Translations under genes and position numbers: made by a program
Part shown: positions 1-64,000 of the stretch, one piece after another
How the letters are laid out: every line of letters starts with the position of its first letter
Position numbering within the stretch: the stretch's first letter is position 1
Notes under the pieces: generated by a model
What the model saw: the letters and a program-made list of their open reading frames with translations, nothing else
Database searches by the model: none
What the model was told of the DNA's origin: nothing
Assembly: GCF_000143885.2 (NCBI RefSeq)
Contig: NC_018581.1
Location: 1,364,001-1,428,000, forward strand
DNA: 64,000 nt
Source of the DNA: Gordonia sp. KTR9
GTDB lineage: Bacteria; Actinomycetota; Actinomycetes; Mycobacteriales; Mycobacteriaceae
Direction: 5' to 3'

Positions 1-231
1 AAATCCGGCGACGTCCTGCTCGCGATCGAGGAGGGCCACCTGGCCGCCGACGACATCGCCGTCGAACTGGGCGACGTGATCGTCCAACCCTCCCGTGGGC
101 GGAGGGACGACGAGGAGATCACCCTGTTCAACTCCGTCGGAATCGGGTTGCAGGACCTCGTGACGGCACGGTTGCTGGTCGACGCGGCGCTGGAGCAGGG
201 AGTCGGTACGCGGGTGGAGCTGGCCGGATGA
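1..231 (+). CDS. Ornithine cyclodeaminase / mu-crystallin family protein, 3' part
   Basis: Only the last 76 codons lie in the window; the gene enters from the left edge. The tail contains EITLFNSVGIGLQDLVTARL, the C-terminal signature of the ornithine cyclodeaminase/mu-crystallin family (NAD(P)-binding Rossmann enzymes that include ornithine cyclodeaminase, alanine dehydrogenase and ketimine reductases). The substrate cannot be told from this fragment. Its TGA (229-231) overlaps the ATG of the next gene as ATGA, so the two are probably translated together from one mRNA. The family is clear and the exact reaction is open. Confidence 0.85.
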   Translation, partial: KSGDVLLAIEEGHLAADDIAVELGDVIVQPSRGRRDDEEITLFNSVGIGLQDLVTARLLVDAALEQGVGTRVELAG

Positions 232-695
232 CCATCTCCGACCGGGAACGAGAGTTGTTGCGGCGCGCCATCGAACTGGCCGGTGAGGCCGGCGAGAGAG
301 GCAACCGACCGTTCGGCAGCGTGATCGTCGTCGACGACGTCGCGGTGGCCGAGGGGCGCAACGAGGTGAGCTCCTCCGGGGACATCAGTGCCCACGCCGA
401 ACTCGTCGCACTCCGCCGAGCGATCACCGACGGGCACGGCGAACGACTCGCGGGCGCGACCGTGTACGCGAGCGGGGAGCCCTGCCCGATGTGTGCCGCG
501 GCATGCGTGTGGGCGGGTGTCGGCCGGATCGTGTTCGCCGCGTCGACCGCGGCGTTCACCTCGGTCATCCCGGACGGTCCGCACTTCCGGCTGTCCTGCG
601 CGGAGATGATCGCGTCCAGCGACGCCGCGATCGTCGTGGACGGACCGCGGCTCGAGGAGGAGGCGTTGCCGGTGATGTCGCGGTACGCCGGTTAG
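228..695 (+). CDS. Nucleoside/cytosine-type deaminase (CMP/dCMP deaminase superfamily)
   Basis: This 155-aa protein has the full zinc site of the cytidine deaminase-like fold: H56-A-E58 (Zn ligand and proton shuttle) and P85-C86-P-M-C89 (two Zn ligands). The PCPMCAAA form is typical of small guanine/cytosine or tRNA-adenosine deaminase-like enzymes, so hydrolytic deamination of a free base or nucleoside in the cytosol is expected. It overlaps the preceding cyclodeaminase-like gene by 4 nt (ATGA), which suggests a shared role in nitrogen-compound breakdown. It is unlikely to be TadA, which normally stands alone, but this was not tested. It ends 10 bp from the convergent oxidase gene. Confidence 0.85.
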   Translation: MTISDRERELLRRAIELAGEAGERGNRPFGSVIVVDDVAVAEGRNEVSSSGDISAHAELVALRRAITDGHGERLAGATVYASGEPCPMCAAACVWAGVGRIVFAASTAAFTSVIPDGPHFRLSCAEMIASSDAAIVVDGPRLEEEALPVMSRYAG

Positions 696-705
696 CGTCT
701 CGGCG

Positions 706-2028
706 CTAGTCGCCCAGCACCCGGCGCAGGTACTCGTTGGCGAACACCCGGGATGGGTCGTATCGATCACGCACCGAACAGAATTCGTCGAATCGGGGAT
801 AGACGGCGCGGAGCTGCTCGGCGTCGCGGGTGTGCATCTTGCCCCAGTGCGGCCGGCCGCCCAGGCCGGCGAGGATGGCTTCGACGTCGGCGAAGTAGGC
901 GTCGGAGTCGGCGGGATCGTCACGATGGTAGCGATGTACGGCGATGTAGCCGCTGGTACGGCCGGAGGCCGTGGACAGCATGAGGTCGTCCGCGGCGGCG
1001 GCACGGACCTCGATGGGGAAGCTGACGAGGTAGTCGCGCCGGTCGAGGAGCGCGCGGATCTCGGTCAGTGCCTCCGGCACGGCGGCGAGGTCGACGGCGT
1101 ACTCCATCTCCCGGAACCGGACGTCGCGGTCGGAGACGAACACGCCGGTGGAGGAGTCGGTGAACTCCCGCGCGGAGAGTGCGCGACCGGTGACACCGTT
1201 GATGGCCGGTACCAGCTTGGGTGCGCGCGCCCCGATCTCGCACAGCAGGCGGAGCGTCTTGTTGCTCAGCAACTCGTCGTCGATGTAGCGCCTGATGCGT
1301 GAGGGACCGGTGAGGGGAGCGTCGGCGCCGACCCGGGTGTTCGTCTTGACCAGGGCGCAGTTGGTGTGCGGGAACAGGTAGAACTCGTGGTGGTCGGTGC
1401 TCGCGACGCGTTCGTGGAAAGAGGCGATCGCCGCGTCGGCCGTCTCGGGGCCCTCGACGGCGTGCAACCGGAACTCGTCCACACACTCGATGGTCAGTTC
1501 CACGAGGACCCCGAGCGCGCCGAGGCCGAGCGCGACAGCCTTCAGATCGGTGTCGTCGGCGGTCAGGGTGACGATGTCCCCGGTGCCGGTGACGATTGTC
1601 GCGCCGACGATCTGGGTGCTGATGCCGCCGAAGGCGAGACCGGTGCCGTGGGTCCCGGTCGAGGTCGCGCCGGCGATGGTCTGACGGTCGACGTCGCCGA
1701 GGTTGGTCATCGCGAGTCCGAACGGCGCCAGTAGTCCCGGGATCTCGTGGAGGTGGGTCCCCGCGCGCAGCGTCACGCGCCGATCGTCGACGCCCACCAG
1801 GCCGCGCAGTCCGGACAGCTCGAGTTGCACGTCGTCGGCAACGGCGATGGGGGAGAAGCTGTGTCCCGCGCCCACGGTCTTGACCGTGCCACCGCGCGCG
1901 GCGGCCTCGCGGACGAGGTCGGCGACCTCGGCTGCACTCGCCGGGCTCTCGACGCGGCGGGGTGTGCATCCGGCGGTACCGCCCCAGTTGTGCCAGGCGG
2001 GTGTCGAACGCGCAGCGGTCCCGTTCAC
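706..2028 (-). CDS. FAD-linked oxidase of the D-arabinono-1,4-lactone / L-gulonolactone oxidase family
   Basis: The protein is about 440 aa. Its N-terminal FAD-binding domain (PCMH type) carries VGAGHSFSPIA, the segment whose histidine carries or contacts FAD in aldonolactone oxidases. The C-terminal ALO domain ends in RPHWGKMH and DPSRVFANEYL, both family hallmarks. It should oxidise a sugar lactone or alditol with O2 or a quinone as acceptor; the substrate is unknown. The GTG at 2028 is chosen as start because it overlaps the stop of the upstream PLP-enzyme gene (GTGA) and the first conserved residues (WHNWGG) follow it closely. It is the last gene of a TetR/PLP-enzyme/oxidase operon read on the minus strand. 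Confidence 0.87.
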   Translation of the reverse strand: MNGTAARSTPAWHNWGGTAGCTPRRVESPASAAEVADLVREAAARGGTVKTVGAGHSFSPIAVADDVQLELSGLRGLVGVDDRRVTLRAGTHLHEIPGLLAPFGLAMTNLGDVDRQTIAGATSTGTHGTGLAFGGISTQIVGATIVTGTGDIVTLTADDTDLKAVALGLGALGVLVELTIECVDEFRLHAVEGPETADAAIASFHERVASTDHHEFYLFPHTNCALVKTNTRVGADAPLTGPSRIRRYIDDELLSNKTLRLLCEIGARAPKLVPAINGVTGRALSAREFTDSSTGVFVSDRDVRFREMEYAVDLAAVPEALTEIRALLDRRDYLVSFPIEVRAAAADDLMLSTASGRTSGYIAVHRYHRDDPADSDAYFADVEAILAGLGGRPHWGKMHTRDAEQLRAVYPRFDEFCSVRDRYDPSRVFANEYLRRVLGD

Positions 2029-3311
2029 AGGAAGCACTTGCCCTCTCCTCGATAGGTCGGCACGACCTCGCTCACCGTGGCCCGCCCGGCGTCGTCCCGA
2101 TCGACGATCGCGACCTCGCGAGCCCGCTCGCACACCTCGCCGGACTTGGTGTGCCGGAACCACACCCGGTCCCCGACGGCGATGTCGTCGGCGGCCGCAC
2201 CCCGCAGCGGGGTCTGCACCTCACCGGCCGTCTCGGTGCCGATGTACTCGAGTCCGGTCGGCCACACCGGTTTCGGCAACCGGTCGGCGGCGGGTGGGCC
2301 GGACGCGATCCAGCCGCCACCGGCACAGGTCACGATGCCGGGAGCCGGACGACGGACGACATCGAGACCGAAGGACAGTGCGGGCGCGGGACGGAACCGC
2401 TCGTATCCGTCGAACAGATGCCCGCCGAACAACCCACTGCCCGCAGCGATGTCGGTGACCGCGCGGTCGCGTGCCGTCTCCTCGAGGGACCCGGTGCCGC
2501 CACCGTTGACGAAGTCCAGATCCGCCATCTGACGCAGTTCCGCGATCACCTTGCCCCGGCGCCGCCGCAACTCGGCCATCGAGCGGCGCTGCATCGCGCG
2601 GACGGCGCGGTTGGCCAACGCCTTACCGGGCACCGCATCGGCCACCCCGGCCACCTGCGCCTCGTAGGACATGACCCCGACGAGGTCGAAACCGGGCCGC
2701 GCCACGATGGCTCGTGCGAGCTCGAGTGCGTCTCGGCGCGAGTGCACCGGCGAGCGGCGAACACCGATGTGTACCCGCCCGCCGAGCACGCGGTACGACG
2801 CGTCGAGATCGATGGCGACGCGGATCGGTGTACGGGCACCGGCGGGGACGACGGAATCGATGATGTCGAGCTGGTCGACGGAGTCGACGAGCAGGCTCAC
2901 CCGGCTCGTCGCGACCTCGTCGGTGACCAAGGCGGCCAGCGCATGTCGTCGGACGCTGGGATAACCCATCAGCACCTCGCCGATCCCCGACTGCGTGGCG
3001 AGCCAGTGGGCTTCGGCGAGATCGTAGGCGAGAACTCCGTGAAAGCCGTTGCGCCCGACGACGTCCTCGATGACCGACCGCACCCGGACGGACTTGCTCG
3101 CGAGGCGGATCGGGACGCCCCCGGATCGTCGGATCAGATCGGCGGCGTTGTGTTCGAGCGCCGCACGGTCCAGGACGAGGACCGGCGCGTCGAGCCCGGC
3201 GTCGGCGACAGCCTGATCGATCGCGGCCCAGTAGGCGCCGGGATCGCGCGCCCATACGTCGAGGGCGGTCCGGCTCCCGGTCGTCGGAACACCGTCAGTC
3301 GAATCTGACAT
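2025..3311 (-). CDS. Fold-III PLP enzyme: amino acid deaminase/aldolase (D-threonine aldolase / D-serine dehydratase-like)
   Basis: This 428-aa protein has an N-terminal alanine-racemase-type barrel with the PLP lysine in IRLASKSVRVRSV (about residue 73). The C-terminal D-serine dehydratase-like domain contains GGGWIASG and the H-x6-C pair in FRHTKSGEVCE, which binds Zn in DSD/D-threonine aldolase enzymes. The expected activity is cleavage or deamination of a beta-hydroxy D-amino acid in the cytosol. The gene follows the TetR gene (17-nt overlap) and overlaps the oxidase gene by 4 nt, so the three are very likely co-transcribed under the TetR protein. A link between the PLP enzyme and the lactone oxidase is inferred from order only. 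Confidence 0.87.
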   Translation of the reverse strand: MSDSTDGVPTTGSRTALDVWARDPGAYWAAIDQAVADAGLDAPVLVLDRAALEHNAADLIRRSGGVPIRLASKSVRVRSVIEDVVGRNGFHGVLAYDLAEAHWLATQSGIGEVLMGYPSVRRHALAALVTDEVATSRVSLLVDSVDQLDIIDSVVPAGARTPIRVAIDLDASYRVLGGRVHIGVRRSPVHSRRDALELARAIVARPGFDLVGVMSYEAQVAGVADAVPGKALANRAVRAMQRRSMAELRRRRGKVIAELRQMADLDFVNGGGTGSLEETARDRAVTDIAAGSGLFGGHLFDGYERFRPAPALSFGLDVVRRPAPGIVTCAGGGWIASGPPAADRLPKPVWPTGLEYIGTETAGEVQTPLRGAAADDIAVGDRVWFRHTKSGEVCERAREVAIVDRDDAGRATVSEVVPTYRGEGKCFL

Positions 3312-3918
3312 GGGTCATCAGCTGATCGGTGATGGAGCGGATGATCGCGTCGACGACCTTGTCGTCGGCGGTGCTGAGATAGATGAGCGTGATGGAGTTG
3401 GTGGCCGCGATGACCACCGGACCCAACTCCTCGACGGGTGTTGTCCACACCACGCCGGTGAGGTCGGTGATGGACTGCAACCCCGCCGAGGCCACCCGGT
3501 AGAGCTGCTCGTACATGTGTTTGCCCACCTGCTGCAGTTCAGGGTGGTTGTGGGCATAGATCCCGAGTGCGATGGCCGCCTGCATGCGGCCCGGATCGGC
3601 TTTGAGCAGATCGTAGAAGGCCCGGAACTGGCCTTCCATGTTCTCCCGGATGTTGGCGATGTCGGGCGTCGGCGAGTACACCGCGCCGGGCAGCAGGGTG
3701 TGCAGCATCCGCTCGATGTCGGTGGGCACGGCCGTCTCCATCACCGCGCACAACAATGCGGTGCGGCTCTCGAAGGCGTAGTGGAAGCTCGCCAGAGGCA
3801 TGCCGGCGTGGGCGCAGATACGACGAGTCGTCGCGCCCTCCACGCCGTGATCGGCGATCACGCGGTACGCCGATTCGATGAGTGCGCTTCGACGTTGGTC
3901 GACGGACATCCGTGCCAC
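3295..3918 (-). CDS. TetR family transcriptional regulator
   Basis: This 207-aa regulator has an N-terminal helix-turn-helix of TetR type: SALIESAYRVIADHGVEG, then TTRRICAHAGMPLASFHYAF (about residues 12-50). A variable ligand domain follows. It is the first gene of the minus-strand operon with the PLP enzyme and the FAD oxidase, so it probably represses that operon. A perfect 16-bp palindrome at 3938-3953, 20 bp before the start, is a good operator candidate. The start is GTG 3918; an ATG at 3909 (MSVDQRR) is an equally possible start. The ligand is not predictable. Confidence 0.88.
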   Translation of the reverse strand: MARMSVDQRRSALIESAYRVIADHGVEGATTRRICAHAGMPLASFHYAFESRTALLCAVMETAVPTDIERMLHTLLPGAVYSPTPDIANIRENMEGQFRAFYDLLKADPGRMQAAIALGIYAHNHPELQQVGKHMYEQLYRVASAGLQSITDLTGVVWTTPVEELGPVVIAATNSITLIYLSTADDKVVDAIIRSITDQLMTHVRFD

Positions 3919-3937
3919 TTCGGTGACTTTCTGACCA

Positions 3938-3953
3938 CATGCGCCGGCGCATG
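3938..3953. promoter_or_regulatory. 16-bp perfect palindrome, candidate TetR operator
   Basis: CATGCGCCGGCGCATG is fully self-complementary and lies 20 bp upstream of the TetR start codon, in the divergent region before the metallo-hydrolase gene. Size and position fit autoregulation by a TetR dimer. The assignment is inferred from position only. Confidence 0.5.
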
Positions 3954-4106
3954 CACGGTGGACAATGCTCGCCGCAGCCTATCAGTGCCGGTGAGGCGCA
4001 CAATGCGCTTCACGCGGAAGAAATCGCAGATCACACCGGTGGGCGGCCGGCCGGTGCGCCCAGATGACCGCGGTCTCGTCCTCCCGGCGGAATCCGCCGG
4101 ACGCAC

Positions 4107-4112
4107 TACTGT
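4107..4112 (+). promoter_or_regulatory. -10 box TACTGT for a leaderless metallo-hydrolase mRNA
   Basis: TACTGT fits the actinobacterial TANNNT -10 pattern. It ends 6 nt before GTG 4119, so transcription would start at or next to that GTG. This favours GTG 4119 over the in-frame GTG at 4113, which lies directly against the box. Confidence 0.45.
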
Positions 4113-4118
4113 GTGAAC

Positions 4119-5297
4119 GTGACCTCCACGACCGGTAGAAAAGGCGCGACCGACCTGCGTCGTGATGTCCTCGCGCGGATGGGTTCGGCGGGCGTGGCGG
4201 TGGCCGATGCCGTCGTCGGACGGCTCGCCGCCGAGGGACTGGGCCCCGCCCGCGCGCTCGGCGCCTCCCGCGCGGAGATAGCGCCGCACGTGCTCGGGAG
4301 CCCGCACCAGCGCGACGGTGCCTTCGACAACCCGGAACCCCCGTCGATCGTCGACCCGAGCCTGCAGGTCCTCACCGACATGGCCCGGCGGCCCGGCCGG
4401 CCCCGCCGACCGATCATGGTGACGGTCCCGCGGTTCGAGGCGCCCGCCGACCTCGCCGTCACCTGGCTCGGGCACGCCACCGCCGTCGTCGACATCGACG
4501 GCGCCCGCATCATCACCGACCCCGTGCTCAGCCGTCGCTGTTCGCCGAGCCGGCTCGTCGGTCCCGGGCGCATGCACGCGGCGCCCGTGTCGCCGTCGCA
4601 GCTGCCGCCGCTCGACGTCGTCCTGATCAGTCACGATCACTACGACCATCTCGACATGGACACCGTCACGGCCATCGCCGACACCCAGCCCGACGCGGTG
4701 TTCGTCACGACGATCGGGGTCGGCGCGCACCTCGCTTCCTGGGGCATCGCCGAAGACCGCATCCGGCAGGCGGATTGGTGGGACGAGGTCGTCGTGCCGA
4801 CCGGTGCGGGCGAGTTGCGGTTCACCTGCGGTCCGGCGCGGCACTTCTCCGGCCGCCGGCTGGAGCGGAACCTCACCCAGTGGGGCAGCTGGGCCATCGC
4901 GGGCCGAGACCACAAGGTCTTCTTCTCCGGGGACACCGGGCACAGTGAACGTTTCGAGGATGTCGGCGCCCGACTCGGCCCGTTCGATCTCACCCTCATC
5001 GCCGTCGGGGCCTACGACGTGATGTGGCCCGACATCCACGTGAACCCGGAGGAGGCTCTCTCGGTTCACCGGATGGTCTCGCCCGGTTCGGGATCGGACT
5101 CGGTGTTCGTGCCCATCCACTGGGGGACGTTCAACCTCGCGCGCCACCCGTGGGGGGAGCCCATCGCACGTCTGCAGGCGGAGACGCGGCCGGACTCGCC
5201 GACGATCCTGGTGCCGCAGCCCGGTGGCACGATCGACCTGACACACCGGACCGGTACCGGTGTGGCACAACCCGGTTGGTGGGAGGCCTCGGCGTGA
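4119..5297 (+). CDS. MBL-fold metallo-hydrolase (NAPE-PLD/UlaG-like, Rv0906-type)
   Basis: This protein of about 392 aa has the metallo-beta-lactamase motif H172-x-H174-x-D176-H177 (SHDHYDHLD), a downstream GDTGHSERF segment with a further metal ligand, and the late histidine in [14 protein letters not shown]. This set matches the N-acyl-phosphatidylethanolamine phospholipase D-like branch. It should be a Zn-dependent hydrolase, perhaps of a phosphodiester or lipid. The GTG at 4119 is preferred because of the -10 box 6 nt upstream; GTG 4113 would add two residues. It overlaps the downstream P-type ATPase gene by 4 nt (GTGA). The same pairing occurs near ctpE in M. tuberculosis (recalled, not searched). 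Confidence 0.87.
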
Positions 5298-7792
5298 GCG
5301 TACCGACTCCGGTCGCCAGTCCCGGTCTCTCCGCGGCCCAGGTCGCACAGCGGGTCGCCGCCGGCCAGGTCAACGCGCTGCCCGACCGGTCCGGTCGCAG
5401 TGTGTCGGACATCGTGCGCGCGAACGTCTTCACCCGGATCAACGCGATCCTCGGGGTGTTGTTCGCGATCGTCGTGTTCACCGGATCGCTCATCAACGGA
5501 TTGTTCGGGCTGCTGATCATCGCCAACTCGGGCATCGGCATCATCCAGGAGATCCGCGCCAAGCGGACCCTGGACAAGCTCGCCATCGTCGGCCAGACCC
5601 GACCCCGGGTACGGCGCGACGGCACGGTGACCGAGGTGCCGCCGGATGAGGTGGTCCTCGACGACATCATCGAGATCGGTGCGGGCGACCAGATCGTCGT
5701 CGACGGCGAGGTCATCGAGGCGACCGCGCTCGACGTCGACGAGTCGCTGCTCACCGGCGAGGCCGACCCGATCGACAAGGACCCGGGTGCCGAGGTGCTC
5801 TCGGGCAGTTTCGTGGTCGCCGGCGGCGGCGCGTATCGCGCCACCAAGGTCGGTGCCGACGCCTACGCCGCGCAACTCGCCGCGGAGGCGTCGAAGTTCA
5901 CCCTGGTCTCCTCCGAACTGCGCTCCGGGATCGACCAGATCCTGCGGGTCATCACCTGGTTGCTGATCCCGGCCGGGATCCTGACCATCGTCAATCAGCT
6001 CTTCATCAGCGACAACGGATTGCGGCGGTCGTTGCTGGGCATGGTCGCCGCGCTGGTGCCGATGGTCCCGGAGGGGCTGGTCCTGATGACCTCGATCGCC
6101 TTCGCCGTGGGCGTCGTGCGCCTGGGCCGGCGACAGTGTCTGGTGAACGAGCTCCCGGCCATCGAGGGACTGGCGCGCGTCAACGTGGTCTGCGCGGACA
6201 AGACCGGGACCCTGACCGAGAACGGGATGCGGCTGGCCGAGGTGCGGACCCTCGGGGCGGTACCCGGCGAGACCGTGGCCCAGGTGCTGGCCGCGCTCGC
6301 CGCCCATGACCCACGCCCCAACGCCAGCATGATCGCGGTCGCCGAAGCCCACCCGGTCGCTCCGGACTGGACGGTGACGGCCATCAAACCGTTCACCTCG
6401 GCCACCAAGTGGAGCGGGATGTCGTTCCGCGGGAACGGCTCCGGCGCGCCGGCCGGGGACGACAGCGGGCACTGGCTGATCGGTGCGCCCGATGTCCTGC
6501 TCGATCCGGAGGGCGAGACGGCCCGCCTCGCGTCCGACATCGGCGCCGCCGGACTCCGCGTGCTGTTGCTCGCGTGCACCGACGCGCCCGTCGACACCGA
6601 ACCCGCACCTGGCCAGGTCGCACCGGGGACGGTCTCCCCGGTCGCCCTCGTGGTTCTCGAACAACGGGTCCGGCCCGATGCGCGCGGCACGATCGATTAC
6701 TTCGGACAGCAGCATGTCGCGGTGAAGGTCATCTCCGGGGACAACGCCCGGTCGGTGGGCGCCGTCGCCGCATCCCTGGGCCTCGGATCGGCCGAAGAGT
6801 CGGTCGATGCGCGTGAGCTGCCCGCCGAGACAGGCGAACTCGCCGACGTCGTCGAACGCGGCGTCACGTTCGGTCGGGTGCGGCCCGACCAGAAGCGCGC
6901 CATGGTGAAGGCGCTGCAGTCGCGGGGCGACACCGTCGCGATGACCGGTGACGGCGTCAACGACGTCTTGGCGCTCAAGGACGCCGACATCGGCGTCGCG
7001 ATGGGATCGGGTAGCTCCGCGGCCCGGTCGGTGGCACAGATCGTGTTGCTGGACAACAAGTTCGCCACTCTGCCATATGTGGTGGGCGAGGGCCGTCGGG
7101 TGATCGGCAACATCGAGCGCGTCTCGAACCTGTTCCTCACCAAGACCGTGTACGCGGTCCTGCTCGCGCTGTTCGTCGGAGTCGGCGGGCTGCTCGGCGC
7201 GGTGTTCGGGTCGGATCCGCTCAGCTACCCGTTCCAGCCGATACACGTGACGATCTCGGCATGGTTCACCATCGGGATCCCCGCGTTCGTGCTGTCGCTC
7301 GCGCCCAACAACGAGCGGGCCCGCCGCGGTTTCGTGCGCCGGGTGCTGCTCAGCGCGGTGCCCAACGGCGTCGTCGTCGGTCTGTGCACTTTCGTGACCT
7401 ACCTGCTCGTCAACCCGGGCGGCACCGGTGTCGAGATGGGGGGCGACGCCGTCGACCTCTCGCCGGCGCAGACACAGGCCGCCACCGCGGCGCTGATGAC
7501 GCTGATCGCGATCGCGGTGTACGTGCTCGCCGTGGTCGCCCGTCCCTACAACTGGTGGAAGCTCGTGCTGCTGGCGGTCTCGGCCGGCGCGTACGTGCTG
7601 ATCTTCGCGTGGCCGTTCACCCAGGACCTGTTCCGGCTCGACTCCTCGAACTGGGGGATGAACTCGGTGGCCCTGGTCTCGGCGGCAGTCGGGATCGCGT
7701 GCGTCGAGGTCGTCTCGCGGGTGGCGCCCAGGTGGATCGCCGCGCACGGGGACGACGCGCAGCACGGCAGTGCTGTCGCGTCCGACGGATAG
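5294..7792 (+). CDS. ctpE: P-type cation-transporting ATPase, CtpE-like
   Basis: This 832-aa integral membrane pump shows all P-type ATPase signatures: the actuator-domain T154-G-E (LTGEADP), the phosphorylation site D302-K-T-G-T, and the hinge [21 protein letters not shown]. Two helices precede the actuator, two follow it (with MVPEGL, not a CPx motif), and about six lie at the C terminus. The missing CPx motif excludes a P1B heavy-metal pump. The sequence and neighbourhood match mycobacterial CtpE, reported as a calcium transporter. The GTG at 5294 is used because it overlaps the stop of the metallo-hydrolase gene (GTGA); the reading frame is open further upstream, but there it lies over the hydrolase gene. 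Confidence 0.9.
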
Positions 7793-7845
7793 AATCGGCG
7801 GCAAGCTGTCGGAAGACGTCCGGCACGTCGATCAGAGGAGACGCG

Positions 7846-8118
7846 ATGGATCTCAAGGGACTCGTCAACAAGGCCAGGGCCACGCTGCAGAAGAACCCGA
7901 ACCTGATCGAAAAGGGTGGTGACGCCCTCGACAAGGTCACCAAGAACAAGTACTCGGGTCAGGTCGACAAGGCGCAGGACGCGGTGCGCAAGGCAGTCGG
8001 CGCGCCAGGGCAGAACCCGCGTCAGCAGAATCCGCCCACCAACCCCACCAACCCCGGGGAGCCGCTGCCGGGTCAGCAGAGCCCGCAGCCCCAGAACCCC
8101 CAGCACCCGCAGAAGTAG
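7846..8118 (+). CDS. Small Rv0909-like protein (putative antitoxin of an Rv0909-Rv0910-type pair)
   Basis: The gene encodes 90 aa. A lysine-rich helical N-terminal half has two similar segments (LVNKARATLQKNPNLIEKG and LDKVTKNKYSGQVDKAQDA), followed by a low-complexity Pro/Gln/Asn tail of about 35 residues. The pattern resembles M. tuberculosis Rv0909, annotated as the antitoxin partner of Rv0910, and the position just after ctpE and before the SRPBCC gene is the same. The ATG at 7846 has a strong ribosome binding site (AGAGGAG, 7834-7840). The Pro/Gln-rich tail may be a lineage extension. Function as an antitoxin is inferred from homology and position. Confidence 0.65.
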   Translation: MDLKGLVNKARATLQKNPNLIEKGGDALDKVTKNKYSGQVDKAQDAVRKAVGAPGQNPRQQNPPTNPTNPGEPLPGQQSPQPQNPQHPQK

Positions 8119-8121
8119 TCC

Positions 8122-8721
8122 TCAGAGCTCTGCTCGCGGGTGCCGGCGATACGCCGACACCGTCGGGTCCCCGTCGATCCAGAACCGCCACGGGCGATCG
8201 GCGGCCCGGCGGACGCCCACCCGCGGGCCCGCGACCACGCGTTCTCCAGGGTCGGGCGTGCCCGGCTCGAGGACAACCGGACTCGACGGGTCGGTGAGAT
8301 CGGTGGCCAGGTCGGTCATCGTGATCCCCAGGGCGCGGCACAGATTGCCCGGGCCGCTCGCGAGCCGACCGTCGGGGATCGGCCCGACGCGGGTCACACC
8401 GCGTCGGAAGCGCGCCACGTCGGCGCCGTCGAGCACCTCACCCGCGCGCAGCAACACCGCAGCTGCGGGTCCCGGACCGGCGACGACGACGTTCGCGCAA
8501 TGGTGGCCGTGGATGCGATAGACATACAGCCGGCCCGGCGGCCCGTACATGATCTCCGAGCGAGCCGTTCGGGTGTAGGCATGCGACGCCGGGTCGTCGG
8601 GACCGGCATACGCCTCGACCTCGGTCAGGCGGATCGTCACGCCGTGCCCGGTCAGGTGTGAGCCCAGCAACGAACGTGCCTGTTCGGCGGCGGAGGCGGG
8701 GGCACTACTCTCTTGGGTCAT
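8122..8721 (-). CDS. mpg: 3-methyladenine DNA glycosylase (MPG/AAG family)
   Basis: The protein is 199 aa, a usual length for bacterial MPG enzymes. It has the family motifs ARSLLGSHL, VEAYAGPDDPASHAY, MYGPPGRLYVYRIHG, LASGPGNLCRALGI and GPRVGVRRAADRPWRFW. These form the base-flipping pocket, with the tyrosines and the glutamate in EVEAY positioning water to release alkylated purines. It is a base excision repair enzyme. Its start codon shares the four bases CATG (8719-8722) with the start of the divergent SRPBCC gene, so one promoter must lie inside the other gene or the mRNA is leaderless. It sits antisense between the Rv0909-like and Rv0910-like genes. Confidence 0.9.
   Translation of the reverse strand: MTQESSAPASAAEQARSLLGSHLTGHGVTIRLTEVEAYAGPDDPASHAYTRTARSEIMYGPPGRLYVYRIHGHHCANVVVAGPGPAAAVLLRAGEVLDGADVARFRRGVTRVGPIPDGRLASGPGNLCRALGITMTDLATDLTDPSSPVVLEPGTPDPGERVVAGPRVGVRRAADRPWRFWIDGDPTVSAYRRHPRAEL
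8706..8711 (+). promoter_or_regulatory. -10 box TACTCT, leaderless SRPBCC mRNA
   Basis: TACTCT (TANNNT) ends 8 nt before ATG 8720, and no Shine-Dalgarno sequence is visible before that ATG. The box lies inside the first codons of the divergent glycosylase gene, so the two transcription units overlap head to head. Confidence 0.45.
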
Positions 8722-9157
8722 GGCGAAGACGAGTGACTCCATCGGCGTTGATCTGTCACCGGAAGATACCTGGGCCGCGGCATCCGATCTCTCGCGGTAC
8801 GGCGAATGGCTGGTGATCCACGAGACGTGGCGCAGCCCCATTCCGGCGGCCGCCGAGCTCGGCAAGGGGACCGAGATCTCGTCGATCGTGAAGGTCAAGG
8901 GCACGCGCGTCCGCTTCGACTGGGTGGTCGAGAAGTTCGAGCCGGTCTCTCATGTCCGCCTCAAGGGGAACGGCAAAGGCGGGGTCAAGGCCAAGCTGGA
9001 TCTGGGCATCGCTCCCACTTCGAGCGGATCGGAAGTAACCTTCACTGTTGATCTGGGTGGGCTGCCGCTGATCGGGCCCGTGGGTAAGACCGCGGCCATG
9101 GCGGTGTCGGGGGATCTGCGTAAGTCGCTGCTGAAGTTCCGCGAGGTGTTCGGCTGA
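8720..9157 (+). CDS. SRPBCC family protein, Rv0910-like (putative toxin partner)
   Basis: This 145-aa protein of the START/polyketide-cyclase (SRPBCC) fold runs from a beta1 strand SIGVDLSPEDTWAAASDLSR to a C-terminal helix SGDLRKSLLKFREVFG. It resembles Rv0910, listed as the toxin of a TA pair, starting from the N-terminal MAK and the DLSRYGEWLVIH segment. SRPBCC proteins usually bind hydrophobic ligands, so a lipid-binding role is an alternative to toxicity. It is separated from its small partner (7846-8118) by an antisense glycosylase gene. The start is supported by a TACTCT -10 box at leaderless distance. Confidence 0.75.
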   Translation: MAKTSDSIGVDLSPEDTWAAASDLSRYGEWLVIHETWRSPIPAAAELGKGTEISSIVKVKGTRVRFDWVVEKFEPVSHVRLKGNGKGGVKAKLDLGIAPTSSGSEVTFTVDLGGLPLIGPVGKTAAMAVSGDLRKSLLKFREVFG

Positions 9158-9276
9158 GCCACGCGTAACCGTGTGAGGTTCGCGAGCGCGGCCGCCGATG
9201 CGTCGATGCGTCGGGCGGTGACCACGCGAGAGGCAGGTCTGCAGGCCGCCGTACGAGGGGAACGGGGAAGAAGACA

Positions 9277-11013
9277 ATGGGGCGTCACAGCTCCGGTGCC
9301 GATCGCGCCGGAAACGAGTGGAACGGGAACGAGCGGACGGGCGGGGCGGTCCCGCGTCGTGCCCAGTCTCCGTCGAACAATGCCCGGTCAGAACCCGAGG
9401 ACGATTTCGGTTTCGACCATCGCGAGACCGACGGGGGCCGTCGCGGCGGATGGCTGTGGGCGGGTGCCGTCCTGCTGGTCGTCGTCGCTCTGGTCACCGG
9501 CGTCATCATCTGGCAGACGAGTTCGGATGGCTGCGGTGAACGTACCCGGTTGGCCGTCGCGTCGGACTCGGCGATGACGGGTCCGCTGCGTGAGGTGGCG
9601 CGTCAGGCGTCGGCGGATTCCTGTTTCGACTACGACGTGCAGACGGTCGCCGGTGCGGACGTGCCCGGGCTGCTCACTCAGGGCGCTGCGGCTCCGGACC
9701 TCTGGGTCGCGGACTCGCAGGTACAGGCCCGCCGTGTGACGACCCAGGTGCGACGTGAACTCGACATGGTGTCGCCGTCCATCGCGTCGACCCCGACTGT
9801 CGTGGCCGGCACCGACGTGCCCGAGTTGGGCACCTGGGTGGAGGTCATGAAACTGCCGGATCTGCGGACCGGCAGCCCCGTGGACACCAGCACGGGAGAC
9901 GCGCCGATCATCGGCGCGCTCGCGGCGGTCGACTCCGGCGAACTAGCCGACGAGGACTTCACCGAGGCGATGACCATCCTCGCCATCCAGCAGAACAACG
10001 CGCGCCTCGCCAACGACAACGAGGGCACACGTCTCAACCTCGCCAACACCTCCGGCGTCCCGGTGGTCACCACCGAGCAGCAGTTCGACCTCTTCATGCG
10101 GACCCATCAGGGCTCCCAGCTGACGTCGACGATCCCTGCGGCGGGCACCGTGATGCTCGACTACCCGCTGGTCAACACGGCACCTGCGGCTCGTCAGCAG
10201 GCGGCCGCCGACGCGGGGACGGCGCTCGTCACCGCGCTGAAGACCGATGCCGGCCGAGCGGCGCTGACCGACTCCGGATACCGCGACGCCGACGGGAACG
10301 GCGTCGGGCAGCCGGTCAAGGAACTCGAACTGCGCGACCCGTCGTCGGTCGACAAGGCGCTGCGGCAGTGGCAGGTCCTCGGCGTGCCGATCCGCTCGCT
10401 GGTCGTGCAGGACACCTCGGGATCGATGGAGACGGCGGCCGGCGGGACGACCCGCGCGGGCCTGCTCATCGACGCCTCGCAGACCGGGCTCAAGCTCTTC
10501 CCGAACAACACGATGATCGGCGGCTGGGCCTTCAGCGTCGACAAGGGCGGACCCGGGCAGGACTGGGTGGAACTCGCACCGATCCGGCGCCTCGATGCCC
10601 GCTCGGGGAGCGGTACACATCGTGACGCACTCGGCCGGGCCGTCGAGGAGGGACTGTCGGATCTCGGTGGCGGAACGGGCCTGTACGACACGACCCTCGC
10701 CGCGTTCAAAAGGGTGCAGGACACCTACGACCCGAACTACTCCAACAGCGTCATAATCATGACCGACGGACAGAACGAGGACCCGAACAGCATCACGCTC
10801 GACAATCTGCTCGCCGAGCTGAAGCGCCTCGAGGATCCGGCACGTCCGGTGCTGGTGCTGACGATCGGCATCTCCGACGACGCGGATTCCGATGCGCTCG
10901 AACAGATCGCGGAGGCCACGGGTGGCACCGCCTACGTCGCGGAGAACGCGGCCGACATCCGCACCGTGTTCGTCGACGCCATCCAGGCGAGGGTCGCGGC
11001 CGCCGGGCGTTGA
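9277..11013 (+). CDS. Membrane-anchored extracellular solute-binding / von Willebrand factor A domain protein
   Basis: This 578-aa protein starts with about 55 polar residues, then one membrane helix (59-79). A periplasmic-binding-like domain follows (about 85-365, starting TRLAVASDSAM, with PDLWVADSQ). A vWA domain lies at about 370-575 with an intact MIDAS motif D379-T-S381-G-S383, a later TDGQNEDPNS loop and ITIGISDD. The vWA domain should bind a divalent metal and mediate protein contact outside the cell. The architecture (binding-protein type 11 plus vWA) recurs in actinobacteria without a defined role. It lies 68 nt upstream of the FMN-binding lipoprotein gene; whether they act together is unknown. 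Confidence 0.82.
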   Translation: MGRHSSGADRAGNEWNGNERTGGAVPRRAQSPSNNARSEPEDDFGFDHRETDGGRRGGWLWAGAVLLVVVALVTGVIIWQTSSDGCGERTRLAVASDSAMTGPLREVARQASADSCFDYDVQTVAGADVPGLLTQGAAAPDLWVADSQVQARRVTTQVRRELDMVSPSIASTPTVVAGTDVPELGTWVEVMKLPDLRTGSPVDTSTGDAPIIGALAAVDSGELADEDFTEAMTILAIQQNNARLANDNEGTRLNLANTSGVPVVTTEQQFDLFMRTHQGSQLTSTIPAAGTVMLDYPLVNTAPAARQQAAADAGTALVTALKTDAGRAALTDSGYRDADGNGVGQPVKELELRDPSSVDKALRQWQVLGVPIRSLVVQDTSGSMETAAGGTTRAGLLIDASQTGLKLFPNNTMIGGWAFSVDKGGPGQDWVELAPIRRLDARSGSGTHRDALGRAVEEGLSDLGGGTGLYDTTLAAFKRVQDTYDPNYSNSVIIMTDGQNEDPNSITLDNLLAELKRLEDPARPVLVLTIGISDDADSDALEQIAEATGGTAYVAENAADIRTVFVDAIQARVAAAGR

Positions 11014-11081
11014 GACCCGGTCTCGGCCGGCGCGTCGGCCGTCGCCGGGACTATTGGGCGCGCACTCGGCACAATTGGTGC

Positions 11082-11630
11082 ATGACGCACATCCCAGAGA
11101 CGCCCAAGACCCTCGCACCCAGCGCACTGACCCACTCGGTGTCCCCGAGTCCGACCCGACCGTCCCGGGGCTCGTCCGCCCTGGCCCGCACCGGCGGCAT
11201 CGTCGCGGCGATGGCGGCGGCCGGGCTCGTCGTGGGCGCGTGTTCGTCCGAGGACTCCGGGTCCGGAGGGTCGACCACCGGCACCACAGCAGCAGATTCG
11301 GCCGCGACCGAGGTCGCCGACACCGGCTCCGGCGAGTACAAGGACGGCGAGTACACCGCGCGTGGTGAGTACATCTCGCCGGGCGGTCCGCAGAGTGTCG
11401 GCGTGACCGTCACGCTGTCGAACTCGGTCATCACCGCGGTGTCGGTGGACACGAGCCAGACCAAGGGTCCGTCGCTGGAGTACCAGGGCAAGTTCGCGGG
11501 CGGTATCTCAGACGTCGTGGTGGGCAAGAACATCGACGAGATCGAGGTCGACAAGGTGTCCGGCTCGTCCCTCACGTCCGGCGGCTTCAACGACGCGATC
11601 GCCCAGATCAAGGAAGAGGCCCAGGCCTGA
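11082..11630 (+). CDS. FMN-binding-domain lipoprotein, flavinylation substrate
   Basis: This protein of 182 aa has a signal peptide that ends in a lipobox, LVVGAC54SSE, so it should be lipid-anchored outside the membrane. A Ser/Thr/Gly linker follows, then an FMN-binding domain (about 85-182). The flavinylation motif reads D157-KVSGS-S163-LTSGGF: the usual Thr of SGAT is replaced by Ser163 (codon 11568-11570). ApbE can attach FMN to Thr or Ser, so the site may still work. The next gene encodes ApbE and the one after an RnfD-like/reductase fusion, so this is probably the extracytoplasmic electron carrier. ATG 11082 is used; no Shine-Dalgarno is clear, and CACAAT lies 6 nt upstream. Confidence 0.85.
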   Translation: MTHIPETPKTLAPSALTHSVSPSPTRPSRGSSALARTGGIVAAMAAAGLVVGACSSEDSGSGGSTTGTTAADSAATEVADTGSGEYKDGEYTARGEYISPGGPQSVGVTVTLSNSVITAVSVDTSQTKGPSLEYQGKFAGGISDVVVGKNIDEIEVDKVSGSSLTSGGFNDAIAQIKEEAQA

Positions 11631-12514
11631 CCTCCCTCGGCACCGCGGATCACTGGGCTTTCGAGGCGATCGGCACCCGGTGGACGATCAGCACCCCGGA
11701 GCCGCTGCCCGCCGACGTCGTCGGCGCGGTGGGCGTCGAGATCGACCGGATCGACCGGGCGTGGTCACGGTTTCGGGACGATTCGACGGTCGCGGACATG
11801 GCCAGGCGGGCGGGCCGATACCCGATCGCCGCCACCGACCAGCCGCTCGTCGACTGGTATCGCCGTCTCTACGACCTCACCGGCGGTGCCGTGTCGCCGC
11901 TGGTGGGTCAGACGCTCGCCGACGCGGGTTATGACGCGGCATACTCGCTGCGCGCATCGGCGCAAGTGCCGGTGGCCCCGGCCTGGGACGCCGTGATCGG
12001 CGAGCACGAGGGCGCACTGGAGATCCGCGAACCGGCGTTGCTCGACGTCGGTGCCGCCGGTAAGGGATTCGCGGTCGATCGGGTGGCGGAGATCGTCGGT
12101 GAGAGCTTCGACGACTTCGTGGTCGACGCCGGTGGCGACATGGTGATCTCGCCGCGCTCCCGGGGGCTGCGGGTGGCGCTGGAACATCCGTCGGACCCGA
12201 CGAGGGCGATCGGGGTCGTGTCCGTCGCCGGTGGCGCGATCTGCGCGTCGGCGAGCAACCGGCGGGTGTGGGCCGACTGGCATCACATCGTCGACCCGCG
12301 AACCGCCTCGCCCGCACGGGAAGTTCTGGCGACCTGGGTGATCGCGCCGTCGGCGATGGAGGCCGACGGCCTCGCGACGGCGCTGTTCTTCACGCCGGCG
12401 GCGTTTCTGCGCGGCGACTTCGACCACCACCGTGAGGGTTTCCACCACGTGACCATCCGACGCAACGGGAGTGTCGAGCACACCGCGATCCCCGGATTGG
12501 AGTTGTTCCTGTGA
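11627..12514 (+). CDS. apbE: FAD:protein FMN transferase ApbE
   Basis: ApbE moves FMN from FAD onto a Ser/Thr of extracytoplasmic flavoproteins. The sequence has the family core LLDVGAAGKGFAVDRVAEI, VDAGGDMVIS and WHHIVDPRTASP (Mg/FAD site) followed by APSAMEADGLATALFF. The N-terminal family segment WAFEAIGTRWTIST lies upstream of the first GTG in frame (11729), and no ATG, GTG or TTG precedes it. The likely start is CTG 11627, which overlaps the lipoprotein stop as CTGA; starting at GTG 11729 would give 261 aa and lose the conserved N terminus. No export signal is seen. It overlaps the next gene by GTGA (12511-12514). Function is confident, start moderate. Confidence 0.85.
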   Translation: MTSLGTADHWAFEAIGTRWTISTPEPLPADVVGAVGVEIDRIDRAWSRFRDDSTVADMARRAGRYPIAATDQPLVDWYRRLYDLTGGAVSPLVGQTLADAGYDAAYSLRASAQVPVAPAWDAVIGEHEGALEIREPALLDVGAAGKGFAVDRVAEIVGESFDDFVVDAGGDMVISPRSRGLRVALEHPSDPTRAIGVVSVAGGAICASASNRRVWADWHHIVDPRTASPAREVLATWVIAPSAMEADGLATALFFTPAAFLRGDFDHHREGFHHVTIRRNGSVEHTAIPGLELFL

Positions 12515-14091
12515 CAACGCTTCTGCCGCAGCTTCTCTCGCCGATCGATGCCACCCGGCGACACCTGACTCCGTATCGGGCGGTGCTGTGCGGGTTGGTG
12601 GTGCTGGCGGCGGCTGCCTTCGTCGTGTCCGCGACCGACTCCGATTTCGGCTACGGCCCGGGCGACCTCGCGGTGTGGCTGTCTGTCGCGGTCGGGGTCA
12701 GCGCGGTGGTGAGCTATGCATGTGCCGGTGTGCTGCGGGTGCCGCCGAACTCCGATTCGTGGCTGATCACGGGACTGATCCTGTTCTTCGTCCTGCCCGG
12801 TGGCTCTGAGGACACCGCGGTGGCCACGGTGGCGGTGGGCGCCGCGATCGCCGCGGCGTCGAAATACGTTCTCGCGTGGCGTCGTCGGCTGATCGTCAAT
12901 CCCGCGGTCGCGGGCGCGATCGGTTGTTATGCGTTGGCCTACGCCGGTGTCGAGGGCATCAGCTTTCCCTTCTGGTGGGTGGCCGCCGAACCGCTTCTCG
13001 TGCCGATGATCGTCGTCGGCGCGATCGTCGTGACGCTGATCCGCGACTGGCGGATGGCTCTGGTGTTCATCGGTGCCTCGCTCGTCACGATCGGGGTCGT
13101 CGAGCTGGTCCGGGGTGGGCAGGACCTGTCGACGTGGATCGTGTCGAGTCCGATGCTGTTCGTCGCGGCCATCATGCTGCCCGAACCGCTCACGTCGCCC
13201 GCCACCGGAATCCATCGTCTCGTCTACGCGGCCCTGGTGGGTGCACTCATGCACTGCCAGTACACGGTCGCGATCACCGACGCGTACACGTTGGCGTTCG
13301 TGCCCGAGGTCGCCTTGCTCGTCGGATGTCTGTACGCCTTCGCCGTCCGGCTGGTGACCGGGACCGCGCGCCGGGTGCCGCTCGATGTGGTGACCCTCCC
13401 GGTCGCCGACCGAACCTACGCGGTGCGAGGCGAACCGGTCGGTGCCCCTGCGTTGTTCCGGGCGGGGCAGTGGTCGAGCGTCAGCGTGCCGCGATGGTCG
13501 GCGCCGGTGTGGTCGGGTTCGCGGCGGGTCTTCTCGTTCGTGTCCGCTCCCCGGCAGCAACCGGTGGAGTTCGGTTTCACCGTCGCCTCGACGCCGTCCG
13601 CGTACAAGGCGGCACTGGTCGAGGGGACCGCGCGCCGCGCCTACGTCGACAACATCGGCGGTGACTTCGTGCTGCCCCGGGCATTTCCGTCGACGGGCTC
13701 GGTCGTGTTGATCGCATCCGGGATCGGGATCACGCCGTTCGTGTCGATGGTCCGGGAACTCGTGCAAGCGGGGCCGGACGGAGACCTCTCCCGTCTGACG
13801 GTCGTGCACGTCCTGCGGGATCACCGACGCGCGGTCTACGCCGACGATCTCGACAGAGCCCGGGCGGCGAACGCGCGCGTCGTGACCGTCGACGCGCCGG
13901 AGCTGGCCGACGGCATCGACGATCCGGCCCGGCTCGCCGACCTGCTCGGTCCCGACGCGGCCGGCGCACACTATTACGTGTCCGGCACACCGGCGTTCGT
14001 CGAACGGACGTCCGCGGCGATCCGCCGCCTAGACGGTTCCACGAGGACCCAGCCCTGGCGTGTGCACGCCGACTCGTTCTCCGGGTACTGA
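12511..14091 (+). CDS. RnfD/NqrB-like membrane domain fused to a ferredoxin-NADP reductase domain
   Basis: The first part of this 526-aa fusion (about 20-285) is a multi-helix RnfD/NqrB-like domain with the RRLIVNPAVAGAIG (FNPA-type) and MLPEPLTSPATG motifs. The second part (about 290-526) is an FNR-like module with the flavin motif R339-VFS, preceded by FRAGQWSSVSV, and the nicotinamide motif G404-IGITPFVSM. It should carry electrons from NAD(P)H across the membrane to the FMN lipoprotein encoded two genes upstream. The flavinylation SGAT motif of true RnfD/NqrB is not seen, so the membrane part may use noncovalent flavin. GTG 12511 overlaps the apbE stop. The family assignment is good; the direction of electron flow is inferred. 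Confidence 0.82.
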   Translation: MTTLLPQLLSPIDATRRHLTPYRAVLCGLVVLAAAAFVVSATDSDFGYGPGDLAVWLSVAVGVSAVVSYACAGVLRVPPNSDSWLITGLILFFVLPGGSEDTAVATVAVGAAIAAASKYVLAWRRRLIVNPAVAGAIGCYALAYAGVEGISFPFWWVAAEPLLVPMIVVGAIVVTLIRDWRMALVFIGASLVTIGVVELVRGGQDLSTWIVSSPMLFVAAIMLPEPLTSPATGIHRLVYAALVGALMHCQYTVAITDAYTLAFVPEVALLVGCLYAFAVRLVTGTARRVPLDVVTLPVADRTYAVRGEPVGAPALFRAGQWSSVSVPRWSAPVWSGSRRVFSFVSAPRQQPVEFGFTVASTPSAYKAALVEGTARRAYVDNIGGDFVLPRAFPSTGSVVLIASGIGITPFVSMVRELVQAGPDGDLSRLTVVHVLRDHRRAVYADDLDRARAANARVVTVDAPELADGIDDPARLADLLGPDAAGAHYYVSGTPAFVERTSAAIRRLDGSTRTQPWRVHADSFSGY

Positions 14092-14213
14092 ATCCCTGCG
14101 AGACGGCGATGCTCGTCGTCTCGCTGTAGACCGCCCATCTCGGTGGCCCGACGGACGATCCTGCCGACGATGTCGAGACCCACCCTGCCCGATTCGGTGG
14201 AACGCCTCCGATT

Positions 14214-14276
14214 CGCGAAACCGCTGACTGTGCGGCAGATTTCGTCGACTGTGCGTTGATTCTCGTTGACTGTGCG
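14214..14276 (+). repeat. Array of three 21-bp direct repeats (left arm)
   Basis: The core GACTGTGCG recurs with exact 21-bp spacing; its 10-bp form begins at 14225, 14246 and 14267. The best unit end is TTTCGTCGACTGTGCG. The third unit reads TTGATTCTCGTTGACTGTGC then G. The array is matched in inverted orientation at 14431-14493. Confidence 0.85.
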
Positions 14277-14430
14277 TTTGTTTCGCGAGTAGTGAGGGGG
14301 CTTGGCAGTCGCGACTGCTCGGTCGAATGAAGTTTCGTCCTCCTCAGGTCGATCGAAGGGCAGATTGCCCTTCGGTAGTGCTGACGTGGACGCAAATTTT
14401 CGAACAGTGGCCCAGTGGCGGATCCGCGAG

Positions 14431-14493
14431 CGCACAGTCGACGAAAAGCGACGCACAGTCGACGAAAAGGGACGCACGGTCGACGGATGACCG
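14431..14493 (-). repeat. Array of three 21-bp direct repeats (right arm, inverted)
   Basis: CGCACAGTCGACGAAAAG begins at 14431 and 14452, and the diverged CGCACGGTCGACGG at 14473, again at 21-bp steps. Read on the minus strand these are TTTTCGTCGACTGTGCG units, identical in core to the left array. Either transcript could fold into a stem of about 60 bp with a loop of about 155 nt. Confidence 0.85.
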
Positions 14494-14495
14494 AC

Positions 14496-15445
14496 TCACC
14501 CGGCCAGGGCGCGGAGAAAGAACCCGAGGTTGGCCGGCCGCTCGGCGAGGCGGCGGACGAGGTAGCCGTACCACTGCTCGCCATAGGGGATGTACACCCG
14601 GACCCGCGCGCCGGCGTCGGCCAGGCGATGCTGCTCGTCGACGCGAATCCCGTACAGCATCTGGTGTTCCCACGTGTCCGGGGACCGTCCGAACTCGCCG
14701 GCGAGGATCGCCGCGGCGTCGATCATCGTGGGGTCGTGGGTGGCGACCATCGGATATCCGGAACCCTTCATCAGCACCCGGAGGCAGCGCAGGTAGTTGT
14801 CGTCGACCTGTCGGCGCTCGACGAAGGCGACCGCGGCCGGTTCGGCGTAGGCGCCCTTGCACAACCGGATTCGGGCTCCCGACGACGCGAACTCGGCGCA
14901 GTCGTCCTCGGTGCGACGCAGGCAGGCCTGCAGCACGGTGCCGGTGTCCGGGAAGTCGTGGCGCAACGACCGCACGATCGCCAGCCGCTGATCGACGGTG
15001 GCGTGGCTCTCGGCGTCGACGGTGACCAGGACGCCCAGCCCGTCGGCCGCCTCGACGATCGTCCGCGCGTTCTCCTCGGCGATCTTCGCGCCGTGCTCCG
15101 GCAGACCCAAACCCACCGCGGTGAGCTTCAGCGACACCTCGAGGGATCCGGGAGATGTCGCACCGAGCCCGGACATCGACTCGAGCAGTGCGAGATACGC
15201 ACCCACCGTCGCGTCGGCCTGGGATTCGTCGACGGTGTCCTCGCCCAGGAAGTCGACCGTCACCGCGATCCCGTCGTCGACTTCGCTTTCGACCGCGCTC
15301 ATCGCGGTGGCGATCGATTCGCCCGGGACGAACCGGCGGACCACCTTCTCGGTCACCGGCCATCGCTGGGACGCGTCCCTGATCCGTTCGCTGCGCGACG
15401 CCGCAACGATCGCCGGCCGCAACACGGTGTCGAAGACGGAACCCA

Positions 15446-15446
<1 letters not shown>
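14496..15446 (-). CDS. putB: Proline dehydrogenase
   Basis: The protein is 316 aa, matching the short single-domain enzyme of actinobacteria. It shows the PRODH barrel motifs LKLTAVGLGL, RIRLCKGAY, VATHDPTMID, EHQMLYGIR and the FAD/proline-binding VRVYIPYGEQWYGYLVRRLAERP. It oxidises L-proline to delta-1-pyrroline-5-carboxylate with FAD, passing electrons to the respiratory chain at the membrane. Its ATG overlaps the stop of the pruA gene (ATGA at 15443-15446), so both proline enzymes are coupled, in the same order as Rv1187-Rv1188. A divergent PucR-type activator gene lies upstream of pruA. Confidence 0.94.
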
Positions 15447-17092
<1,646 letters not shown>

Positions 17093-17153
17093 GGGTCCAG
17101 TCCACCGTCCAACGCGACGTCGCGATATGGCCGATCGGCAAAGCTCCGCGTCG

Positions 17154-17159
17154 TAGTCT
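17154..17159 (+). promoter_or_regulatory. -10 box TAGTCT for leaderless pruC
   Basis: TAGTCT (TANNNT) lies 7 nt before ATG 17167. It overlaps the left arm of a palindrome that spans the start codon (17158-17175). Confidence 0.45.
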
Positions 17160-17175
17160 TGTCCACATGGACAAG
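17158..17175. promoter_or_regulatory. 18-bp inverted repeat across the pruC start codon
   Basis: CTTGTCC-ACAT-GGACAAG is a perfect 7-bp inverted repeat. It covers the predicted transcription start and the ATG of the PucR-type regulator. It could be an autoregulatory operator, or could arise by chance from the codons after ATG. Confidence 0.35.
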
Positions 17176-18762
17176 GTCGGTATTGCGCTCGGACGGCTGG
17201 TCCTCGCCCTCGACCAGACCGTGGCGACCTTGGTCTCGTCTCCGCGCGGACTGGATGCCACGGTGACGACGCTGGCCATGGTCGACACCGACGACATCCA
17301 CTACGGACTGGGGCGCGCCGCGCGTTCGGCCGAGGTGTTCCTGCTCGTCGGGCTCGCCGACGAGGTCGGTGTCGAATGGCTCGCCGGGCTCGGCGCACAC
17401 CGGCCGGTCGCCGTCCTGACCAAGAACCCGAGTCGCACCCTGATCGGTCTCGCCGAACGCCTGGGGGTCGCGGTCATCGCCATCGACCCGCACGCACGCT
17501 GGGAACGCATCTACAACCTGGTCACCCGCGTGCTCGACGCCGGTCGCGCCTCGACCGTCGACGGCGAGTCCATGGAGTCCGGGAACACCGGTGACCTGTT
17601 CCAGCTCGCGGGAGAGGTCGCCCGGCGGACCGGTGGTCTGGTGAGCATCGAGGACGAGCACGCTCACGTCCTGGCCTACAGCTCGGCGGGCGAGGAGGCC
17701 GACGAGTTGCGCCGGCTGTCGATCCTGGGGCGCGAGGGACCACCGGAGATGCTGGCCTGGCTGCGGGACTGGGGCGTGATGGACGCGCTGCGGAAGTCCG
17801 CCGGCGTCGTGAGGGTCGACGCACGCGCCGACCTGGGACTACGGCCGCGTCGCGCGATCGCCATCCGTCCGGCATCGGGCCGGCAGACCGGATCTGCCGA
17901 CGTCATGCTGGGCGTCGTCTGGTTGCAGGAGGGGTCGCGTCCGCTTGCTCGCGACACCGACGAGGTCCTCATCGGCGCCGGAGCGGTGGCTGCCCGGGTG
18001 ATCGCGCGGCGTCGTTCCGCCGGCTCCGACCACGATGAGCGGGTCCGGCGACTCCTCGGCGTGGGCGGAGAACCGGTCGACACAGATCATCTCGCCGCCC
18101 AGCTCGGCATCGACCCGACGGCCGCGGCGACGATCGTGGGTTTCACGACTCCCGACGGCGTCCGCGGGGGCCAGGTGTCGGCACTCATGTTGCACGCCAG
18201 CGCATTCAGTCCGCCCTCGGTGACGGTCACCATCGGGGACCGCGCCTATGTCGTGCTGCCCGGCGTCGCGCTCGACGACGCCGTCTCCTGGGCCCGGGTC
18301 GCCGTCGACGCCGCCGACCGTCAGTTCAATCTGGCGGCGCGTGCCGTGGTCGCGGGACCCGACAACATCTCCGGCGCAACCGATCTGAGGCTCTCGATCG
18401 ACCGCGTTCTCGACGCCGCGGACCGGGAAGCCGACCTGATCGACGCTGTCACCACCGTCGAGCGATCCCGCACCGGTGTGCTGTTGGGCGAGATCATCGG
18501 ATTGCTCTCGGAGAACCCCGATCTCGTCGACAGTCGGGTCACCGGCCTCGCCGATCTCGACGCCCGCAGCGGCAGCGATTTCACGGCTTCGCTGCGCGCC
18601 TACCTCGACCATTTCGGAGACGTCCGTGCGGCGGCAGCAGCACTGCACGTCCACCCGAACACGTTGCGCTACCGCATACGTCGAATACAGGCGCTCACCG
18701 GGATGGATCTCGACGACCCGTCGACACGTCTCGTCGTGGCGCTGTCGCTGCGTGTCCGGTGA
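17167..18762 (+). CDS. pruC: PucR-family activator of proline catabolism (PruC-like)
   Basis: In this 531-aa protein, an N-terminal PucR-type sensor region (about 1-170) is followed by a GGDEF-like/CdaR middle domain and the C-terminal PucR helix-turn-helix, LRAYLDHFGDVRAAAAALHV then HPNTLRYRIRRIQALTGMDL (about 477-520). It is divergent from pruA-putB, as the PruC regulator is in mycobacteria, where it activates those genes in response to P5C or proline. The same role is inferred here from order and domain content. The start at ATG 17167 is supported by a TAGTCT box 7 nt upstream. Confidence 0.85.
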   Translation: MDKVGIALGRLVLALDQTVATLVSSPRGLDATVTTLAMVDTDDIHYGLGRAARSAEVFLLVGLADEVGVEWLAGLGAHRPVAVLTKNPSRTLIGLAERLGVAVIAIDPHARWERIYNLVTRVLDAGRASTVDGESMESGNTGDLFQLAGEVARRTGGLVSIEDEHAHVLAYSSAGEEADELRRLSILGREGPPEMLAWLRDWGVMDALRKSAGVVRVDARADLGLRPRRAIAIRPASGRQTGSADVMLGVVWLQEGSRPLARDTDEVLIGAGAVAARVIARRRSAGSDHDERVRRLLGVGGEPVDTDHLAAQLGIDPTAAATIVGFTTPDGVRGGQVSALMLHASAFSPPSVTVTIGDRAYVVLPGVALDDAVSWARVAVDAADRQFNLAARAVVAGPDNISGATDLRLSIDRVLDAADREADLIDAVTTVERSRTGVLLGEIIGLLSENPDLVDSRVTGLADLDARSGSDFTASLRAYLDHFGDVRAAAAALHVHPNTLRYRIRRIQALTGMDLDDPSTRLVVALSLRVR

Positions 18763-18816
18763 GAGCCGGGACGCACGAGGGACTCCGGACCGCCCCGGCA
18801 CCGGACATCCGATGGG

Positions 18817-18822
18817 TACCGT
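18817..18822 (+). promoter_or_regulatory. -10 box TACCGT, leaderless SDR gene
   Basis: TACCGT (TANNNT) ends 7 nt before ATG 18830, which fits a leaderless mRNA and selects this start among several in-frame candidates. Confidence 0.45.
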
Positions 18823-18829
18823 GGCGTCC

Positions 18830-19708
18830 ATGCCCTCCTCGTCGAAGTCCCTGTCCGACCTGGCCGGTTCGCGGGTCGTCGTCACCGGTGCCACCAACGG
18901 CATCGGGATGGCCACCGCCGGCGCGCTCGCCCGGGCCGGTGTGCGGGTGGTGCTGGCCGTGCGCGACACCGACCTCGGCGCCCGGCGCGCACGGGAATTC
19001 GGTGGCGACTGCGAGGTGCTGCGGCTCGATCTCGCCGACCTCGCCTCGGTCCGGGCGTTCGTCGCGGAACTCGACGGTCCCGTCGATGCGCTCGTCAACA
19101 ACGCCGGGATGTTTCCCCACCAGCGCAGGACGACACCGGACGGGTTCGAACTGGGTATGGGCACCAACTTCCTCGGACCGTTCGCCCTGACCAACCTCCT
19201 GCTGCCGCGCATCAGCAGACACGTAGTGTCCGTGGGTTCCGAAGGTCATCGTCGCGCGCGCATCGACCCCGCCGATCTCGATTATCGGCGCACTCGCTGG
19301 TCGGCGCCGCGGGCTTACACCGGTTCCAAGCTCGCGGTCATGCTCTGGGGTCTGGAACTCGACCGACGGTTGCGCGACGTCGGGTCACCGGTGACCTCGA
19401 TGCTCACCGACCCGGGCTGGGCCGCGTCGAACATCTCGAACAAGCCGGGGCTGGGAGCTCTGCACCGGGTGGCCCAGGGGCTCGCGGGGGTGGTCGGCAA
19501 CGACCTCGACGCCGGTGCGGCGCCCACGCTGCACTGCCTGACCGAACCGGTCCCGCCGGGCAGCTATGTGGGGGTCGACGGGCTGTGGGGACTGCGCGGC
19601 CGGCCGGTGCTGTCGGGCCGGGCCCGCACCGCGTGCGACTACGATCTGGCGGGCCGTCTCTGGACCGAGGCCGAGACCCTCACCGGCACCCGGTGGCCAC
19701 TGGGGTGA
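18830..19708 (+). CDS. Short-chain dehydrogenase/reductase (retinol dehydrogenase / protochlorophyllide reductase-like)
   Basis: This NAD(P)-dependent oxidoreductase of 292 aa has TGATNGIG (Rossmann glycine motif, about residues 19-26), VNNAGMF and the active-site Y-x3-K in RAYTGSK. The long C-terminal part after the active site resembles the retinol dehydrogenase/light-dependent protochlorophyllide reductase-like branch, which acts on varied lipophilic alcohols or ketones. The substrate cannot be inferred. The start at ATG 18830 (MPSSSKSLS) follows a TACCGT -10 box by 7 nt. It follows the pruC gene by 67 bp but seems to have its own promoter. Confidence 0.85.
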   Translation: MPSSSKSLSDLAGSRVVVTGATNGIGMATAGALARAGVRVVLAVRDTDLGARRAREFGGDCEVLRLDLADLASVRAFVAELDGPVDALVNNAGMFPHQRRTTPDGFELGMGTNFLGPFALTNLLLPRISRHVVSVGSEGHRRARIDPADLDYRRTRWSAPRAYTGSKLAVMLWGLELDRRLRDVGSPVTSMLTDPGWAASNISNKPGLGALHRVAQGLAGVVGNDLDAGAAPTLHCLTEPVPPGSYVGVDGLWGLRGRPVLSGRARTACDYDLAGRLWTEAETLTGTRWPLG

Positions 19709-19722
19709 GCGGAGGAGTGTCG

Positions 19723-19845
19723 ATGTTCTACGTCGACCCGGCCGGTGTGGCGCTCGATGGCGCCGAACCGTCTGATCACGTCGTCAGACCGGAAGGCCGG
19801 TCGCCGAGCCGGTTCGACAGCTGGGTGGTGAGCTCACGCGCGTAG
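19723..19845 (+). CDS. Small ORF, possible remnant with an ESX-substrate-like N terminus
   Basis: The ORF has 40 codons and a strong ribosome binding site, GGAGGAG, 5 nt before ATG 19723. The first residues MFYVDPAGVALDG recall the N termini of ESX-secretion-associated small proteins (VDPAxVxA), but the rest does not, and the second half lies antisense to the MerR gene. It may be a decayed fragment or a chance ORF. No function is assigned. Confidence 0.25.
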   Translation: MFYVDPAGVALDGAEPSDHVVRPEGRSPSRFDSWVVSSRA

Positions 19846-20204
19846 TCGAGCTGGCGTTCCAGCCTGGCGCCGGCATGTCGCGCGCGTTCCCGGAAGTCCG
19901 CAAGTGTCTCCAGTGCGGCCCCGCGATCCGCCGAAGAGGCGTCGGCGTCGTCGAGGACGCCCTCGGCGTTCAGGAGCTTGCGCATGTCGTCGAGGGTGAA
20001 CCCGAGCGGTTTCATCCGTCGGATGACGAACAACCGATCGACGTCGGCACGTGTGTACAGGCGGAAGCCCCCGGCGGAGCGGGCCGACGGGATGACGAGA
20101 CCGACCTCGTCGTAGTGGCGGATCGTCTTGATGGACAACCCGGTTTCCGTTGCCACCGCGCCGATCTGCAGATGTCCGGTGGTGTCTGCGCCATCGTCGG
20201 TCAC
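19776..20204 (-). CDS. MerR family transcriptional regulator
   Basis: This 142-aa regulator has the MerR winged helix at its N terminus (LQIGAVATETGLSIKTIRHY, DEVGLVIPSARSAGGFRLYT), then a coiled-coil dimerisation helix (about 90-130) and a short end. There are no cysteines, so it is not a metal sensor of the CueR/ZntR kind. It lies 20 bp after the SulP transporter gene on the same strand, and a MerR-type promoter with a 19-bp spacer precedes that operon (21901-21931). It therefore probably controls its own operon. The signal is unknown; the short effector region argues against a large ligand. Confidence 0.88.
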   Translation of the reverse strand: MTDDGADTTGHLQIGAVATETGLSIKTIRHYDEVGLVIPSARSAGGFRLYTRADVDRLFVIRRMKPLGFTLDDMRKLLNAEGVLDDADASSADRGAALETLADFRERARHAGARLERQLDYARELTTQLSNRLGDRPSGLTT

Positions 20205-20224
20205 GACCCGTCCTCCCTGCCCCG

Positions 20225-21724
20225 TCAGCTTTCGCCGCCGAGCTGTCCGCTCAGACGTCTGTGACGTTCGGCGCTGTGGTCGTCGAGGCCGACTATGGTT
20301 GCGGTCTTGCCCTTGGCTGCGTACTTGGTGGTGACGGCGTCGAGGGTGGCCACCGTCGACGCGTCCCAGATGTGTGCGCCACTCATGTCGATCACGACGT
20401 TGTCCGGGTCGTCGACATAGTCGAACTGGTAGACGAGGTCGTTACTCGACGCGAAGAACAGTTCACCCCGAACCGCATAGACGCGAGTGTCCGGATCGGG
20501 ATCGGCGACATCGACCACGTCCGTGAAGTGCGCGACCCGGCGTGCGAACAGCACCATGGCGGTGAGGACGCCCACGATGACGCCGTAGGCGAGATTGTGG
20601 GTGGCCACGGTGACGACGACGGTCGCGACCATCACCGCGGTCTCACTCTTCGGCATGCGCCGCAACGTCTTCGGGTTGACGCTGTGCCAGTCCAGGGTGC
20701 CCACCGACACCATGATCATGACGGCGACGAGCGCGGCCATGGGGATCAGGGCGACGATGTCGCCCAGTCCGACGACCAGGATGAGCAGGAACAGTCCGGC
20801 CAGGAACGTCGAGATGCGGGTGCGGGCCCGGGACTCCTTGACGTTGATCATCGTCTGGCCGATCATCGCGCACCCGCCCATCCCGCCGAAGAGGCCGGTC
20901 ACGATGTTCGCGATTCCCTGACCGGTGGCCTCACGTGTCTTGTCCGAATGGGTGTCGGTGAGGTCGTCGACGAACTTGGCGGTCATCAGCGACTCGAGCA
21001 GCCCCACGAGTGCCATGGTGAATGCGTAGGGAGCGATGACCGACAGCGTGTCCCAGTTCAGCGGGACGTCGGGGAAGAACAACGTCGGCAGGCTGTCGGG
21101 CAGTTCGCCCTCGTCGCCGACATCGGGGACGGAGAACCCGGCCGCGAGGGTGACCGCGGTGAGCAGCACGATCGCGACGAGCGGCGACGGGATCGCCGAG
21201 GTGAGTCGCGGGAGGCCGACGATGATCACGAGCCCGGCCGCGACGAGCGGATACACCAGCCACGGCACGCCCAGCAGGTGCGGAAGCTGGGCGGTGAAGA
21301 TCAGGATGGCCAGCGCGTTGACGAATCCGACCATCACGCTGCGCGGGATGAACCGCATCAGTCGGGCGACGCCGAGCGAGCCGAGGATGACCTGGATGAC
21401 GCCGGCGAGGAGCACAGCCGCGATGAGGTGGTCCAGGCCGTGACTGGCGACCAGAGGAGCCACGACGAGCGCCACCGCGCCGGTGGCGGCGGAGATCATC
21501 GCCGGACGGCCGCCGACGATCGCGATCGTCACCGCCATCGTGAACGACGCGAACAGGCCGACCCGCGGGTCGACCCCGGCGATGATCGAGAACGAGATCG
21601 CCTCGGGGATGAGCGCGAGCGCGACGACGAGGCCGGCGAGAACCTCGGTGCGCAACCGTTGTGGGGAGCGAAGGGTCGCCAACACCGACTGTTGTCGGGC
21701 AGGGGTCAGCACCTCGGCAGACAT
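20225..21724 (-). CDS. SulP family anion transporter with C-terminal STAS domain
   Basis: This 499-aa inner-membrane transporter has about 11-12 helices (residues 20-390) and the SulP motifs ALIPEAISFSIIAGVDPRVG and FGGMGGCAMIGQTMIN. A C-terminal STAS domain (about 410-490) includes NVVIDMSGAHIWDASTVATL. SulP proteins import sulfate, bicarbonate or other anions by H+ or Na+ symport or exchange. No carbonic anhydrase or sulfate assimilation gene is adjacent, so the anion is undecided. The start is ATG 21724 (MSAEVLTP). The predicted transcript starts near 21894, leaving a leader of about 170 nt, and continues into the MerR gene. Confidence 0.9.
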   Translation of the reverse strand: MSAEVLTPARQQSVLATLRSPQRLRTEVLAGLVVALALIPEAISFSIIAGVDPRVGLFASFTMAVTIAIVGGRPAMISAATGAVALVVAPLVASHGLDHLIAAVLLAGVIQVILGSLGVARLMRFIPRSVMVGFVNALAILIFTAQLPHLLGVPWLVYPLVAAGLVIIVGLPRLTSAIPSPLVAIVLLTAVTLAAGFSVPDVGDEGELPDSLPTLFFPDVPLNWDTLSVIAPYAFTMALVGLLESLMTAKFVDDLTDTHSDKTREATGQGIANIVTGLFGGMGGCAMIGQTMINVKESRARTRISTFLAGLFLLILVVGLGDIVALIPMAALVAVMIMVSVGTLDWHSVNPKTLRRMPKSETAVMVATVVVTVATHNLAYGVIVGVLTAMVLFARRVAHFTDVVDVADPDPDTRVYAVRGELFFASSNDLVYQFDYVDDPDNVVIDMSGAHIWDASTVATLDAVTTKYAAKGKTATIVGLDDHSAERHRRLSGQLGGES

Positions 21725-21900
21725 CGGCGTCTCAACTTTCGCGCGAGATCCGGCGCGCGGTGTCGCGCTCCGGTGGTTTGGTTTCGCCGTCGGCGCCGAC
21801 ACCTGTGGGGCGCCGAGAACGGCTGTCGCGCAGAACGTTCCACACCCCGGCGAGGTGTGGGCGATCACGATGACCGATGGCGGCTCCGGCGGACGCGCCA

Positions 21901-21931
21901 ACTCTACCCTTACGGGAGGGTAGAGATGCAA
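21901..21931 (-). promoter_or_regulatory. MerR-type promoter/operator of the SulP-merR operon
   Basis: On the minus strand, -35 TTGCAT (21931-21926) and -10 TAGAGT (21906-21901) are separated by 19 bp, the long spacer typical of MerR-activated promoters. Within it lies a perfect 9-bp inverted repeat, CTCTACCCT-N6-AGGGTAGAG (21902-21925). The MerR protein encoded by the second gene of this operon is the obvious ligand. Confidence 0.75.
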
Positions 21932-22002
21932 ACGGGCACGACGGGCGCGACGACACGTCCCCCGGTGACGTGCGGCGGGGGACGTGTGGTCGGTCGCGTG
22001 AT

Positions 22003-24174
22003 CTAGAGGATCGTGAGCATCTCGTTGTAGGTCGGCAGCGGCCACAGATCGTCGGCCACGATGGATTCGAGTGTGTCGGCGACCTCGCGGACCGTGGCCA
22101 TGGCCGGGATCAGCGTCTCCAGCGCGTACTTCGACTCGTCGAAGGTGGACTCGCCATGCATCCCGGCGATGCCGGCATCGAGCGCCGCCAACCCGTCGTG
22201 GAGGGAGCTGATCAGCCCGGTCAGTTCCTCGAGTAGCGGTGTGGGAGCTTCGATCCCGGCCATCTTGAGTGATGCCGCGGTGCCGGCCAGCTCACCCTGG
22301 TAGCGGATCGCCGCCGGCATGATCATGGTCTTGGCGATCTCCGCGGTCTCCTTGGCCTCGACGAGCAGCGTCAGCGCGTAGTACTCGAAGATGACGTCCT
22401 CACGGGCCTCGAGCTCGCGGGCCGACAGCACGCCGTACTTCTGGAAGATCTCGATCACCTCCGGTGAGGTGTACTCCGTGACCGCGTCGACCGTCGTCCG
22501 CAGGTTCTTCAGCCCGCGGGCGGCCGCCTCCTCCTGCCATTCGTCGGAGTAGCCGTTGCCGTTGAAGATGACGGCTCCGTGCGAGTTCACGATCTCCTGC
22601 AACACCTTCTGGACGGCGTCGGCGAGGTCGAGTCCGTCGGCGAGGAGCTTCTCGAGGTCCGCGGCGATGACGTCGAGGGAGTCGGCGAGGATCGTGTTGA
22701 TGGCGACCATCGGATCGGAGATCGACTGGTTGGAACCCGGTGCGCGGTACTCGAACCGGTTGCCGGTGAACGCGAACGGACTGGTGCGGTTGCGATCACC
22801 CGGATCGGCCTTGAGGGGCGGGAGCGTGTCGACGCCCAGCTCGATGACGCCCGCGGCCTTGGAGCCGGTGGCGCCGCCCTTGGCGATCTGCTCGAACACG
22901 TCCATCAGCTGTTCGCCGAGGAAGATCGAGATGATCGCCGGCGGAGCCTCGTTGGCGCCGAGCCGGTGGTCGTTCGACGCCGAGGCGACCGCGGCCCGCA
23001 GGAGTCCGCCGTAGAGATGTACCGAGCGGATGATCGCGCCGCAGAAGGTCAGGAACTGCATGTTCTCGTGCGGGGTGTCGCCCGGGTTGAGCAGGTTGCC
23101 CTGATTGCTGTTGCCGAGCGAGAAGTTGACGTGCTTGCCCGAACCGTTGACGCCGGAGAACGGCTTCTCGTGCAGCAGACACTTCATGCCGTACTTCTCG
23201 GCGACGGCCTTCATCGTGGTCATCATCAGTTGCTGATGGTCGTGCGCGAGAACCGACCGTTCGAACACCGGCGCGATCTCGAACTGGCCTGGCGCGACCT
23301 CGTTGTGTCGCGTCTTCGCCGGGATCCCCTGTTTGAACAACTCGCGGTCGAGTTCGATCATGAAGGACAGCACGCGTTCCGGGATGGCGCCGAAGTAGTG
23401 GTCGTCGAACTCCTGACCCTTCGACGGCGGGGCGCCGAACAGGGTCCGGTTGCAGGTCATGAGATCCGGGCGCGCATAGAAGAAGTGCTCGTCGATCAGG
23501 AAGTACTCCTGCTCGGCGCCGGCATAGGACACCACGGTGTCGACATCGTCGTGCCCGAACAGCCGGAGCAACCTCATCGCCTGCTTGCTCATGGCCTGCT
23601 GGCTGCGCAGCAGCGGGGTCTTCTTGTCGAGGGCCTCACCGGTCCACGAGATGAAGATCGTCGGGATGCAGAGGGTGTTGCCGTTCGGGTTCTCCAGGAG
23701 GTAGGCGGGACTTGTGACGTCCCAGCCGGTGTAGCCGCGGGCTTCGAAGGTCCCGCGCAGGCCGCCGTTGGGGAAGCTCGACGCGTCGGGCTCGCCCTGC
23801 ATCAAGGTCTTGCCCGCGAACTCGGCGAGGGACGCGCCGGTGGAGTCGGGTTCGAGGAACGAGTCGTGCTTCTCGGCCGTGAACCCGGTGAGCGGATAGA
23901 AGACGTGGGCGTAGTGGGTGGCGCCCCTCTCGATGGCCCAGTCCTTCATCGCCACCGCGACGTAGTCGGCGAGGGTGGGGTCGAGTGCGCAGCCGGTGTC
24001 GATGGTCGCGGCGACCGCCTTGAAGACGTGCTTGGGCAGCCGCTTCTTCATCACCGACAAGCTGAACACGTTGCGCCCGAACGTGTCTGCCAGCGGTTCG
24101 GCGAAACCGGGCGCCGACACGTCGTAGGTCGTCACGGCCTCGATCGCCTGCCGGCGGGACATGCTGCCACTCAT
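22003..24174 (-). CDS. glnN: Glutamine synthetase type III (GlnN-like)
   Basis: This 723-aa protein is the size of GSIII, much longer than GSI (about 470 aa). It has the GSIII N-terminal region ([20 protein letters not shown]), the catalytic core [27 protein letters not shown] and [12 protein letters not shown], and [16 protein letters not shown]. It makes glutamine from glutamate, ammonia and ATP in the cytosol. GSI, not GSIII, is the main enzyme in mycolic-acid bacteria, so this is probably an accessory enzyme. ATG 24174 follows AGGAG (7 nt); a second ATG lies four codons in. The gamma-glutamyltransferase gene is upstream on the same strand. Confidence 0.93.
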
Positions 24175-24373
24175 GGATACTCCTGGATGATCTCGGCCCC
24201 CACGTGCGCGGGGGTCGCACGACGACGTCGCTACGCCGGTGTCGCAGATGCGAGCGACTCGACGCTATGAGCTGGGTGTATGCGTCCGATTGCACCCATG
24301 TGACGCTGAGGAAAACTAGTGGTCGGAAACCGGTTGAGGCAGCGTCGGTCCCGGCGTCCGCGGCCGGTACGGG

Positions 24374-26335
24374 CTATCGCAGCGTCGCGTCGTCGCCCAT
24401 CACGGCACCCTCGCGACGCGGATCCGCGCCGCCGATCCAGCCGCCGTCCTGGCGGAGCAACGCGCTGAGTCCGCTCGACTGCTCTTCCACCGAGACCTCG
24501 GCGCCGCGTTCGCGTAGGCCTCGGACGAGCGGATCGTCGGCGCCGTCGTCGGCGGTGTCTACGAGCGGGTGCTCGCCGCCGACGTTCGACGTCGGGGTGT
24601 TGGCCGAGCCGAAGTCGATCATCGACACGGCCTGCTGGGGATCGAGGCCCCAGTCCAGCATCCCGACGATCGTCTTGATCACGAACTGGATGATCACCGA
24701 CCCGCCGGGGGAGCCGAGCGCCGCGACCACCTCGGCCGGGGCCCCGTCGGTGCCGGGCTGCAGGACGAGCGTCGGCGCCATCGACGACCGCGGCCGCTTG
24801 CCGGGCGACACCCGGTTGGCGAGCAATGCGCCGTCGTCGTCCCGGGGCTCTGCGGAGAAGTCGGTCAGCTGGTTGTTGAGGAGGAAGCCGTCGACCATGT
24901 GGTAACTGCCGAAAGCGGATTCGATCGTGGTGGTCATCGTGGCGACGTTGCCGTAGCGGTCGGCGACGGTGATGTGGCTGGTCCCGTGTTCGGGGCCGGC
25001 ATACGACCCGAGGGGTACCGGGCCGAGGTCGCCCGCCGGCGCCTCGCCGAGTGAGGACTCGGGCTTGATGAGCGCCGCTCGCGACCGCAGATAGGCCGGG
25101 TCGAGGATGGTCGCCACCCCGCGCCCGGGCAGCGGGACGAAATCGGGGTCGGCGACGTACTTGTCGCGATCGGCGTAGGCGAGGCGCTCGGCCTCGGTGA
25201 CGAGGTGTACCGCGGCCGGGTCGGGACGTCCGCCGTCGGTGTCGACATCGGTCGGCGGCATCGACGGGAGGTCGAAGTTCGCCAGGATGCCCAGCGCCGA
25301 CGCCACGGCGATCCCGCCCGACGACGGTCCGGGCATCGCGACGATCTCTCGTCCGCGATACGTCGTGACGACCGGCTCCCGCACGATCGCACGGTAGTCG
25401 CGAAGGTCTTGCACGGTCATGAGGCTCGGTGTCATGCCGCCCTCGGTGCTGCCGGCCTCGGCGACGATGGCCTGGGCGAGCGGCCCGTCGTACATGGCTC
25501 CGGCGCCGTCGGTCGCCAGCGCACCGAGCGTCTTCGAGTACGCCGGGTTGACGAGCCGGGTGCCGGCCGGCTTGGCCGTGCCGTCGGCGGACAGGAAGTA
25601 CGCGCGTGTATCCGCGTTGACGGCGAGCTCGGCCGCCGACGCGGCGATCGCGGTCGCGAGCCGCGGACTGATGTCGAAACCGTTGTCGGCCAGCTGTACT
25701 GCGGGATCGAACAGGTCTCGCCATGCGTGGCCGCCGAATTCACCGTGGACCATCTCGAGCATCCGCAGCACGCCCGGCACGCCGATGGACCGACCCGACG
25801 CGCGGGCACTCGGCACCGGCGGTGCGGGATCGTCCGGGCTGATCCGGGCCAGATAGGTCTCGGTGGCGGCGGCCGGCGCCGTCTCGCGACCGTCGAAGGC
25901 CCGCACACTCTTCGACGCCGCGTCGTAGTAGAGCGCGAAGGCGCCACCACCGATGCCGGAGGACTGCGGCTCGACGAGGCCGAGCACCAGCTGCGCGGTG
26001 ACCAGGGCGTCGGCGGCGGTGCCTCCGTCGCGCAGGACCTCGCAGGCCGCACGGGTGGCGAGCGGATTCGCGGTTGCCGCCGCGTAGGTTTCGGTGACGA
26101 CGGGTCTCATCCCCGTGCGAAACCCCGAGGCCACCTCGGGTCTGGTGGCGATGTCGGTCGGTGCGGCGGACACGGCCTCGGCTTCGATCATCTCCCCGTT
26201 GGGGATCTCGGCGCAGGTCACCGGACTCGCTCCCGGTTCGGCCGGATCGCCGCCGCAGGCGGTCGTCAGCAGAGCGGTGGCCGTCACCACGGCCAGAGCG
26301 CGCACCACCAGTGAGATTCCGCGACGTGGCGTCAT
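24374..26335 (-). CDS. ggt: Gamma-glutamyltransferase lipoprotein
   Basis: This protein of 653 aa has a lipobox, LLTTAC27GG, giving lipid attachment outside the membrane. The large-subunit part includes QLVLGLVEPQSSGIGGGAFA and the small subunit begins at the autocleavage nucleophile T452 (EHGTSHITVADRYGN). PGKRPRSSMAPTLV and LGSPGGS form the substrate pocket. It hydrolyses or transfers the gamma-glutamyl group of glutathione-like or gamma-glutamyl compounds, releasing glutamate. It lies upstream of the type III glutamine synthetase gene with a gap of about 200 bp, which may link scavenged glutamate to glutamine synthesis; this link is an inference. Confidence 0.92.
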   Translation of the reverse strand: MTPRRGISLVVRALAVVTATALLTTACGGDPAEPGASPVTCAEIPNGEMIEAEAVSAAPTDIATRPEVASGFRTGMRPVVTETYAAATANPLATRAACEVLRDGGTAADALVTAQLVLGLVEPQSSGIGGGAFALYYDAASKSVRAFDGRETAPAAATETYLARISPDDPAPPVPSARASGRSIGVPGVLRMLEMVHGEFGGHAWRDLFDPAVQLADNGFDISPRLATAIAASAAELAVNADTRAYFLSADGTAKPAGTRLVNPAYSKTLGALATDGAGAMYDGPLAQAIVAEAGSTEGGMTPSLMTVQDLRDYRAIVREPVVTTYRGREIVAMPGPSSGGIAVASALGILANFDLPSMPPTDVDTDGGRPDPAAVHLVTEAERLAYADRDKYVADPDFVPLPGRGVATILDPAYLRSRAALIKPESSLGEAPAGDLGPVPLGSYAGPEHGTSHITVADRYGNVATMTTTIESAFGSYHMVDGFLLNNQLTDFSAEPRDDDGALLANRVSPGKRPRSSMAPTLVLQPGTDGAPAEVVAALGSPGGSVIIQFVIKTIVGMLDWGLDPQQAVSMIDFGSANTPTSNVGGEHPLVDTADDGADDPLVRGLRERGAEVSVEEQSSGLSALLRQDGGWIGGADPRREGAVMGDDATLR

Positions 26336-26470
26336 CGACCAAGCGTACTGGCCGGTCGACCGCTCGTGACGAGAACCGGGTCGAGGTGTTCAGGAGAGTA
26401 CGGCCACGCATAGGGTCGACGGGAGGGCCGCGCCGACACGGTCGGCCGAACGAGACGAACGGGGAGAATC

Positions 26471-26917
26471 GTGGGAGTGGTACGGCATCAGGCGAGGATC
26501 GACGGGCCGCGCGAGAAGGTGTTCAGCTACGTCGACGGCTATCAGAACGTCAGCGAATACCTCTTCGGCGTCACCCGCTTCGAACCCACGACCGATCAGA
26601 CGAGCGGCCTGGGCGCGACGTTCGCGGTGTCGATCGACGTCGGTCCCAAGACGCTGAAGTCGGTTGTCGAGTGCACCGAGTATGTCGAGAACGAACTCAT
26701 CACGCTGGAGGCGATCGACGGATTCGCGGCGAACACCACGTGGCGCTTCGCCGACGCCGATGGCGGCTCGGCGACCGACATGGACGTGGAGGTCACGTAC
26801 ACGTTGCCGGGCGGGATGGCGGGCAAACTCCTCGGCAAGGTCGTGGGACCGTTTGCCGCACAGGCGGTCCGGCAGACCGAGGCCACCATCGGCAAGAAGG
26901 TCCGCGCCACCGGCTGA
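26471..26917 (+). CDS. SRPBCC family (polyketide cyclase/dehydrase-like) protein
   Basis: This 148-aa protein is a single SRPBCC/START-fold domain, from HQARIDGPREKVFSYVDGYQ (beta1 and first helices) to the C-terminal helix FAAQAVRQTEATIGKKVRAT. Such proteins bind hydrophobic ligands or act as co-chaperone-like modules; nothing here fixes the role. The start is GTG 26471, 4 nt after GGGGAG; a second GTG lies two codons on. It is divergent from ggt and convergent with the MFS gene (gap of 10 bp). Confidence 0.75.
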   Translation: MGVVRHQARIDGPREKVFSYVDGYQNVSEYLFGVTRFEPTTDQTSGLGATFAVSIDVGPKTLKSVVECTEYVENELITLEAIDGFAANTTWRFADADGGSATDMDVEVTYTLPGGMAGKLLGKVVGPFAAQAVRQTEATIGKKVRATG

Positions 26918-26927
26918 TCTCGCCGGT

Positions 26928-28541
26928 TCAGCCCGCCTCCACGTCGGCGGGCTCGGGTATCCGGTTGGGCAGGTGGCGCGAGAACAGCAAGGCCAGGACG
27001 AGAAGGCCGAACACGACGAACAAGGCCTGCTGCAGCGCTGCGATCTGCGACTCCGCGTACACCTGGGACACCGTTTGCGCGGCATCCGGCGAGCCACCCG
27101 CGTCGAGGACGATGGTGCGGGCCTCGTCGGCGGAGATGATGGGTACGCCCGCATCGTCCACGGCCGCGACCACACGTTGCTGGTCATCGGGTGAGAGGGT
27201 CTCGGACTCGCTCACCGCCGACACGAAGCCCGACGAGAGCATGAGCAGGAAGACCGAACCCGCGACCGCGGTGCCGAACGACGAACCCAGGTTCTGGAAG
27301 GTGCCCTGCAGGCCCCCGACTTCGGAGGTGTCCTTCTCCTCGACGGCGGACATGTTGACGTTGCCCAGTTGTGAGGCGAGCAATCCGAAGCCCGCGCCCA
27401 CGACGAACATGCCCGCGGCGAAGGCGGCGCTGCGCAGGTCGGTGCCCACCGAGGCGATGACCAGAAGTGTCCCGAGAGCCATCGTGATCTGCCCGCCGCG
27501 CGCGATGAACCGGGCGGATCGTCGTGCGGTGAGCCAGGATCCGAGTATCGAGAAGATGACGAGGCCCACCGAGAGCGGCAGGATCTTCACCCCGGTCTGC
27601 AGGGCGTCGCGTCCGAGCATCGTCTGCAGGTACACCGGGACCACGAAGAAGAGCGCGGCGATCGCGAAGTACTGCGCGAGGAAGCCGCCGAGCCCGCTGC
27701 GCAGTGCGGCGATCCGGAACAATTCGACGCGCAGCAGCGGTTGCCTGCCGGAGTCGGCGAGGGCACGTTGGCGCAGGACGAACAGCCAGAGGACGACGAC
27801 CCCGAGCAAGAGCAGGTATGCGACGGGCGAGACACCGAGGGGAGCGATCTCGTTGCCGCCGAACTCAGGTGGATGCTGCGGCTTCAGCCAACCCCACGTC
27901 TTCGACTGCAGGACGCCGTAGACGACGAGCGCCAGGCCACCGGCGGATGCCAGGACGCTCAGCGGGTCGATACGCACGCTCGGGTCACGGGGTCCATCAC
28001 GAATCAGTTTGGCCGCGAACAGGACCGCCACCATCACGACGGTCTCGGCGACGAACACGTAGCGCCACGACAGGTAGGTGGTCATCACCCCGCCGAGCAG
28101 CGGGCCGACCGCGGCGGCGAGCCCGGTGACCGCGCCCAGGATCGAGAATGCGGTGACACGCGCCTTGCCGGTGTAGTTGATGGCGGCCAGCGAGGCGATC
28201 GCGGGGATGACGAGGACCGCACCCAGCCCCTCGACCAGTGACCAGCCGATCAGCAGGACGGTCAGGTTGGGGCTCAGCGCCGTGGTCAGCGAGCCGATGC
28301 CGTAGATGACGGCACCGATCTTGAAAGCTCGTGCCCGGCCCATCAGGTCGCCGAGCTTGCCGCCGGTCAGCATGAAGGCGGCCATCGTCAGCGCGTAGAA
28401 GGTGATCGCGGCCTGCATGCCGGTGATCGAGGTCCCGAGGTCGTCGGCCACCACCGAGATCGACACGTTCATCACGGTGCTGTCGAGCACCATGACGAAC
28501 TGTGAGACAGCCAGGATGATGATCACAGACCATGAGCGCAC
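26928..28541 (-). CDS. MFS drug-type exporter (DHA2, EmrB/QacA-like)
   Basis: This 537-aa membrane protein has about 14 helices. DHA2 motifs include FVMVLDSTVMNVSISVVADD in helix 1, GGKLGDLMGRARAFKIG (motif A) and AVTGLAAAVGPLLGGVMTTY (antiporter motif C). It should export lipophilic compounds by proton antiport. It lies 51 bp downstream of the TetR (LcpR-like) gene on the same strand, so the two are likely co-transcribed; export of rubber-derived products or of unrelated toxins are both possible. GTG 28541 follows GAGGAG at 6 nt. Confidence 0.88.
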   Translation of the reverse strand: MRSWSVIIILAVSQFVMVLDSTVMNVSISVVADDLGTSITGMQAAITFYALTMAAFMLTGGKLGDLMGRARAFKIGAVIYGIGSLTTALSPNLTVLLIGWSLVEGLGAVLVIPAIASLAAINYTGKARVTAFSILGAVTGLAAAVGPLLGGVMTTYLSWRYVFVAETVVMVAVLFAAKLIRDGPRDPSVRIDPLSVLASAGGLALVVYGVLQSKTWGWLKPQHPPEFGGNEIAPLGVSPVAYLLLLGVVVLWLFVLRQRALADSGRQPLLRVELFRIAALRSGLGGFLAQYFAIAALFFVVPVYLQTMLGRDALQTGVKILPLSVGLVIFSILGSWLTARRSARFIARGGQITMALGTLLVIASVGTDLRSAAFAAGMFVVGAGFGLLASQLGNVNMSAVEEKDTSEVGGLQGTFQNLGSSFGTAVAGSVFLLMLSSGFVSAVSESETLSPDDQQRVVAAVDDAGVPIISADEARTIVLDAGGSPDAAQTVSQVYAESQIAALQQALFVVFGLLVLALLFSRHLPNRIPEPADVEAG

Positions 28542-28592
28542 GGCAGTCTCCTCAGATGTGGTGAGCGCTCTGATCTTTGCAGCTTCGGCCCG

Positions 28593-29258
28593 TCACTGCG
28601 CGGGATTGAGCATCGGCACGAGGAACTGGCGCGCCACCGTGGCGAGCTGGGCATCGTCGGTGATGTCGACGACGCGGCTGGGCACGGTCAGGAACGACGC
28701 CGACACGCGGACCATCATCTCGGCCACGAGGTCGACGTCGAGCAGGTCGGAGATGTTGCCCGCCAACTGCTCTCGACGCAGCTGTGCGGCGACGAAGTGC
28801 TGGACCGTCGCGAGCAGCTTGCCGTCCCCGCCGATCATCGATTCGATGAGCATGCTCGGTTCGGCGTCGTTGATCTCACCGATCAGCGGGTTGCCGGAGA
28901 TGGCACGCAACGAGCCGACGAATCCGAGGACCACGCGGTCGGCGACGGTGTCGGCACGGGGGATCTCCGCACGGAAGCGGTCGAAGTAGCGCCGGAACTC
29001 GCGCAGCACCACCTGGTCGACGAGCGCGTCCTTGGTGGCGAACTTGCGGTACAGGGTGACTCTGGTGACGCCCGCGCTCTTCGCGACCTTCTCCATCGGC
29101 GTGCGTTGGACGCCCAGTCGGCAGAACAGTTCGAAGGCCGCGTCGAGGAGGCGCTCGGCGGTGGGATCGGCCGCCTCCTCCGACGGTGTCGAGGACTCGA
29201 GGAATGCGCGCTGGAGGAGTGAGCTCGACAGCGAAGCCCCGGACGACTGCGTGGTCAC
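28593..29258 (-). CDS. lcpR: TetR family regulator, likely LcpR-type repressor of lcp
   Basis: In this 221-aa protein a disordered leader of about 30 residues precedes the TetR helix-turn-helix (RLLDAAFELFCRLGVQRTPM, EKVAKSAGVTRVTLYRKFAT). It is encoded divergently from the latex-clearing protein gene with 150 bp between the starts, as LcpR is in rubber-degrading Gordonia, where it represses lcp. The assignment rests on position. Candidate operator elements in the gap are ACCACC-T-GGTGGT (29335-29347) and a doubled TGATACA (29353, 29381). The MFS exporter gene follows on the same strand and may share this control. Confidence 0.75.
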   Translation of the reverse strand: MTTQSSGASLSSSLLQRAFLESSTPSEEAADPTAERLLDAAFELFCRLGVQRTPMEKVAKSAGVTRVTLYRKFATKDALVDQVVLREFRRYFDRFRAEIPRADTVADRVVLGFVGSLRAISGNPLIGEINDAEPSMLIESMIGGDGKLLATVQHFVAAQLRREQLAGNISDLLDVDLVAEMMVRVSASFLTVPSRVVDITDDAQLATVARQFLVPMLNPAQ

Positions 29259-29334
29259 CTGGTCACCCCCTTCTACTCATGATGACGGCATGAGCTTCCA
29301 TGATCGCAAAATCGGCGAAACAGGTGTGTCCTGG

Positions 29335-29387
29335 ACCACCTGGTGGTAACAATGATACAAGGATACGTTGTTTGTCACATTGATACA
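29335..29387. promoter_or_regulatory. lcpR-lcp intergenic control region
   Basis: This stretch holds a 13-bp palindrome ACCACC-T-GGTGGT (29335-29347), direct repeats TGATACA (29353-29359 and 29381-29387, 28 bp apart) and a local AT-rich run, unlike the rest of the window. It probably contains the lcp promoter and the binding site of the divergent TetR protein. The exact boxes are not resolved. Confidence 0.4.
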
Positions 29388-29408
29388 TGGAAGTGATGGG
29401 ACGGGGTC

Positions 29409-30632
29409 ATGGAAGATCTGAACAGACGAAATCTGATACGCGCCGGAGGTGCCGTCGGTGCTGCCGGAGCGGTGGCGGCGCTCTCACAGACGACGCCGTG
29501 GACGTGGTCACCGGCGAATTCGGTGCCCGGTCGCGGTCGTGGCGCCGATCCTCGCCAGCTGTGGGACGACGAGGCGGATCCGGTCATCGCCAAGGTCATC
29601 GACAGCGGGCAGGTGCAGAAGGTCAACCGGCTGCTGCGCACGTGGCATCGTAACTCGCAGCCACTGCCGGCCGGCCTGCCCTCGGAACTGCGCGACTTCA
29701 TGGAGCACGCGCGGCAGCTGCCGTCGTGGACGGACCAGGCCAAGCTGGCCGACGCGGTCCGCTTCAACCAGAAGCGCGGAACCTACCTCGGTGTCCTGTA
29801 CGGCTTCGCCAGCGGCATGATGAGCACCGTCATCCCGCGTGAGGCCCGGTCGGTCTACTACTCGAAAGGTGGGTGGGACCTCAAGGACCGCATCACCAAG
29901 ACCGCGAAGCTCGGTTACGACATCGGTTCGCTCAACGCCTACCAGCCCGGCGGCGAGATGATCGTGACGTGCGTCAAGACGCGTATGGCCCACGCGGGAG
30001 TGCGGCACCTCCTGCCGCAGTCGCCCCACTGGGTGCACGGGGCGACGGAGAAGAAGCCGATCAGCCAGGCCGACATCATGGTCACCTGGCACAGTCTGCC
30101 GACGACGGTCATGCGCAACTTCGACAAGTGGAACGTCCCCATCGCCGCCGACGAATCCGCCGGATTCCTGCACTCGTGGCAGATCACCGCTCGTCTGCTG
30201 GGCGTCTCGGACGAGTACATCCCGGCGTCATGGTCCGCCGCCGACTCGCAGGCGCAACAGGTGCTCGATCCGATCCTGGCCCCGACCCCCGAGGGTCGCA
30301 AGCTCGCGGACATGCTGCTCGATCTCGGCATGAACCTCGATCTCTCGCTGATCTCGCGCGGCGTCCTGGGAGCCCTCACGAGGTTCGTGCTCGGCGACCA
30401 GGTGGCGAACTGGTACCAGATCCCGCGCGAGCCCGTGTGGAGCCCGCTGCTCGAGACGGCGTGGGGTCCGTACGTGCAGATCCGCGAGGGCCTGCTCAAC
30501 GTCGGCATGCCGCGCGAGGCGTACTGGCTGTTCGACGAGTTCCTCCGCCAGTTCGTCCTCTTCTACATGTCCGAACTGCGGATGCCGATCAACATCGAGA
30601 TCCCGGTGATCAACAACCCGAAGTACAAGTAG
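29409..30632 (+). CDS. lcp: Latex-clearing protein Lcp (heme rubber oxygenase)
   Basis: This 407-aa protein has a twin-arginine signal (N5-R6-R7-NLI) and an Ala-rich h-region, so it should be exported folded. The body is the DUF2236/Lcp all-helical heme fold. Spacing of key residues matches Lcp of Streptomyces sp. K30: E145 (its E148), R161/K164/T165 (R164/K167/T168), the axial heme His H195 (H198) and T226 (T230). Lcp cleaves cis-1,4-polyisoprene with O2 to oligo-isoprenoids with aldehyde and ketone ends. The divergent TetR gene fits LcpR. ATG 29409 is used. Activity on rubber is inferred from the intact residue set. Confidence 0.92.
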   Translation: MEDLNRRNLIRAGGAVGAAGAVAALSQTTPWTWSPANSVPGRGRGADPRQLWDDEADPVIAKVIDSGQVQKVNRLLRTWHRNSQPLPAGLPSELRDFMEHARQLPSWTDQAKLADAVRFNQKRGTYLGVLYGFASGMMSTVIPREARSVYYSKGGWDLKDRITKTAKLGYDIGSLNAYQPGGEMIVTCVKTRMAHAGVRHLLPQSPHWVHGATEKKPISQADIMVTWHSLPTTVMRNFDKWNVPIAADESAGFLHSWQITARLLGVSDEYIPASWSAADSQAQQVLDPILAPTPEGRKLADMLLDLGMNLDLSLISRGVLGALTRFVLGDQVANWYQIPREPVWSPLLETAWGPYVQIREGLLNVGMPREAYWLFDEFLRQFVLFYMSELRMPINIEIPVINNPKYK

Positions 30633-30639
30633 CCCACAC

Positions 30640-31971
30640 CTAGTCGGCGGACACCTTCTCAGCCCCCGCCGACTCACCGACTTCCACCGCCCGGTCCTGC
30701 TCCTTCTTGTTCCGCTTCGGCAACAGGGGGATGCGGGGCCGGGCGGTCAGCCATTTGCTGAACGGCAGGCGCAGGAGGAGGTCGACGAGCGCAAGTGATG
30801 CCGCGAGCACCAGGGCGATCAAGATGATCGAGCGCAGGACCGCCGAGTGCGGGAACCAGTCGAAGAGTCCGCTGAGGAATCCGACGCGGCCCAGGATGTC
30901 GAGGATCAGCGGGTGAACCGCGAAGACGCCGAAGGCGCGCAAGGTGGCCTGCGACACCAGCCGTCCGCCGGCCGGTCGGCCGGCGGCGCGTCGGTCGTCC
31001 CAGACCAGGCCGATCAGCCACAACAGGGCGAAGCCGCCGATGTACCAGGGCAGCGACACGGGGTTCCAGGCCGTGTTGGCCTTCCACGGCACATTGCCCG
31101 GCGACGTGGCCAGCAGGTAACCCGCGATGCTGAACGCCGCGCAGCCCGCCGCGACCAGAACGACCGTGGCCATGTGCTCGCGGAGCCAGCGGTCGACGGC
31201 CTCACGGTGCTGCGCGGCCAGTACGCCCATGGCGACGAAGAGCGCATACATCGGGAGCGTCTTCCACATGTGCTGATAGGCGACGTCCCACGCGTGGCCG
31301 GAAGGTCTCGGGAGGTACTGGTAGACGACGAACACCAGGAGCTGGATTGCGGTCCCGCCGGCCAGCAACAACCACGGGCGTTTGCGGCCGCGCTCGAAGA
31401 TCCAGGAGATCAGCGGGAAGAACAGGTAGATCTGCATCGAGATCAGCAGGAAGTACAGCTGATACTTGCCCTCGCCCACGAGGAGGTCGTGCGCGAGCCG
31501 GGGCAGCACCTCACGGGCGGGTGGGAACGGGTTGTCCACGAGGATGAGGTGGTCGGTGACCGTGTAGATCAGCGTCCAGGCGAGGTAGGGGCCGACGACC
31601 AGCCCGAAGCGGCGCCGCCAGAACTGCCACGGCGACATCTGCCGGCCCTGCATGCTCAGCACGAGGACATACAGCGTCACCGCCACGAAGCCGTATCGCG
31701 TCAGGTGGCACAGGGTGCCCACCAGATTCGCTCCGCGGATCTCGTCGACCCCGCCGTTGATGGCGTTGACGCTGTGTGCCACGACCACGAAGGTGAACAG
31801 CACGACCCGGACGAAGTCGGCGGTGTGCGCTCGTCCACGCGGCTTGGTCGCAGCCGGGGGAGGACCCGACTCGGCGGGACGGGGTGCGGCGGCGGGGCCC
31901 GGCGTCTCGGCAGCGGTGGCTGTGGTCTCGTCGTCGTCGGCGGTGCGCGCCGACCCTGATGCCGCGTGCAC
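30640..31971 (-). CDS. Acyltransferase 3 family membrane protein
   Basis: The protein is about 443 aa. A charged, Pro/Ala-rich N-terminal tail (about 50 residues) precedes about 10 membrane helices beginning HTADFVRVVLFTFVVVAHSV, the OafA/acyltransferase-3 start with its conserved histidine. Later segments include YQLYFLLISMQIYLFFPLIS and FGVFAVHPLILDIL. These enzymes transfer acyl groups to sugars or lipids at the membrane. GTG 31971 is given as start; TTG 31974, one codon earlier, is 8 nt after GGAGG and may be better. It converges with lcp (7 bp apart) and lies downstream of the LuxR-type gene. The substrate is unknown. Confidence 0.8.
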   Translation of the reverse strand: MHAASGSARTADDDETTATAAETPGPAAAPRPAESGPPPAATKPRGRAHTADFVRVVLFTFVVVAHSVNAINGGVDEIRGANLVGTLCHLTRYGFVAVTLYVLVLSMQGRQMSPWQFWRRRFGLVVGPYLAWTLIYTVTDHLILVDNPFPPAREVLPRLAHDLLVGEGKYQLYFLLISMQIYLFFPLISWIFERGRKRPWLLLAGGTAIQLLVFVVYQYLPRPSGHAWDVAYQHMWKTLPMYALFVAMGVLAAQHREAVDRWLREHMATVVLVAAGCAAFSIAGYLLATSPGNVPWKANTAWNPVSLPWYIGGFALLWLIGLVWDDRRAAGRPAGGRLVSQATLRAFGVFAVHPLILDILGRVGFLSGLFDWFPHSAVLRSIILIALVLAASLALVDLLLRLPFSKWLTARPRIPLLPKRNKKEQDRAVEVGESAGAEKVSAD

Positions 31972-32144
31972 CAACGAAAAGACCTCCCCGGGTGAAACGG
32001 TGGAACGTATGCGGTAAGCAGTGTACGGACAGGAACGGGCATCAACCCCAGCGCCGGGGTGTCTCGAGTGGCGACGATCACAGGCAGCAATGTCCGGTTC
32101 TCGATCCGACCCCCCGATGCTCGCCTGTGGTTCCGCCACCGACG

Positions 32145-34637
32145 TCACAAGCCATCGGGGATGTCCCGCCGACTGCCGATGCCGAGCTTCCGGAATCCGC
32201 GCGCCACGTGGTTGCGCACCGTCGTGGGGGCGAGGCCGAGTTCGGCGGCTATCTCCGCTGCCGTGCGGCGTCGGGCGTACAGACGCAAGATCTCGAGTTC
32301 GCGACCGGTCAGACCGGCGGCCGACGGTTCCGGACTTCTCGCTTCGCGTAGCTGTCGCACGATCCGCTCGCGGACCGCGGCGGGGGTGGCCGTGCGGAAA
32401 GGGTTGTCGTCCCCAGACACCAGCGCGGCGACCACCGACAGCGACAGATCGTCCGCCACGGAGTGTCGCGCGATCCGGTCGTATCCGGTCGCGATGCACG
32501 CGGCGGCAGCCTCGGCCCGTCCACGATCCCACTCGATGAGTGCGCGGGCCGCGTCGCCGTGATGGTCGCCGATCACCGCGGCCGAGGGCAAGCGCTCGGC
32601 GTCGGCCAGCATGACGCCGGCGCCGTCGAGGTCACCCGAAGCGGCGAGGGTCATCGCCAGCCAGTGCTTGGCGATACGTTCGTCGCTGCGGTGTCCGCTT
32701 CGGGCGAGAAGCTCGGCCGCGCGGGTGCCCGACGTCGCGGCCGCGTCGAAATCGGCCGCGCGAAAATGGATCTCGGAACGGATGGTCGCCAGCCATGCAC
32801 GCATCCGCAGGTCGCCCAGCGGCGTCGTCGACGCGGCGAGTCCGAGTTCGCGCTTCGCGGCCCCCGGATCGTCCTTCGAGAGCAGTGCGCGGGCCCGCAT
32901 CGCGTGGAGTTGCGCGACCGACAACCCTTCGTCCTCTGCTCGGTCGGAGTCCGGGAGGAGGGCGCCGATGTTCGGGTCCGCTGCCAGGTCAGAAGCGAGG
33001 AACCACGTCGCCCACGCGGCGCCGCGAACGATCGGGTCGTCGTTGTCCTGCAACACACGCCAGGGTGTCTCGGCGTCGGGCCGGCCTGTGTACGTGTCGA
33101 TCAGGGCTTCGACAACTCGTCCGAGCGGTTGGTGCGGTCCCGGGATCGTTCGTAGCTCCTGCCGCGCGGCGTCGGGGTCGGCGCCCTTCAGGAAGGTCGA
33201 GACAGCCGCAGCGACGGCGATCGCGGGTGTGTCGAACGGAAGCTGGGCTCGCACTTGCGCGAGCCGGGAAGTGATCTCAGGGCTGGATCGAGTGCCCAGC
33301 GCGAGAGCTCGGGCCCAGGCGAACCCGGCCTCGGCGCTCGGATCCGACTTCCAGGCGGTGGCGGCGAACCGTTCGGCGGAGTCGGGATCACCAGACCGCA
33401 GGTGAAAAGCGCCGGCGGCCAGCAGGTCGGCGGTGCTCACCGGTTGTCCGAGGTCGAGGCCCCACGACGCGCGCATCACGGGCGTCGTCGCGGCCGCGTG
33501 GAGCAGTTCGGCCAGCCGGCGACGACGCGCGGGGGTCATCGACCGCTCGACCGCAGCGGCGACCAGTGCGGACGCGGCCCGGGCGCCGGTCGCGTCGGTG
33601 GTCACGAACTCGTGATCCTCCAGGGTGATGATCGCCTCGTGACTGCCGAGTCGGGCGACGCACTCCCAATCGAGCATTCCGGCGACCACGACGAGCGCGA
33701 GAGCCTCCGAGCACTCTCGGGGTAGACCGGACAGTCGGCGCCGAACGGTTTCGGCGATTCCGTCCCCGGGGTCGTCCGCGCGTGCGAGCGAACAGATCAG
33801 CTCCGGGTTTCCGCCCGCTTGACCGACGTCGGCTCGTGCGCCGACGAGGTGACCCAGCACGGCCGATGCCGCGTCGTCCAGCGGCCCGAGCGTGAACCCG
33901 GCCCACCGGTTTGTCCGCAGCAGTTTGGTGATCGATTCCGGCACAGCGTTTTCTGTGATGGCGGCACCGAGCAGTCGGGTCGGTCCCAGGTCGGTCAGCG
34001 CCATCAGGAACTCCAGGACGGCCGGGTCTGCGCGATGGATGTCGTCGACGACCACGAGGGTCGGGAGGTCTCCTCCTGCGGTCAGGGCATGCCGGAGGGC
34101 GTCGACGGGGTCCTCGGCACCGAAGCGGGCGTGCAGCGCGGGGAGTGACGACGGGAGGGTCACGACCTCGCGGCGCCACGAGCGTCGACCGGAGTCAGGA
34201 GAGGACAGTTCCGCGAGAAGTCGGGACTTGCCGACACCGAACGGCCCGGTGACCAACACCCCGTCGTGGGTGTCGAGCATCCGGGTGAGCTCGTGGACTT
34301 CGGCATCGCGGCCGACGAACGGTGGTGGAACGTGGCCGGGCCCGGACAGGCCGGTGAGGCAGATGCCGGCGGGGGTCCGGCGGAGACAGTCCGCGGGGAG
34401 GTGGCGGCGCAGACGGCTGAGGACGGTCCGCACTGCGGCGTCCGGGTGCTCCGGCATGTCCAGAGGCCAGATCCCGGCGGCGAGGTCCTCGGGGCTCAGC
34501 CCAGTGTGGCGGTGTCGGAGCAGCAGCGTGAGGGCGCGTTGTGCGGTGGGGCGCATCGGGATCGGGTGACCGTCGGCGTCGAGCAGCGCCACAACGGGAG
34601 AGGTTGTGTACGCCACCGCTCGACGATCGGTGATCAT
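32145..34637 (-). CDS. Large ATP-binding LuxR-type regulator with N-terminal winged helix
   Basis: In this 830-aa protein, residues 15-95 form an OmpR/SARP-like winged helix (RPTAQRALTLLLRHRHTGLS, VRTVLSRLRRHL). A STAND/AAA ATPase domain follows with Walker A G131-PFGVGKS and LPTLVVVDDIHRAD as Walker B. A helical repeat region spans about 400-740, and the C-terminal LuxR helix-turn-helix reads LTGRELEILRLYARRRTAAE, IAAELGLAPTTVRNHVARGF. Two DNA-binding domains in one protein is unusual among LAL regulators. Four TGATCA sites cluster around its start and the divergent small gene (34631-34732). Its target and signal are unknown. Confidence 0.85.
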   Translation of the reverse strand: MITDRRAVAYTTSPVVALLDADGHPIPMRPTAQRALTLLLRHRHTGLSPEDLAAGIWPLDMPEHPDAAVRTVLSRLRRHLPADCLRRTPAGICLTGLSGPGHVPPPFVGRDAEVHELTRMLDTHDGVLVTGPFGVGKSRLLAELSSPDSGRRSWRREVVTLPSSLPALHARFGAEDPVDALRHALTAGGDLPTLVVVDDIHRADPAVLEFLMALTDLGPTRLLGAAITENAVPESITKLLRTNRWAGFTLGPLDDAASAVLGHLVGARADVGQAGGNPELICSLARADDPGDGIAETVRRRLSGLPRECSEALALVVVAGMLDWECVARLGSHEAIITLEDHEFVTTDATGARAASALVAAAVERSMTPARRRRLAELLHAAATTPVMRASWGLDLGQPVSTADLLAAGAFHLRSGDPDSAERFAATAWKSDPSAEAGFAWARALALGTRSSPEITSRLAQVRAQLPFDTPAIAVAAAVSTFLKGADPDAARQELRTIPGPHQPLGRVVEALIDTYTGRPDAETPWRVLQDNDDPIVRGAAWATWFLASDLAADPNIGALLPDSDRAEDEGLSVAQLHAMRARALLSKDDPGAAKRELGLAASTTPLGDLRMRAWLATIRSEIHFRAADFDAAATSGTRAAELLARSGHRSDERIAKHWLAMTLAASGDLDGAGVMLADAERLPSAAVIGDHHGDAARALIEWDRGRAEAAAACIATGYDRIARHSVADDLSLSVVAALVSGDDNPFRTATPAAVRERIVRQLREARSPEPSAAGLTGRELEILRLYARRRTAAEIAAELGLAPTTVRNHVARGFRKLGIGSRRDIPDGL

Positions 34638-34732
34638 GGTCGGGGCTCACCTCCGGTGGCGTTTCCATGACTGATTTCCGGTTGATCAATTATTGATCAT
34701 GACTCGTGGTCCGGTGTGCTCGAGGGTGATCA
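34631..34732. promoter_or_regulatory. Cluster of four TGATCA sites in a divergent promoter region
   Basis: TGATCA occurs at 34631, 34683, 34694 and 34727. Spacings of 52, 11 and 33 bp are all close to whole helical turns. Three are part of longer palindromes: TTGATCAA (34682-34689), TTGATCAT (34693-34700, inexact at its ends) and GTGATCAC (34726-34733). They flank the start codons of the LuxR-type gene and the small membrane protein gene, so an operator array is likely. Confidence 0.5.
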
Positions 34733-34733
34733 C

Positions 34734-34949
34734 ATGCGAAAAATGGCGATACTCATGATCTGTGCAGCGCTCTGTTCACTCGGCTGCATTCTCGGAGCCG
34801 GGCTGGCCCTCACCTGGAACAGCGGGCCGTCGGCGCTCGCCGCGGGGGTGTGCGCCGTCGTGGCAGGGGGTGTGGCCGTCGTGCTGGTGGGGCGGGTGCG
34901 CGCGCAGAATCGGCGGCAGGGGACCAACTACACGATCTTCACCATCTGA
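34734..34949 (+). CDS. Small two-helix membrane protein
   Basis: The protein is 71 aa: MRKMAILMICAALCSLGCIL starts helix 1 (about 3-26), helix 2 is at about 32-54 (SALAAGVCAVVAGGVAVVLV), and a basic polar tail ends QNRRQGTNYTIFTI. It was not recognised as a known family. The ATG at 34734 follows GAGG by 8 nt; a start further upstream (34716) would precede that site. It is divergent from the LuxR-type regulator with TGATCA sites in between and may be a target of that regulator. Confidence 0.5.
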   Translation: MRKMAILMICAALCSLGCILGAGLALTWNSGPSALAAGVCAVVAGGVAVVLVGRVRAQNRRQGTNYTIFTI

Positions 34950-35026
34950 GGCACGTCGTCGACGGCGGATGCCGCTCGCGTAGACTCCGGCTGTCGGGAG
35001 CCGCGCCGACAAGCCTTGCGCGGCGC

Positions 35027-35102
35027 GCCTTCGTAGCTCAGGGGATAGAGCAACCCTCTCCTAAAGGGTAGGTCGTAGGTTCGAATCCTACCGAGGGCAC
35101 CA
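35027..35102 (+). tRNA. tRNA-Arg (anticodon CCT)
   Basis: A complete cloverleaf is present: acceptor GCCTTCG/CGAGGGC (one G-U pair), D stem GCTC/GAGC, anticodon stem ACCCT/AGGGT with loop CTCCTAA (anticodon CCT at 35060-35062), T arm GTAGG-TTCGAAT-CCTAC, discriminator A and an encoded CCA at 35100-35102. It reads AGG codons. No integrase or attachment duplicate is seen beside it. Confidence 0.96.
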
Positions 35103-35140
35103 ACCAGGCCGGTTTCGTAGCTCGTGGCCGCGGTATCGGG

Positions 35141-36103
35141 CTATGTCTCCGCAGCGGACTTCGCGAACCTCCGGCGGTAGACCAGCGGCGAGACACCGAC
35201 GCTCGCGGCGAAGTGGTGACGGAGCAGCGTCGCCGACGTGAAGCCGACCCGCCGTGCCACCTCGTCGACGCTCGCGGTGGTCGACTCCAGCAGGTTCTTC
35301 GCCGACAGCACGCGCTGCTCGGTCAGCCAGCGGCGAGGCGAGATCCCGACCTCGTCGACGAACCGTCGCGCGAAGGTCCGTCCCGACATGTGCATGCGGG
35401 TCGCCATGTCGTCGATGCTGATGTCTCGGTCGAGGTTCGCCGTCATCCAGGCGAGCAGCGTGCCGAACCCCTCGTCGGTGCATGCCGGTACGGGTGCCTC
35501 GACGAACTGACGCTGACCGCCGTCGCGATGCGGTGGCACGACCATCCGCCGCGCGATCCGGTTGGCGACCGCGGGTCCCCAGGCCTCCCGGACCAGATGC
35601 AGCGACGCGTCTATCCCCGCGGCGGTGCCCGCGCTCGTGGTGACGGGGCCGTCGTCGACGAAGAGGACGTCGGTGTCGACCTGGGCGCGCGGGAACATGC
35701 GCGCGAGGTCGGTGCCGTAACGCCAGTGGGTCGTGCACCGGCGGTCGTCCAGGAGGCCGGCCGCGCCCGCGACGAAGGCGCCCGAACAGACGGTGAGCAC
35801 TCGGCCGCCGCCGTCGACGACCGTGCGGATGGTGTCCAGGATCTCGTCGGGGTAGTCGCCGCTGATGCTTCCCCCGGGGATCACAACGAGATCGACGTCA
35901 CGGCACTCGGCGAGGGTGTGCGACACCTGGAGCGAGACCCCGTTGCCCACGCCGAGTGACGATCCCGGTTCCGGCGACGCGACCCGGAAATCGAAGGCCG
36001 GGACGCCGTCGTCGGTGCGATCGAGGCCGAACACCTCGTGGACCACTCCGAACTCGAACAGTGCGACGCGTCCGTAGAGGAGGACGCCGACGGATTTCAA
36101 CAC
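35141..36103 (-). CDS. GlxA-type AraC family regulator (DJ-1/PfpI domain plus AraC HTH)
   Basis: This protein of about 320 aa has an N-terminal DJ-1/PfpI-like domain (about 1-190) with the nucleophile-elbow segment VLTVCSGAFVAGAAGLLDDR and TTHWRYGTDL. The C-terminal double AraC helix-turn-helix (about 215-315) reads SIDDMATRMHMSGRTFARRF, then SVDEVARRVGFTSATLLRHH. Such regulators (FtrA/GlxA group) control small metabolite pathways. The start codon is uncertain: TTG, GTG and TTG occur in a row at 36106-36100, and GTG 36103 is chosen. Its 3' end is close to the tRNA. An imperfect inverted repeat, ACAATGGC-N6-GCCACTGT (36131-36152), precedes it. Confidence 0.85.
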   Translation of the reverse strand: MLKSVGVLLYGRVALFEFGVVHEVFGLDRTDDGVPAFDFRVASPEPGSSLGVGNGVSLQVSHTLAECRDVDLVVIPGGSISGDYPDEILDTIRTVVDGGGRVLTVCSGAFVAGAAGLLDDRRCTTHWRYGTDLARMFPRAQVDTDVLFVDDGPVTTSAGTAAGIDASLHLVREAWGPAVANRIARRMVVPPHRDGGQRQFVEAPVPACTDEGFGTLLAWMTANLDRDISIDDMATRMHMSGRTFARRFVDEVGISPRRWLTEQRVLSAKNLLESTTASVDEVARRVGFTSATLLRHHFAASVGVSPLVYRRRFAKSAAET

Positions 36104-36185
36104 CAACCCAGTATGGCAGATAATTTGCGAACAATGGCTTTGCTGCCACTGTTGGCGGAAATGTGGTGGGCGCAGGATAACTGCC

Positions 36186-36410
36186 ATGACACTCATCTTC
36201 GTTCTCGCACTCGTCGTCATCGCCTCGGTCGCCGGCACCGCCGGGGTGCTGACTCTCACCGCGCGTCGGACCCCGGCCGGCCAGCGGACGCCGGGCCAGC
36301 GGATCTCCGACTGGTTCACCCGCGATTCCAGGCGCCCCTACGGCCCCGACTCCGAACGGGTCGCCGCGGAACTCAGCATCCTCACCCGCCGGTACGATAA
36401 GCTCGTCTGA
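36186..36410 (+). CDS. Small single-helix membrane protein
   Basis: The protein is 74 aa: one membrane helix at residues 3-25 (LIFVLALVVIASVAGTAGVL), then a basic, Pro/Gly-rich stretch and a helical end (ERVAAELSILTRRYDKLV). No family was recognised. ATG 36186 follows AGGA by 9 nt. It lies between the AraC-type regulator (divergent) and a leaderless SDR gene. Codon usage fits a real gene, but support is limited. Confidence 0.5.
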   Translation: MTLIFVLALVVIASVAGTAGVLTLTARRTPAGQRTPGQRISDWFTRDSRRPYGPDSERVAAELSILTRRYDKLV

Positions 36411-36427
36411 CGCCTCGGCCGTTGCGC

Positions 36428-36433
36428 TACCGT
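36428..36433 (+). promoter_or_regulatory. -10 box TACCGT, leaderless SDR gene
   Basis: TACCGT (TANNNT) ends 7 nt before GTG 36441, with no Shine-Dalgarno sequence, so the transcript probably begins at the GTG. Confidence 0.45.
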
Positions 36434-36440
36434 TGCGGTC

Positions 36441-37250
36441 GTGAGTTCACAGACTGTCCTCGTGACCGGCGCGACCAGTGGCATCGGTGCCGAGGTCGCT
36501 CGTCAGTTCGTCGCACGGGGGCATCGGGTCTACGGCACCACCCGCAACCCGGACGCCGTGCGCAACCCATTGCCGGGCGTCACCTATGTCCGTCTCGACA
36601 ACGCCGACTACGAGTCCGCCGAGTCGTGTGCGGCCCTGGTCGGCGAGGTCGACATCCTGGTCAACAACGCCGGCGAGTCCCAGGCCGGGTCGCTCGAGGA
36701 CACCCCGATGTCGGCGGTCGAGGATCTGTTCCGCGTCAACGTCTTCGGGCCGATCGCGCTGACCAAGGCGGTGTTGCCCGGCATGCGCCGGCGGCGTCGT
36801 GGCACGGTCGTCATGGTGGGGTCGATGTTGTCCAGCTTCCCCGTCGCCTTCCGGTCCAACTACGCCGCCACGAAGTCGGCGCTCAAGGCGTTCGCCCTCG
36901 CGTCGCGACGTGAGCTGGCGCCGTACGGGATACGGATGATCAGTGTCGAGCCGGGCACGATCGCCACCGGCATCGGAGACCGTCGGAGCATCTTCATCGG
37001 TGACGACTCGCCGTACCGGGCCGAATACGAGACGCTCGCCGCCGCGACCAGGCGCAACGAGGATGCGGGCATCAGCGCGCAGAGCATGGCCACCCAGATC
37101 GTCGACGCCGCACTCGCCGAACACCCGAAGCCGTTCTATGCCAAGGGTAATCAGGCCGGCGTGGTCTTCCTGCTCCGACGGCTCGCGCCGAGGCAGCTCA
37201 TCCTGGACATGACCGCCCGGAAGCACGGGCTTCCGAAGGTGAAGATCTGA
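36441..37250 (+). CDS. Short-chain dehydrogenase/reductase
   Basis: This classical SDR of 269 aa has TGATSGIG (residues 9-16), VNNAGESQAG, active-site Ser in VGSMLS, Y-x3-K in YAATKSALK, and the SVEPGTIATGI segment. It binds NAD(P)H and reduces or oxidises an unknown alcohol/ketone. GTG 36441 is preceded by TACCGT at 7 nt, so the mRNA is probably leaderless. It ends 2 bp before cobF on the same strand and is likely co-transcribed with it, with no clear metabolic link. Confidence 0.87.
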   Translation: MSSQTVLVTGATSGIGAEVARQFVARGHRVYGTTRNPDAVRNPLPGVTYVRLDNADYESAESCAALVGEVDILVNNAGESQAGSLEDTPMSAVEDLFRVNVFGPIALTKAVLPGMRRRRRGTVVMVGSMLSSFPVAFRSNYAATKSALKAFALASRRELAPYGIRMISVEPGTIATGIGDRRSIFIGDDSPYRAEYETLAAATRRNEDAGISAQSMATQIVDAALAEHPKPFYAKGNQAGVVFLLRRLAPRQLILDMTARKHGLPKVKI

Positions 37251-37252
37251 CC

Positions 37253-38011
37253 GTGCGAATCACGCTGCGCGTCATCGGGATCGGACCCGGTGGGCCACGT
37301 CAGATCACGCTGCAGGCCATCGATGCGATGGCCGACGTGGACACCTTCCTCACCCTCGAGAAGGGCACCGCGAAGAGCGGTCTGCTCGACGCCCGTCGCG
37401 CGATCCTCACCGAGCATGCGCGGGAGGGCCATTCGCTGGTGGAGATTCCCGATCCGCCGCGCGACCGTGAGCCCGCGGACTACGACGCGGAGGTCCGGCG
37501 CTGGCATGCCGCGCGTGCCGATCTGATCGCCACCGCGCTGCGCGACGAGGTCGGCGACGGCGGTGTGGCCGCCTTCCTCGTCTGGGGTGACCCCGCACTC
37601 TACGACAGCACGCTGCGGATCGTCGACGATCTCGCCGCCCGTGACGATCTCGACCTCGTTGTCGAGGTCATTCCGGGTGTGACAAGCGCCAGCGCACTCA
37701 CCGCGGCGCACGGCATCGTGGCCAACCGTGTCGGCGAACCGATCCACACGACCACCGGTCGACGCCTCGCCGACACTCCTGCGGGTGCCGACGCCAACCA
37801 GATCGTGATGCTCGACGCCGACCTCAGTTTCCGGCACACCGCCGACCCGGACGATCACATCTGGTGGGGCGCCTATGTGGGCACCGACGACGAGATCCTG
37901 ATCAGCGGCAGAGTCAGCGAGGTCACGGACCGGATCGTCCGAGAGCGCGCCGCGGCCCGGGAACGGATCGGCTGGATCATGGACATCTATCTGCTGCGCA
38001 AGGCGCACTGA
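37253..38011 (+). CDS. cobF: Precorrin-6A synthase (deacetylating), CobF
   Basis: In this 252-aa SAM-dependent methyltransferase of the tetrapyrrole methylase fold, VIGIGPGGPRQITLQAIDAM is the N-terminal glycine loop, AFLVWGDPALYDSTLRIVDD the second motif and VIPGVTSASALTAAHGI the third. The C-terminal WGAYVGTDDEILISGRV region is typical of CobF. It methylates C1 of precorrin-5 with loss of acetate in the aerobic cobalamin route. No other cob gene is nearby. The GTG start lies 2 bp after the SDR stop. It overlaps, antisense, the 3' end of the truncated FetB-like ORF. Confidence 0.9.
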   Translation: MRITLRVIGIGPGGPRQITLQAIDAMADVDTFLTLEKGTAKSGLLDARRAILTEHAREGHSLVEIPDPPRDREPADYDAEVRRWHAARADLIATALRDEVGDGGVAAFLVWGDPALYDSTLRIVDDLAARDDLDLVVEVIPGVTSASALTAAHGIVANRVGEPIHTTTGRRLADTPAGADANQIVMLDADLSFRHTADPDDHIWWGAYVGTDDEILISGRVSEVTDRIVRERAAARERIGWIMDIYLLRKAH

Positions 38012-38729
38012 GGAGTCTGACCCCGCTCATCGAGGTGGACACCCTCCGCACCTGTCCGCCAGATGCCGCACTTCGTTGCGCTGGACGCCACGACACGCGA
38101 CATCTGCATATGTCGAACGCACCGGGAATGGTGACGATCCCCACCGACTTGGTCTGGTCGAGTCCGGGGATGAGGGCGCTCGCAGCGGCGGGCCCGCAGA
38201 TCTCCATGCGCGCGTCCCGCGAGAGCAGACCCAGCGACAACGCCGCGTCCACCTCGCCGCGCCGAACCCGCAACTCGTCGTGCGCTCGGCGCCCGGCGAG
38301 CGAGGTGGTCACCATCGCACCGCCGATCAGGATTCCGGCCGTCGGGATCACGGCGATCCCGCGGGCGGGAAGCACTCCGATGACGAGGAGTGCGGTGACG
38401 ATGACGATCGTCGGAACCGCAACGGGACCCGCACACCACGCGATCCCGACGAGGCCGGAGCGGTCCGGGTTCACGCGCCGGGCCGACGTCCACGCTGCCG
38501 CCGACGCCATGAGCAGAACGAACAGGGCGGATGCCCACAGATGGGGGATGACCGCCGCCAGCACCGCGGCCAGCGCGGCGAGTTGTGCGACGGCACGTAG
38601 CACCGCCACCATCGTCTCGGTGGCCAGGCCGGACCGGCGGTTGACCACCACCGCGGCCACCGCCAGCAGTACGACGACGACAATCAGCGCCGGACCGATC
38701 TGTACGACCGCGTCGCCGACTCCGTTCAC
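37977..38729 (-). pseudogene. FetB/YbbM-like ABC permease, truncated at the C terminus
   Basis: The first 205 codons are a UPF0014 (FetB/YbbM) permease: six or so helices, ASAAAWTSARRVNPDRSG and ALIPGLDQTKSVGIVTIPGAF. In intact members the last motif runs on as GAFVG(M/V)LLGG and a final helix. Here it breaks exactly after GAF (38115) and continues with 45 unrelated, basic/Cys-rich residues to a stop inside cobF. An 18-bp inverted repeat, CGACAT-N6-ATGTCG (38098-38115), sits at the break. The ATPase partner FetA is not present. GTG 38729 follows GGAG, 10 bp after cysQ. It is probably non-functional. Confidence 0.65.
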
Positions 38730-38739
38730 GGTCTCCAGG

Positions 38740-39480
38740 TCACCAGATCTGCTGCAACGCGGCGAGCATCTCGTCGCGGATCTCGCTGCGGCAGATGACG
38801 AAGTCCGGCATGTACGGATGCCGGTTGTTGTAGACGATCTCCGACCCGTCGAGTCGACTGCAGTGCAGGCCGGCCGCCAGGGCGACTCCCACCGGCGCCG
38901 CGTTGTCCCACTCGTATTGGCCGCCGGCGTGGACGTAGGCGTCGGCATCGCCGCGGACGACGGCCATCGCCTTGGCCCCGGCCGAACCGACCGGCACCAT
39001 CTGCAGACCCAGACGGTTCGCCACGTAGCTGGTCTCGTAGGAGCCGCCCCACCGGGAGGTGACCAGGCGGCGGGTCAGCTCGCCCGCGGTCCGTGCGACC
39101 GTGTCCGAACGAAACAGTTCACCCGTCGCGGGCAGGGACACCGACGCCTCGGTGACGATCCCGCTCTCGGTCAGGGCCACGTGTACGGCCCAGTCCGCTG
39201 AACCCGCGGCGAATTCCCTTGTGCCGTCCAAGGGGTCGATGATCCACACCCGAGCCGCGGTGGCCCGGTCGCCGACGTCGGCCGCTTCCTCGGACAGCAC
39301 CGCATCGCGTGGCCGGTGTTTGCGCAGCACCGTCGAGATCCACGCCTGCGCAAGCGCATCGCCCACGTCGCCGAGCATCGCCCCGCCGAGCAGATCACCG
39401 GACCGGATTCCGAGAAGTACCTCTCCGGCTCCCTGCGCGATCCGGGCAGCCAGTTCGGCGTCGGAAAGTCGGGAGTTCAT
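38740..39480 (-). CDS. cysQ: 3'(2'),5'-bisphosphate nucleotidase CysQ / inositol monophosphatase family
   Basis: This 246-aa Mg-dependent phosphatase has LSEEAAD (metal-binding Glu), WIIDPLDGTREF (D-P-L-D-G-T metal site) and the C-terminal GGQYEWDNAAPVGVALAAGL (W-D). It probably removes the 3'-phosphate of PAP/PAPS, supporting sulfate assimilation; closely related enzymes act on inositol phosphates. ATG 39480 is chosen because the upstream alternative (39507) would overlap the divergent glycosylase start. The truncated FetB-like gene follows. Confidence 0.87.
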   Translation of the reverse strand: MNSRLSDAELAARIAQGAGEVLLGIRSGDLLGGAMLGDVGDALAQAWISTVLRKHRPRDAVLSEEAADVGDRATAARVWIIDPLDGTREFAAGSADWAVHVALTESGIVTEASVSLPATGELFRSDTVARTAGELTRRLVTSRWGGSYETSYVANRLGLQMVPVGSAGAKAMAVVRGDADAYVHAGGQYEWDNAAPVGVALAAGLHCSRLDGSEIVYNNRHPYMPDFVICRSEIRDEMLAALQQIW

Positions 39481-39505
39481 CCCACAACTAGAGCACACTG
39501 GTGGC

Positions 39506-40396
39506 ATGCCTGAGCTTCCAGAGGTGGCCGCGATCGCCGACTACGTCGACGGCCGTGCGGCCGGACTCCCGATCCGACGGGTCGACGTCGCGTCGCTGTC
39601 GGTGCTGAAGACCGCCGACCCGCCCTACACGGCGCTGATGGACCGGATCGTCGAATCCGTCGGACGTGTGGGGAAGTACCTGGTCATCCGTACCATTCCG
39701 GGTTCGGCGGCCACCGCGTCAGAGCCGTTGCTGCAGCTGGTCATCCATCTGTCGCGGGCGGGGTGGGTGCGATGGAGCGAGGACCTGTCGCCCAAGCCCC
39801 TGCGTCCGGGCGGGAAGAGCCCGATCGCCCTGCGGGTGCACTGCGGGTTGCCCGGTGAGGGATTCGACGTCACCGAGGCCGGCACCCAGAAGCGGCTTGC
39901 CGTGTGGCTGGTCCGTGAGCTCACCGAGGTCGAACGGATCGCGGGTCTGGGACCCGACGCGCTCGAACTGACTGCCGAACAGTTCGCGGAGATCCTGTCC
40001 GGGACGACCGGCCGGATCAAGAACGTACTCACCGACCAGCACACCATCGCCGGGATCGGCAACGCGTATTCCGACGAGATCCTGCACACCGCACGCCTGT
40101 CGCCCTTCGCGTCGTCGAAGACGCTGAAACCCGACCAGGTCGCCACGCTCTACGACGCCATGCGTGGCGTTCTCACCGATGCGACCGGACGGCTGGAAGG
40201 CCAGGCCGTGGCGCGGCTGAAGTCCGAGAAGCGCACCGGTCTGCGCGTGCACGCCCGCACCGGCCTGCCGTGTCCGGTGTGCGGCGACACCGTCCGCGAG
40301 GTGTCTTTCGCCGATCGGTCCTTCCAGTACTGCGCCACGTGTCAGACGGGTGGGAAGGTGCTGGCTGATCGGCGGATGTCGCGGTTGCTGAAGTAG
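39506..40396 (+). CDS. Fpg/Nei family DNA glycosylase
   Basis: In this 296-aa protein, MPELPEV at the N terminus supplies the catalytic Pro2 and Glu3. VGRVGKYLVI carries the beta-hairpin Lys. The helix-two-turn-helix IKNVLTDQHTIAGIGNAYSD and a C-terminal zinc finger (CPVC ... CATC) bind DNA. It removes oxidised bases and nicks the abasic site. The set is intact and full length. Order with the next SDR gene and pgi follows the Rv0944-Rv0946c region (recalled). Fpg versus Nei specificity is not decided. Confidence 0.92.
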   Translation: MPELPEVAAIADYVDGRAAGLPIRRVDVASLSVLKTADPPYTALMDRIVESVGRVGKYLVIRTIPGSAATASEPLLQLVIHLSRAGWVRWSEDLSPKPLRPGGKSPIALRVHCGLPGEGFDVTEAGTQKRLAVWLVRELTEVERIAGLGPDALELTAEQFAEILSGTTGRIKNVLTDQHTIAGIGNAYSDEILHTARLSPFASSKTLKPDQVATLYDAMRGVLTDATGRLEGQAVARLKSEKRTGLRVHARTGLPCPVCGDTVREVSFADRSFQYCATCQTGGKVLADRRMSRLLK

Positions 40397-40434
40397 GTGT
40401 CCGGCCGGCCGGGAGCCCGGAACTTACCGGCCGG

Positions 40435-40440
40435 TAGCCT
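40435..40440 (+). promoter_or_regulatory. -10 box TAGCCT, leaderless SDR gene
   Basis: TAGCCT ends 7 nt before GTG 40448 and selects this start over an upstream in-frame ATG at 40397. Confidence 0.45.
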
Positions 40441-40447
40441 GGACGTC

Positions 40448-41191
40448 GTGACGACACGGCAGAGAATTCTCATCACGGGGGCCAGTTCGGGACTCGGGGA
40501 GGGCATGGCCCGACGCTTCGCCGCGCAGGGGCGTTCGCTCGCGCTCGCGGCGCGCCGGCGCGAGAAGCTGGAGGCGCTGGCCGAGGAGTTGCGGCCCTCC
40601 GCCGAGCGTGTCGAGGTCGCGACGCTCGACGTCACCGATGTGGAGGCCGTTCCCCAGGTGTTCCGGAGACTCGCCGACGGTCTGGGCGGTCTCGACCGGG
40701 TCGTCGTCAACGCCGGACTCGGCAAGGGGGCGCCCCTCGGTACCGGTAAGGCCGCGGCGAACATCGAGACGGTGCAGACCAATCTGGTCGGCGCGCTGGC
40801 CCAGGCCGAGGCCGCGCTCGAGATCTTCCGCGCGCAGAACGCGGGGCATCTGGTGCTGGTCAGCTCCATCTCGGGCGTCCGCGGCATGCCCAAGGCGCAG
40901 GCCGCGTACTCGGCGTCGAAAGCCGGACTGACAGCGCTGGGGCAGGGACTCCAGGCCGAGTTCGCCTCATCGCCCATCACCGTGTCGATCGTCGCGCCGG
41001 GCTACATCGAGACCGACATCAACCGGGGAGTGAAGACCTCCCTGATGGTCGACACGGACAAGGGCGTCGACGCCCTGGTCAAGGCGATCGAGGCGGAGAA
41101 GGACTGGGCGCCGGTGCCGGCGTGGCCGTGGACGCCGATCGCGGCGGCGCTGAAGTTCCTGCCGGCGTCGATCAGTCGACGACTCGTCTGA
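40448..41191 (+). CDS. Short-chain dehydrogenase/reductase (Rv0945-like)
   Basis: This classical SDR of 247 aa has TGASSGLGEG (about 9-18), VVNAGLGKG, SSISGV with the active-site Ser, and Y-x3-K in YSASKAGL. The basic residues in ARRREKLEAL after beta2 suggest NADP(H) preference. The substrate is unknown. GTG 40448 lies 7 nt after a TAGCCT -10 box. It is placed between the Fpg/Nei glycosylase and pgi regions as in M. tuberculosis. Confidence 0.88.
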   Translation: MTTRQRILITGASSGLGEGMARRFAAQGRSLALAARRREKLEALAEELRPSAERVEVATLDVTDVEAVPQVFRRLADGLGGLDRVVVNAGLGKGAPLGTGKAAANIETVQTNLVGALAQAEAALEIFRAQNAGHLVLVSSISGVRGMPKAQAAYSASKAGLTALGQGLQAEFASSPITVSIVAPGYIETDINRGVKTSLMVDTDKGVDALVKAIEAEKDWAPVPAWPWTPIAAALKFLPASISRRLV

Positions 41192-41260
41192 GCTGTTCCG
41201 CGTGTCTGCCGGAACTCATTCACGCAGTAGACCTTTGACGTGCAGGCGCCCGTGACGAAT

Positions 41261-41266
41261 TAGCGT
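41261..41266 (+). promoter_or_regulatory. -10 box TAGCGT, leaderless lipoprotein gene
   Basis: TAGCGT ends 6 nt before ATG 41273, the start of the lipoprotein gene; no ribosome binding site is seen. Confidence 0.4.
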
Positions 41267-41272
41267 GGCGGA

Positions 41273-41803
41273 ATGCTGCGCAATCGGTGGCGGACCTGGT
41301 GGGCCGGAGTCGCCGCCGTACTCGGACTCGCCGGGTTGCTCGCTTGCGGGACTCCGGCACCGACCGAACGGGTCCCCGTCTCCTCGTCGGCGGATTCGTC
41401 GTCCCCGTCGCAGCCGACGAAGGTCCTCACGACCGGCCCACGCCGCGACATCGAGCCGGTCGCCGCGCGATTTCCGGCTCTGGCCGATTCGACTGTCGAC
41501 GGCTGGGCGGCGGGCACTCTCGGGGATGCCTCGACCGGTCGCGTCCCCGGGCCGAGCACCTACTGGTTCGACGCCGTGGTCACGGCCGGTGCCGATCAGG
41601 TCGCCGAGTGGGTACAGGAGTACGACGCGACGCCCATCCCCCATCCCGACCCGCCGGTGAGCGCGTTGCACGATCTCGTCCCGGCCGGCGAGCTGCTCGG
41701 CAGCCCGGAACTCGACCGGGCCTTCTCGTCCACGCAGTGGCGGGCGAGGGTCTATCTGTCTCCGGCGTCGGGGCGCGTGGTCGTCCTCGGCATCGACGAC
41801 TGA
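41273..41803 (+). CDS. Hypothetical lipoprotein
   Basis: The protein is 176 aa. A short basic n-region (MLRNRWRTWW), a hydrophobic stretch and a lipobox LLAC26G direct lipid anchoring. A Ser/Pro-rich linker of about 25 residues follows, then a compact domain of about 125 residues with no recognised family. It is followed 19 bp later by another gene with its own -10 box. The role is unknown. Confidence 0.65.
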   Translation: MLRNRWRTWWAGVAAVLGLAGLLACGTPAPTERVPVSSSADSSSPSQPTKVLTTGPRRDIEPVAARFPALADSTVDGWAAGTLGDASTGRVPGPSTYWFDAVVTAGADQVAEWVQEYDATPIPHPDPPVSALHDLVPAGELLGSPELDRAFSSTQWRARVYLSPASGRVVVLGIDD

Positions 41804-41809
41804 CCTGCG

Positions 41810-41815
41810 TAAGGT
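41810..41815 (+). promoter_or_regulatory. -10 box TAAGGT, leaderless hypothetical gene
   Basis: TAAGGT ends 7 nt before GTG 41823, favouring that start over the in-frame GTG at 41814. Confidence 0.45.
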
Positions 41816-41822
41816 GGCCGTC

Positions 41823-42356
41823 GTGGCGAACAAGCACGGACAAGTGGTGGCGTCGGGCGCGTTTCAGGTGTTCGGCGCGCGGCAGCGGGAGCAGGTCGGC
41901 GAGCTGCTCGGCGAGATCTTCGACCGGACGGACATCGCGGCCATGGGCTCCGACTGGCGGGGCATCGTCTACTTCACCCTCACCGACGACGAGTCGACCT
42001 CCGCCGACACGGTTCTCGGCTTCGACCCGTCGAGCGGGACATCGGGCGAACTGGCCACCCTCGACGAGGTGTCCGAGGCCATCCGCACCGGCGAAGTCGC
42101 CGAGGCCGTCGACGTGGCGAGCTTCGACGCCTGGCGGGCGGCAACCGCGACCCGGGCACTGGACATGGGTGCCTGCGTGCCACCGGCCCTGTACGAGTTC
42201 CTCGGCGGAGATCCCGCCGAACGTGACGTGGAGCCAACGGATCTCGTGACCTACGTGGCTACCGCGGCCGCGATCATGGGACGCATCCAGTCTCTCGGCG
42301 TCGAGCCCGGGGACGAGATCCCCGACGAAGTCTTCGACGAGGACTACTGGAAGTGA
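41823..42356 (+). CDS. Hypothetical cytosolic protein
   Basis: This acidic protein of 177 aa has no signal peptide or membrane helix. It has VYFTLTDDESTSADTVLGFD in the middle and an acidic end PDEVFDEDYWK. No family was recognised. GTG 41823 is chosen for the TAAGGT box 7 nt upstream. It converges with pgi across a short region of 20-bp tandem repeats. Confidence 0.6.
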   Translation: MANKHGQVVASGAFQVFGARQREQVGELLGEIFDRTDIAAMGSDWRGIVYFTLTDDESTSADTVLGFDPSSGTSGELATLDEVSEAIRTGEVAEAVDVASFDAWRAATATRALDMGACVPPALYEFLGGDPAERDVEPTDLVTYVATAAAIMGRIQSLGVEPGDEIPDEVFDEDYWK

Positions 42357-42360
42357 TTTT

Positions 42361-42420
42361 GCCGGTTGAGCTGCCCTCCCGCCGGTTGAGCCGCCCTCCC
42401 GCCGGTTGAGCTTGTCGAAA
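42361..42420. repeat. Three tandem 20-bp units ending in a GGTTGAGCTTGTCGAAA motif
   Basis: The units are GCCGGTTGAGCTGCCCTCCC, GCCGGTTGAGCCGCCCTCCC and GCCGGTTGAGCTTGTCGAAA, exactly 20 bp each, filling the 68-bp gap between the convergent hypothetical gene and pgi. The last unit extends as GTTGAGCTTGTCGAAACCCC, a motif that, from memory, is scattered in intergenic DNA of several high-GC actinobacteria. Confidence 0.85.
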
Positions 42421-42424
42421 CCCC

Positions 42425-44122
42425 TCAGACCGCGCGGCCCCGTCGCTCCCGGTACCAGGTCACGAGGGCATCGGTCGACGAATCGTCGTGGGTGTCCGGT
42501 GCCTCCGTCTGGGTGATGGTGCCGAGTAGCTCCTTGGCCTGGGTCTTGCCCAGTTCGACGCCCCACTGGTCGAAGGGGTTGATGCCCCAGATGGCGCCCT
42601 CGACGAAGACCTGGTGCTCGTAGAGCGCGACGAGCTGGCCGATCACCGACGGGGTGAGCCGGGGGGCGAGGATCGAGGTGGTGGGACGGTTGCCCGGCAT
42701 CACCTTGTGGGCCACGACATGTGCGGGCACGCCCTCGGCGGCGATCTCGTCGGCGGTCTTGCCGAAGGCGAGCACCTTGGTCTGGGCGAAGAAGTTGCTC
42801 ATCAGCAGGTCCTGCATGGAGCCCGAGCCGTCGGGAGAGGTCGGTAGGTCGTCGGTCGCTTCGGCGAAACCGATGAAGTCCGCCGGTACCATCCGCGTAC
42901 CTTGATGCAGCAGTTGGTAAAACGCGTGCTGACCGTTGGTTCCCGGTTCGCCCCAGAAGATCTCGCCGGTGTCGGTGGTGACGTGGTGTCCGCTCGCGGT
43001 GACCGACTTCCCGTTCGACTCCATGGTGAGCTGCTGCAGATACGCGGCGAAGCGGGCCATGTCGTTGCTGTAGGGGAGGACCGCGCGGGTGCCGACATCC
43101 CAGAAGTTGTTGTACCAGAGGCCGATCAGGCCGAGGATGACCGGCGCGTTGTGTTCCAGCGGCTGGGTGCGGAAGTGCTCGTCGACGATGTGGAAGCCGT
43201 CGAGGAACTCGGCGAAGCGTTCCTTGCCGATGGCGGCCATCACCGACAGCCCGATGGCCGAGTCCACCGAGTAGCGGCCCCCGACCCAGTCCCAGAATCC
43301 GAACATGTTGTCGGTGTCGATGCCGAACTCCGCGACCTCGGCGGCGTTGGTGCTCACGGCCACGAAATGTTTTGCCACGGCGTCGGAGTCGGCGTCGAGG
43401 GCCTGCAGGAGCCACGTGCGCGCGGCGGCGGCGTTGGTCAGCGTCTCGAGGGTGGTGAAGGTCTTCGAGGCGATGATGAACAGCGTGGTCTCGGCGTCGA
43501 GGTCGGCGAGCGTGCCGACCATGTCCGCGGGGTCGACGTTGGAGACGAAGTGACAGCGGATCCCGGCGTCGACGTAGTGGCGCAGCGCCTGGTAGACCAT
43601 CACAGGCCCGAGGTCGGAGCCGCCGATGCCGATGTTGACCACGTCGGTGATGGCTTTGCCGGTGTGTCCCTTCCACTCTCCGCTTCGGAGCCGGTCGGTG
43701 AACTCACCCATGCGGGTCAGGACCTCGTGGACGTCGGCGACGACGTCCTGACCGTCGACGGTCAGCGTCGCGTCGGCCGGGAGGCGCAGGGCGGTGTGCA
43801 GGACCGCGCGGTCCTCGGAGGTGTTGATGTGGGTTCCGGCGAACATGTCGTCGCGGATCTCCTCGAGACCGATCTCGCGGGCGAGGCTCATCAGCAGTTC
43901 GAGGGTCTCGCGCAGGACCCGGTGCTTCGAGTAATCGATGTGCAGGTCGCCGACGTCGACAGTGAGTTCGCGGCCGCGCGCGGGATCGATCGCGAACACC
44001 TCACGCAGGTGCATGGCGTACACGTGCGGTTGATGAGCCGCTAGCGCCTGCCAGGATTGCGTCGCGGTGATGTCGCCGTGATCGGTGCCGGTGAAGTCGC
44101 TGCCGGGGGCCTGGGTGCTCAT
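42425..44122 (-). CDS. pgi: Glucose-6-phosphate isomerase
   Basis: The enzyme is 565 aa, of the eukaryote-like long type. It has [16 protein letters not shown] (sugar phosphate loop), [11 protein letters not shown], the PGI signature [20 protein letters not shown] with the catalytic Arg/Glu region, and [14 protein letters not shown] with the catalytic Lys. It interconverts glucose-6-phosphate and fructose-6-phosphate in the cytosol. ATG 44122 is preceded on the minus strand by TAGGGT at 8 nt, pointing to a leaderless mRNA. The chorismate mutase gene lies 59 bp upstream on the same strand. Confidence 0.95.
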
Positions 44123-44130
44123 GACCACTA

Positions 44131-44136
44131 ACCCTA
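44131..44136 (-). promoter_or_regulatory. -10 box TAGGGT for leaderless pgi
   Basis: On the minus strand TAGGGT ends 8 nt before ATG 44122, within the 59-bp gap after the chorismate mutase gene. Confidence 0.45.
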
Positions 44137-44181
44137 TGTGGTCGGGGACCCGGCCGCGACGGTCGTCACACGGCCCGGCGA

Positions 44182-44541
44182 TCAGCGGCCCAGCGGTCCG
44201 CGTCCCAGGCGTAGCAGCAGCATCGCGAGAGTGTGGCCTTCCTGGCCGAGGTCCTGGAAGCGCTCCAGTACCTTCACCTCGCGGCTGTGGACCAGGCGCG
44301 GGCCGCCGGAGGCCATCCGCGCGGCGCCGATCTTCTTCGACACCGCCGACCTGCGTTTGATCGCCGCGAGGATCACGGCATCGAGCCGGTCGATCTCGAG
44401 TCGCAGCTGGTCGATGTCGTCGGGCAGGTCGCCGACCTCGGACGAGAGCTGGTACTTGTCGAGGTCGATCGAGTGCTCGAAGGACGTTCCGCCGGACGGG
44501 CGGGGGTCCTGAGCGCCGGGGCTGGGGCTGCGATCGGTCAC
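44182..44541 (-). CDS. Chorismate mutase (AroQ-delta type, Rv0948c-like)
   Basis: This 119-aa protein is an all-helical AroQ domain (about 37-119) with [49 protein letters not shown] [15 protein letters not shown] and the short C-terminal [10 protein letters not shown]. It matches the small intracellular mutase of mycobacteria, which is activated by complex formation with DAHP synthase; the C-terminal LGRGPLG tail is the contact there. It converts chorismate to prephenate for Phe/Tyr synthesis. GTG 44541 is taken as start; the first 36 residues look disordered. Confidence 0.92.
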
Positions 44542-44639
44542 GCGCCCGATTTTGCCACGACGCCCCGCGACGACCCGCACGTGGCCGAGTCACCCGACCC
44601 GGCCACGACGGCGCGCGCCGCACATGGAAACTGGAGCGC

Positions 44640-46478
44640 ATGCCCAACGCGCGGATGGTGTCCCTTGTTGCCGTGTCCCTCATCGTGGGCCAGCTGATCA
44701 TCAGGGGCTGGCTCGTCGCGACCGGCAACTTCTACTGGGACGATCTTGTGCTCGTCGCACGGGCGTCGTCGAATCCGATCCTGTCCTGGGAGTACCTGGG
44801 GCACAGTCACGACGGCCACTTCATGCCCGCGGCCTTCCTGCTCGCCGGTGTGGCCACCTGGCTGGCGCCGTTGAACTGGGCGCTGCCGGCGCTGATGCTG
44901 GTCGTGATGCAGGCCCTCGCATCGGTGGCGGTGTGGCGGATGGTGCGGACGATCGCGCCGCGCGCCCGCATCGGTGCACTGGTCGCGTTGGCGTTCTATC
45001 TCTTCAGTCCGATGACGGTGCCCGCGTTCGCCTGGTGGGCGGCCGGCCTCAACACACTGCCCATGCAGGCGGCGATGGCGTGGATCGTCGCGGACGCGGT
45101 GCGTCTCGGTCGCGGTGACATCGACGATTCGCGACGCCGGCTGGTGTGGATCCGCTCGACGATCGTCTTCGTGATCGCGTTGGCGTTCTTCGAGAAGTCG
45201 CTGTTCATCCTGCCGGTGGCGCTCGTCGCGGCGATCCTCGCGAACGGCGGTGCGCGCGCGACGATGCCGACGCTCCGGGCGGCCCGGGAGTTGTGGGTCG
45301 CGCTGACCGTCTCCGCCGCGCTGTGGGTGGTCGTGTACTTCGTCACCACGGACCCGACATCGGGTGAGCACTCGGTGGCGCAGACCGCCCGCCTGGTCTG
45401 GCGATCGGTGACCGACGCCGTCGTACCGTCGCTCGTCGGCGGGCCGTGGGAGTGGGAGCGGTGGACGCCGAGTCCGCCGACGGGCTTCCCGCAGATGTGG
45501 ATGATCGTCGGCGGCTGGCTGGTGCTGGCCGCGGTGACGTGGTGGGCGGTGGCCCGCAGACGTGGCGGCGCCGGGATCGTCGCGGCCGCGGCGATCTACG
45601 CCGTCGCGGCGCAGATCCCGGTGATGTGGAATCGATCGAGCCCGCAGACCGCGATCGAACTCGCCCAGCACATGCGCTATCTGCCGGACACGGCACTGGT
45701 GTTCAGCATCGCGCTGGCCCTGCTGTGCGCGGCGCCGTCCCGGACCGGGGAGGTGGGCGGACGACACGCACGGACCTCCGACGACGAGACCGGACGAGAG
45801 GAGGAACGGTCGGCGCTGCCCGCGTTCGCCTCCGTGGTGGGTGCGCTCGTCGTGGTCTCCGCCCTGGTGTCACTGGTCTCGTTCTCGTCGTCGTGGCGGG
45901 ACAACCCGACCGGCGACTATCTCGAGAGCGCGACCGCGTCGCTGCACGACGCCGCGGCGGAGGGCCCGGGCGGCCGGACCCTGCTCGACCAGTCCGTGCC
46001 GCTGGAGATCCTGCAGCCGTTCGTCTATCCCGACAATCAGGTCAGCCGGATCTTCGGCCGGGTGGATCCCCGGCCCGACTTCGGGGTGGCGACCGACCGG
46101 CTGTTCGTGCTCGATACCGCGGGGAATCTCGTGCCCGGCGGCGTGACGCAACGACGCATCATCTACGCGGGCGAGGGGACCTGTCGCGCGCCCGAGGTCT
46201 CCGGACCCTCCCGACTGCGACTCGACGGCCCGCTGTTCTCCTGGCCCTGGACGATCGCGCTGAGCTACTGCGCGACCCGGGACGGCGAGATCGAGATCGC
46301 CCTCGAGGACGGGGATGCCGTCCGCGCGCCGGTCCGGGCGGGCCTGGGTTCGGTGTATGTCCGGATCGACGGCGGCGGCGACCATGTCGACGTCCGTCCC
46401 CTGACGCCGGGACTGCGGTTGCACACCGGCGCCGGGCGGGTCGGCGAGGCCGCCGAGGCGCGCTTCGCCGGGGGCTGA
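44640..46478 (+). CDS. Polytopic membrane protein, possible GT-C-like glycosyltransferase
   Basis: This 612-aa protein has about ten membrane helices over residues 5-420 and a soluble C-terminal region of about 190 residues that should face outside. [12 protein letters not shown] after the first helix has the acidic pair seen in the first loop of GT-C-type lipid-linked sugar transferases, and [13 protein letters not shown] follows. No closer family was recognised. If it is a GT-C enzyme it would use a polyprenyl-phosphate sugar for cell-envelope glycans; this is only a suggestion. It starts at ATG 44640, divergent from chorismate mutase. Confidence 0.7.
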
Positions 46479-46498
46479 GGACTGGTCGACGTGGTCGT

Positions 46499-48055
46499 CT
46501 AGTCGTAGTAGAAGGCGGAGATGTTGTCGCTCTGGTTCTCCGCGGCGATCAGGGCCCGCAGAGCCGACGCTGTCTCCTCCTCGGCGACGAAGTAGACGAC
46601 CTGTGCGTCGCCGGCCGCGGTGACCTGCTGTTCCATCTGCTTGCGGAGCACCTCGGTGCCCTCCCAGGACGGATCGAAGGTGCCGCCGACGATGTGCTCC
46701 CGATACCCCTCACCGAAGGTGATGTGCATGTTGCCGTCGGTGCCGATGCCGTCGAAGATGTAGTCGCCGCGCTTGATCGCGTAGTAGCTGGGCAGACCGG
46801 TCACGCTCGCCCCGAAGCGGGCCTGCTCGGGTTCCTTGTTCCCGGTCCGGACATAGACGATCTCGGTGTTGGTCTGCTTCTCGTTGTTGTCGATGAGATC
46901 GTTCAGCTCGGTCTCGGTCGAGTCGATGAACGCGAGGTAGGTGAAGGTGTACCGCGAGGCGATGTTGGTGTCCGGCGGGAGGTTGGTGGCGGCACACCGG
47001 GTGGTGCCGTCTCGTCCGAAGTCCACGCGCAGGACCACCTTGCACTCACCGCCCACCGCGCCGGGCGGACGGTTGCCGACCGCGAAGTTCAGCGTCAGGC
47101 CGTAGTTGAAGTGGCCGCGGACGTCGTCGGCGTAGGGGCTGCCCTGCACCGTGTAGTCGAAGGCGCACGACGAGGTGGTGCATGCACCGGTCTGGCGCGA
47201 GGACACCACCGGTTGCTCCATCCACAGCCCGGGAGCGGGCACCGAGACCAGGTCCGGTACGAGTGCGCGCTGGTTGGCGAACACCTTCTGGGCCTGGTCG
47301 GCCGGCTGCAGACTGACCGCGGCGTCGATGTCGTAGGTGACCGGGCCCTGCACGCTCTGACCCTTGACGTTGGTCACGTTCTTCGTCTCCGGATCGAACG
47401 TGACCTCCCACGCCCCGATCTTCACCTTGTCGTCACCGACGAACTCGATGGGCGGGTCGGTGGTCGGCCAGCGGCGGGCGTCGGGTGTGCCCTTGTTGGG
47501 CGTCGGGAGCTCGGCTCCGAGCGCGGGTGGGTCGCCGGACTCGATGTTGCCGATGTCGCCGGCGAGGTTGTCCGGGCCGAGGATGGTGCCCAGGCGCGGC
47601 ATGCTGGTGAAGCGGGTCGAGGCCCACTTGTTGTCCAGGGGGCCGGTGTCGAGGTTCGTCTTCTCGGCGTCGACGAGCAGTTCGGTCCACAGGGCGCCGG
47701 GCGCACTGATGAACGGGTTGTTGCCGATCTGCCGATATTCGCCCTGCTGCGAGCCGAGCGTGATCGTGCCCTCGGCGGTGTTCGACGTGGTGACGATCAG
47801 GTCGTCGAATTCGACCGTTCCCTCGCCGCGCTCGTCGTCGTATTTGTAGGTGACCTTGCCGGTGAACTCGGCCGCCGGACTGGTCGCCAACTTGAAAAGC
47901 ACCTCGTCGAGGCTCTTCTGCGCCCGGAACGCGGGCGTGGGCTCGACGGTGCCCGCGCTGCTGAACGGTACGAACGACAGGACGAGCGCGATGATGAGGG
48001 CCAGCGCTCCGACACCGAGGACGATGGCGGCGGGGACGATGGACGGTCTCTTCAT
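46499..48055 (-). CDS. Secreted or membrane-anchored protein of unknown function
   Basis: One N-terminal helix (about 6-30, IVPAAIVLGVGALALIIALV) is followed by about 485 extracytoplasmic residues. Two Cys pairs are seen (TGACTTSSCAF and GGECKVVL/TTRCAAT), which may form disulfides. The protein is 518 aa and rich in beta-type sequence. No family was recognised with confidence. ATG 48055 follows AGGAAGAGG closely and is preferred over an upstream start at 48094. It lies between the GT-C-like gene (convergent, 20 bp) and pcrA (divergent). Confidence 0.7.
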   Translation of the reverse strand: MKRPSIVPAAIVLGVGALALIIALVLSFVPFSSAGTVEPTPAFRAQKSLDEVLFKLATSPAAEFTGKVTYKYDDERGEGTVEFDDLIVTTSNTAEGTITLGSQQGEYRQIGNNPFISAPGALWTELLVDAEKTNLDTGPLDNKWASTRFTSMPRLGTILGPDNLAGDIGNIESGDPPALGAELPTPNKGTPDARRWPTTDPPIEFVGDDKVKIGAWEVTFDPETKNVTNVKGQSVQGPVTYDIDAAVSLQPADQAQKVFANQRALVPDLVSVPAPGLWMEQPVVSSRQTGACTTSSCAFDYTVQGSPYADDVRGHFNYGLTLNFAVGNRPPGAVGGECKVVLRVDFGRDGTTRCAATNLPPDTNIASRYTFTYLAFIDSTETELNDLIDNNEKQTNTEIVYVRTGNKEPEQARFGASVTGLPSYYAIKRGDYIFDGIGTDGNMHITFGEGYREHIVGGTFDPSWEGTEVLRKQMEQQVTAAGDAQVVYFVAEEETASALRALIAAENQSDNISAFYYD

Positions 48056-48257
48056 GGGCGCCTCTTCCTGCTCGCCGGGGCGTCGTCGCCGCATGCGGGT
48101 GTTCGCAGACAGGGCACCCCGAGCCGGTGGTACCGCGTCATATTAGCCGCGGGGCACGACGATCGGGGCCTCAACTCACGGGGTCGGTCGACTGTTCGGT
48201 GGACCTCCCGGCGGGGCGGAGCGGACCGGCCGACGAGGGTCTGTCGGCGGCGGCGAG

Positions 48258-48263
48258 TAGCCT
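48258..48263 (+). promoter_or_regulatory. -10 box TAGCCT upstream of pcrA
   Basis: TAGCCT lies 9 nt before ATG 48273, slightly longer than the usual leaderless spacing, so the mRNA may have zero to a few leader bases. Confidence 0.35.
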
Positions 48264-48272
48264 GGACAACCG

Positions 48273-50774
48273 ATGAACAGCTCTTCTTCTGCCCCTCTTC
48301 TCGCCGGTCGCGCGGGCGGCGCATCCTCGGGTGCGGCCGCCGACGACCGGGTCGCGCGCCTGCTCGAAGGTCTCAACCCGCAACAGCGCGCCGCGGTCCT
48401 GCACGCCGGCGCGCCGTTGCTGATCGTGGCGGGCGCGGGCTCGGGCAAGACGGCGGTGCTGACCCGCCGGATCGCCTACCTGCTGGCCGCGCGGGATGTC
48501 ACGCCCGGGCAGATCCTGGCCATCACGTTCACCAACAAGGCCGCCGCGGAGATGCGTGAGCGCGTCATCGATCTCGTCGGCCCGCGTGCCGCGTACATGT
48601 GGGTCTCGACGTTCCACTCGACGTGTGTGCGCATCCTGCGGGCGCAGTCCGGGCTGCTGGAGTCGATGAACTCGAACTTCTCCATCTACGACTCCGACGA
48701 CTCGAAACGGCTGTTCGGGATGGTCATCCGCGACCTCGACCTCGACCCCAAGAAGTTCAGCCCGCGTGGGGTGTCGGTGGCCGTGTCGAACTTCAAGAAC
48801 GAGCTGATCTCGCCCGACGAGGCGCTGGCCTCGGCGCCCGAGGACGACCCGACGTCGACGACGATCGCGCGGATCTACGCCGAGTACCAGCGTCGCCTGC
48901 GTGCCGCCAACGCCTTCGACTTCGACGACCTGATCGGCGAGACCGTGGCACTGCTGCACCGGCACCCGCAGGTCGCCGAGTACTACCGGCGCCGGTTCCG
49001 TCACGTCCTCGTCGACGAGTACCAGGACACCAACCACGCGCAGTACGTGCTCATCCGCGAACTGGTCGGGGAGCAGACCACGGCGAGCGGTCTGGAGCCC
49101 TCGGAACTGTGCGTCGTCGGCGATGCCGACCAGTGCATCTACGCCTTCCGCGGTGCCACGATCCGCAACATCGAGGAGTTCGAGCGCGACTTCCCGTCCG
49201 CCGAAACCGTTCTGCTCGAACAGAACTACCGGTCGACGCAGACGATCCTGTCGGCGGCCAACGCCGTCATCGCACGCAACTCGAACCGGCGCGAGAAGCG
49301 GTTGTGGACCGACTCCGGCGACGGCGAACTGATCGTCGGATACGTCGCCGACTCCGACCGCGACGAGTCGACGTTCATCGCCAAGGAGATCGAGGAACTC
49401 ACCGACTACTCGATCGGCGGTTCGTCGAGCTTCAAGTACTCCGACGTCGCGGTGTTCTACCGCACCAACACCGGTTCGCGTGCCATCGAGGAAGTGTTCG
49501 TCCGGCACGGGATTCCGTACAAGGTCGTCGGCGGCACCAAGTTCTACGAACGCAAGGAAGTCCGGGATGTGGTCGCCTACCTGCGGGTGGTCGCCAACCC
49601 CGACGACTCGGTCAGCCTGCGCCGCATCCTCAACACCCCTCGGCGCGGCATCGGCGACCGCGCGGAGGCCTGCGTCGCCGTCCATTCGGAGAACACCGGC
49701 CGGAGCTTCTACGAGTCGCTGATGGACGCGGCCGAGGGCAAGGTGGCACTGCTGAACACGCGGGCCGTCAAGCAGATCGGCGGGTTCGTCGACCTCATCG
49801 AGGGACTGCGATCGGACTTCCTCACCCACTTCGGCGAGGCGGGTACCGAAGACGCCGACGTGGCCTTCCTCGACGCCACCGAGGAGTCGGCCGACATCGG
49901 CGAGCTCGTCGACGCGATCGTCGAGCGGACCGGTTACCGCGCCGAACTCGAGGCCTCCAACGATCCGCAGGATGGTGCGCGTCTCGACAACATCAACGAA
50001 CTCGTCGCCGTGGCAAGGGAATTCAGCGCCGATGCCGCGCAGGTCGATGTCGACGCGCCGGACGACGACGTCGAGGTCGATCGCGAGGGTGAGGCCGAAC
50101 CCGGTTCGCTCGCAGCGTTTCTCGAGCGTGTCTCGCTGGTCGCCGACGCCGATCAGGTGCCCGACGAAGGCGAGGGTGTCGTCACGATGATGACCCTGCA
50201 CACCGCCAAGGGGCTCGAGTTCCCGGTCGTCTTCGTGACCGGTTGGGAAGACGGACATTTCCCGCACATGCGGGCACTCGGCGATCCGGCCGAGTTGAGC
50301 GAGGAACGACGCCTCGCCTACGTCGGCATCACCCGCGCGAAGCAACGTCTGTACCTCACCCGGTCGATCACCCGCGCGTCGTGGGGACAGCCGGTGTCCA
50401 ACCCGGAATCCCGCTTCTTGCAAGAGATCCCGCAGCATCTGCTCGACTGGCGGCGCACCGAACCGCGGCGCTCGGCGCGCGGCTTCGGCGGGTCGTCGGG
50501 CGGAGTGTTCGGCCGCGACGGCGCGTTCTCCGGTTCGGGCGGTTCGTCGATGGGCCGCGGGCGGTCGTCGTACTCGCCGGATCCGGCACGCGGACGCAAC
50601 AAGCAGGTCCAGCTCGACATCGGCGATCGACACAACCACCCGAAGTACGGGATGGGCAAGGTCGTGGCCAAGGAGGGCAGCGGCGCCACCGAACGCGTCA
50701 CGATCGACTACGGCGGCAGCGCGGGACGCGTCACGCTTCTCACCGCAGGCGGGATTCCCGGGGACAAGCTCTAG
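48273..50774 (+). CDS. pcrA: ATP-dependent DNA helicase PcrA/UvrD1
   Basis: This 833-aa SF1A helicase has a disordered leader of about 25 residues, the Q motif LNPQQRAAVLHAG, Walker A G54-AGSGKT, ITFTNKAAAEMRERV (Ia), VDEYQDTNHAQY (II), VVGDADQCIYAFRGA (III), EQNYRST (IV), TLHTAKGLEFPVVFVTGWED (V) and YVGITRAKQRLYLTRS (VI). A Gly/Ser-rich linker and a C-terminal Tudor-like RNA-polymerase-binding domain (HNHPKYGMGKVVAKEG) complete it. It unwinds DNA 3' to 5' in repair. It corresponds to Rv0949. Confidence 0.96.
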   Translation: MNSSSSAPLLAGRAGGASSGAAADDRVARLLEGLNPQQRAAVLHAGAPLLIVAGAGSGKTAVLTRRIAYLLAARDVTPGQILAITFTNKAAAEMRERVIDLVGPRAAYMWVSTFHSTCVRILRAQSGLLESMNSNFSIYDSDDSKRLFGMVIRDLDLDPKKFSPRGVSVAVSNFKNELISPDEALASAPEDDPTSTTIARIYAEYQRRLRAANAFDFDDLIGETVALLHRHPQVAEYYRRRFRHVLVDEYQDTNHAQYVLIRELVGEQTTASGLEPSELCVVGDADQCIYAFRGATIRNIEEFERDFPSAETVLLEQNYRSTQTILSAANAVIARNSNRREKRLWTDSGDGELIVGYVADSDRDESTFIAKEIEELTDYSIGGSSSFKYSDVAVFYRTNTGSRAIEEVFVRHGIPYKVVGGTKFYERKEVRDVVAYLRVVANPDDSVSLRRILNTPRRGIGDRAEACVAVHSENTGRSFYESLMDAAEGKVALLNTRAVKQIGGFVDLIEGLRSDFLTHFGEAGTEDADVAFLDATEESADIGELVDAIVERTGYRAELEASNDPQDGARLDNINELVAVAREFSADAAQVDVDAPDDDVEVDREGEAEPGSLAAFLERVSLVADADQVPDEGEGVVTMMTLHTAKGLEFPVVFVTGWEDGHFPHMRALGDPAELSEERRLAYVGITRAKQRLYLTRSITRASWGQPVSNPESRFLQEIPQHLLDWRRTEPRRSARGFGGSSGGVFGRDGAFSGSGGSSMGRGRSSYSPDPARGRNKQVQLDIGDRHNHPKYGMGKVVAKEGSGATERVTIDYGGSAGRVTLLTAGGIPGDKL

Positions 50775-50882
50775 AGGGAGCGCGCGGCGGGCCCTAGAGG
50801 CTCGTCGACCTCGACGCGCTCCTTCGTCGCTTGCTCGGCCCGGCGGCTATCGCTCCTCGCACCTCAGGGGGCAGAGAGGCTG

Positions 50883-51965
50883 CTATCCGGTGTAACCGGA
50901 GAGCTTCACGCCCTTGGCGGCGAGCCACGGCACGGGATCGATCTTCGTGTTGCCGTTCTTCCACACCTCGAAGTGCAGGTGCGGGCCGAACGAGAAGCCC
51001 TCGTTGCCGACCAGGGCGATGACGTCGCCGGCCGTGACGCGCTGGCCTTCCTGGACCAGGACGCCGGAGGAGGACATGTGGCCGTACATGGTGACGGTCC
51101 CGTCGGCCGCCTGGATCTGGACCCAGTGGCCGTAGCCCGAGGCGGGCTCGGCCTTGATCACGACGCCGTCGGTGGCCGCGTGGATCGGGGTCCCGAGCGG
51201 CGCGGCCATGTCGATGCCGCCGTGCATGGTGCCCCAGCGCATCGCGAAGGCGGAGGTGAAGTCGTAGCTGCCCAGCGGGATCGGCGAGGTGAAGAGCGGG
51301 CGCCGGGCCAGGGCCTCGCGGCGGTCCGCGTCCGCGGCCATCTTGGCGCCGACACCCAGCTGATTGGTGAAGACGTTCATCTGGTCGGTCTGCGGCGTCG
51401 CAGCGGCCACTCCGGGGCCCAGTTCGACCGGTGCGGCTCCCTGCGCCGACGCGTCGTTGACGGCGGCGGCATTCACCGGTGCGGGCGCCTCGTCGTTGGT
51501 ACCGACCTGGGCGACGGCGGCGACGGCCGCTCCCGCTGCCATGGCGATGAGGGCCGCGCGCCCGCCCTTGAGGGCGTTCGGAGGGGCAGCGATGCGATGC
51601 TTGCCGCCGCGGCGGACGCGCTGTCCGGCCGGATTGGTCCGGAAGGGGCGGTGTTCGGTGTCGGCGTCGAGATCGTCATCGGTGACGAGGTCGAGTTCGC
51701 CGCCGTCGAAGAGGTCGAGTTCGGCACCGTCGACGTCGAACGGCTCGTCGTGCGCGTACTGGTCGAATTCGTGCTCGGGAATCAGGATGTCCTGAGTGAT
51801 CTCCGAGCGGGTGGGACGGTAGTAGCCCTCCCACGACGACGGGGTCCAGCCGGCGTCCGAGGACTCCCGCGTGGTGACGTCGGAGTCGGCGAAATCGAAG
51901 TCGTACTCGCTGAGGTCGTACCCGGCGGCCTCGTCGGTGTCGACGATGGGGATGATCGTGGTCAT
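50883..51965 (-). CDS. M23 family metallopeptidase (Rv0950c-like)
   Basis: In this 360-aa protein an acidic N-terminal cytosolic part (about 130 residues), one membrane helix (RAALIAMAAGAAVAAVAQVG) and an extracytoplasmic linker lead to the LytM domain (about 245-350). Its zinc ligands are H-x3-D in HGGIDMAAP and H-x-H in GPHLHFEVW. It should cut peptidoglycan cross-links or act as a cell-wall hydrolase. ATG 51965 is chosen; the frame is open to a GTG at 52052 (389 aa). It converges with pcrA and is divergent from sucC, as in M. tuberculosis. Confidence 0.9.
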   Translation of the reverse strand: MTTIIPIVDTDEAAGYDLSEYDFDFADSDVTTRESSDAGWTPSSWEGYYRPTRSEITQDILIPEHEFDQYAHDEPFDVDGAELDLFDGGELDLVTDDDLDADTEHRPFRTNPAGQRVRRGGKHRIAAPPNALKGGRAALIAMAAGAAVAAVAQVGTNDEAPAPVNAAAVNDASAQGAAPVELGPGVAAATPQTDQMNVFTNQLGVGAKMAADADRREALARRPLFTSPIPLGSYDFTSAFAMRWGTMHGGIDMAAPLGTPIHAATDGVVIKAEPASGYGHWVQIQAADGTVTMYGHMSSSGVLVQEGQRVTAGDVIALVGNEGFSFGPHLHFEVWKNGNTKIDPVPWLAAKGVKLSGYTG

Positions 51966-52490
51966 CTCTTCCGCTGTGACGTCATCGATCAACCCGCCCG
52001 ATCGGACGCGGCCCGATCCGCGTGAGACACCGAGTCCCGCCAAATCGTCCACCTCATCTCTTGCTGCCGCATCTCGTCGTTGGCGGATTCGAAGTCACCG
52101 TTCGTAATGCTTCTGTGACCACCGCTGACAGCCGACGGTAACGAAATGATTGCGGCAAGTCCAACCGTAGAAAGCGACAAACCGGCATATTGTGAGCTGA
52201 GTCACATGACTTTGCGGCACTGCTCGAAAGTGGCGAATACGCTGTTCAATACAGTAAATTCAACCTGTGAACCCCGCCCGACGCCGCACGGCGGTGTAAG
52301 TGCAGTTCATGGGCGCACGGGATGCGGTGTACCCCTCACAAGGCGGTGCCAATACTGTGAGACCGGCCGAGCGAGTGATCTGTCGCACAAGCGCAGGGTG
52401 CGCGCGGGGTGGCGATTCACGGCAGGTTTAAAGTCCGATATGGCCCGCATTACACCCTTGCGCGGGCAAATCTACGAGATGGTGAGCTGA
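51966..52490. other. Long intergenic control region upstream of sucCD
   Basis: About 525 bp (438 if the peptidase gene starts at 52052) separate the divergent M23 peptidase and sucC genes. It is less GC-rich than its surroundings. It holds a perfect CRP/GlxR-type palindrome at 52191-52206 and several TANNNT boxes (TACAGT 52250-52255 among them), but no single sucC promoter is convincing. No small gene is seen. Confidence 0.7.
52191..52206. promoter_or_regulatory. CRP/GlxR-type binding site
   Basis: TGTGAGCTGAGTCACA is an exact match to the TGTGA-N6-TCACA consensus of actinobacterial cAMP receptor proteins (CRP Rv3676, GlxR). It lies about 290 bp upstream of sucC and 140-225 bp upstream of the divergent peptidase gene. 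Binding would tie the succinyl-CoA synthetase operon or the peptidase to cAMP level. Confidence 0.65.
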
Positions 52491-53654
52491 ATGGATCTCT
52501 TCGAATACCAGGCGAAGGAACTGTTCGCCAAGCACGGGGTTCCCACCACACCCGGTCGGGTGACCGATGATGCCGCCGACGCGCGGGCGATCGCCGAGGA
52601 AATCGGCAAGCCTGTGATGATCAAGGCGCAGGTCAAGACCGGCGGGCGTGGCAAGGCAGGCGGCGTCAAGTACGCCGCGACCCCGGACGACGCGCAGTCC
52701 CACGCTTCCAACATCCTTGGCCTCGACATCAAGGGCCATGTCGTCAAGAAGCTGCTGGTCGCCGAGGCCAGCGACATCGCGGAGGAGTACTACATCTCCT
52801 TCCTGCTCGATCGCACCAACCGCTCGTACCTGGCCATGTGCTCGGTCGAGGGCGGTATGGAGATCGAAGAGGTCGCCGCAACCAAGCCCGAGCGCCTCGC
52901 GAGGGTCGCCGTCGACGCCGTGAAGGGTGTCGATCTGGAAACCGCGCGCTCGATCGCCGAGCAGGGCCATCTGCCCGCCGAGGTGCTCGACGCCGCAGCG
53001 GTCACCATCGCCAAGCTCTGGGAGGTGTTCGTCAAGGAGGACGCCACCCTGGTCGAGGTCAATCCGCTCGTCCGCACGCCGGACGATCAGATCCTCGCCC
53101 TCGACGGCAAGGTCACCCTCGATGCCAACGCCGACTTCCGTCAGCCCGGCCACGAGGAGTTCGAGGATCGCGACGCCACCGATCCCCTGGAGCTCAAGGC
53201 CAAGGAAAACGACCTCAACTACGTCAAGCTCGACGGTGAGGTCGGCATCATCGGCAACGGCGCGGGCCTGGTCATGTCGACCCTCGACGTGGTTGCCTAC
53301 GCCGGTGAGAAGCACAACAACGTGAAGCCCGCGAACTTCCTCGACATCGGCGGCGGCGCCTCGGCCGAGGTCATGGCTGCCGGTCTCGACGTCATCCTCG
53401 GCGACGAGCAGGTCAAGAGCGTCTTCGTCAACGTCTTCGGCGGCATCACCGCGTGTGACGCCGTCGCCAACGGCATCGTCGGGGCCCTGGAGAAGCTGGG
53501 GTCGGACGCCAACAAGCCGCTGGTCGTCCGCCTCGACGGCAACAAGGTCGACGAAGGCCGCAAGATCCTGGCCGATGCGAACCACCCGTTGGTCACGCTC
53601 GCCGAAACCATGGACTCGGGCGCCGACAAGGCCGCCGAGCTGGCGAGCAAGTAA
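52491..53654 (+). CDS. sucC: Succinyl-CoA synthetase beta subunit
   Basis: This 387-aa protein starts [20 protein letters not shown] and has the ATP-grasp domain ([18 protein letters not shown]), [30 protein letters not shown] and [20 protein letters not shown]. With SucD it converts succinyl-CoA, ADP and phosphate to succinate, CoA and ATP in the TCA cycle. It is followed 14 bp later by sucD and both end at one strong terminator. A long upstream region with a CRP-type site suggests control by carbon state. Confidence 0.96.
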
Positions 53655-53668
53655 GGGAGCCACGGAAT

Positions 53669-54571
53669 ATGTCGATCTTTCTGAACAAAGACAACAAGGT
53701 CATCGTCCAGGGCATCACCGGCGGTGAGGGCACCAAGCACACCGCTCTGATGCTCAAGGCCGGCACCAACGTCGTCGGCGGTGTCAACGCACGCAAGGCC
53801 GGCACCACCGTGTCGCACGTCGACGCAGACGGCAACAACGTCGAGCTCCCGGTGTTCGCATCGGTCGCCGAGGCCATGAAGGAGACCGGGGCCGACACCT
53901 CGATCGCATTCGTGCCGCCGAAGTTCTCCAAGGACGCCATCATCGAGGCCATCGACGCGGAGATCCCGCTGCTTGTGGTCATCACCGAGGGCATCCCGGT
54001 GCAGGACTCCGCCTACGCATGGGCCTACAACGTGGAGAAGGGCGAGAAGACCCGCATCATCGGCCCCAACTGCCCCGGCATCATCACCCCGGGTGAGGCG
54101 CTGGTGGGCATCACGCCGAACAACATCACCGGCAAGGGTCCGATCGGTCTGGTCTCCAAGTCGGGCACCCTGACCTACCAGATGATGTACGAGCTGCGCG
54201 ATCTCGGCTTCTCGACCGCCATCGGCATCGGCGGAGACCCGGTCATCGGGACCACCCACATCGACGCCATCGAGGCGTTCGAGAAGGATCCCGAGACCAA
54301 GCTGATCGTCATGATCGGTGAGATCGGTGGCGACGCCGAGGAGAAGGCCGGCGAGTACATCAAGGCCAACGTGACCAAGCCGGTCGTCGGTTACGTCGCG
54401 GGCTTCACCGCTCCCGAGGGCAAGACCATGGGCCACGCGGGAGCCATCGTCTCCGACGGTGCGGGCACCGCCCAGGGCAAGAAGGAGGCCCTCGAGGCCG
54501 CGGGCGTCAAGGTCGGCAAGACGCCGTCCGAGACCGCTTCGCTGGCCCGAGAGCTCTACCAGGCCCTGTAG
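53669..54571 (+). CDS. sucD: Succinyl-CoA synthetase alpha subunit
   Basis: The protein is 300 aa, with the CoA-binding N-terminal domain ([20 protein letters not shown]), [26 protein letters not shown] and the phosphohistidine loop GKTMGH256AGAIVS. The histidine is phosphorylated by succinyl-phosphate and passes phosphate to the nucleotide on SucC. It lies 14 bp after sucC. The usual length and all active-site parts are present. Confidence 0.96.
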
Positions 54572-54590
54572 GGCAGACGAGAACCGAAGA

Positions 54591-54621
54591 ACCCGAGCGG
54601 GTCTGCCCGCTCGGGTTTTTT
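54591..54621 (+). terminator. Rho-independent terminator of sucCD
   Basis: A perfect 11-bp stem, ACCCGAGCGGG/CCCGCTCGGGT, with the 4-nt loop TCTG is followed by a run of six T (54616-54621). It lies 20 bp after the sucD stop and is the clearest intrinsic terminator in the window. Confidence 0.93.
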
Positions 54622-54651
54622 CGTGGCCCGACCGGCCCTGATCCCGCATGC

Positions 54652-54657
54652 GATAAT
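54652..54657 (+). promoter_or_regulatory. -10 box GATAAT, leaderless repeat-protein gene
   Basis: GATAAT ends 6 nt before GTG 54664, about 30 bp past the sucCD terminator, so a new transcript starts here. Confidence 0.5.
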
Positions 54658-54663
54658 TCGTCG

Positions 54664-55374
54664 GTGGACTCCCGGGCGCGACGCGGCGCGATCTCCCAGC
54701 TCGCGGGGGAGTCGCTGCGATTCGCCGGGGTGATGGCCGACGTCGCCGAACGGATGCCCCTCGCGGGCGGGCTCATCGGGTCCGTACGCGTGCGGCTGGC
54801 CGAAGCCGCCGACACCGCTGTCACCGTGGTGGTCTCGACGACGCGAACCGTTCTGGGCGTCGTCATCCGGGAGGTGGTCGACGCTCTGGTCGAGGAGGTC
54901 GACCTCACCGACCTCGTGCTCACCCATGTCGATCTCAAGCGGCTGATCTCCGAGGTGCTCGCGCTCATCGACATCGACGAGGTGATCACCGGTGTCGATC
55001 TCGATCGCGCTGTGGCGCAAGTGGATCTGATGGCGGCGATCGATCTGGTGGACCTCGACGCGGTGATCCGGAAGGTCGATCTCGACTCCATCGCCACCGG
55101 GATCGACATCGACGTGATCGCCGCCCGCATCGACATCGACGCCATCCTCGGGCGGGTCGACCTGATCGGACTCGCCGAGGAGATCATCGACGGCGTCGAC
55201 CTCCCCGACATCATCCGCGAGGCGAGTACCTCGGTGACCGCCGATGTCATGACCGACGTGCGCAGCACCAGTGAGCGAGCCGACGACGCAGTGGCCAACG
55301 CGGTCAACCGGTTTCTGCGTCGACGCGGTGCCGCGGCCGTCGAGGCCGCCCCCGACGCCGAGGGGCCCCGATGA
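54664..55374 (+). CDS. Nonapeptide-repeat protein (VDL repeats) of unknown function
   Basis: The protein is 236 aa. After an N-terminal helical part, residues of about 80-185 consist of short repeats with consensus (V/I)D(L/I)DxVIxx: VDLDRAVAQ, VDLMAAIDL, VDLDAVIRK, VDLDSIATG, IDIDVIAAR and IDIDAILGR follow each other at nine residues, flanked by longer spaced copies. The repeats are amphipathic and acidic. No known repeat family was recognised. It overlaps the RDD membrane protein gene by 4 nt (ATGA), so the two products may act together at the membrane. The GTG start follows a GATAAT box. Confidence 0.75.
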   Translation: MDSRARRGAISQLAGESLRFAGVMADVAERMPLAGGLIGSVRVRLAEAADTAVTVVVSTTRTVLGVVIREVVDALVEEVDLTDLVLTHVDLKRLISEVLALIDIDEVITGVDLDRAVAQVDLMAAIDLVDLDAVIRKVDLDSIATGIDIDVIAARIDIDAILGRVDLIGLAEEIIDGVDLPDIIREASTSVTADVMTDVRSTSERADDAVANAVNRFLRRRGAAAVEAAPDAEGPR

Positions 55375-55856
55375 GCGCCGAGACCACTCCCGGCGGACCG
55401 GGCCACCCGCTGGTGCACAAGGCGCACGCGGTGCAGGACCGGGACAAGAACGCCGGCATCGTGAGCCGGGGTGTGGCCTCGTTCCTCGACCTGCTCGTCG
55501 TGTGGACGATCCTCGGCGCCGCCTACGCGGGCCTGTCGCTGATGAAGTTCGTCGTCTCGGTGAGTGAATTCTCGCTGCCGCAGGTCGATCTCGTCTTCAC
55601 GACGACCGGCTTCGTGCTGGTCGCGGTGCTCTACCTCGCGACGTGCTGGGAGGTCTCCGGGCGCACGCTCGGGTCGGTCGTGATGGGCCTGCGCGTGGTC
55701 AATTCGGAGGGTGCGCGAATCCGGCCGACCATCGCGGTGCTGCGCGCACTGCTGTGCACCTTCTTCGCGATAGGTCTCGTGTGGGTGGTGATCGATCGGC
55801 GTCGCCGATCGGTGGCCGACGTCCTTCTGCGCACCCGGGTCATCTACTCTCGGTGA
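55371..55856 (+). CDS. RDD family membrane protein
   Basis: This 161-aa protein is an RDD domain with three membrane helices: VSRGVASFLDLLVVWTILGA, LVFTTTGFVLVAVLYLATCW and LRALLCTFFAIGLVWVVIDR. GRTLGSVVMGLRVV is the signature loop, ending in RRRSVADVLLRTRVIYSR. RDD proteins are small membrane proteins, some with ion exchange activity. It is translationally coupled to the nonapeptide-repeat gene (ATGA). Its 3' end overlaps the convergent SRPBCC gene by 17 bp. Confidence 0.88.
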   Translation: MSAETTPGGPGHPLVHKAHAVQDRDKNAGIVSRGVASFLDLLVVWTILGAAYAGLSLMKFVVSVSEFSLPQVDLVFTTTGFVLVAVLYLATCWEVSGRTLGSVVMGLRVVNSEGARIRPTIAVLRALLCTFFAIGLVWVVIDRRRRSVADVLLRTRVIYSR

Positions 55857-56304
55857 CCGCCTTGAGCTGACTCAGCCCCTTCTCGAAGTCCTTGCCCAGC
55901 ATCCGGTCGAAGATGCCGAAGAATCCGGCCACCCGGCTGAACATCGTCTGCGCGCCCACCATCGTCCAGGACACCCGCGTCGCCTGACCCTGGGGCACGA
56001 GTTCGAAGGTGACCGTGTTGGTGGTCTTCATGGGCTTCTCGAACTCCAGGCGCACCTCCACCTCACGAGGCTCGTCGACACGCGTGATCTCCATGGCCCC
56101 TCGACCGGCCTTCCGGTTGCCCGACCACGCGTATTTCGCCCCCACTCCGGACTCCGCACCCGAATACTCGCGGGCCATGTCCGGATTGACGCCCTCCCAT
56201 GGGGACCAATGCACCCACTGCCGGAAGTCGGTCAGGTACGGCAGCACCGCGTCGGGTGGCGCGTCGACGGTCAGGGAGCGGGTGATGCGGAACGTGTCGG
56301 ACAT
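55840..56304 (-). CDS. SRPBCC family protein
   Basis: This 154-aa SRPBCC domain has ITRSLTVDAPPDAVLPYLTD with FRQWVHWSPWEGVNPDM, the usual first strand and helices. The second half KPMKTTNTVTFELVPQGQAT and the final helix FDRMLGKDFEKGLSQLKAVT complete the fold. It resembles the polyketide cyclase-like K(+)-transporter ATPase-annotated group. The ligand is unknown. ATG 56304 follows CCGGAGG at 5 nt. It is convergent with the RDD gene and divergent from the carboxyltransferase gene. Confidence 0.82.
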   Translation of the reverse strand: MSDTFRITRSLTVDAPPDAVLPYLTDFRQWVHWSPWEGVNPDMAREYSGAESGVGAKYAWSGNRKAGRGAMEITRVDEPREVEVRLEFEKPMKTTNTVTFELVPQGQATRVSWTMVGAQTMFSRVAGFFGIFDRMLGKDFEKGLSQLKAVTESR

Positions 56305-56442
56305 GAGGGCCTCCGGAAGAGATCGGTCGGTCGGAGTTCGGACGTGGTCGTCGAGCTGACGAGAGTATGACACCGAGGGCCGACATGACATCCCCGCGAC
56401 GAACGGTCGGCGACGCGCACGGGTGGCCCGGGCCCGGCGGGA

Positions 56443-56448
56443 TACGGT
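56443..56448 (+). promoter_or_regulatory. -10 box TACGGT for a leaderless carboxyltransferase mRNA
   Basis: TACGGT ends 7 nt before ATG 56456. No ribosome binding site is present, which supports a leaderless start. Confidence 0.45.
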
Positions 56449-56455
56449 GTGAGGC

Positions 56456-57928
56456 ATGGGTGAACGGGCACGGCTCACGGCGTCGGAATTGCGGGCGATG
56501 CTCGTCGACGACGGGACGTGGGAATCGTGGGATGTACCGGTCGGCGCACCGGCCGCGACATCCGACGGCGCCGATGACACCTACGCCGCTGAGCTCGAAC
56601 GGGCCCGCCGCACCAGCGGGTCGGACGAATCGGTGAGCACCGGCGCGGGCTCGATCGGTGGGCGACGAGTGGCGATGGTCCTGAGTGAGTTCGAGTTCCT
56701 CGCCGGGTCGATCGGCCGGGCCGCCGGGGCACGGATCGTCGCCGCGGTGCGACGCGCGACGCGCGAGCGGCTTCCGTTGCTGGCCTTTCCCGCGTCGGGC
56801 GGCACCCGGATGCAGGAGGGGACTGCGGCATTCCTGCAGATGGTCGCGATCACCGGTGCCGTGACCGACCACAAGGCCGCCGGACTGCCCTACCTGGTGT
56901 ACCTGCGACATCCGACGACGGGCGGTGTGTTCGCCTCGTGGGGTTCACTCGGGCACATCACCTGGGCGCAACCCGGAGCGCTCATCGGCTTCCTCGGGCC
57001 GCGTGTCTACGAAGGCATCTACGGTGAGCCCTTTCCCGCGGATGTCCAGACCGCCGAGAACCTCGTCCGCACAACGGTTGTCGATGACGTGGTCGAGCCG
57101 GCGGACCTCCCCGCCCGCCTGTCGGCGGTGGTGCGTCTCCTCGCCCGCCGGGATGAGCCGTTGGCGCCGGCGGACCCGATCCGGGTGTGGCCCCAGAGCG
57201 CCCGCCCGCTCGAGCCGGACGACGCGTGGGCGTGTGTGCGCGCAACGCGCGAGCGCGGGCGTGCGGGCCTGGTCGAGTTCCTGGCTCAGGGCGAGTCGGC
57301 GCCGCTGTCAGATGCCGGGCCACTTCGATTCTCGCTCAGCGACTTCGGCGGACACGTCGCCCTGGTCGTCGGATACGACCGGAGGTCACAGGCGGACGGC
57401 GACCTGCCGGGTCCGAGGCACCTGCGCGAGGCGCGCCGGGCGATCCTGGCGGCGAGCGACCTCGGACTGCCGGTGGTCACCGTGATCGACACCCCGGGTG
57501 CGGAGCTGTCCGTCGTCGCCGAGGAGGGTGGTCTCGCGGCGCAGATAGCCCGCTGCACAGTCGAATTGATCAGCGCTCCGGTTCCGACGGTCTCCGTGCT
57601 GCTCGGCCAGGGTGCGGGCGGTGCGGCGCTCGCGCTCTTCCCCGCCGACTTCCGGGTCGCGCGCGCAGACGCCTGGCTGTCACCGCTGCCGCCCGAGGGT
57701 GCCAGCCTCATCGTGCACCGCGACCTCGACCACGCCGGCGAGATGGCCTCACGGCAGGGCATTCTCGCCGGGGGCATGGCTGCGGAGGGCATGATCGACG
57801 CGGTTGTCGACGAGGAGTCGGACGCGGCCACGCTGTCGGCGATCCGCGGCGTGATCGGACGGTATCTCTCGGCATCGCCGGAACCGGACGCCGGCGCGCG
57901 GACCCGCGTGCCGGCGGTGGACGCGTGA
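56456..57928 (+). CDS. accD3: Acyl-CoA carboxylase carboxyltransferase (AccD3-like)
   Basis: In this 490-aa crotonase-fold protein both halves of a carboxyltransferase are fused. The N half carries [37 protein letters not shown] and [14 protein letters not shown]; the C half carries [20 protein letters not shown] and [20 protein letters not shown]. This layout, without the N-terminal zinc finger of AccD, fits mycobacterial AccD3. It should move carboxyl from biotin to an acyl-CoA, yet no biotin-carrier gene is nearby. ATG 56456 lies 7 nt after TACGGT. The stop shares one base with the Nudix start. Confidence 0.85.
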
Positions 57929-58338
57929 TGGGCGAGCGCATCGTGGCCGTCGGCGCCCTCATCACCGATGAGGACGGTCGAATCCTGCTGATACTGCGTC
58001 GGAACGAGCCGTCGGCCGGACACTGGAGTCTCCCCGGTGGCAAAGTCGAGCCCGGGGAGTCGTTGCGGCAGGCGGTCATCCGCGAGGTGGAGGAGGAGAC
58101 CGGCCTGGTCGTCGAGGTCGGCGAACCGGCCATCCAGCTGGACATCCGGGTGGGCGACGGGCGCGTCTACGAGGTACACGACTTCCGTGCCGAGATCCGT
58201 TCGGGGGAGCTGTGTCCCGGTGACGACGCCGCCGACGCGGCATACTTCACCCCGGCCGAGGTGCGCACGGCCAAGGTCACCAGCCGGTTGGTGGAGTACC
58301 TCGAGCAGGCCGGCGCCCTGCCGCCGGAGGTGCCCTGA
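57928..58338 (+). CDS. Nudix hydrolase
   Basis: The protein is 136 aa, with a complete Nudix box G-x5-E-x7-REVEEETG ([20 protein letters not shown]). [17 protein letters not shown] and the short beta strands around it are typical of MutT-like enzymes, which hydrolyse nucleoside diphosphate-linked compounds with Mg. The substrate is open: oxidised dNTPs or sugar/CoA derivatives are possible. The start overlaps the carboxyltransferase stop as TGATG, so co-translation is likely; a CoA-related role would fit but is only a guess. Confidence 0.9.
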
Positions 58339-58422
58339 GTCTTCGCGGCCGTCAGGTGTCACCGGCTCTCGCGGGCCGGGGTCGACGTGGTGAACGGGAG
58401 TGGTTTTGTGCAGGATGGAGAA

Positions 58423-59043
58423 ATGACCGACCTACTGCCCCTGGACCCCGACCAACTCCTCACCACGACGCGCTCGGTGCGCAAACGTCTCGACTTCGAT
58501 CGTCCCGTGCCGCTCGATGTGGTCAAGGAGGCGCTCGAGGTGGCGTTGCAGGCGCCGACCGGCAGCAACAGCCAGACCTGGCACTGGATCGTGCTCACCG
58601 ACCCCGAGCTGAAGCAGAAGGTCGCGGATTACTACGCGAAGTCGTTCGCCAAGTACTACGCCGGGCAGGCGCCGCGCGACGACACCGGTAAGCGCGTCGC
58701 GTCCAGCGCGCAGTACCTCGCCGACACGATGGGACAGGTCCCGGTGCTGGTCATCGGCGCCATCTACACCGGCGGAGACCTGCCCGCGGGAAACCAGGCC
58801 GGCGTGTGGGGCTCGTTGTTGCCCGGCGCCTGGAGCCTGCAACTGGCTCTGCGCGCCCGCGGACTCGGGTCGGCGTGGACGACCCTGCATCTGAATTACG
58901 AGAAGGAGATCGCCGAGCTCCTCGGCATCCCGGCCAACATCCATCAGGGTGTGCTGTTGCCGGTGGCCTACACCAAGGGCACCGATTTCAAGCCGGCACC
59001 GCGGAAGTCCCTCGATTCCGTCCTCCACATCGACGGATGGTGA
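58423..59043 (+). CDS. Nitroreductase family FMN oxidoreductase
   Basis: This 206-aa protein has the nitroreductase fold: TTTRSVRKRLDFDRPVP with the first FMN-binding Arg, ALQAPTGSNSQTWHWIVL with the second FMN loop, and the late ALRARGLGSAWTTLHLNYEK. It uses NAD(P)H and FMN to reduce nitro compounds, quinones or enones; the physiological substrate is unknown. ATG 58423 follows AGGA by 7 nt; GTG 58387 is an alternative. It converges with a TetR gene 15 bp away. Confidence 0.88.
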   Translation: MTDLLPLDPDQLLTTTRSVRKRLDFDRPVPLDVVKEALEVALQAPTGSNSQTWHWIVLTDPELKQKVADYYAKSFAKYYAGQAPRDDTGKRVASSAQYLADTMGQVPVLVIGAIYTGGDLPAGNQAGVWGSLLPGAWSLQLALRARGLGSAWTTLHLNYEKEIAELLGIPANIHQGVLLPVAYTKGTDFKPAPRKSLDSVLHIDGW

Positions 59044-59058
59044 GGACGGGGTGCCGGG

Positions 59059-59712
59059 TCACCCCTGATCCGGCACCTCGCACCGCAGGGCCGCCAGTGC
59101 CATCGCGGTGAGCAGACGGCGCAATCCATGCTGGTCGAAGTCGGGCAGGCGAGGTGAGGAATTGAGCAGCCCGAACATGGCGTGGACGCGCACGCGCGCC
59201 TCGTCGCGATCGAGGGTCATGCCGTTCTCGTCGGTCACGGCGAGGAGCACATCCACCCACCGTTCCACATAGCGGCGCTGCAGCAGTCGGACCCGGTGGT
59301 TCGCGGCCGGGGTCATCGAGGACAGGTCGCGATCCTGCACCGTGATGAGATCGGGGCGGGTGACGAGGACGTCGATGTGAAAGCCGATGAGCGCGGCCAG
59401 GGTTTCCGACGGTGAACCGCCGCGGTCGGCGACCTCGCTGCCGCCGTCGTGCAGTCGCTGACTGATGTCGATGAGCATCTCGTCAAGAAGTTCGGTCTTC
59501 GACGAGAAATGGCGGTACATCGCCGGTCCGCTCACTCCGACCGCCCGTCCGATGTCCTCCAGCCGCACCCCGGCGAATCCGCGCTCGGCCATCTGACGGG
59601 CGGCGGCGGACAGCAATTCGGCACGACGGGCCGCCTTGGCCTGGGTTCGGCGCGTCGGCGGACGATTCGTGGCTTCCGATTCGTCCTCGCGCGGTTCCTG
59701 CGTCGCGGACAT
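59059..59712 (-). CDS. TetR family transcriptional regulator
   Basis: In this 217-aa protein a charged leader of about 25 residues precedes the helix-turn-helix RAELLSAAARQMAERGFAGV, RLEDIGRAVGVSGPAMYRHF (about 30-70). The C-terminal domain resembles the lipid-responsive type of TetR regulator. It is divergent from the Rv0954-like gene and convergent with the nitroreductase gene. On the minus strand TAGAGT (59722-59727) lies 9 nt before ATG 59712. Targets are unknown; either neighbour is possible. Confidence 0.87.
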   Translation of the reverse strand: MSATQEPREDESEATNRPPTRRTQAKAARRAELLSAAARQMAERGFAGVRLEDIGRAVGVSGPAMYRHFSSKTELLDEMLIDISQRLHDGGSEVADRGGSPSETLAALIGFHIDVLVTRPDLITVQDRDLSSMTPAANHRVRLLQRRYVERWVDVLLAVTDENGMTLDRDEARVRVHAMFGLLNSSPRLPDFDQHGLRRLLTAMALAALRCEVPDQG

Positions 59713-59721
59713 CGATCCCGC

Positions 59722-59727
59722 ACTCTA
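59722..59727 (-). promoter_or_regulatory. -10 box TAGAGT before the TetR gene
   Basis: TAGAGT on the minus strand ends 9 nt before ATG 59712, so the transcript would have little or no leader. Confidence 0.35.
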
Positions 59728-59936
59728 CGCGTCCAGGCGTGCGGACGGGCCGCACCCCGACGGCGTCGAAGCGCCGGAGAACTGCCGTGGTGACCCGGTC
59801 GAATGAAAAGTGGGCTGACCGGTGCGTCCCGGCCCGGGTACGGCCTAGTCTTGCGCAAGGTCGCACGCCGGAACGGCGGGCGCAGGCAATGCGAAGGCGG
59901 CGGGCCGGTCCCGCGGCAGGCGACAAGGAGCGGATC

Positions 59937-60605
59937 GTGAATCCAGGCGAACCCCAGCATCCGGGCGGTCAGTGGTCAGGCGTCCCGCAGGGACCACCTC
60001 AGACCGGGGGGTTCGCCGGCAACCAGGACCAGACGGCCCACGTCCAACACCCCGGTACCGGCGGCCTGCCCGGTCAGCAGTGGGGACCCGATCAGCACTA
60101 CCCGAATCCCGGGAGCGGATGGGGTCAACAACCGCCCCGTGGTCCCGGCGCCGACCTGTCGGTGATCTTCGCGCTCGCCTCGGCGGTCGCCGGGATCGTC
60201 ACGTACTTCATGGGCTTCCTCAGTTGGATCTCGGTGTCGGCGGGCGCCGAGGAGGAACTCAATCGCTGGGGAGCCGACTTCGAGGAGGGCCAGGGCGGGA
60301 TACCCGCATTCTTCTCCTATGAGGTCGTCCTCAACCCCGGGAAGTTCTTCATCGTGCTCGGGGTGGTCGGCATCGCGGCGACGTTCGTGCTCGTTCCGCG
60401 CTATCGCAGGGCGCTGCCCTTCTTGGCGGTCGTCGGAATCGCCGCGTGGCTGGCGCTGTTCGCGGCGGCCCTGATCACGCCGCCGTTCCTCGACCTGGGT
60501 GCCGGTGCGATCGTCGGCCTCATCCTCGGCTTCCTACAGGTGGCCCTGCTCATCGCGGCAGCATTCTTGTACGGTCTGAAGAAGGATGACCCGCAACACT
60601 TCTGA
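59937..60605 (+). CDS. Rv0954-like membrane protein (34-kDa-antigen / DUF5336 type)
   Basis: The protein is 222 aa. The N-terminal 70 residues are Pro/Gly/Gln-rich and disordered. Four membrane helices follow (LSVIFALASAVAGIVTYFMG; FFIVLGVVGIAATFVLV; FLAVVGIAAWLALFAAALIT; IVGLILGFLQVALLIAAAFL), with a longer loop between helices 1 and 2. This matches the mycobacterial 34-kDa antigen family that follows sucD in M. tuberculosis (Rv0954). A role in the envelope or division site is suggested for relatives. GTG 59937 follows AAGGAG at 6 nt. The next gene overlaps its end by 20 nt. Confidence 0.8.
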   Translation: MNPGEPQHPGGQWSGVPQGPPQTGGFAGNQDQTAHVQHPGTGGLPGQQWGPDQHYPNPGSGWGQQPPRGPGADLSVIFALASAVAGIVTYFMGFLSWISVSAGAEEELNRWGADFEEGQGGIPAFFSYEVVLNPGKFFIVLGVVGIAATFVLVPRYRRALPFLAVVGIAAWLALFAAALITPPFLDLGAGAIVGLILGFLQVALLIAAAFLYGLKKDDPQHF

Positions 60606-61404
60606 CCACGGAACCGACGATCCGGTCGTCGGTCTCCTGCGTCGTGCCGGCTGTGTCTTCGCCGAGGAGGAAGCCGCAGTTCTGCGCGAGCATGCCGCCG
60701 GCGCAGCCGAACTCGATGAGCTCTGTGCCCGTCGCGCGGCCGGCGAGCCGCTCGAGCATCTGGTGGGATGGGTGCGATTCGGCGACCTGCGGTTGTGCGT
60801 CGGCCCGGGCGTCTTCGTGCCGCGTCAACGCTCACTGCTGTTGGCGCGCATCGCGGTCGCCGCGGTGCGGGCGCGACGGTCTCCGCTCGTGCTAGAGGCA
60901 TTCTGCGGCGTCGCGCCCATCGCCGCGACGGTTGCGGCCGCGGGCCTCGACGCACGCTTGCACGTGATCGATATCGACCCCACTGCGCTGGCCTGCGCTC
61001 GACAGAACCTACCGCGCGGCAGCGGGGTTCATCTGGGCGACGGGCTGAGTCCACTACCGCCGGGGTTGCGGGGACACGTCGACGTGATCGCCGCGGTCCC
61101 GCCGTACGTCCCCGACGCCTCGGTCGGGTTCCTTCCTCACGAAGCGTGTGACCACGAACCGCGCAACGCACTGGTCGGTGGCCCCGACGGACTCGACCAC
61201 ATCCTGGAGCTGATCAGAGCCGCCCGGGACTGGCTGTGCGTCGGCGGGATTCTCCTGGTGGAGATGAACTCCGAACAGTTCGAAGTCGTCACCGACCGTG
61301 TCGAGCACATCGGTCACGACGATCTCGACGCGATCCCCGGTGCCGACGGGCAGACCGTGGTCGCCCGGTACCGGAGACGACCGATTGCCTCCACAGCCAA
61401 CTGA
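60586..61404 (+). CDS. HemK/PrmC-like class I SAM methyltransferase
   Basis: This 272-aa protein has an N-terminal helical domain (about 10-75, ELCARRAAGEPLEHLVGWVR) of the PrmC type that contains GEPLEH. A Rossmann domain follows with VLEAFCGVAPIAATVAAAGL (SAM loop) and VIDIDPTALACARQNL. The substrate-site motif (N/D)PPY is replaced by V-P-P-Y (AAVPPYVPD), so it may not be a true glutamine N5-methyltransferase; the N residue that binds the target amide is missing. It overlaps the upstream membrane protein gene by 20 nt, so the pair are coupled. Function is uncertain. Confidence 0.8.
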   Translation: MTRNTSDHGTDDPVVGLLRRAGCVFAEEEAAVLREHAAGAAELDELCARRAAGEPLEHLVGWVRFGDLRLCVGPGVFVPRQRSLLLARIAVAAVRARRSPLVLEAFCGVAPIAATVAAAGLDARLHVIDIDPTALACARQNLPRGSGVHLGDGLSPLPPGLRGHVDVIAAVPPYVPDASVGFLPHEACDHEPRNALVGGPDGLDHILELIRAARDWLCVGGILLVEMNSEQFEVVTDRVEHIGHDDLDAIPGADGQTVVARYRRRPIASTAN

Positions 61405-61436
61405 GCCGTAGGGAATTTTCTCGGCTGTGACTCGGT

Positions 61437-62414
61437 TCAGTTCACCGGATCACCGAATCGCAGTGAGTCGAGGATGACGAGTTGATCACGGCTCAGGGTC
61501 AGTTCGCCTGCCGTGCAAGCGTGATCGAGGTTGGCCATCGAGCTCGTCCCCATTACGACGCCCGTCACCCCCGGCCGGTTCATGAGCCAGGCGAGCGCGA
61601 GCGAGGATGGATGCACGCCCCATTCGGCCGCCAGTCCGGCGAACCGGCGTCCGGCGGAACGCTGCGCTTCGGAGAATCCGACTCCACCCCATCGTCGGTG
61701 TCCGATGTAGTCACGGTCGAGCGCACGGCGACCGGCCAGCAGGCCACCCGCAACGGGCGCGTAGGCATGCAACGGTGTGCCGGTGGAGCAGGCCGCCGCA
61801 ACCACTCCGGTGCGCTCGATCCGGCGTTCGGCGAGGTTGTAGCGCACCTGGTGCGCAGAGGGGGGTCGAGCACCGAGCTCCACTGCCGTCCGGACCACCG
61901 CCTCGGTCTCCGCGGCCGAGAAGTTGGAGATACCCCATGCACGGATCTTCCCGGCTGTGACCAGATCGTCGAAGGCCGCCACCGTCTCACCGGCCGGCGT
62001 GTGCGGGTCCGGTTGGTGGGCGTAGTACAGATCGAGGTAGTCGGTCCGGAGGCGCCGGAGGCTCAGGTCGACCTGCTCGAAGATGTGACCGCGGGTCAAC
62101 TGCCCGACGAACGGTCCATTCACACGATCGCGACCGAGGGGTTCGCCGACCTTCGACGCCAACTGAACCCGGTCGCGGATTCCGGCGAGCGCCCGCCCGA
62201 GAATTTCTTCCGACGACAGGCGTTCGGTATGGTCCGGGACCGATGGCCGGTCATAGTCCGGTTGATTTCCGTATGAGTTGGCGGTGTCGAAGAATTCGAC
62301 ACCCCGGTCGAGTGCGCCGCGTATGAGAGCTGGGGCGTCGTCGGCGAGGGGTGAGACCCCGAAGGTCGCGGTACCGAGAATGACCTTTGCCGGGGAGTCC
62401 GGAGTCGGAGTCAT
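61437..62414 (-). CDS. Aldo/keto reductase
   Basis: The protein is 325 aa, with the TIM-barrel AKR tetrad positions: D in FFDTANSYG, the Y in that motif, K in LASKVGEP and H in DLYYAHQPDPHTP. GISNFSAAETEAVVRTAVEL and the C-terminal VVMGTSSMANLDHACTA complete the NADP(H) site. It belongs to the AKR branch with voltage-gated K-channel beta subunit-like proteins. The substrate is unknown. ATG 62414 is chosen; ATG 62435 is an alternative. It is divergent from an MFS exporter gene; a common operator may lie at 62540-62571. Confidence 0.87.
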   Translation of the reverse strand: MTPTPDSPAKVILGTATFGVSPLADDAPALIRGALDRGVEFFDTANSYGNQPDYDRPSVPDHTERLSSEEILGRALAGIRDRVQLASKVGEPLGRDRVNGPFVGQLTRGHIFEQVDLSLRRLRTDYLDLYYAHQPDPHTPAGETVAAFDDLVTAGKIRAWGISNFSAAETEAVVRTAVELGARPPSAHQVRYNLAERRIERTGVVAAACSTGTPLHAYAPVAGGLLAGRRALDRDYIGHRRWGGVGFSEAQRSAGRRFAGLAAEWGVHPSSLALAWLMNRPGVTGVVMGTSSMANLDHACTAGELTLSRDQLVILDSLRFGDPVN

Positions 62415-62539
62415 GGGGGTCGCCCTCGCTTTCATCGGGAGTGTGGTGCGACCGTCCTCGGTGCGGATCTCACCGAGTAGATCTCGGACCCACGCATACA
62501 GGTGAGCGAAATGGTATGAGCACCGGTTGATCTCGTCCA

Positions 62540-62571
62540 TACCGTGGATGCGGTACCCGACCGGATACCGC
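62540..62571. promoter_or_regulatory. Overlapping inverted repeats TACCG/CGGTA
   Basis: TACCG-N6-CGGTA (62540-62555) shares its second half with GCGGTA-N10-TACCGC (62550-62571). Three half-sites alternate in orientation in the 202-bp divergent gap between the aldo/keto reductase and MFS genes. It may be an operator. Confidence 0.3.
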
Positions 62572-62616
62572 GTCCTGGTGATGGCGACTCGCCAACCGCG
62601 CTGATGGACTGACCTG

Positions 62617-64000
62617 ATGCCCGATCCCCGACTTCGTCCGGATGAAGCGACCCGACGCCCCTCAGACACCACCCCGACAACGGGATTCGTCGAGCCAGTT
62701 GGCTCGCACGCATCGGTCATCCTCGTCCTGTGCTGCGGTGGGTTGCTCGCCTCGTTCCTGGCCACAGCACTGGTCCCGGTGGCCGGCTCGATCGGCGATC
62801 AACTCGGCGTCAGCGCGACGAGCGGCGCCTGGGCCCTGACGTCCACATTTCTCGCAGCCGCGGCCAGCACCCCCATCGCGGGACGTGCGGCGGATCTCGT
62901 CGGGGAGCGCAGGGTGCTCACCGCCCTGGTGTTGATCATGGCCGCCGGTTCGATCATCAGCGCCGTCTCCGACGACCTCGCACCGATGGTCGCCGGCCGC
63001 ACCCTGCAGGGGTGTGGCGCAGGCGTGATCCCGGTCGGCATGAGTGTGATCCGCCGGGTTCTGGGCCCGGAACGGATGGCGACCGGTGCATCGACGATGT
63101 CGGTCGCGGTCGGACTCGGCGGCGGGGCCGGTCTGCCATTGGCTGCCTGGGTCATCGAGGACTTCGGGCTGTCGATGCTGTTCTGGGGTGCCGGTTGCGT
63201 GGCGCTCCTGCTGGGCGTCGCATTCCGGGTGGCCCTCGCGCCCGATGCATCCCGGCCGCGTGAATCGTTCGACGCCATCGGCGCCGTGGGTGTGGTCGTG
63301 TTGCTGCTGTGTGGGCTGATCCCGGTGGCACAGGGCGCGCGATGGGGTTGGACGTCCCCGCCGGTGCTGGGGCTACTCGGGGCGGGTGCCCTGACGGCGG
63401 TGATCTGGGTTCCCTACGAGTTGCGTCGTCGCTGGCCGCTCGTCGACATCCGGGCGGCACGAATGCCTGTCATCGTGGTGGCGAACCTCTGCTCGGCACT
63501 CGTCGGGGTCATGTACATGCTCGGCACCTTGACTGCTTCCCATCTCCTGCAGACCTCCGCGGTTCCGCCTTTCTCGGGAATGGGCCAGTCGACTCTGACC
63601 GCCGGTGTGCTCCTGACCCCGGGGGGACTGTCGATGCTCGTGAGCACACCACTGGCCGCCCGGCTGATCCGGCTGACGAACGTGTCGGCGACGCTGATGG
63701 CCGCAGCCGTGGTCGCCGGTACGGGGTTTGTGCTGCTGCTCCTGTGGCACGCCGCGGCCTGGCAGGTCTCGGCGGCGATGACGGTGGTGTCCGCCGGCGT
63801 CGGTATGGCCATGACGGCTACACCGGTCATGATCTCGTCGTCCACTGCGGCCGGCCGGATGGCGGCGGCGCAGGCTCTCAACGTGGTGGCCAGGTTCGGC
63901 GGCACCGCGGTGGCCTCGGCTCTCGTCGTCGCGGTGCTGGACGCATTCGGAGACGGGCCGGTACCCGGGGTTCCGGCGGAGAGCGCCTACTGCGCCCTCT
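62617..64000 (+). CDS. MFS transporter (DHA2, EmrB/QacA-like), 5' part
   Basis: The first 461 codons are present and the gene runs past the right edge. After a polar leader of about 30 residues, helices begin with ASVILVLCCGGLLASFLATA. Motif A reads GRAADLVGERRVLTALVL, and MVAGRTLQGCGAGVIPVGMS, the helix 4 motif B, follows. About 12 helices are in view, so the full protein is near 480-500 aa. It should export lipophilic compounds by proton antiport. ATG 62617 is the first start after an in-frame stop (62602). It is divergent from the aldo/keto reductase gene. Confidence 0.88.
   Translation, partial: MPDPRLRPDEATRRPSDTTPTTGFVEPVGSHASVILVLCCGGLLASFLATALVPVAGSIGDQLGVSATSGAWALTSTFLAAAASTPIAGRAADLVGERRVLTALVLIMAAGSIISAVSDDLAPMVAGRTLQGCGAGVIPVGMSVIRRVLGPERMATGASTMSVAVGLGGGAGLPLAAWVIEDFGLSMLFWGAGCVALLLGVAFRVALAPDASRPRESFDAIGAVGVVVLLLCGLIPVAQGARWGWTSPPVLGLLGAGALTAVIWVPYELRRRWPLVDIRAARMPVIVVANLCSALVGVMYMLGTLTASHLLQTSAVPPFSGMGQSTLTAGVLLTPGGLSMLVSTPLAARLIRLTNVSATLMAAAVVAGTGFVLLLLWHAAAWQVSAAMTVVSAGVGMAMTATPVMISSSTAAGRMAAAQALNVVARFGGTAVASALVVAVLDAFGDGPVPGVPAESAYCAL

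Follow-up and report, generated by a model that had tools for sequence, protein, structure and literature searches.

Phased arrays of a 21-bp direct repeat behind Gordonia genes as candidate protein-binding sites that may end transcription

Each of two facing triplets of a 21-bp repeat between convergent genes of Gordonia sp. KTR9 is a member of a family of short, phased direct repeats that is scattered along the chromosome, patchily distributed among related genomes, retained between species and biased towards the sense side just behind stop codons. Such arrays are most readily explained, at a probability of roughly 0.37, as sites of a putative sequence-specific DNA-binding protein, most likely serving as polar ends of transcription. 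The two triplets lie in a stretch of 64,000 nucleotides, which is called the window at its full length, and had been picked out from its letters without database searches (hereafter the sequence-only reading); G and L numbers are our handles for genomes and loci.

All six units of the window stand at 21-bp steps where the sequence-only reading had placed them (Table 1), and its estimate of arms of about 60 bp lying about 155 bp apart agrees with the measured arms of 67 nt, which are 76% complementary and separated by 154 nt. The arrays are 3' of both neighbours, as had been said: the left one is sense to the upstream forward-strand gene and lies 131 nt past its stop, while the right one is sense to proline dehydrogenase, its first unit lying 11 nt past the stop codon. 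Each unit consists of an asymmetric 12-bp core, GTCGACYGKGCG, and a 9-bp spacer. The 17-bp core that the units had been thought to share proved too long, as the full 17-mer TTTTCGTCGACTGTGCG occurs in two of the six units, both in the right arm, whereas the 12-bp core is common to all six, in variants that match those at other arrays.

Table 1. Features of the window (positions counted from its first letter).
Feature	Position	Strand	Remarks
Oxidoreductase NAD-binding domain gene, convergent neighbour	12511..14091	+	NQR2/RnfD-like match under Pfam cut-off
Left array	14223..14276	+	three 21-bp units; cores 14223-14234, 14244-14255, 14265-14276
14-bp palindrome GCAGTCGCGACTGC	14305..14318		L163 differs by one base
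Dispersed hairpin repeat in loop	14330..14398		33-nt arms, 76% complementary, 3-nt loop; outside the 21-bp family
Right array	14431..14484	-	three 21-bp units; cores 14473-14484, 14452-14463, 14431-14442
Proline dehydrogenase, convergent neighbour	14496..15446	-	stop codon 14498-14496

Between the arrays, the palindrome announced for the loop was located, and the announced hairpin with 9-bp arms exists as well (14354-14374) but is only the tip of the longer hairpin listed in Table 1. That hairpin is a second dispersed repeat of about 70-80 nt with a tip like GAAGGGCA-NNN-TGCCCTTC (window; L445-L452, L454-L458), which has one match in the KTR9 genome, ten in G064, six in G065 (two of them the same place on both strands), five in G068 and four in G067, long stems being predicted for most of the copies shown. 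G064 has its ten matches yet no 21-bp pairs, and a 21-bp array is present at two of the 15 loop-hairpin loci examined, namely the window itself and its probable counterpart in G068; the hairpin is possibly a bidirectional terminator or a REP-like element. Since the 21-bp family is dispersed, lies in sense orientation at stop codons, is constrained in core and phase and shows no excess of RNA folding in single arrays, the inverted pair of the window is best taken for two independent arrays, each belonging to one of the convergent genes, and the hairpin that lies between them for an unrelated dispersed repeat.

The best named relative by proline dehydrogenase is Gordonia lacunae (87%, records closest to the window's having possibly been excluded), and in its ortholog locus (L163) both arrays are present, two units being recognised in either. 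Arrays are absent from the ten further Gordonia and Williamsia proline dehydrogenase orthologs examined, one of which (L153) ends just past the gene. Other repeats or hairpins, judged by eye, stand behind this gene in Gordonia and Williamsia (L147, L150, L152, L155, L156), so that unrelated repeats seem to occupy one gene end.

In the KTR9 genome, 66 phased pairs of adjacent units were found, against 0 for a reversed control pattern, and they occupy about 28 places between 0.18 and 5.04 Mb on the main contig, which is 5.44 Mb long. The 14-mer TCGTCGACTGTGCG with at most one mismatch has 74 matches in the genome, against 3 for the reversed pattern; in the window, 14-mer matches with at most three mismatches number 46 against 26.6 expected, a count reached by 0 of 100 shuffles. 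Neither of the two outcomes that the sequence-only reading had set against its own proposal was found: instead of cores scattered singly without phasing, 15 of the 16 exact matches stand within phased arrays, as do 43 of the 72 main-contig matches with at most one mismatch, and instead of a lack of conservation, arrays are conserved between species. Among the 29 matches outside arrays, five were checked, and by the script's gene calls two lie just behind genes and three in or at coding sequence. The search of this genome and its relatives that had been proposed, for other arrays and their position relative to gene ends, returned a dispersed family with arrays at gene ends.

The phase is equally regular. 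All 24 same-strand distances below 1 kb between 14-mer matches are 21, 42 or 63, a count made on a phase-free list that holds 72 of the 74 matches, the two on contigs C1 and C3 being omitted; array loci were otherwise selected by the 21-bp pattern and so were not phase-free. Furthermore, in four genomes, two neighbouring cores that lie at 15-30 bp from each other have a step of exactly 21 bp in 49 of 52, 113 of 116, 106 of 107 and 45 of 46 cases (313 of 321 when pooled), and in G449, from a second genus, 38 pairs have a 21-bp and 6 a 22-bp step; the 21-bp phasing claimed for the window therefore holds, with few exceptions, in five genomes of two genera. Arrays comprise 2 to 12 units. Most KTR9 places have a single orientation, facing pairs being recognised in three (the window, L125 and L131), and at L119 a gene is flanked by two facing arrays. 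In G009 and G017, arrays also stand head to head around a short common centre (L278, L288, L290, L296, L309, L312), an arrangement that was not recognised in the KTR9 or G012 loci.

Distribution across genomes is uneven. Among 59 Gordonia genomes, at least one pair is present in 35, at least ten in 14 (11 to 132) and none in 24, and a ranking by the identity of one marker protein mixes array-rich with array-free genomes. With a stricter pattern, six of 397 genomes of the order matched, namely three Gordonia, G449, and G246 and G367 with one GGTGCG-type match apiece that was taken as chance; G449, which belongs to another genus of the same family, has 151 pairs with a GGG variant against 0 for the control. 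One exact degenerate pattern had 0 matches in viral contigs, one KTR9 array used as query had no match in a phage collection, and the same array had plasmid matches over only 27% of its length, in 40 Rhizobium records at E 0.1, so that a phage or plasmid origin draws no support from these searches. Clustering of neighbouring genes in four genomes, with the large common enzyme and transporter clusters left undissected, gave no recurrent recognisable family as a linked trans-acting gene, except DUF222 in KTR9. No prior description of such Gordonia repeats was found among the open-access papers listed, and in that literature six core 12-13-mers (both strands, T and G variants) occurred in one paper, on a human promoter.

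This patchiness suits the main and close rival of the binding-site reading, which we regard as a serious if tentative possibility: a dispersed repeat akin to STAR or REP elements that has no host function, is copied, expands by slippage and survives where it does least harm, between stop codons, off promoters and, in frame, in those stretches of proteins that tolerate it. The histories of individual arrays are also in keeping with it. Twelve of the 20 G012 array regions read are orthologous to KTR9 array regions and ten array regions are common to G009 and G017, while none is clearly common to the two groups among the regions read (20 in G012, 20 in G009 and 19 in G017, from those listed, beside 30 overlapping loci in G449); one protein pair adjoins an array in both groups (L270, L308). 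Orthologous arrays, moreover, differ in unit number. A small non-autonomous element in the usual sense, which the sequence-only reading had entertained, finds no support, as no terminal inverted repeats or target duplications were seen, on the strength of two insertion points compared with array-free relatives; at one of these, two units equal the array-free sequence in length.

Against a repeat without function stands the contrast between core and spacer. Middle units, picked because they lie between two good cores, whatever their own match, carry 1.62-1.72 bits at each core position in four Gordonia genomes, where the spacers have 0.65-0.85, and 88 to 94% of them conform to the core there; in G449 the core has 1.73 bits and the spacer, which is better conserved, 1.18. 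Additionally, in 13 pairs of orthologous KTR9 and G012 arrays the spacers are locus-typical (best-match identity 0.695 versus 0.610, permutation P 0.002), and core identity is similar whether units are compared within a locus or between loci (0.935 versus 0.911, a figure favoured by units having been found by their core). A core that is kept while spacers diverge, at strict spacing, argues for selection in place, and core constancy with fixed spacing is what a bound site of fixed geometry would leave.

Placement relative to genes offers a second line of evidence. In five genomes, 135 distinct arrays or pieces divide into 112 that are intergenic, 17 called in genes (some wrongly) and 6 at locus edges. 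Across the 75 intergenic intervals with a single array, 45 arrays lie within 20 nt of a stop (28.1 expected), and 36 have their 5' end no more than 20 nt behind a sense stop (20.4 expected; reached in 0 of 5000 random placements), whereas the antisense counterpart is at chance (21 versus 20.5 expected). The sense-stop signal is driven by tandem intervals, with 17 against 4.0 expected, and convergent intervals by themselves show no significant enrichment. By type, 30 of the 75 intervals are convergent and just 6 divergent, a count without a genome-wide baseline that would nevertheless agree with a repeat lacking function; tolerance alone would not, however, predict the sense bias at stops. In G449, 14 array pieces are listed, of which 8 begin directly at a sense stop or no more than 10 nt past it; one of the 8 does so by way of an overlapping gene call, and two arrays are listed as two pieces each. 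Genes were called by a simple script that missed the window's proline dehydrogenase and the aldo/keto reductase of L274, so the right array of the window and the L274 array were scored far from a sense stop when their true distances are the 11 nt given above and a few nucleotides; the window interval holds two arrays and hence lies outside the 75.

Strong hairpins by a simple score follow 0 of 26 arrays and 29 of 185 control stops (Mann-Whitney P 0.013), and a folding-energy version of the comparison is not significant (1 of 23 versus 32 of 185, P 0.18, Fisher P 0.14). A strong hairpin does follow the array at L135, which may for that reason be transcribed.

Six of the groups called in genes were taken as genuine: a GDSL lipase-like gene, an abhydrolase-like gene (Pfam score just under the cut-off), an FAD and iron-sulphur oxidoreductase, RNase E, an AMP-binding enzyme and a permease. 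Calls that were dropped comprise two-unit, likely chance matches (L119, L300, L314), an array between ThiC and kinase domains (L120), overlong gene calls (L139) and a short doubtful frame (L414). Arrays are antisense in five of the six groups and sense in the oxidoreductase, the GDSL group being counted as antisense despite the script's sense frame for L275 because that copy is orthologous to L123. Since 21 bp equal seven codons, units within proteins stay in frame, which again suits a repeat without function. In the abhydrolase-like gene, array-free species equal the two-unit version in length and four units amount to 42 extra bases, so that substitution or templated replacement gave rise to the two units. 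In two Gordonia species, RNase E (identified by a Pfam match for L289, of which L297 is the ortholog) has 12 (L289 88-3420) and 5 (L297 160-3294) in-frame units near its C-terminal end, past the catalytic domain.

Under the binding-site reading, asymmetric 12-bp sites recurring every two helical turns, with a free 9-bp spacer between them, would be occupied next to one another along the same helical face by a putative protein present in the array-bearing lineages, and the bound array would impede RNA polymerase as it exits the gene in sense orientation and thereby set a polar end to transcription. Each convergent gene of the window would have an array of its own, so that the two blocks would face each other. 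The antisense bias within genes would fit as well, since a polar barrier should be tolerated in antisense, but at five to one it is small and could reflect a tolerated peptide instead. The analysis turned up no binding protein, and what such a protein does once bound cannot be read from phasing and core conservation alone. Against a barrier count the antisense arrays beside stops (e.g. L126, L128, L264), the arrays in DUF222 leaders that face away from the gene, the lack of significance in convergent intervals, and the more frequent 22-bp steps and better conserved spacer of G449. A transcription barrier and a nucleoid-protein site, both among the options of the sequence-only reading, are each possible.

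For the second of these, the arrays would be bound by a protein that organises the nucleoid or chromosome and links arrays lying far apart, gene ends being merely harmless positions. The phasing would suit binding on one face, and the spread of places along most of the main contig and the range of 2 to 12 units are compatible with it; we nonetheless consider it improbable, as it leaves the sense bias at stops unexplained and many species of the same genus are without arrays.

Slightly less probable again is a 3' untranslated RNA element, whereby the transcribed array would bind a protein that stabilises or processes mRNA, or a facing pair would yield duplex RNA. Sense placement directly after stops and the possibly transcribed array at L135 are in its favour, and the long stem foreseen for either window transcript is borne out in the window itself, where transcripts of both strands fold better than shuffles (z -7.92 and -7.35) and the predicted folds pair the facing arrays with each other and include the loop hairpin. 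Eight single-orientation arrays, however, have no excess of RNA folding (z +0.69 to -1.65), and single-stranded RNA needs no strict 21-nt spacing. With facing pairs a minority in the KTR9 genome, processed or long-stem RNA fails as a general explanation, and an RNA stem as the general function was rejected on the evidence of those eight arrays.

DUF222 genes, which we take to be 13E12-like, have a 21-bp array in their leader at L074, L075, L078 and L087 of KTR9, plus L073 by eye, and in relatives at L348-L350 (G068, G065, G031); the array lies upstream of a TCGAACNNNNGTTC-like box, which may resemble the SOS box, and is directed away from the gene. A similar DUF222 leader that lacks an array occurs in G067, whose genome has a single pair, and the best-matching DUF222 copies of G067 and G012 (L346, L347) likewise have array-free leaders. 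A second DUF222 subfamily (L076, L077, L079) has no array and carries short GTTCAC-type leader repeats. DUF222 as maker or owner of the arrays was rejected because array counts do not track the subfamily: G079 has 98 pairs with a best match at E 1.2e-8, and G067, with 81% identity, has one pair.

A GtrA-like gene after the aldo/keto reductase gene (L119 4821-5519; L315-L343) is reversed in all four genomes that bear arrays there, with a facing array recognised on its other side in three of the four, and runs forward in 11 of 11 array-free loci where it was found, 16 of 30 loci having been tested and one being without a GtrA match. This gene is 69% identical between KTR9 and G031 and the neighbouring gene 95%, which weakens a simple inversion and makes gene replacement more likely.

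Recombination or integration sites, or parts of DUF222/13E12 elements, are the least probable account, for which the leader arrays and the GtrA-like orientations speak and against which it weighs that close DUF222 relatives are neither needed (G079) nor sufficient (G067), that most array loci read have no DUF222 neighbour and that two compared insertion points have no target duplication.

To our knowledge, the way in which transcripts end in high-GC actinobacteria is incompletely understood. If the arrays are bound barriers, they would represent a host-encoded system of termination or insulation that is readable from sequence alone, and its presence and absence among species of one genus would provide a natural test. 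If they are only dispersed repeats, a short direct repeat held in helical phase while its spacers diverge would constrain models of how repeats originate and persist. A more specific version of the binding-site reading, which we hold to be unlikely, is a chromosomal counterpart of the stoperators of mycobacteriophages, in which a patchily inherited putative protein would, in each genome, end or insulate transcription behind tens of genes, both in Gordonia and in one or more other genera, its sites being kept by selection on the core and multiplied by unit duplication.

Among known systems, REP/BIME and REPIN sequences are dispersed repeats that are common just after stop codons, and their units are palindromic hairpins associated with a RAYT transposase; the unit here, in contrast, is an asymmetric, non-palindromic direct repeat, and the eight single-orientation arrays have no folding excess. 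Stoperators, for their part, are bound by a repressor with HTH and Stoperator domains and stop transcription elongation, and their sequence differs from the array core. STAR elements of Staphylococcus are alike in being interspersed direct repeats with a short conserved core and variable spacers and copy number, in having locus-specific sequences, in occupying positions that differ between species, in an abundance that departs from phylogeny, and in that function and spreading mechanism are open there too (PMC3532100). Correspondingly, spacers in the 13 array pairs here are locus-typical at P 0.002, as compared between species and not strains, and array-rich and array-free genomes interleave by the identity of a single marker protein. 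STAR spacers measure at least 40 bp against 9 bp here, and the STAR core, T(G/A/T)TGTTG(G/T)GGCCC(C/A), is other than GTCGACYGKGCG (PMC3532100); the 21-bp step, the sense-biased adjacency to stops, the in-frame protein copies and the two genera belong to the arrays here.

Mycobacteriophage stoperators are asymmetric 13-mers in short intergenic spaces that are oriented with transcription and whose repression is lost on reversal (PMC9283540). Likeness lies in short asymmetric sites, 12 bp here and 13-mers there, that are repeated genome-wide in short intergenic spaces, and in orientation, with 36 sense placements against 20.4 expected here, antisense exceptions included; the difference is that stoperators are sites of a known repressor in phage genomes, whereas tandem arrays on bacterial chromosomes would have a putative binder (PMC9283540). 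The stoperator may thus be taken as the closest working analogy and STAR as the closest repeat class, with membership claimed in neither.
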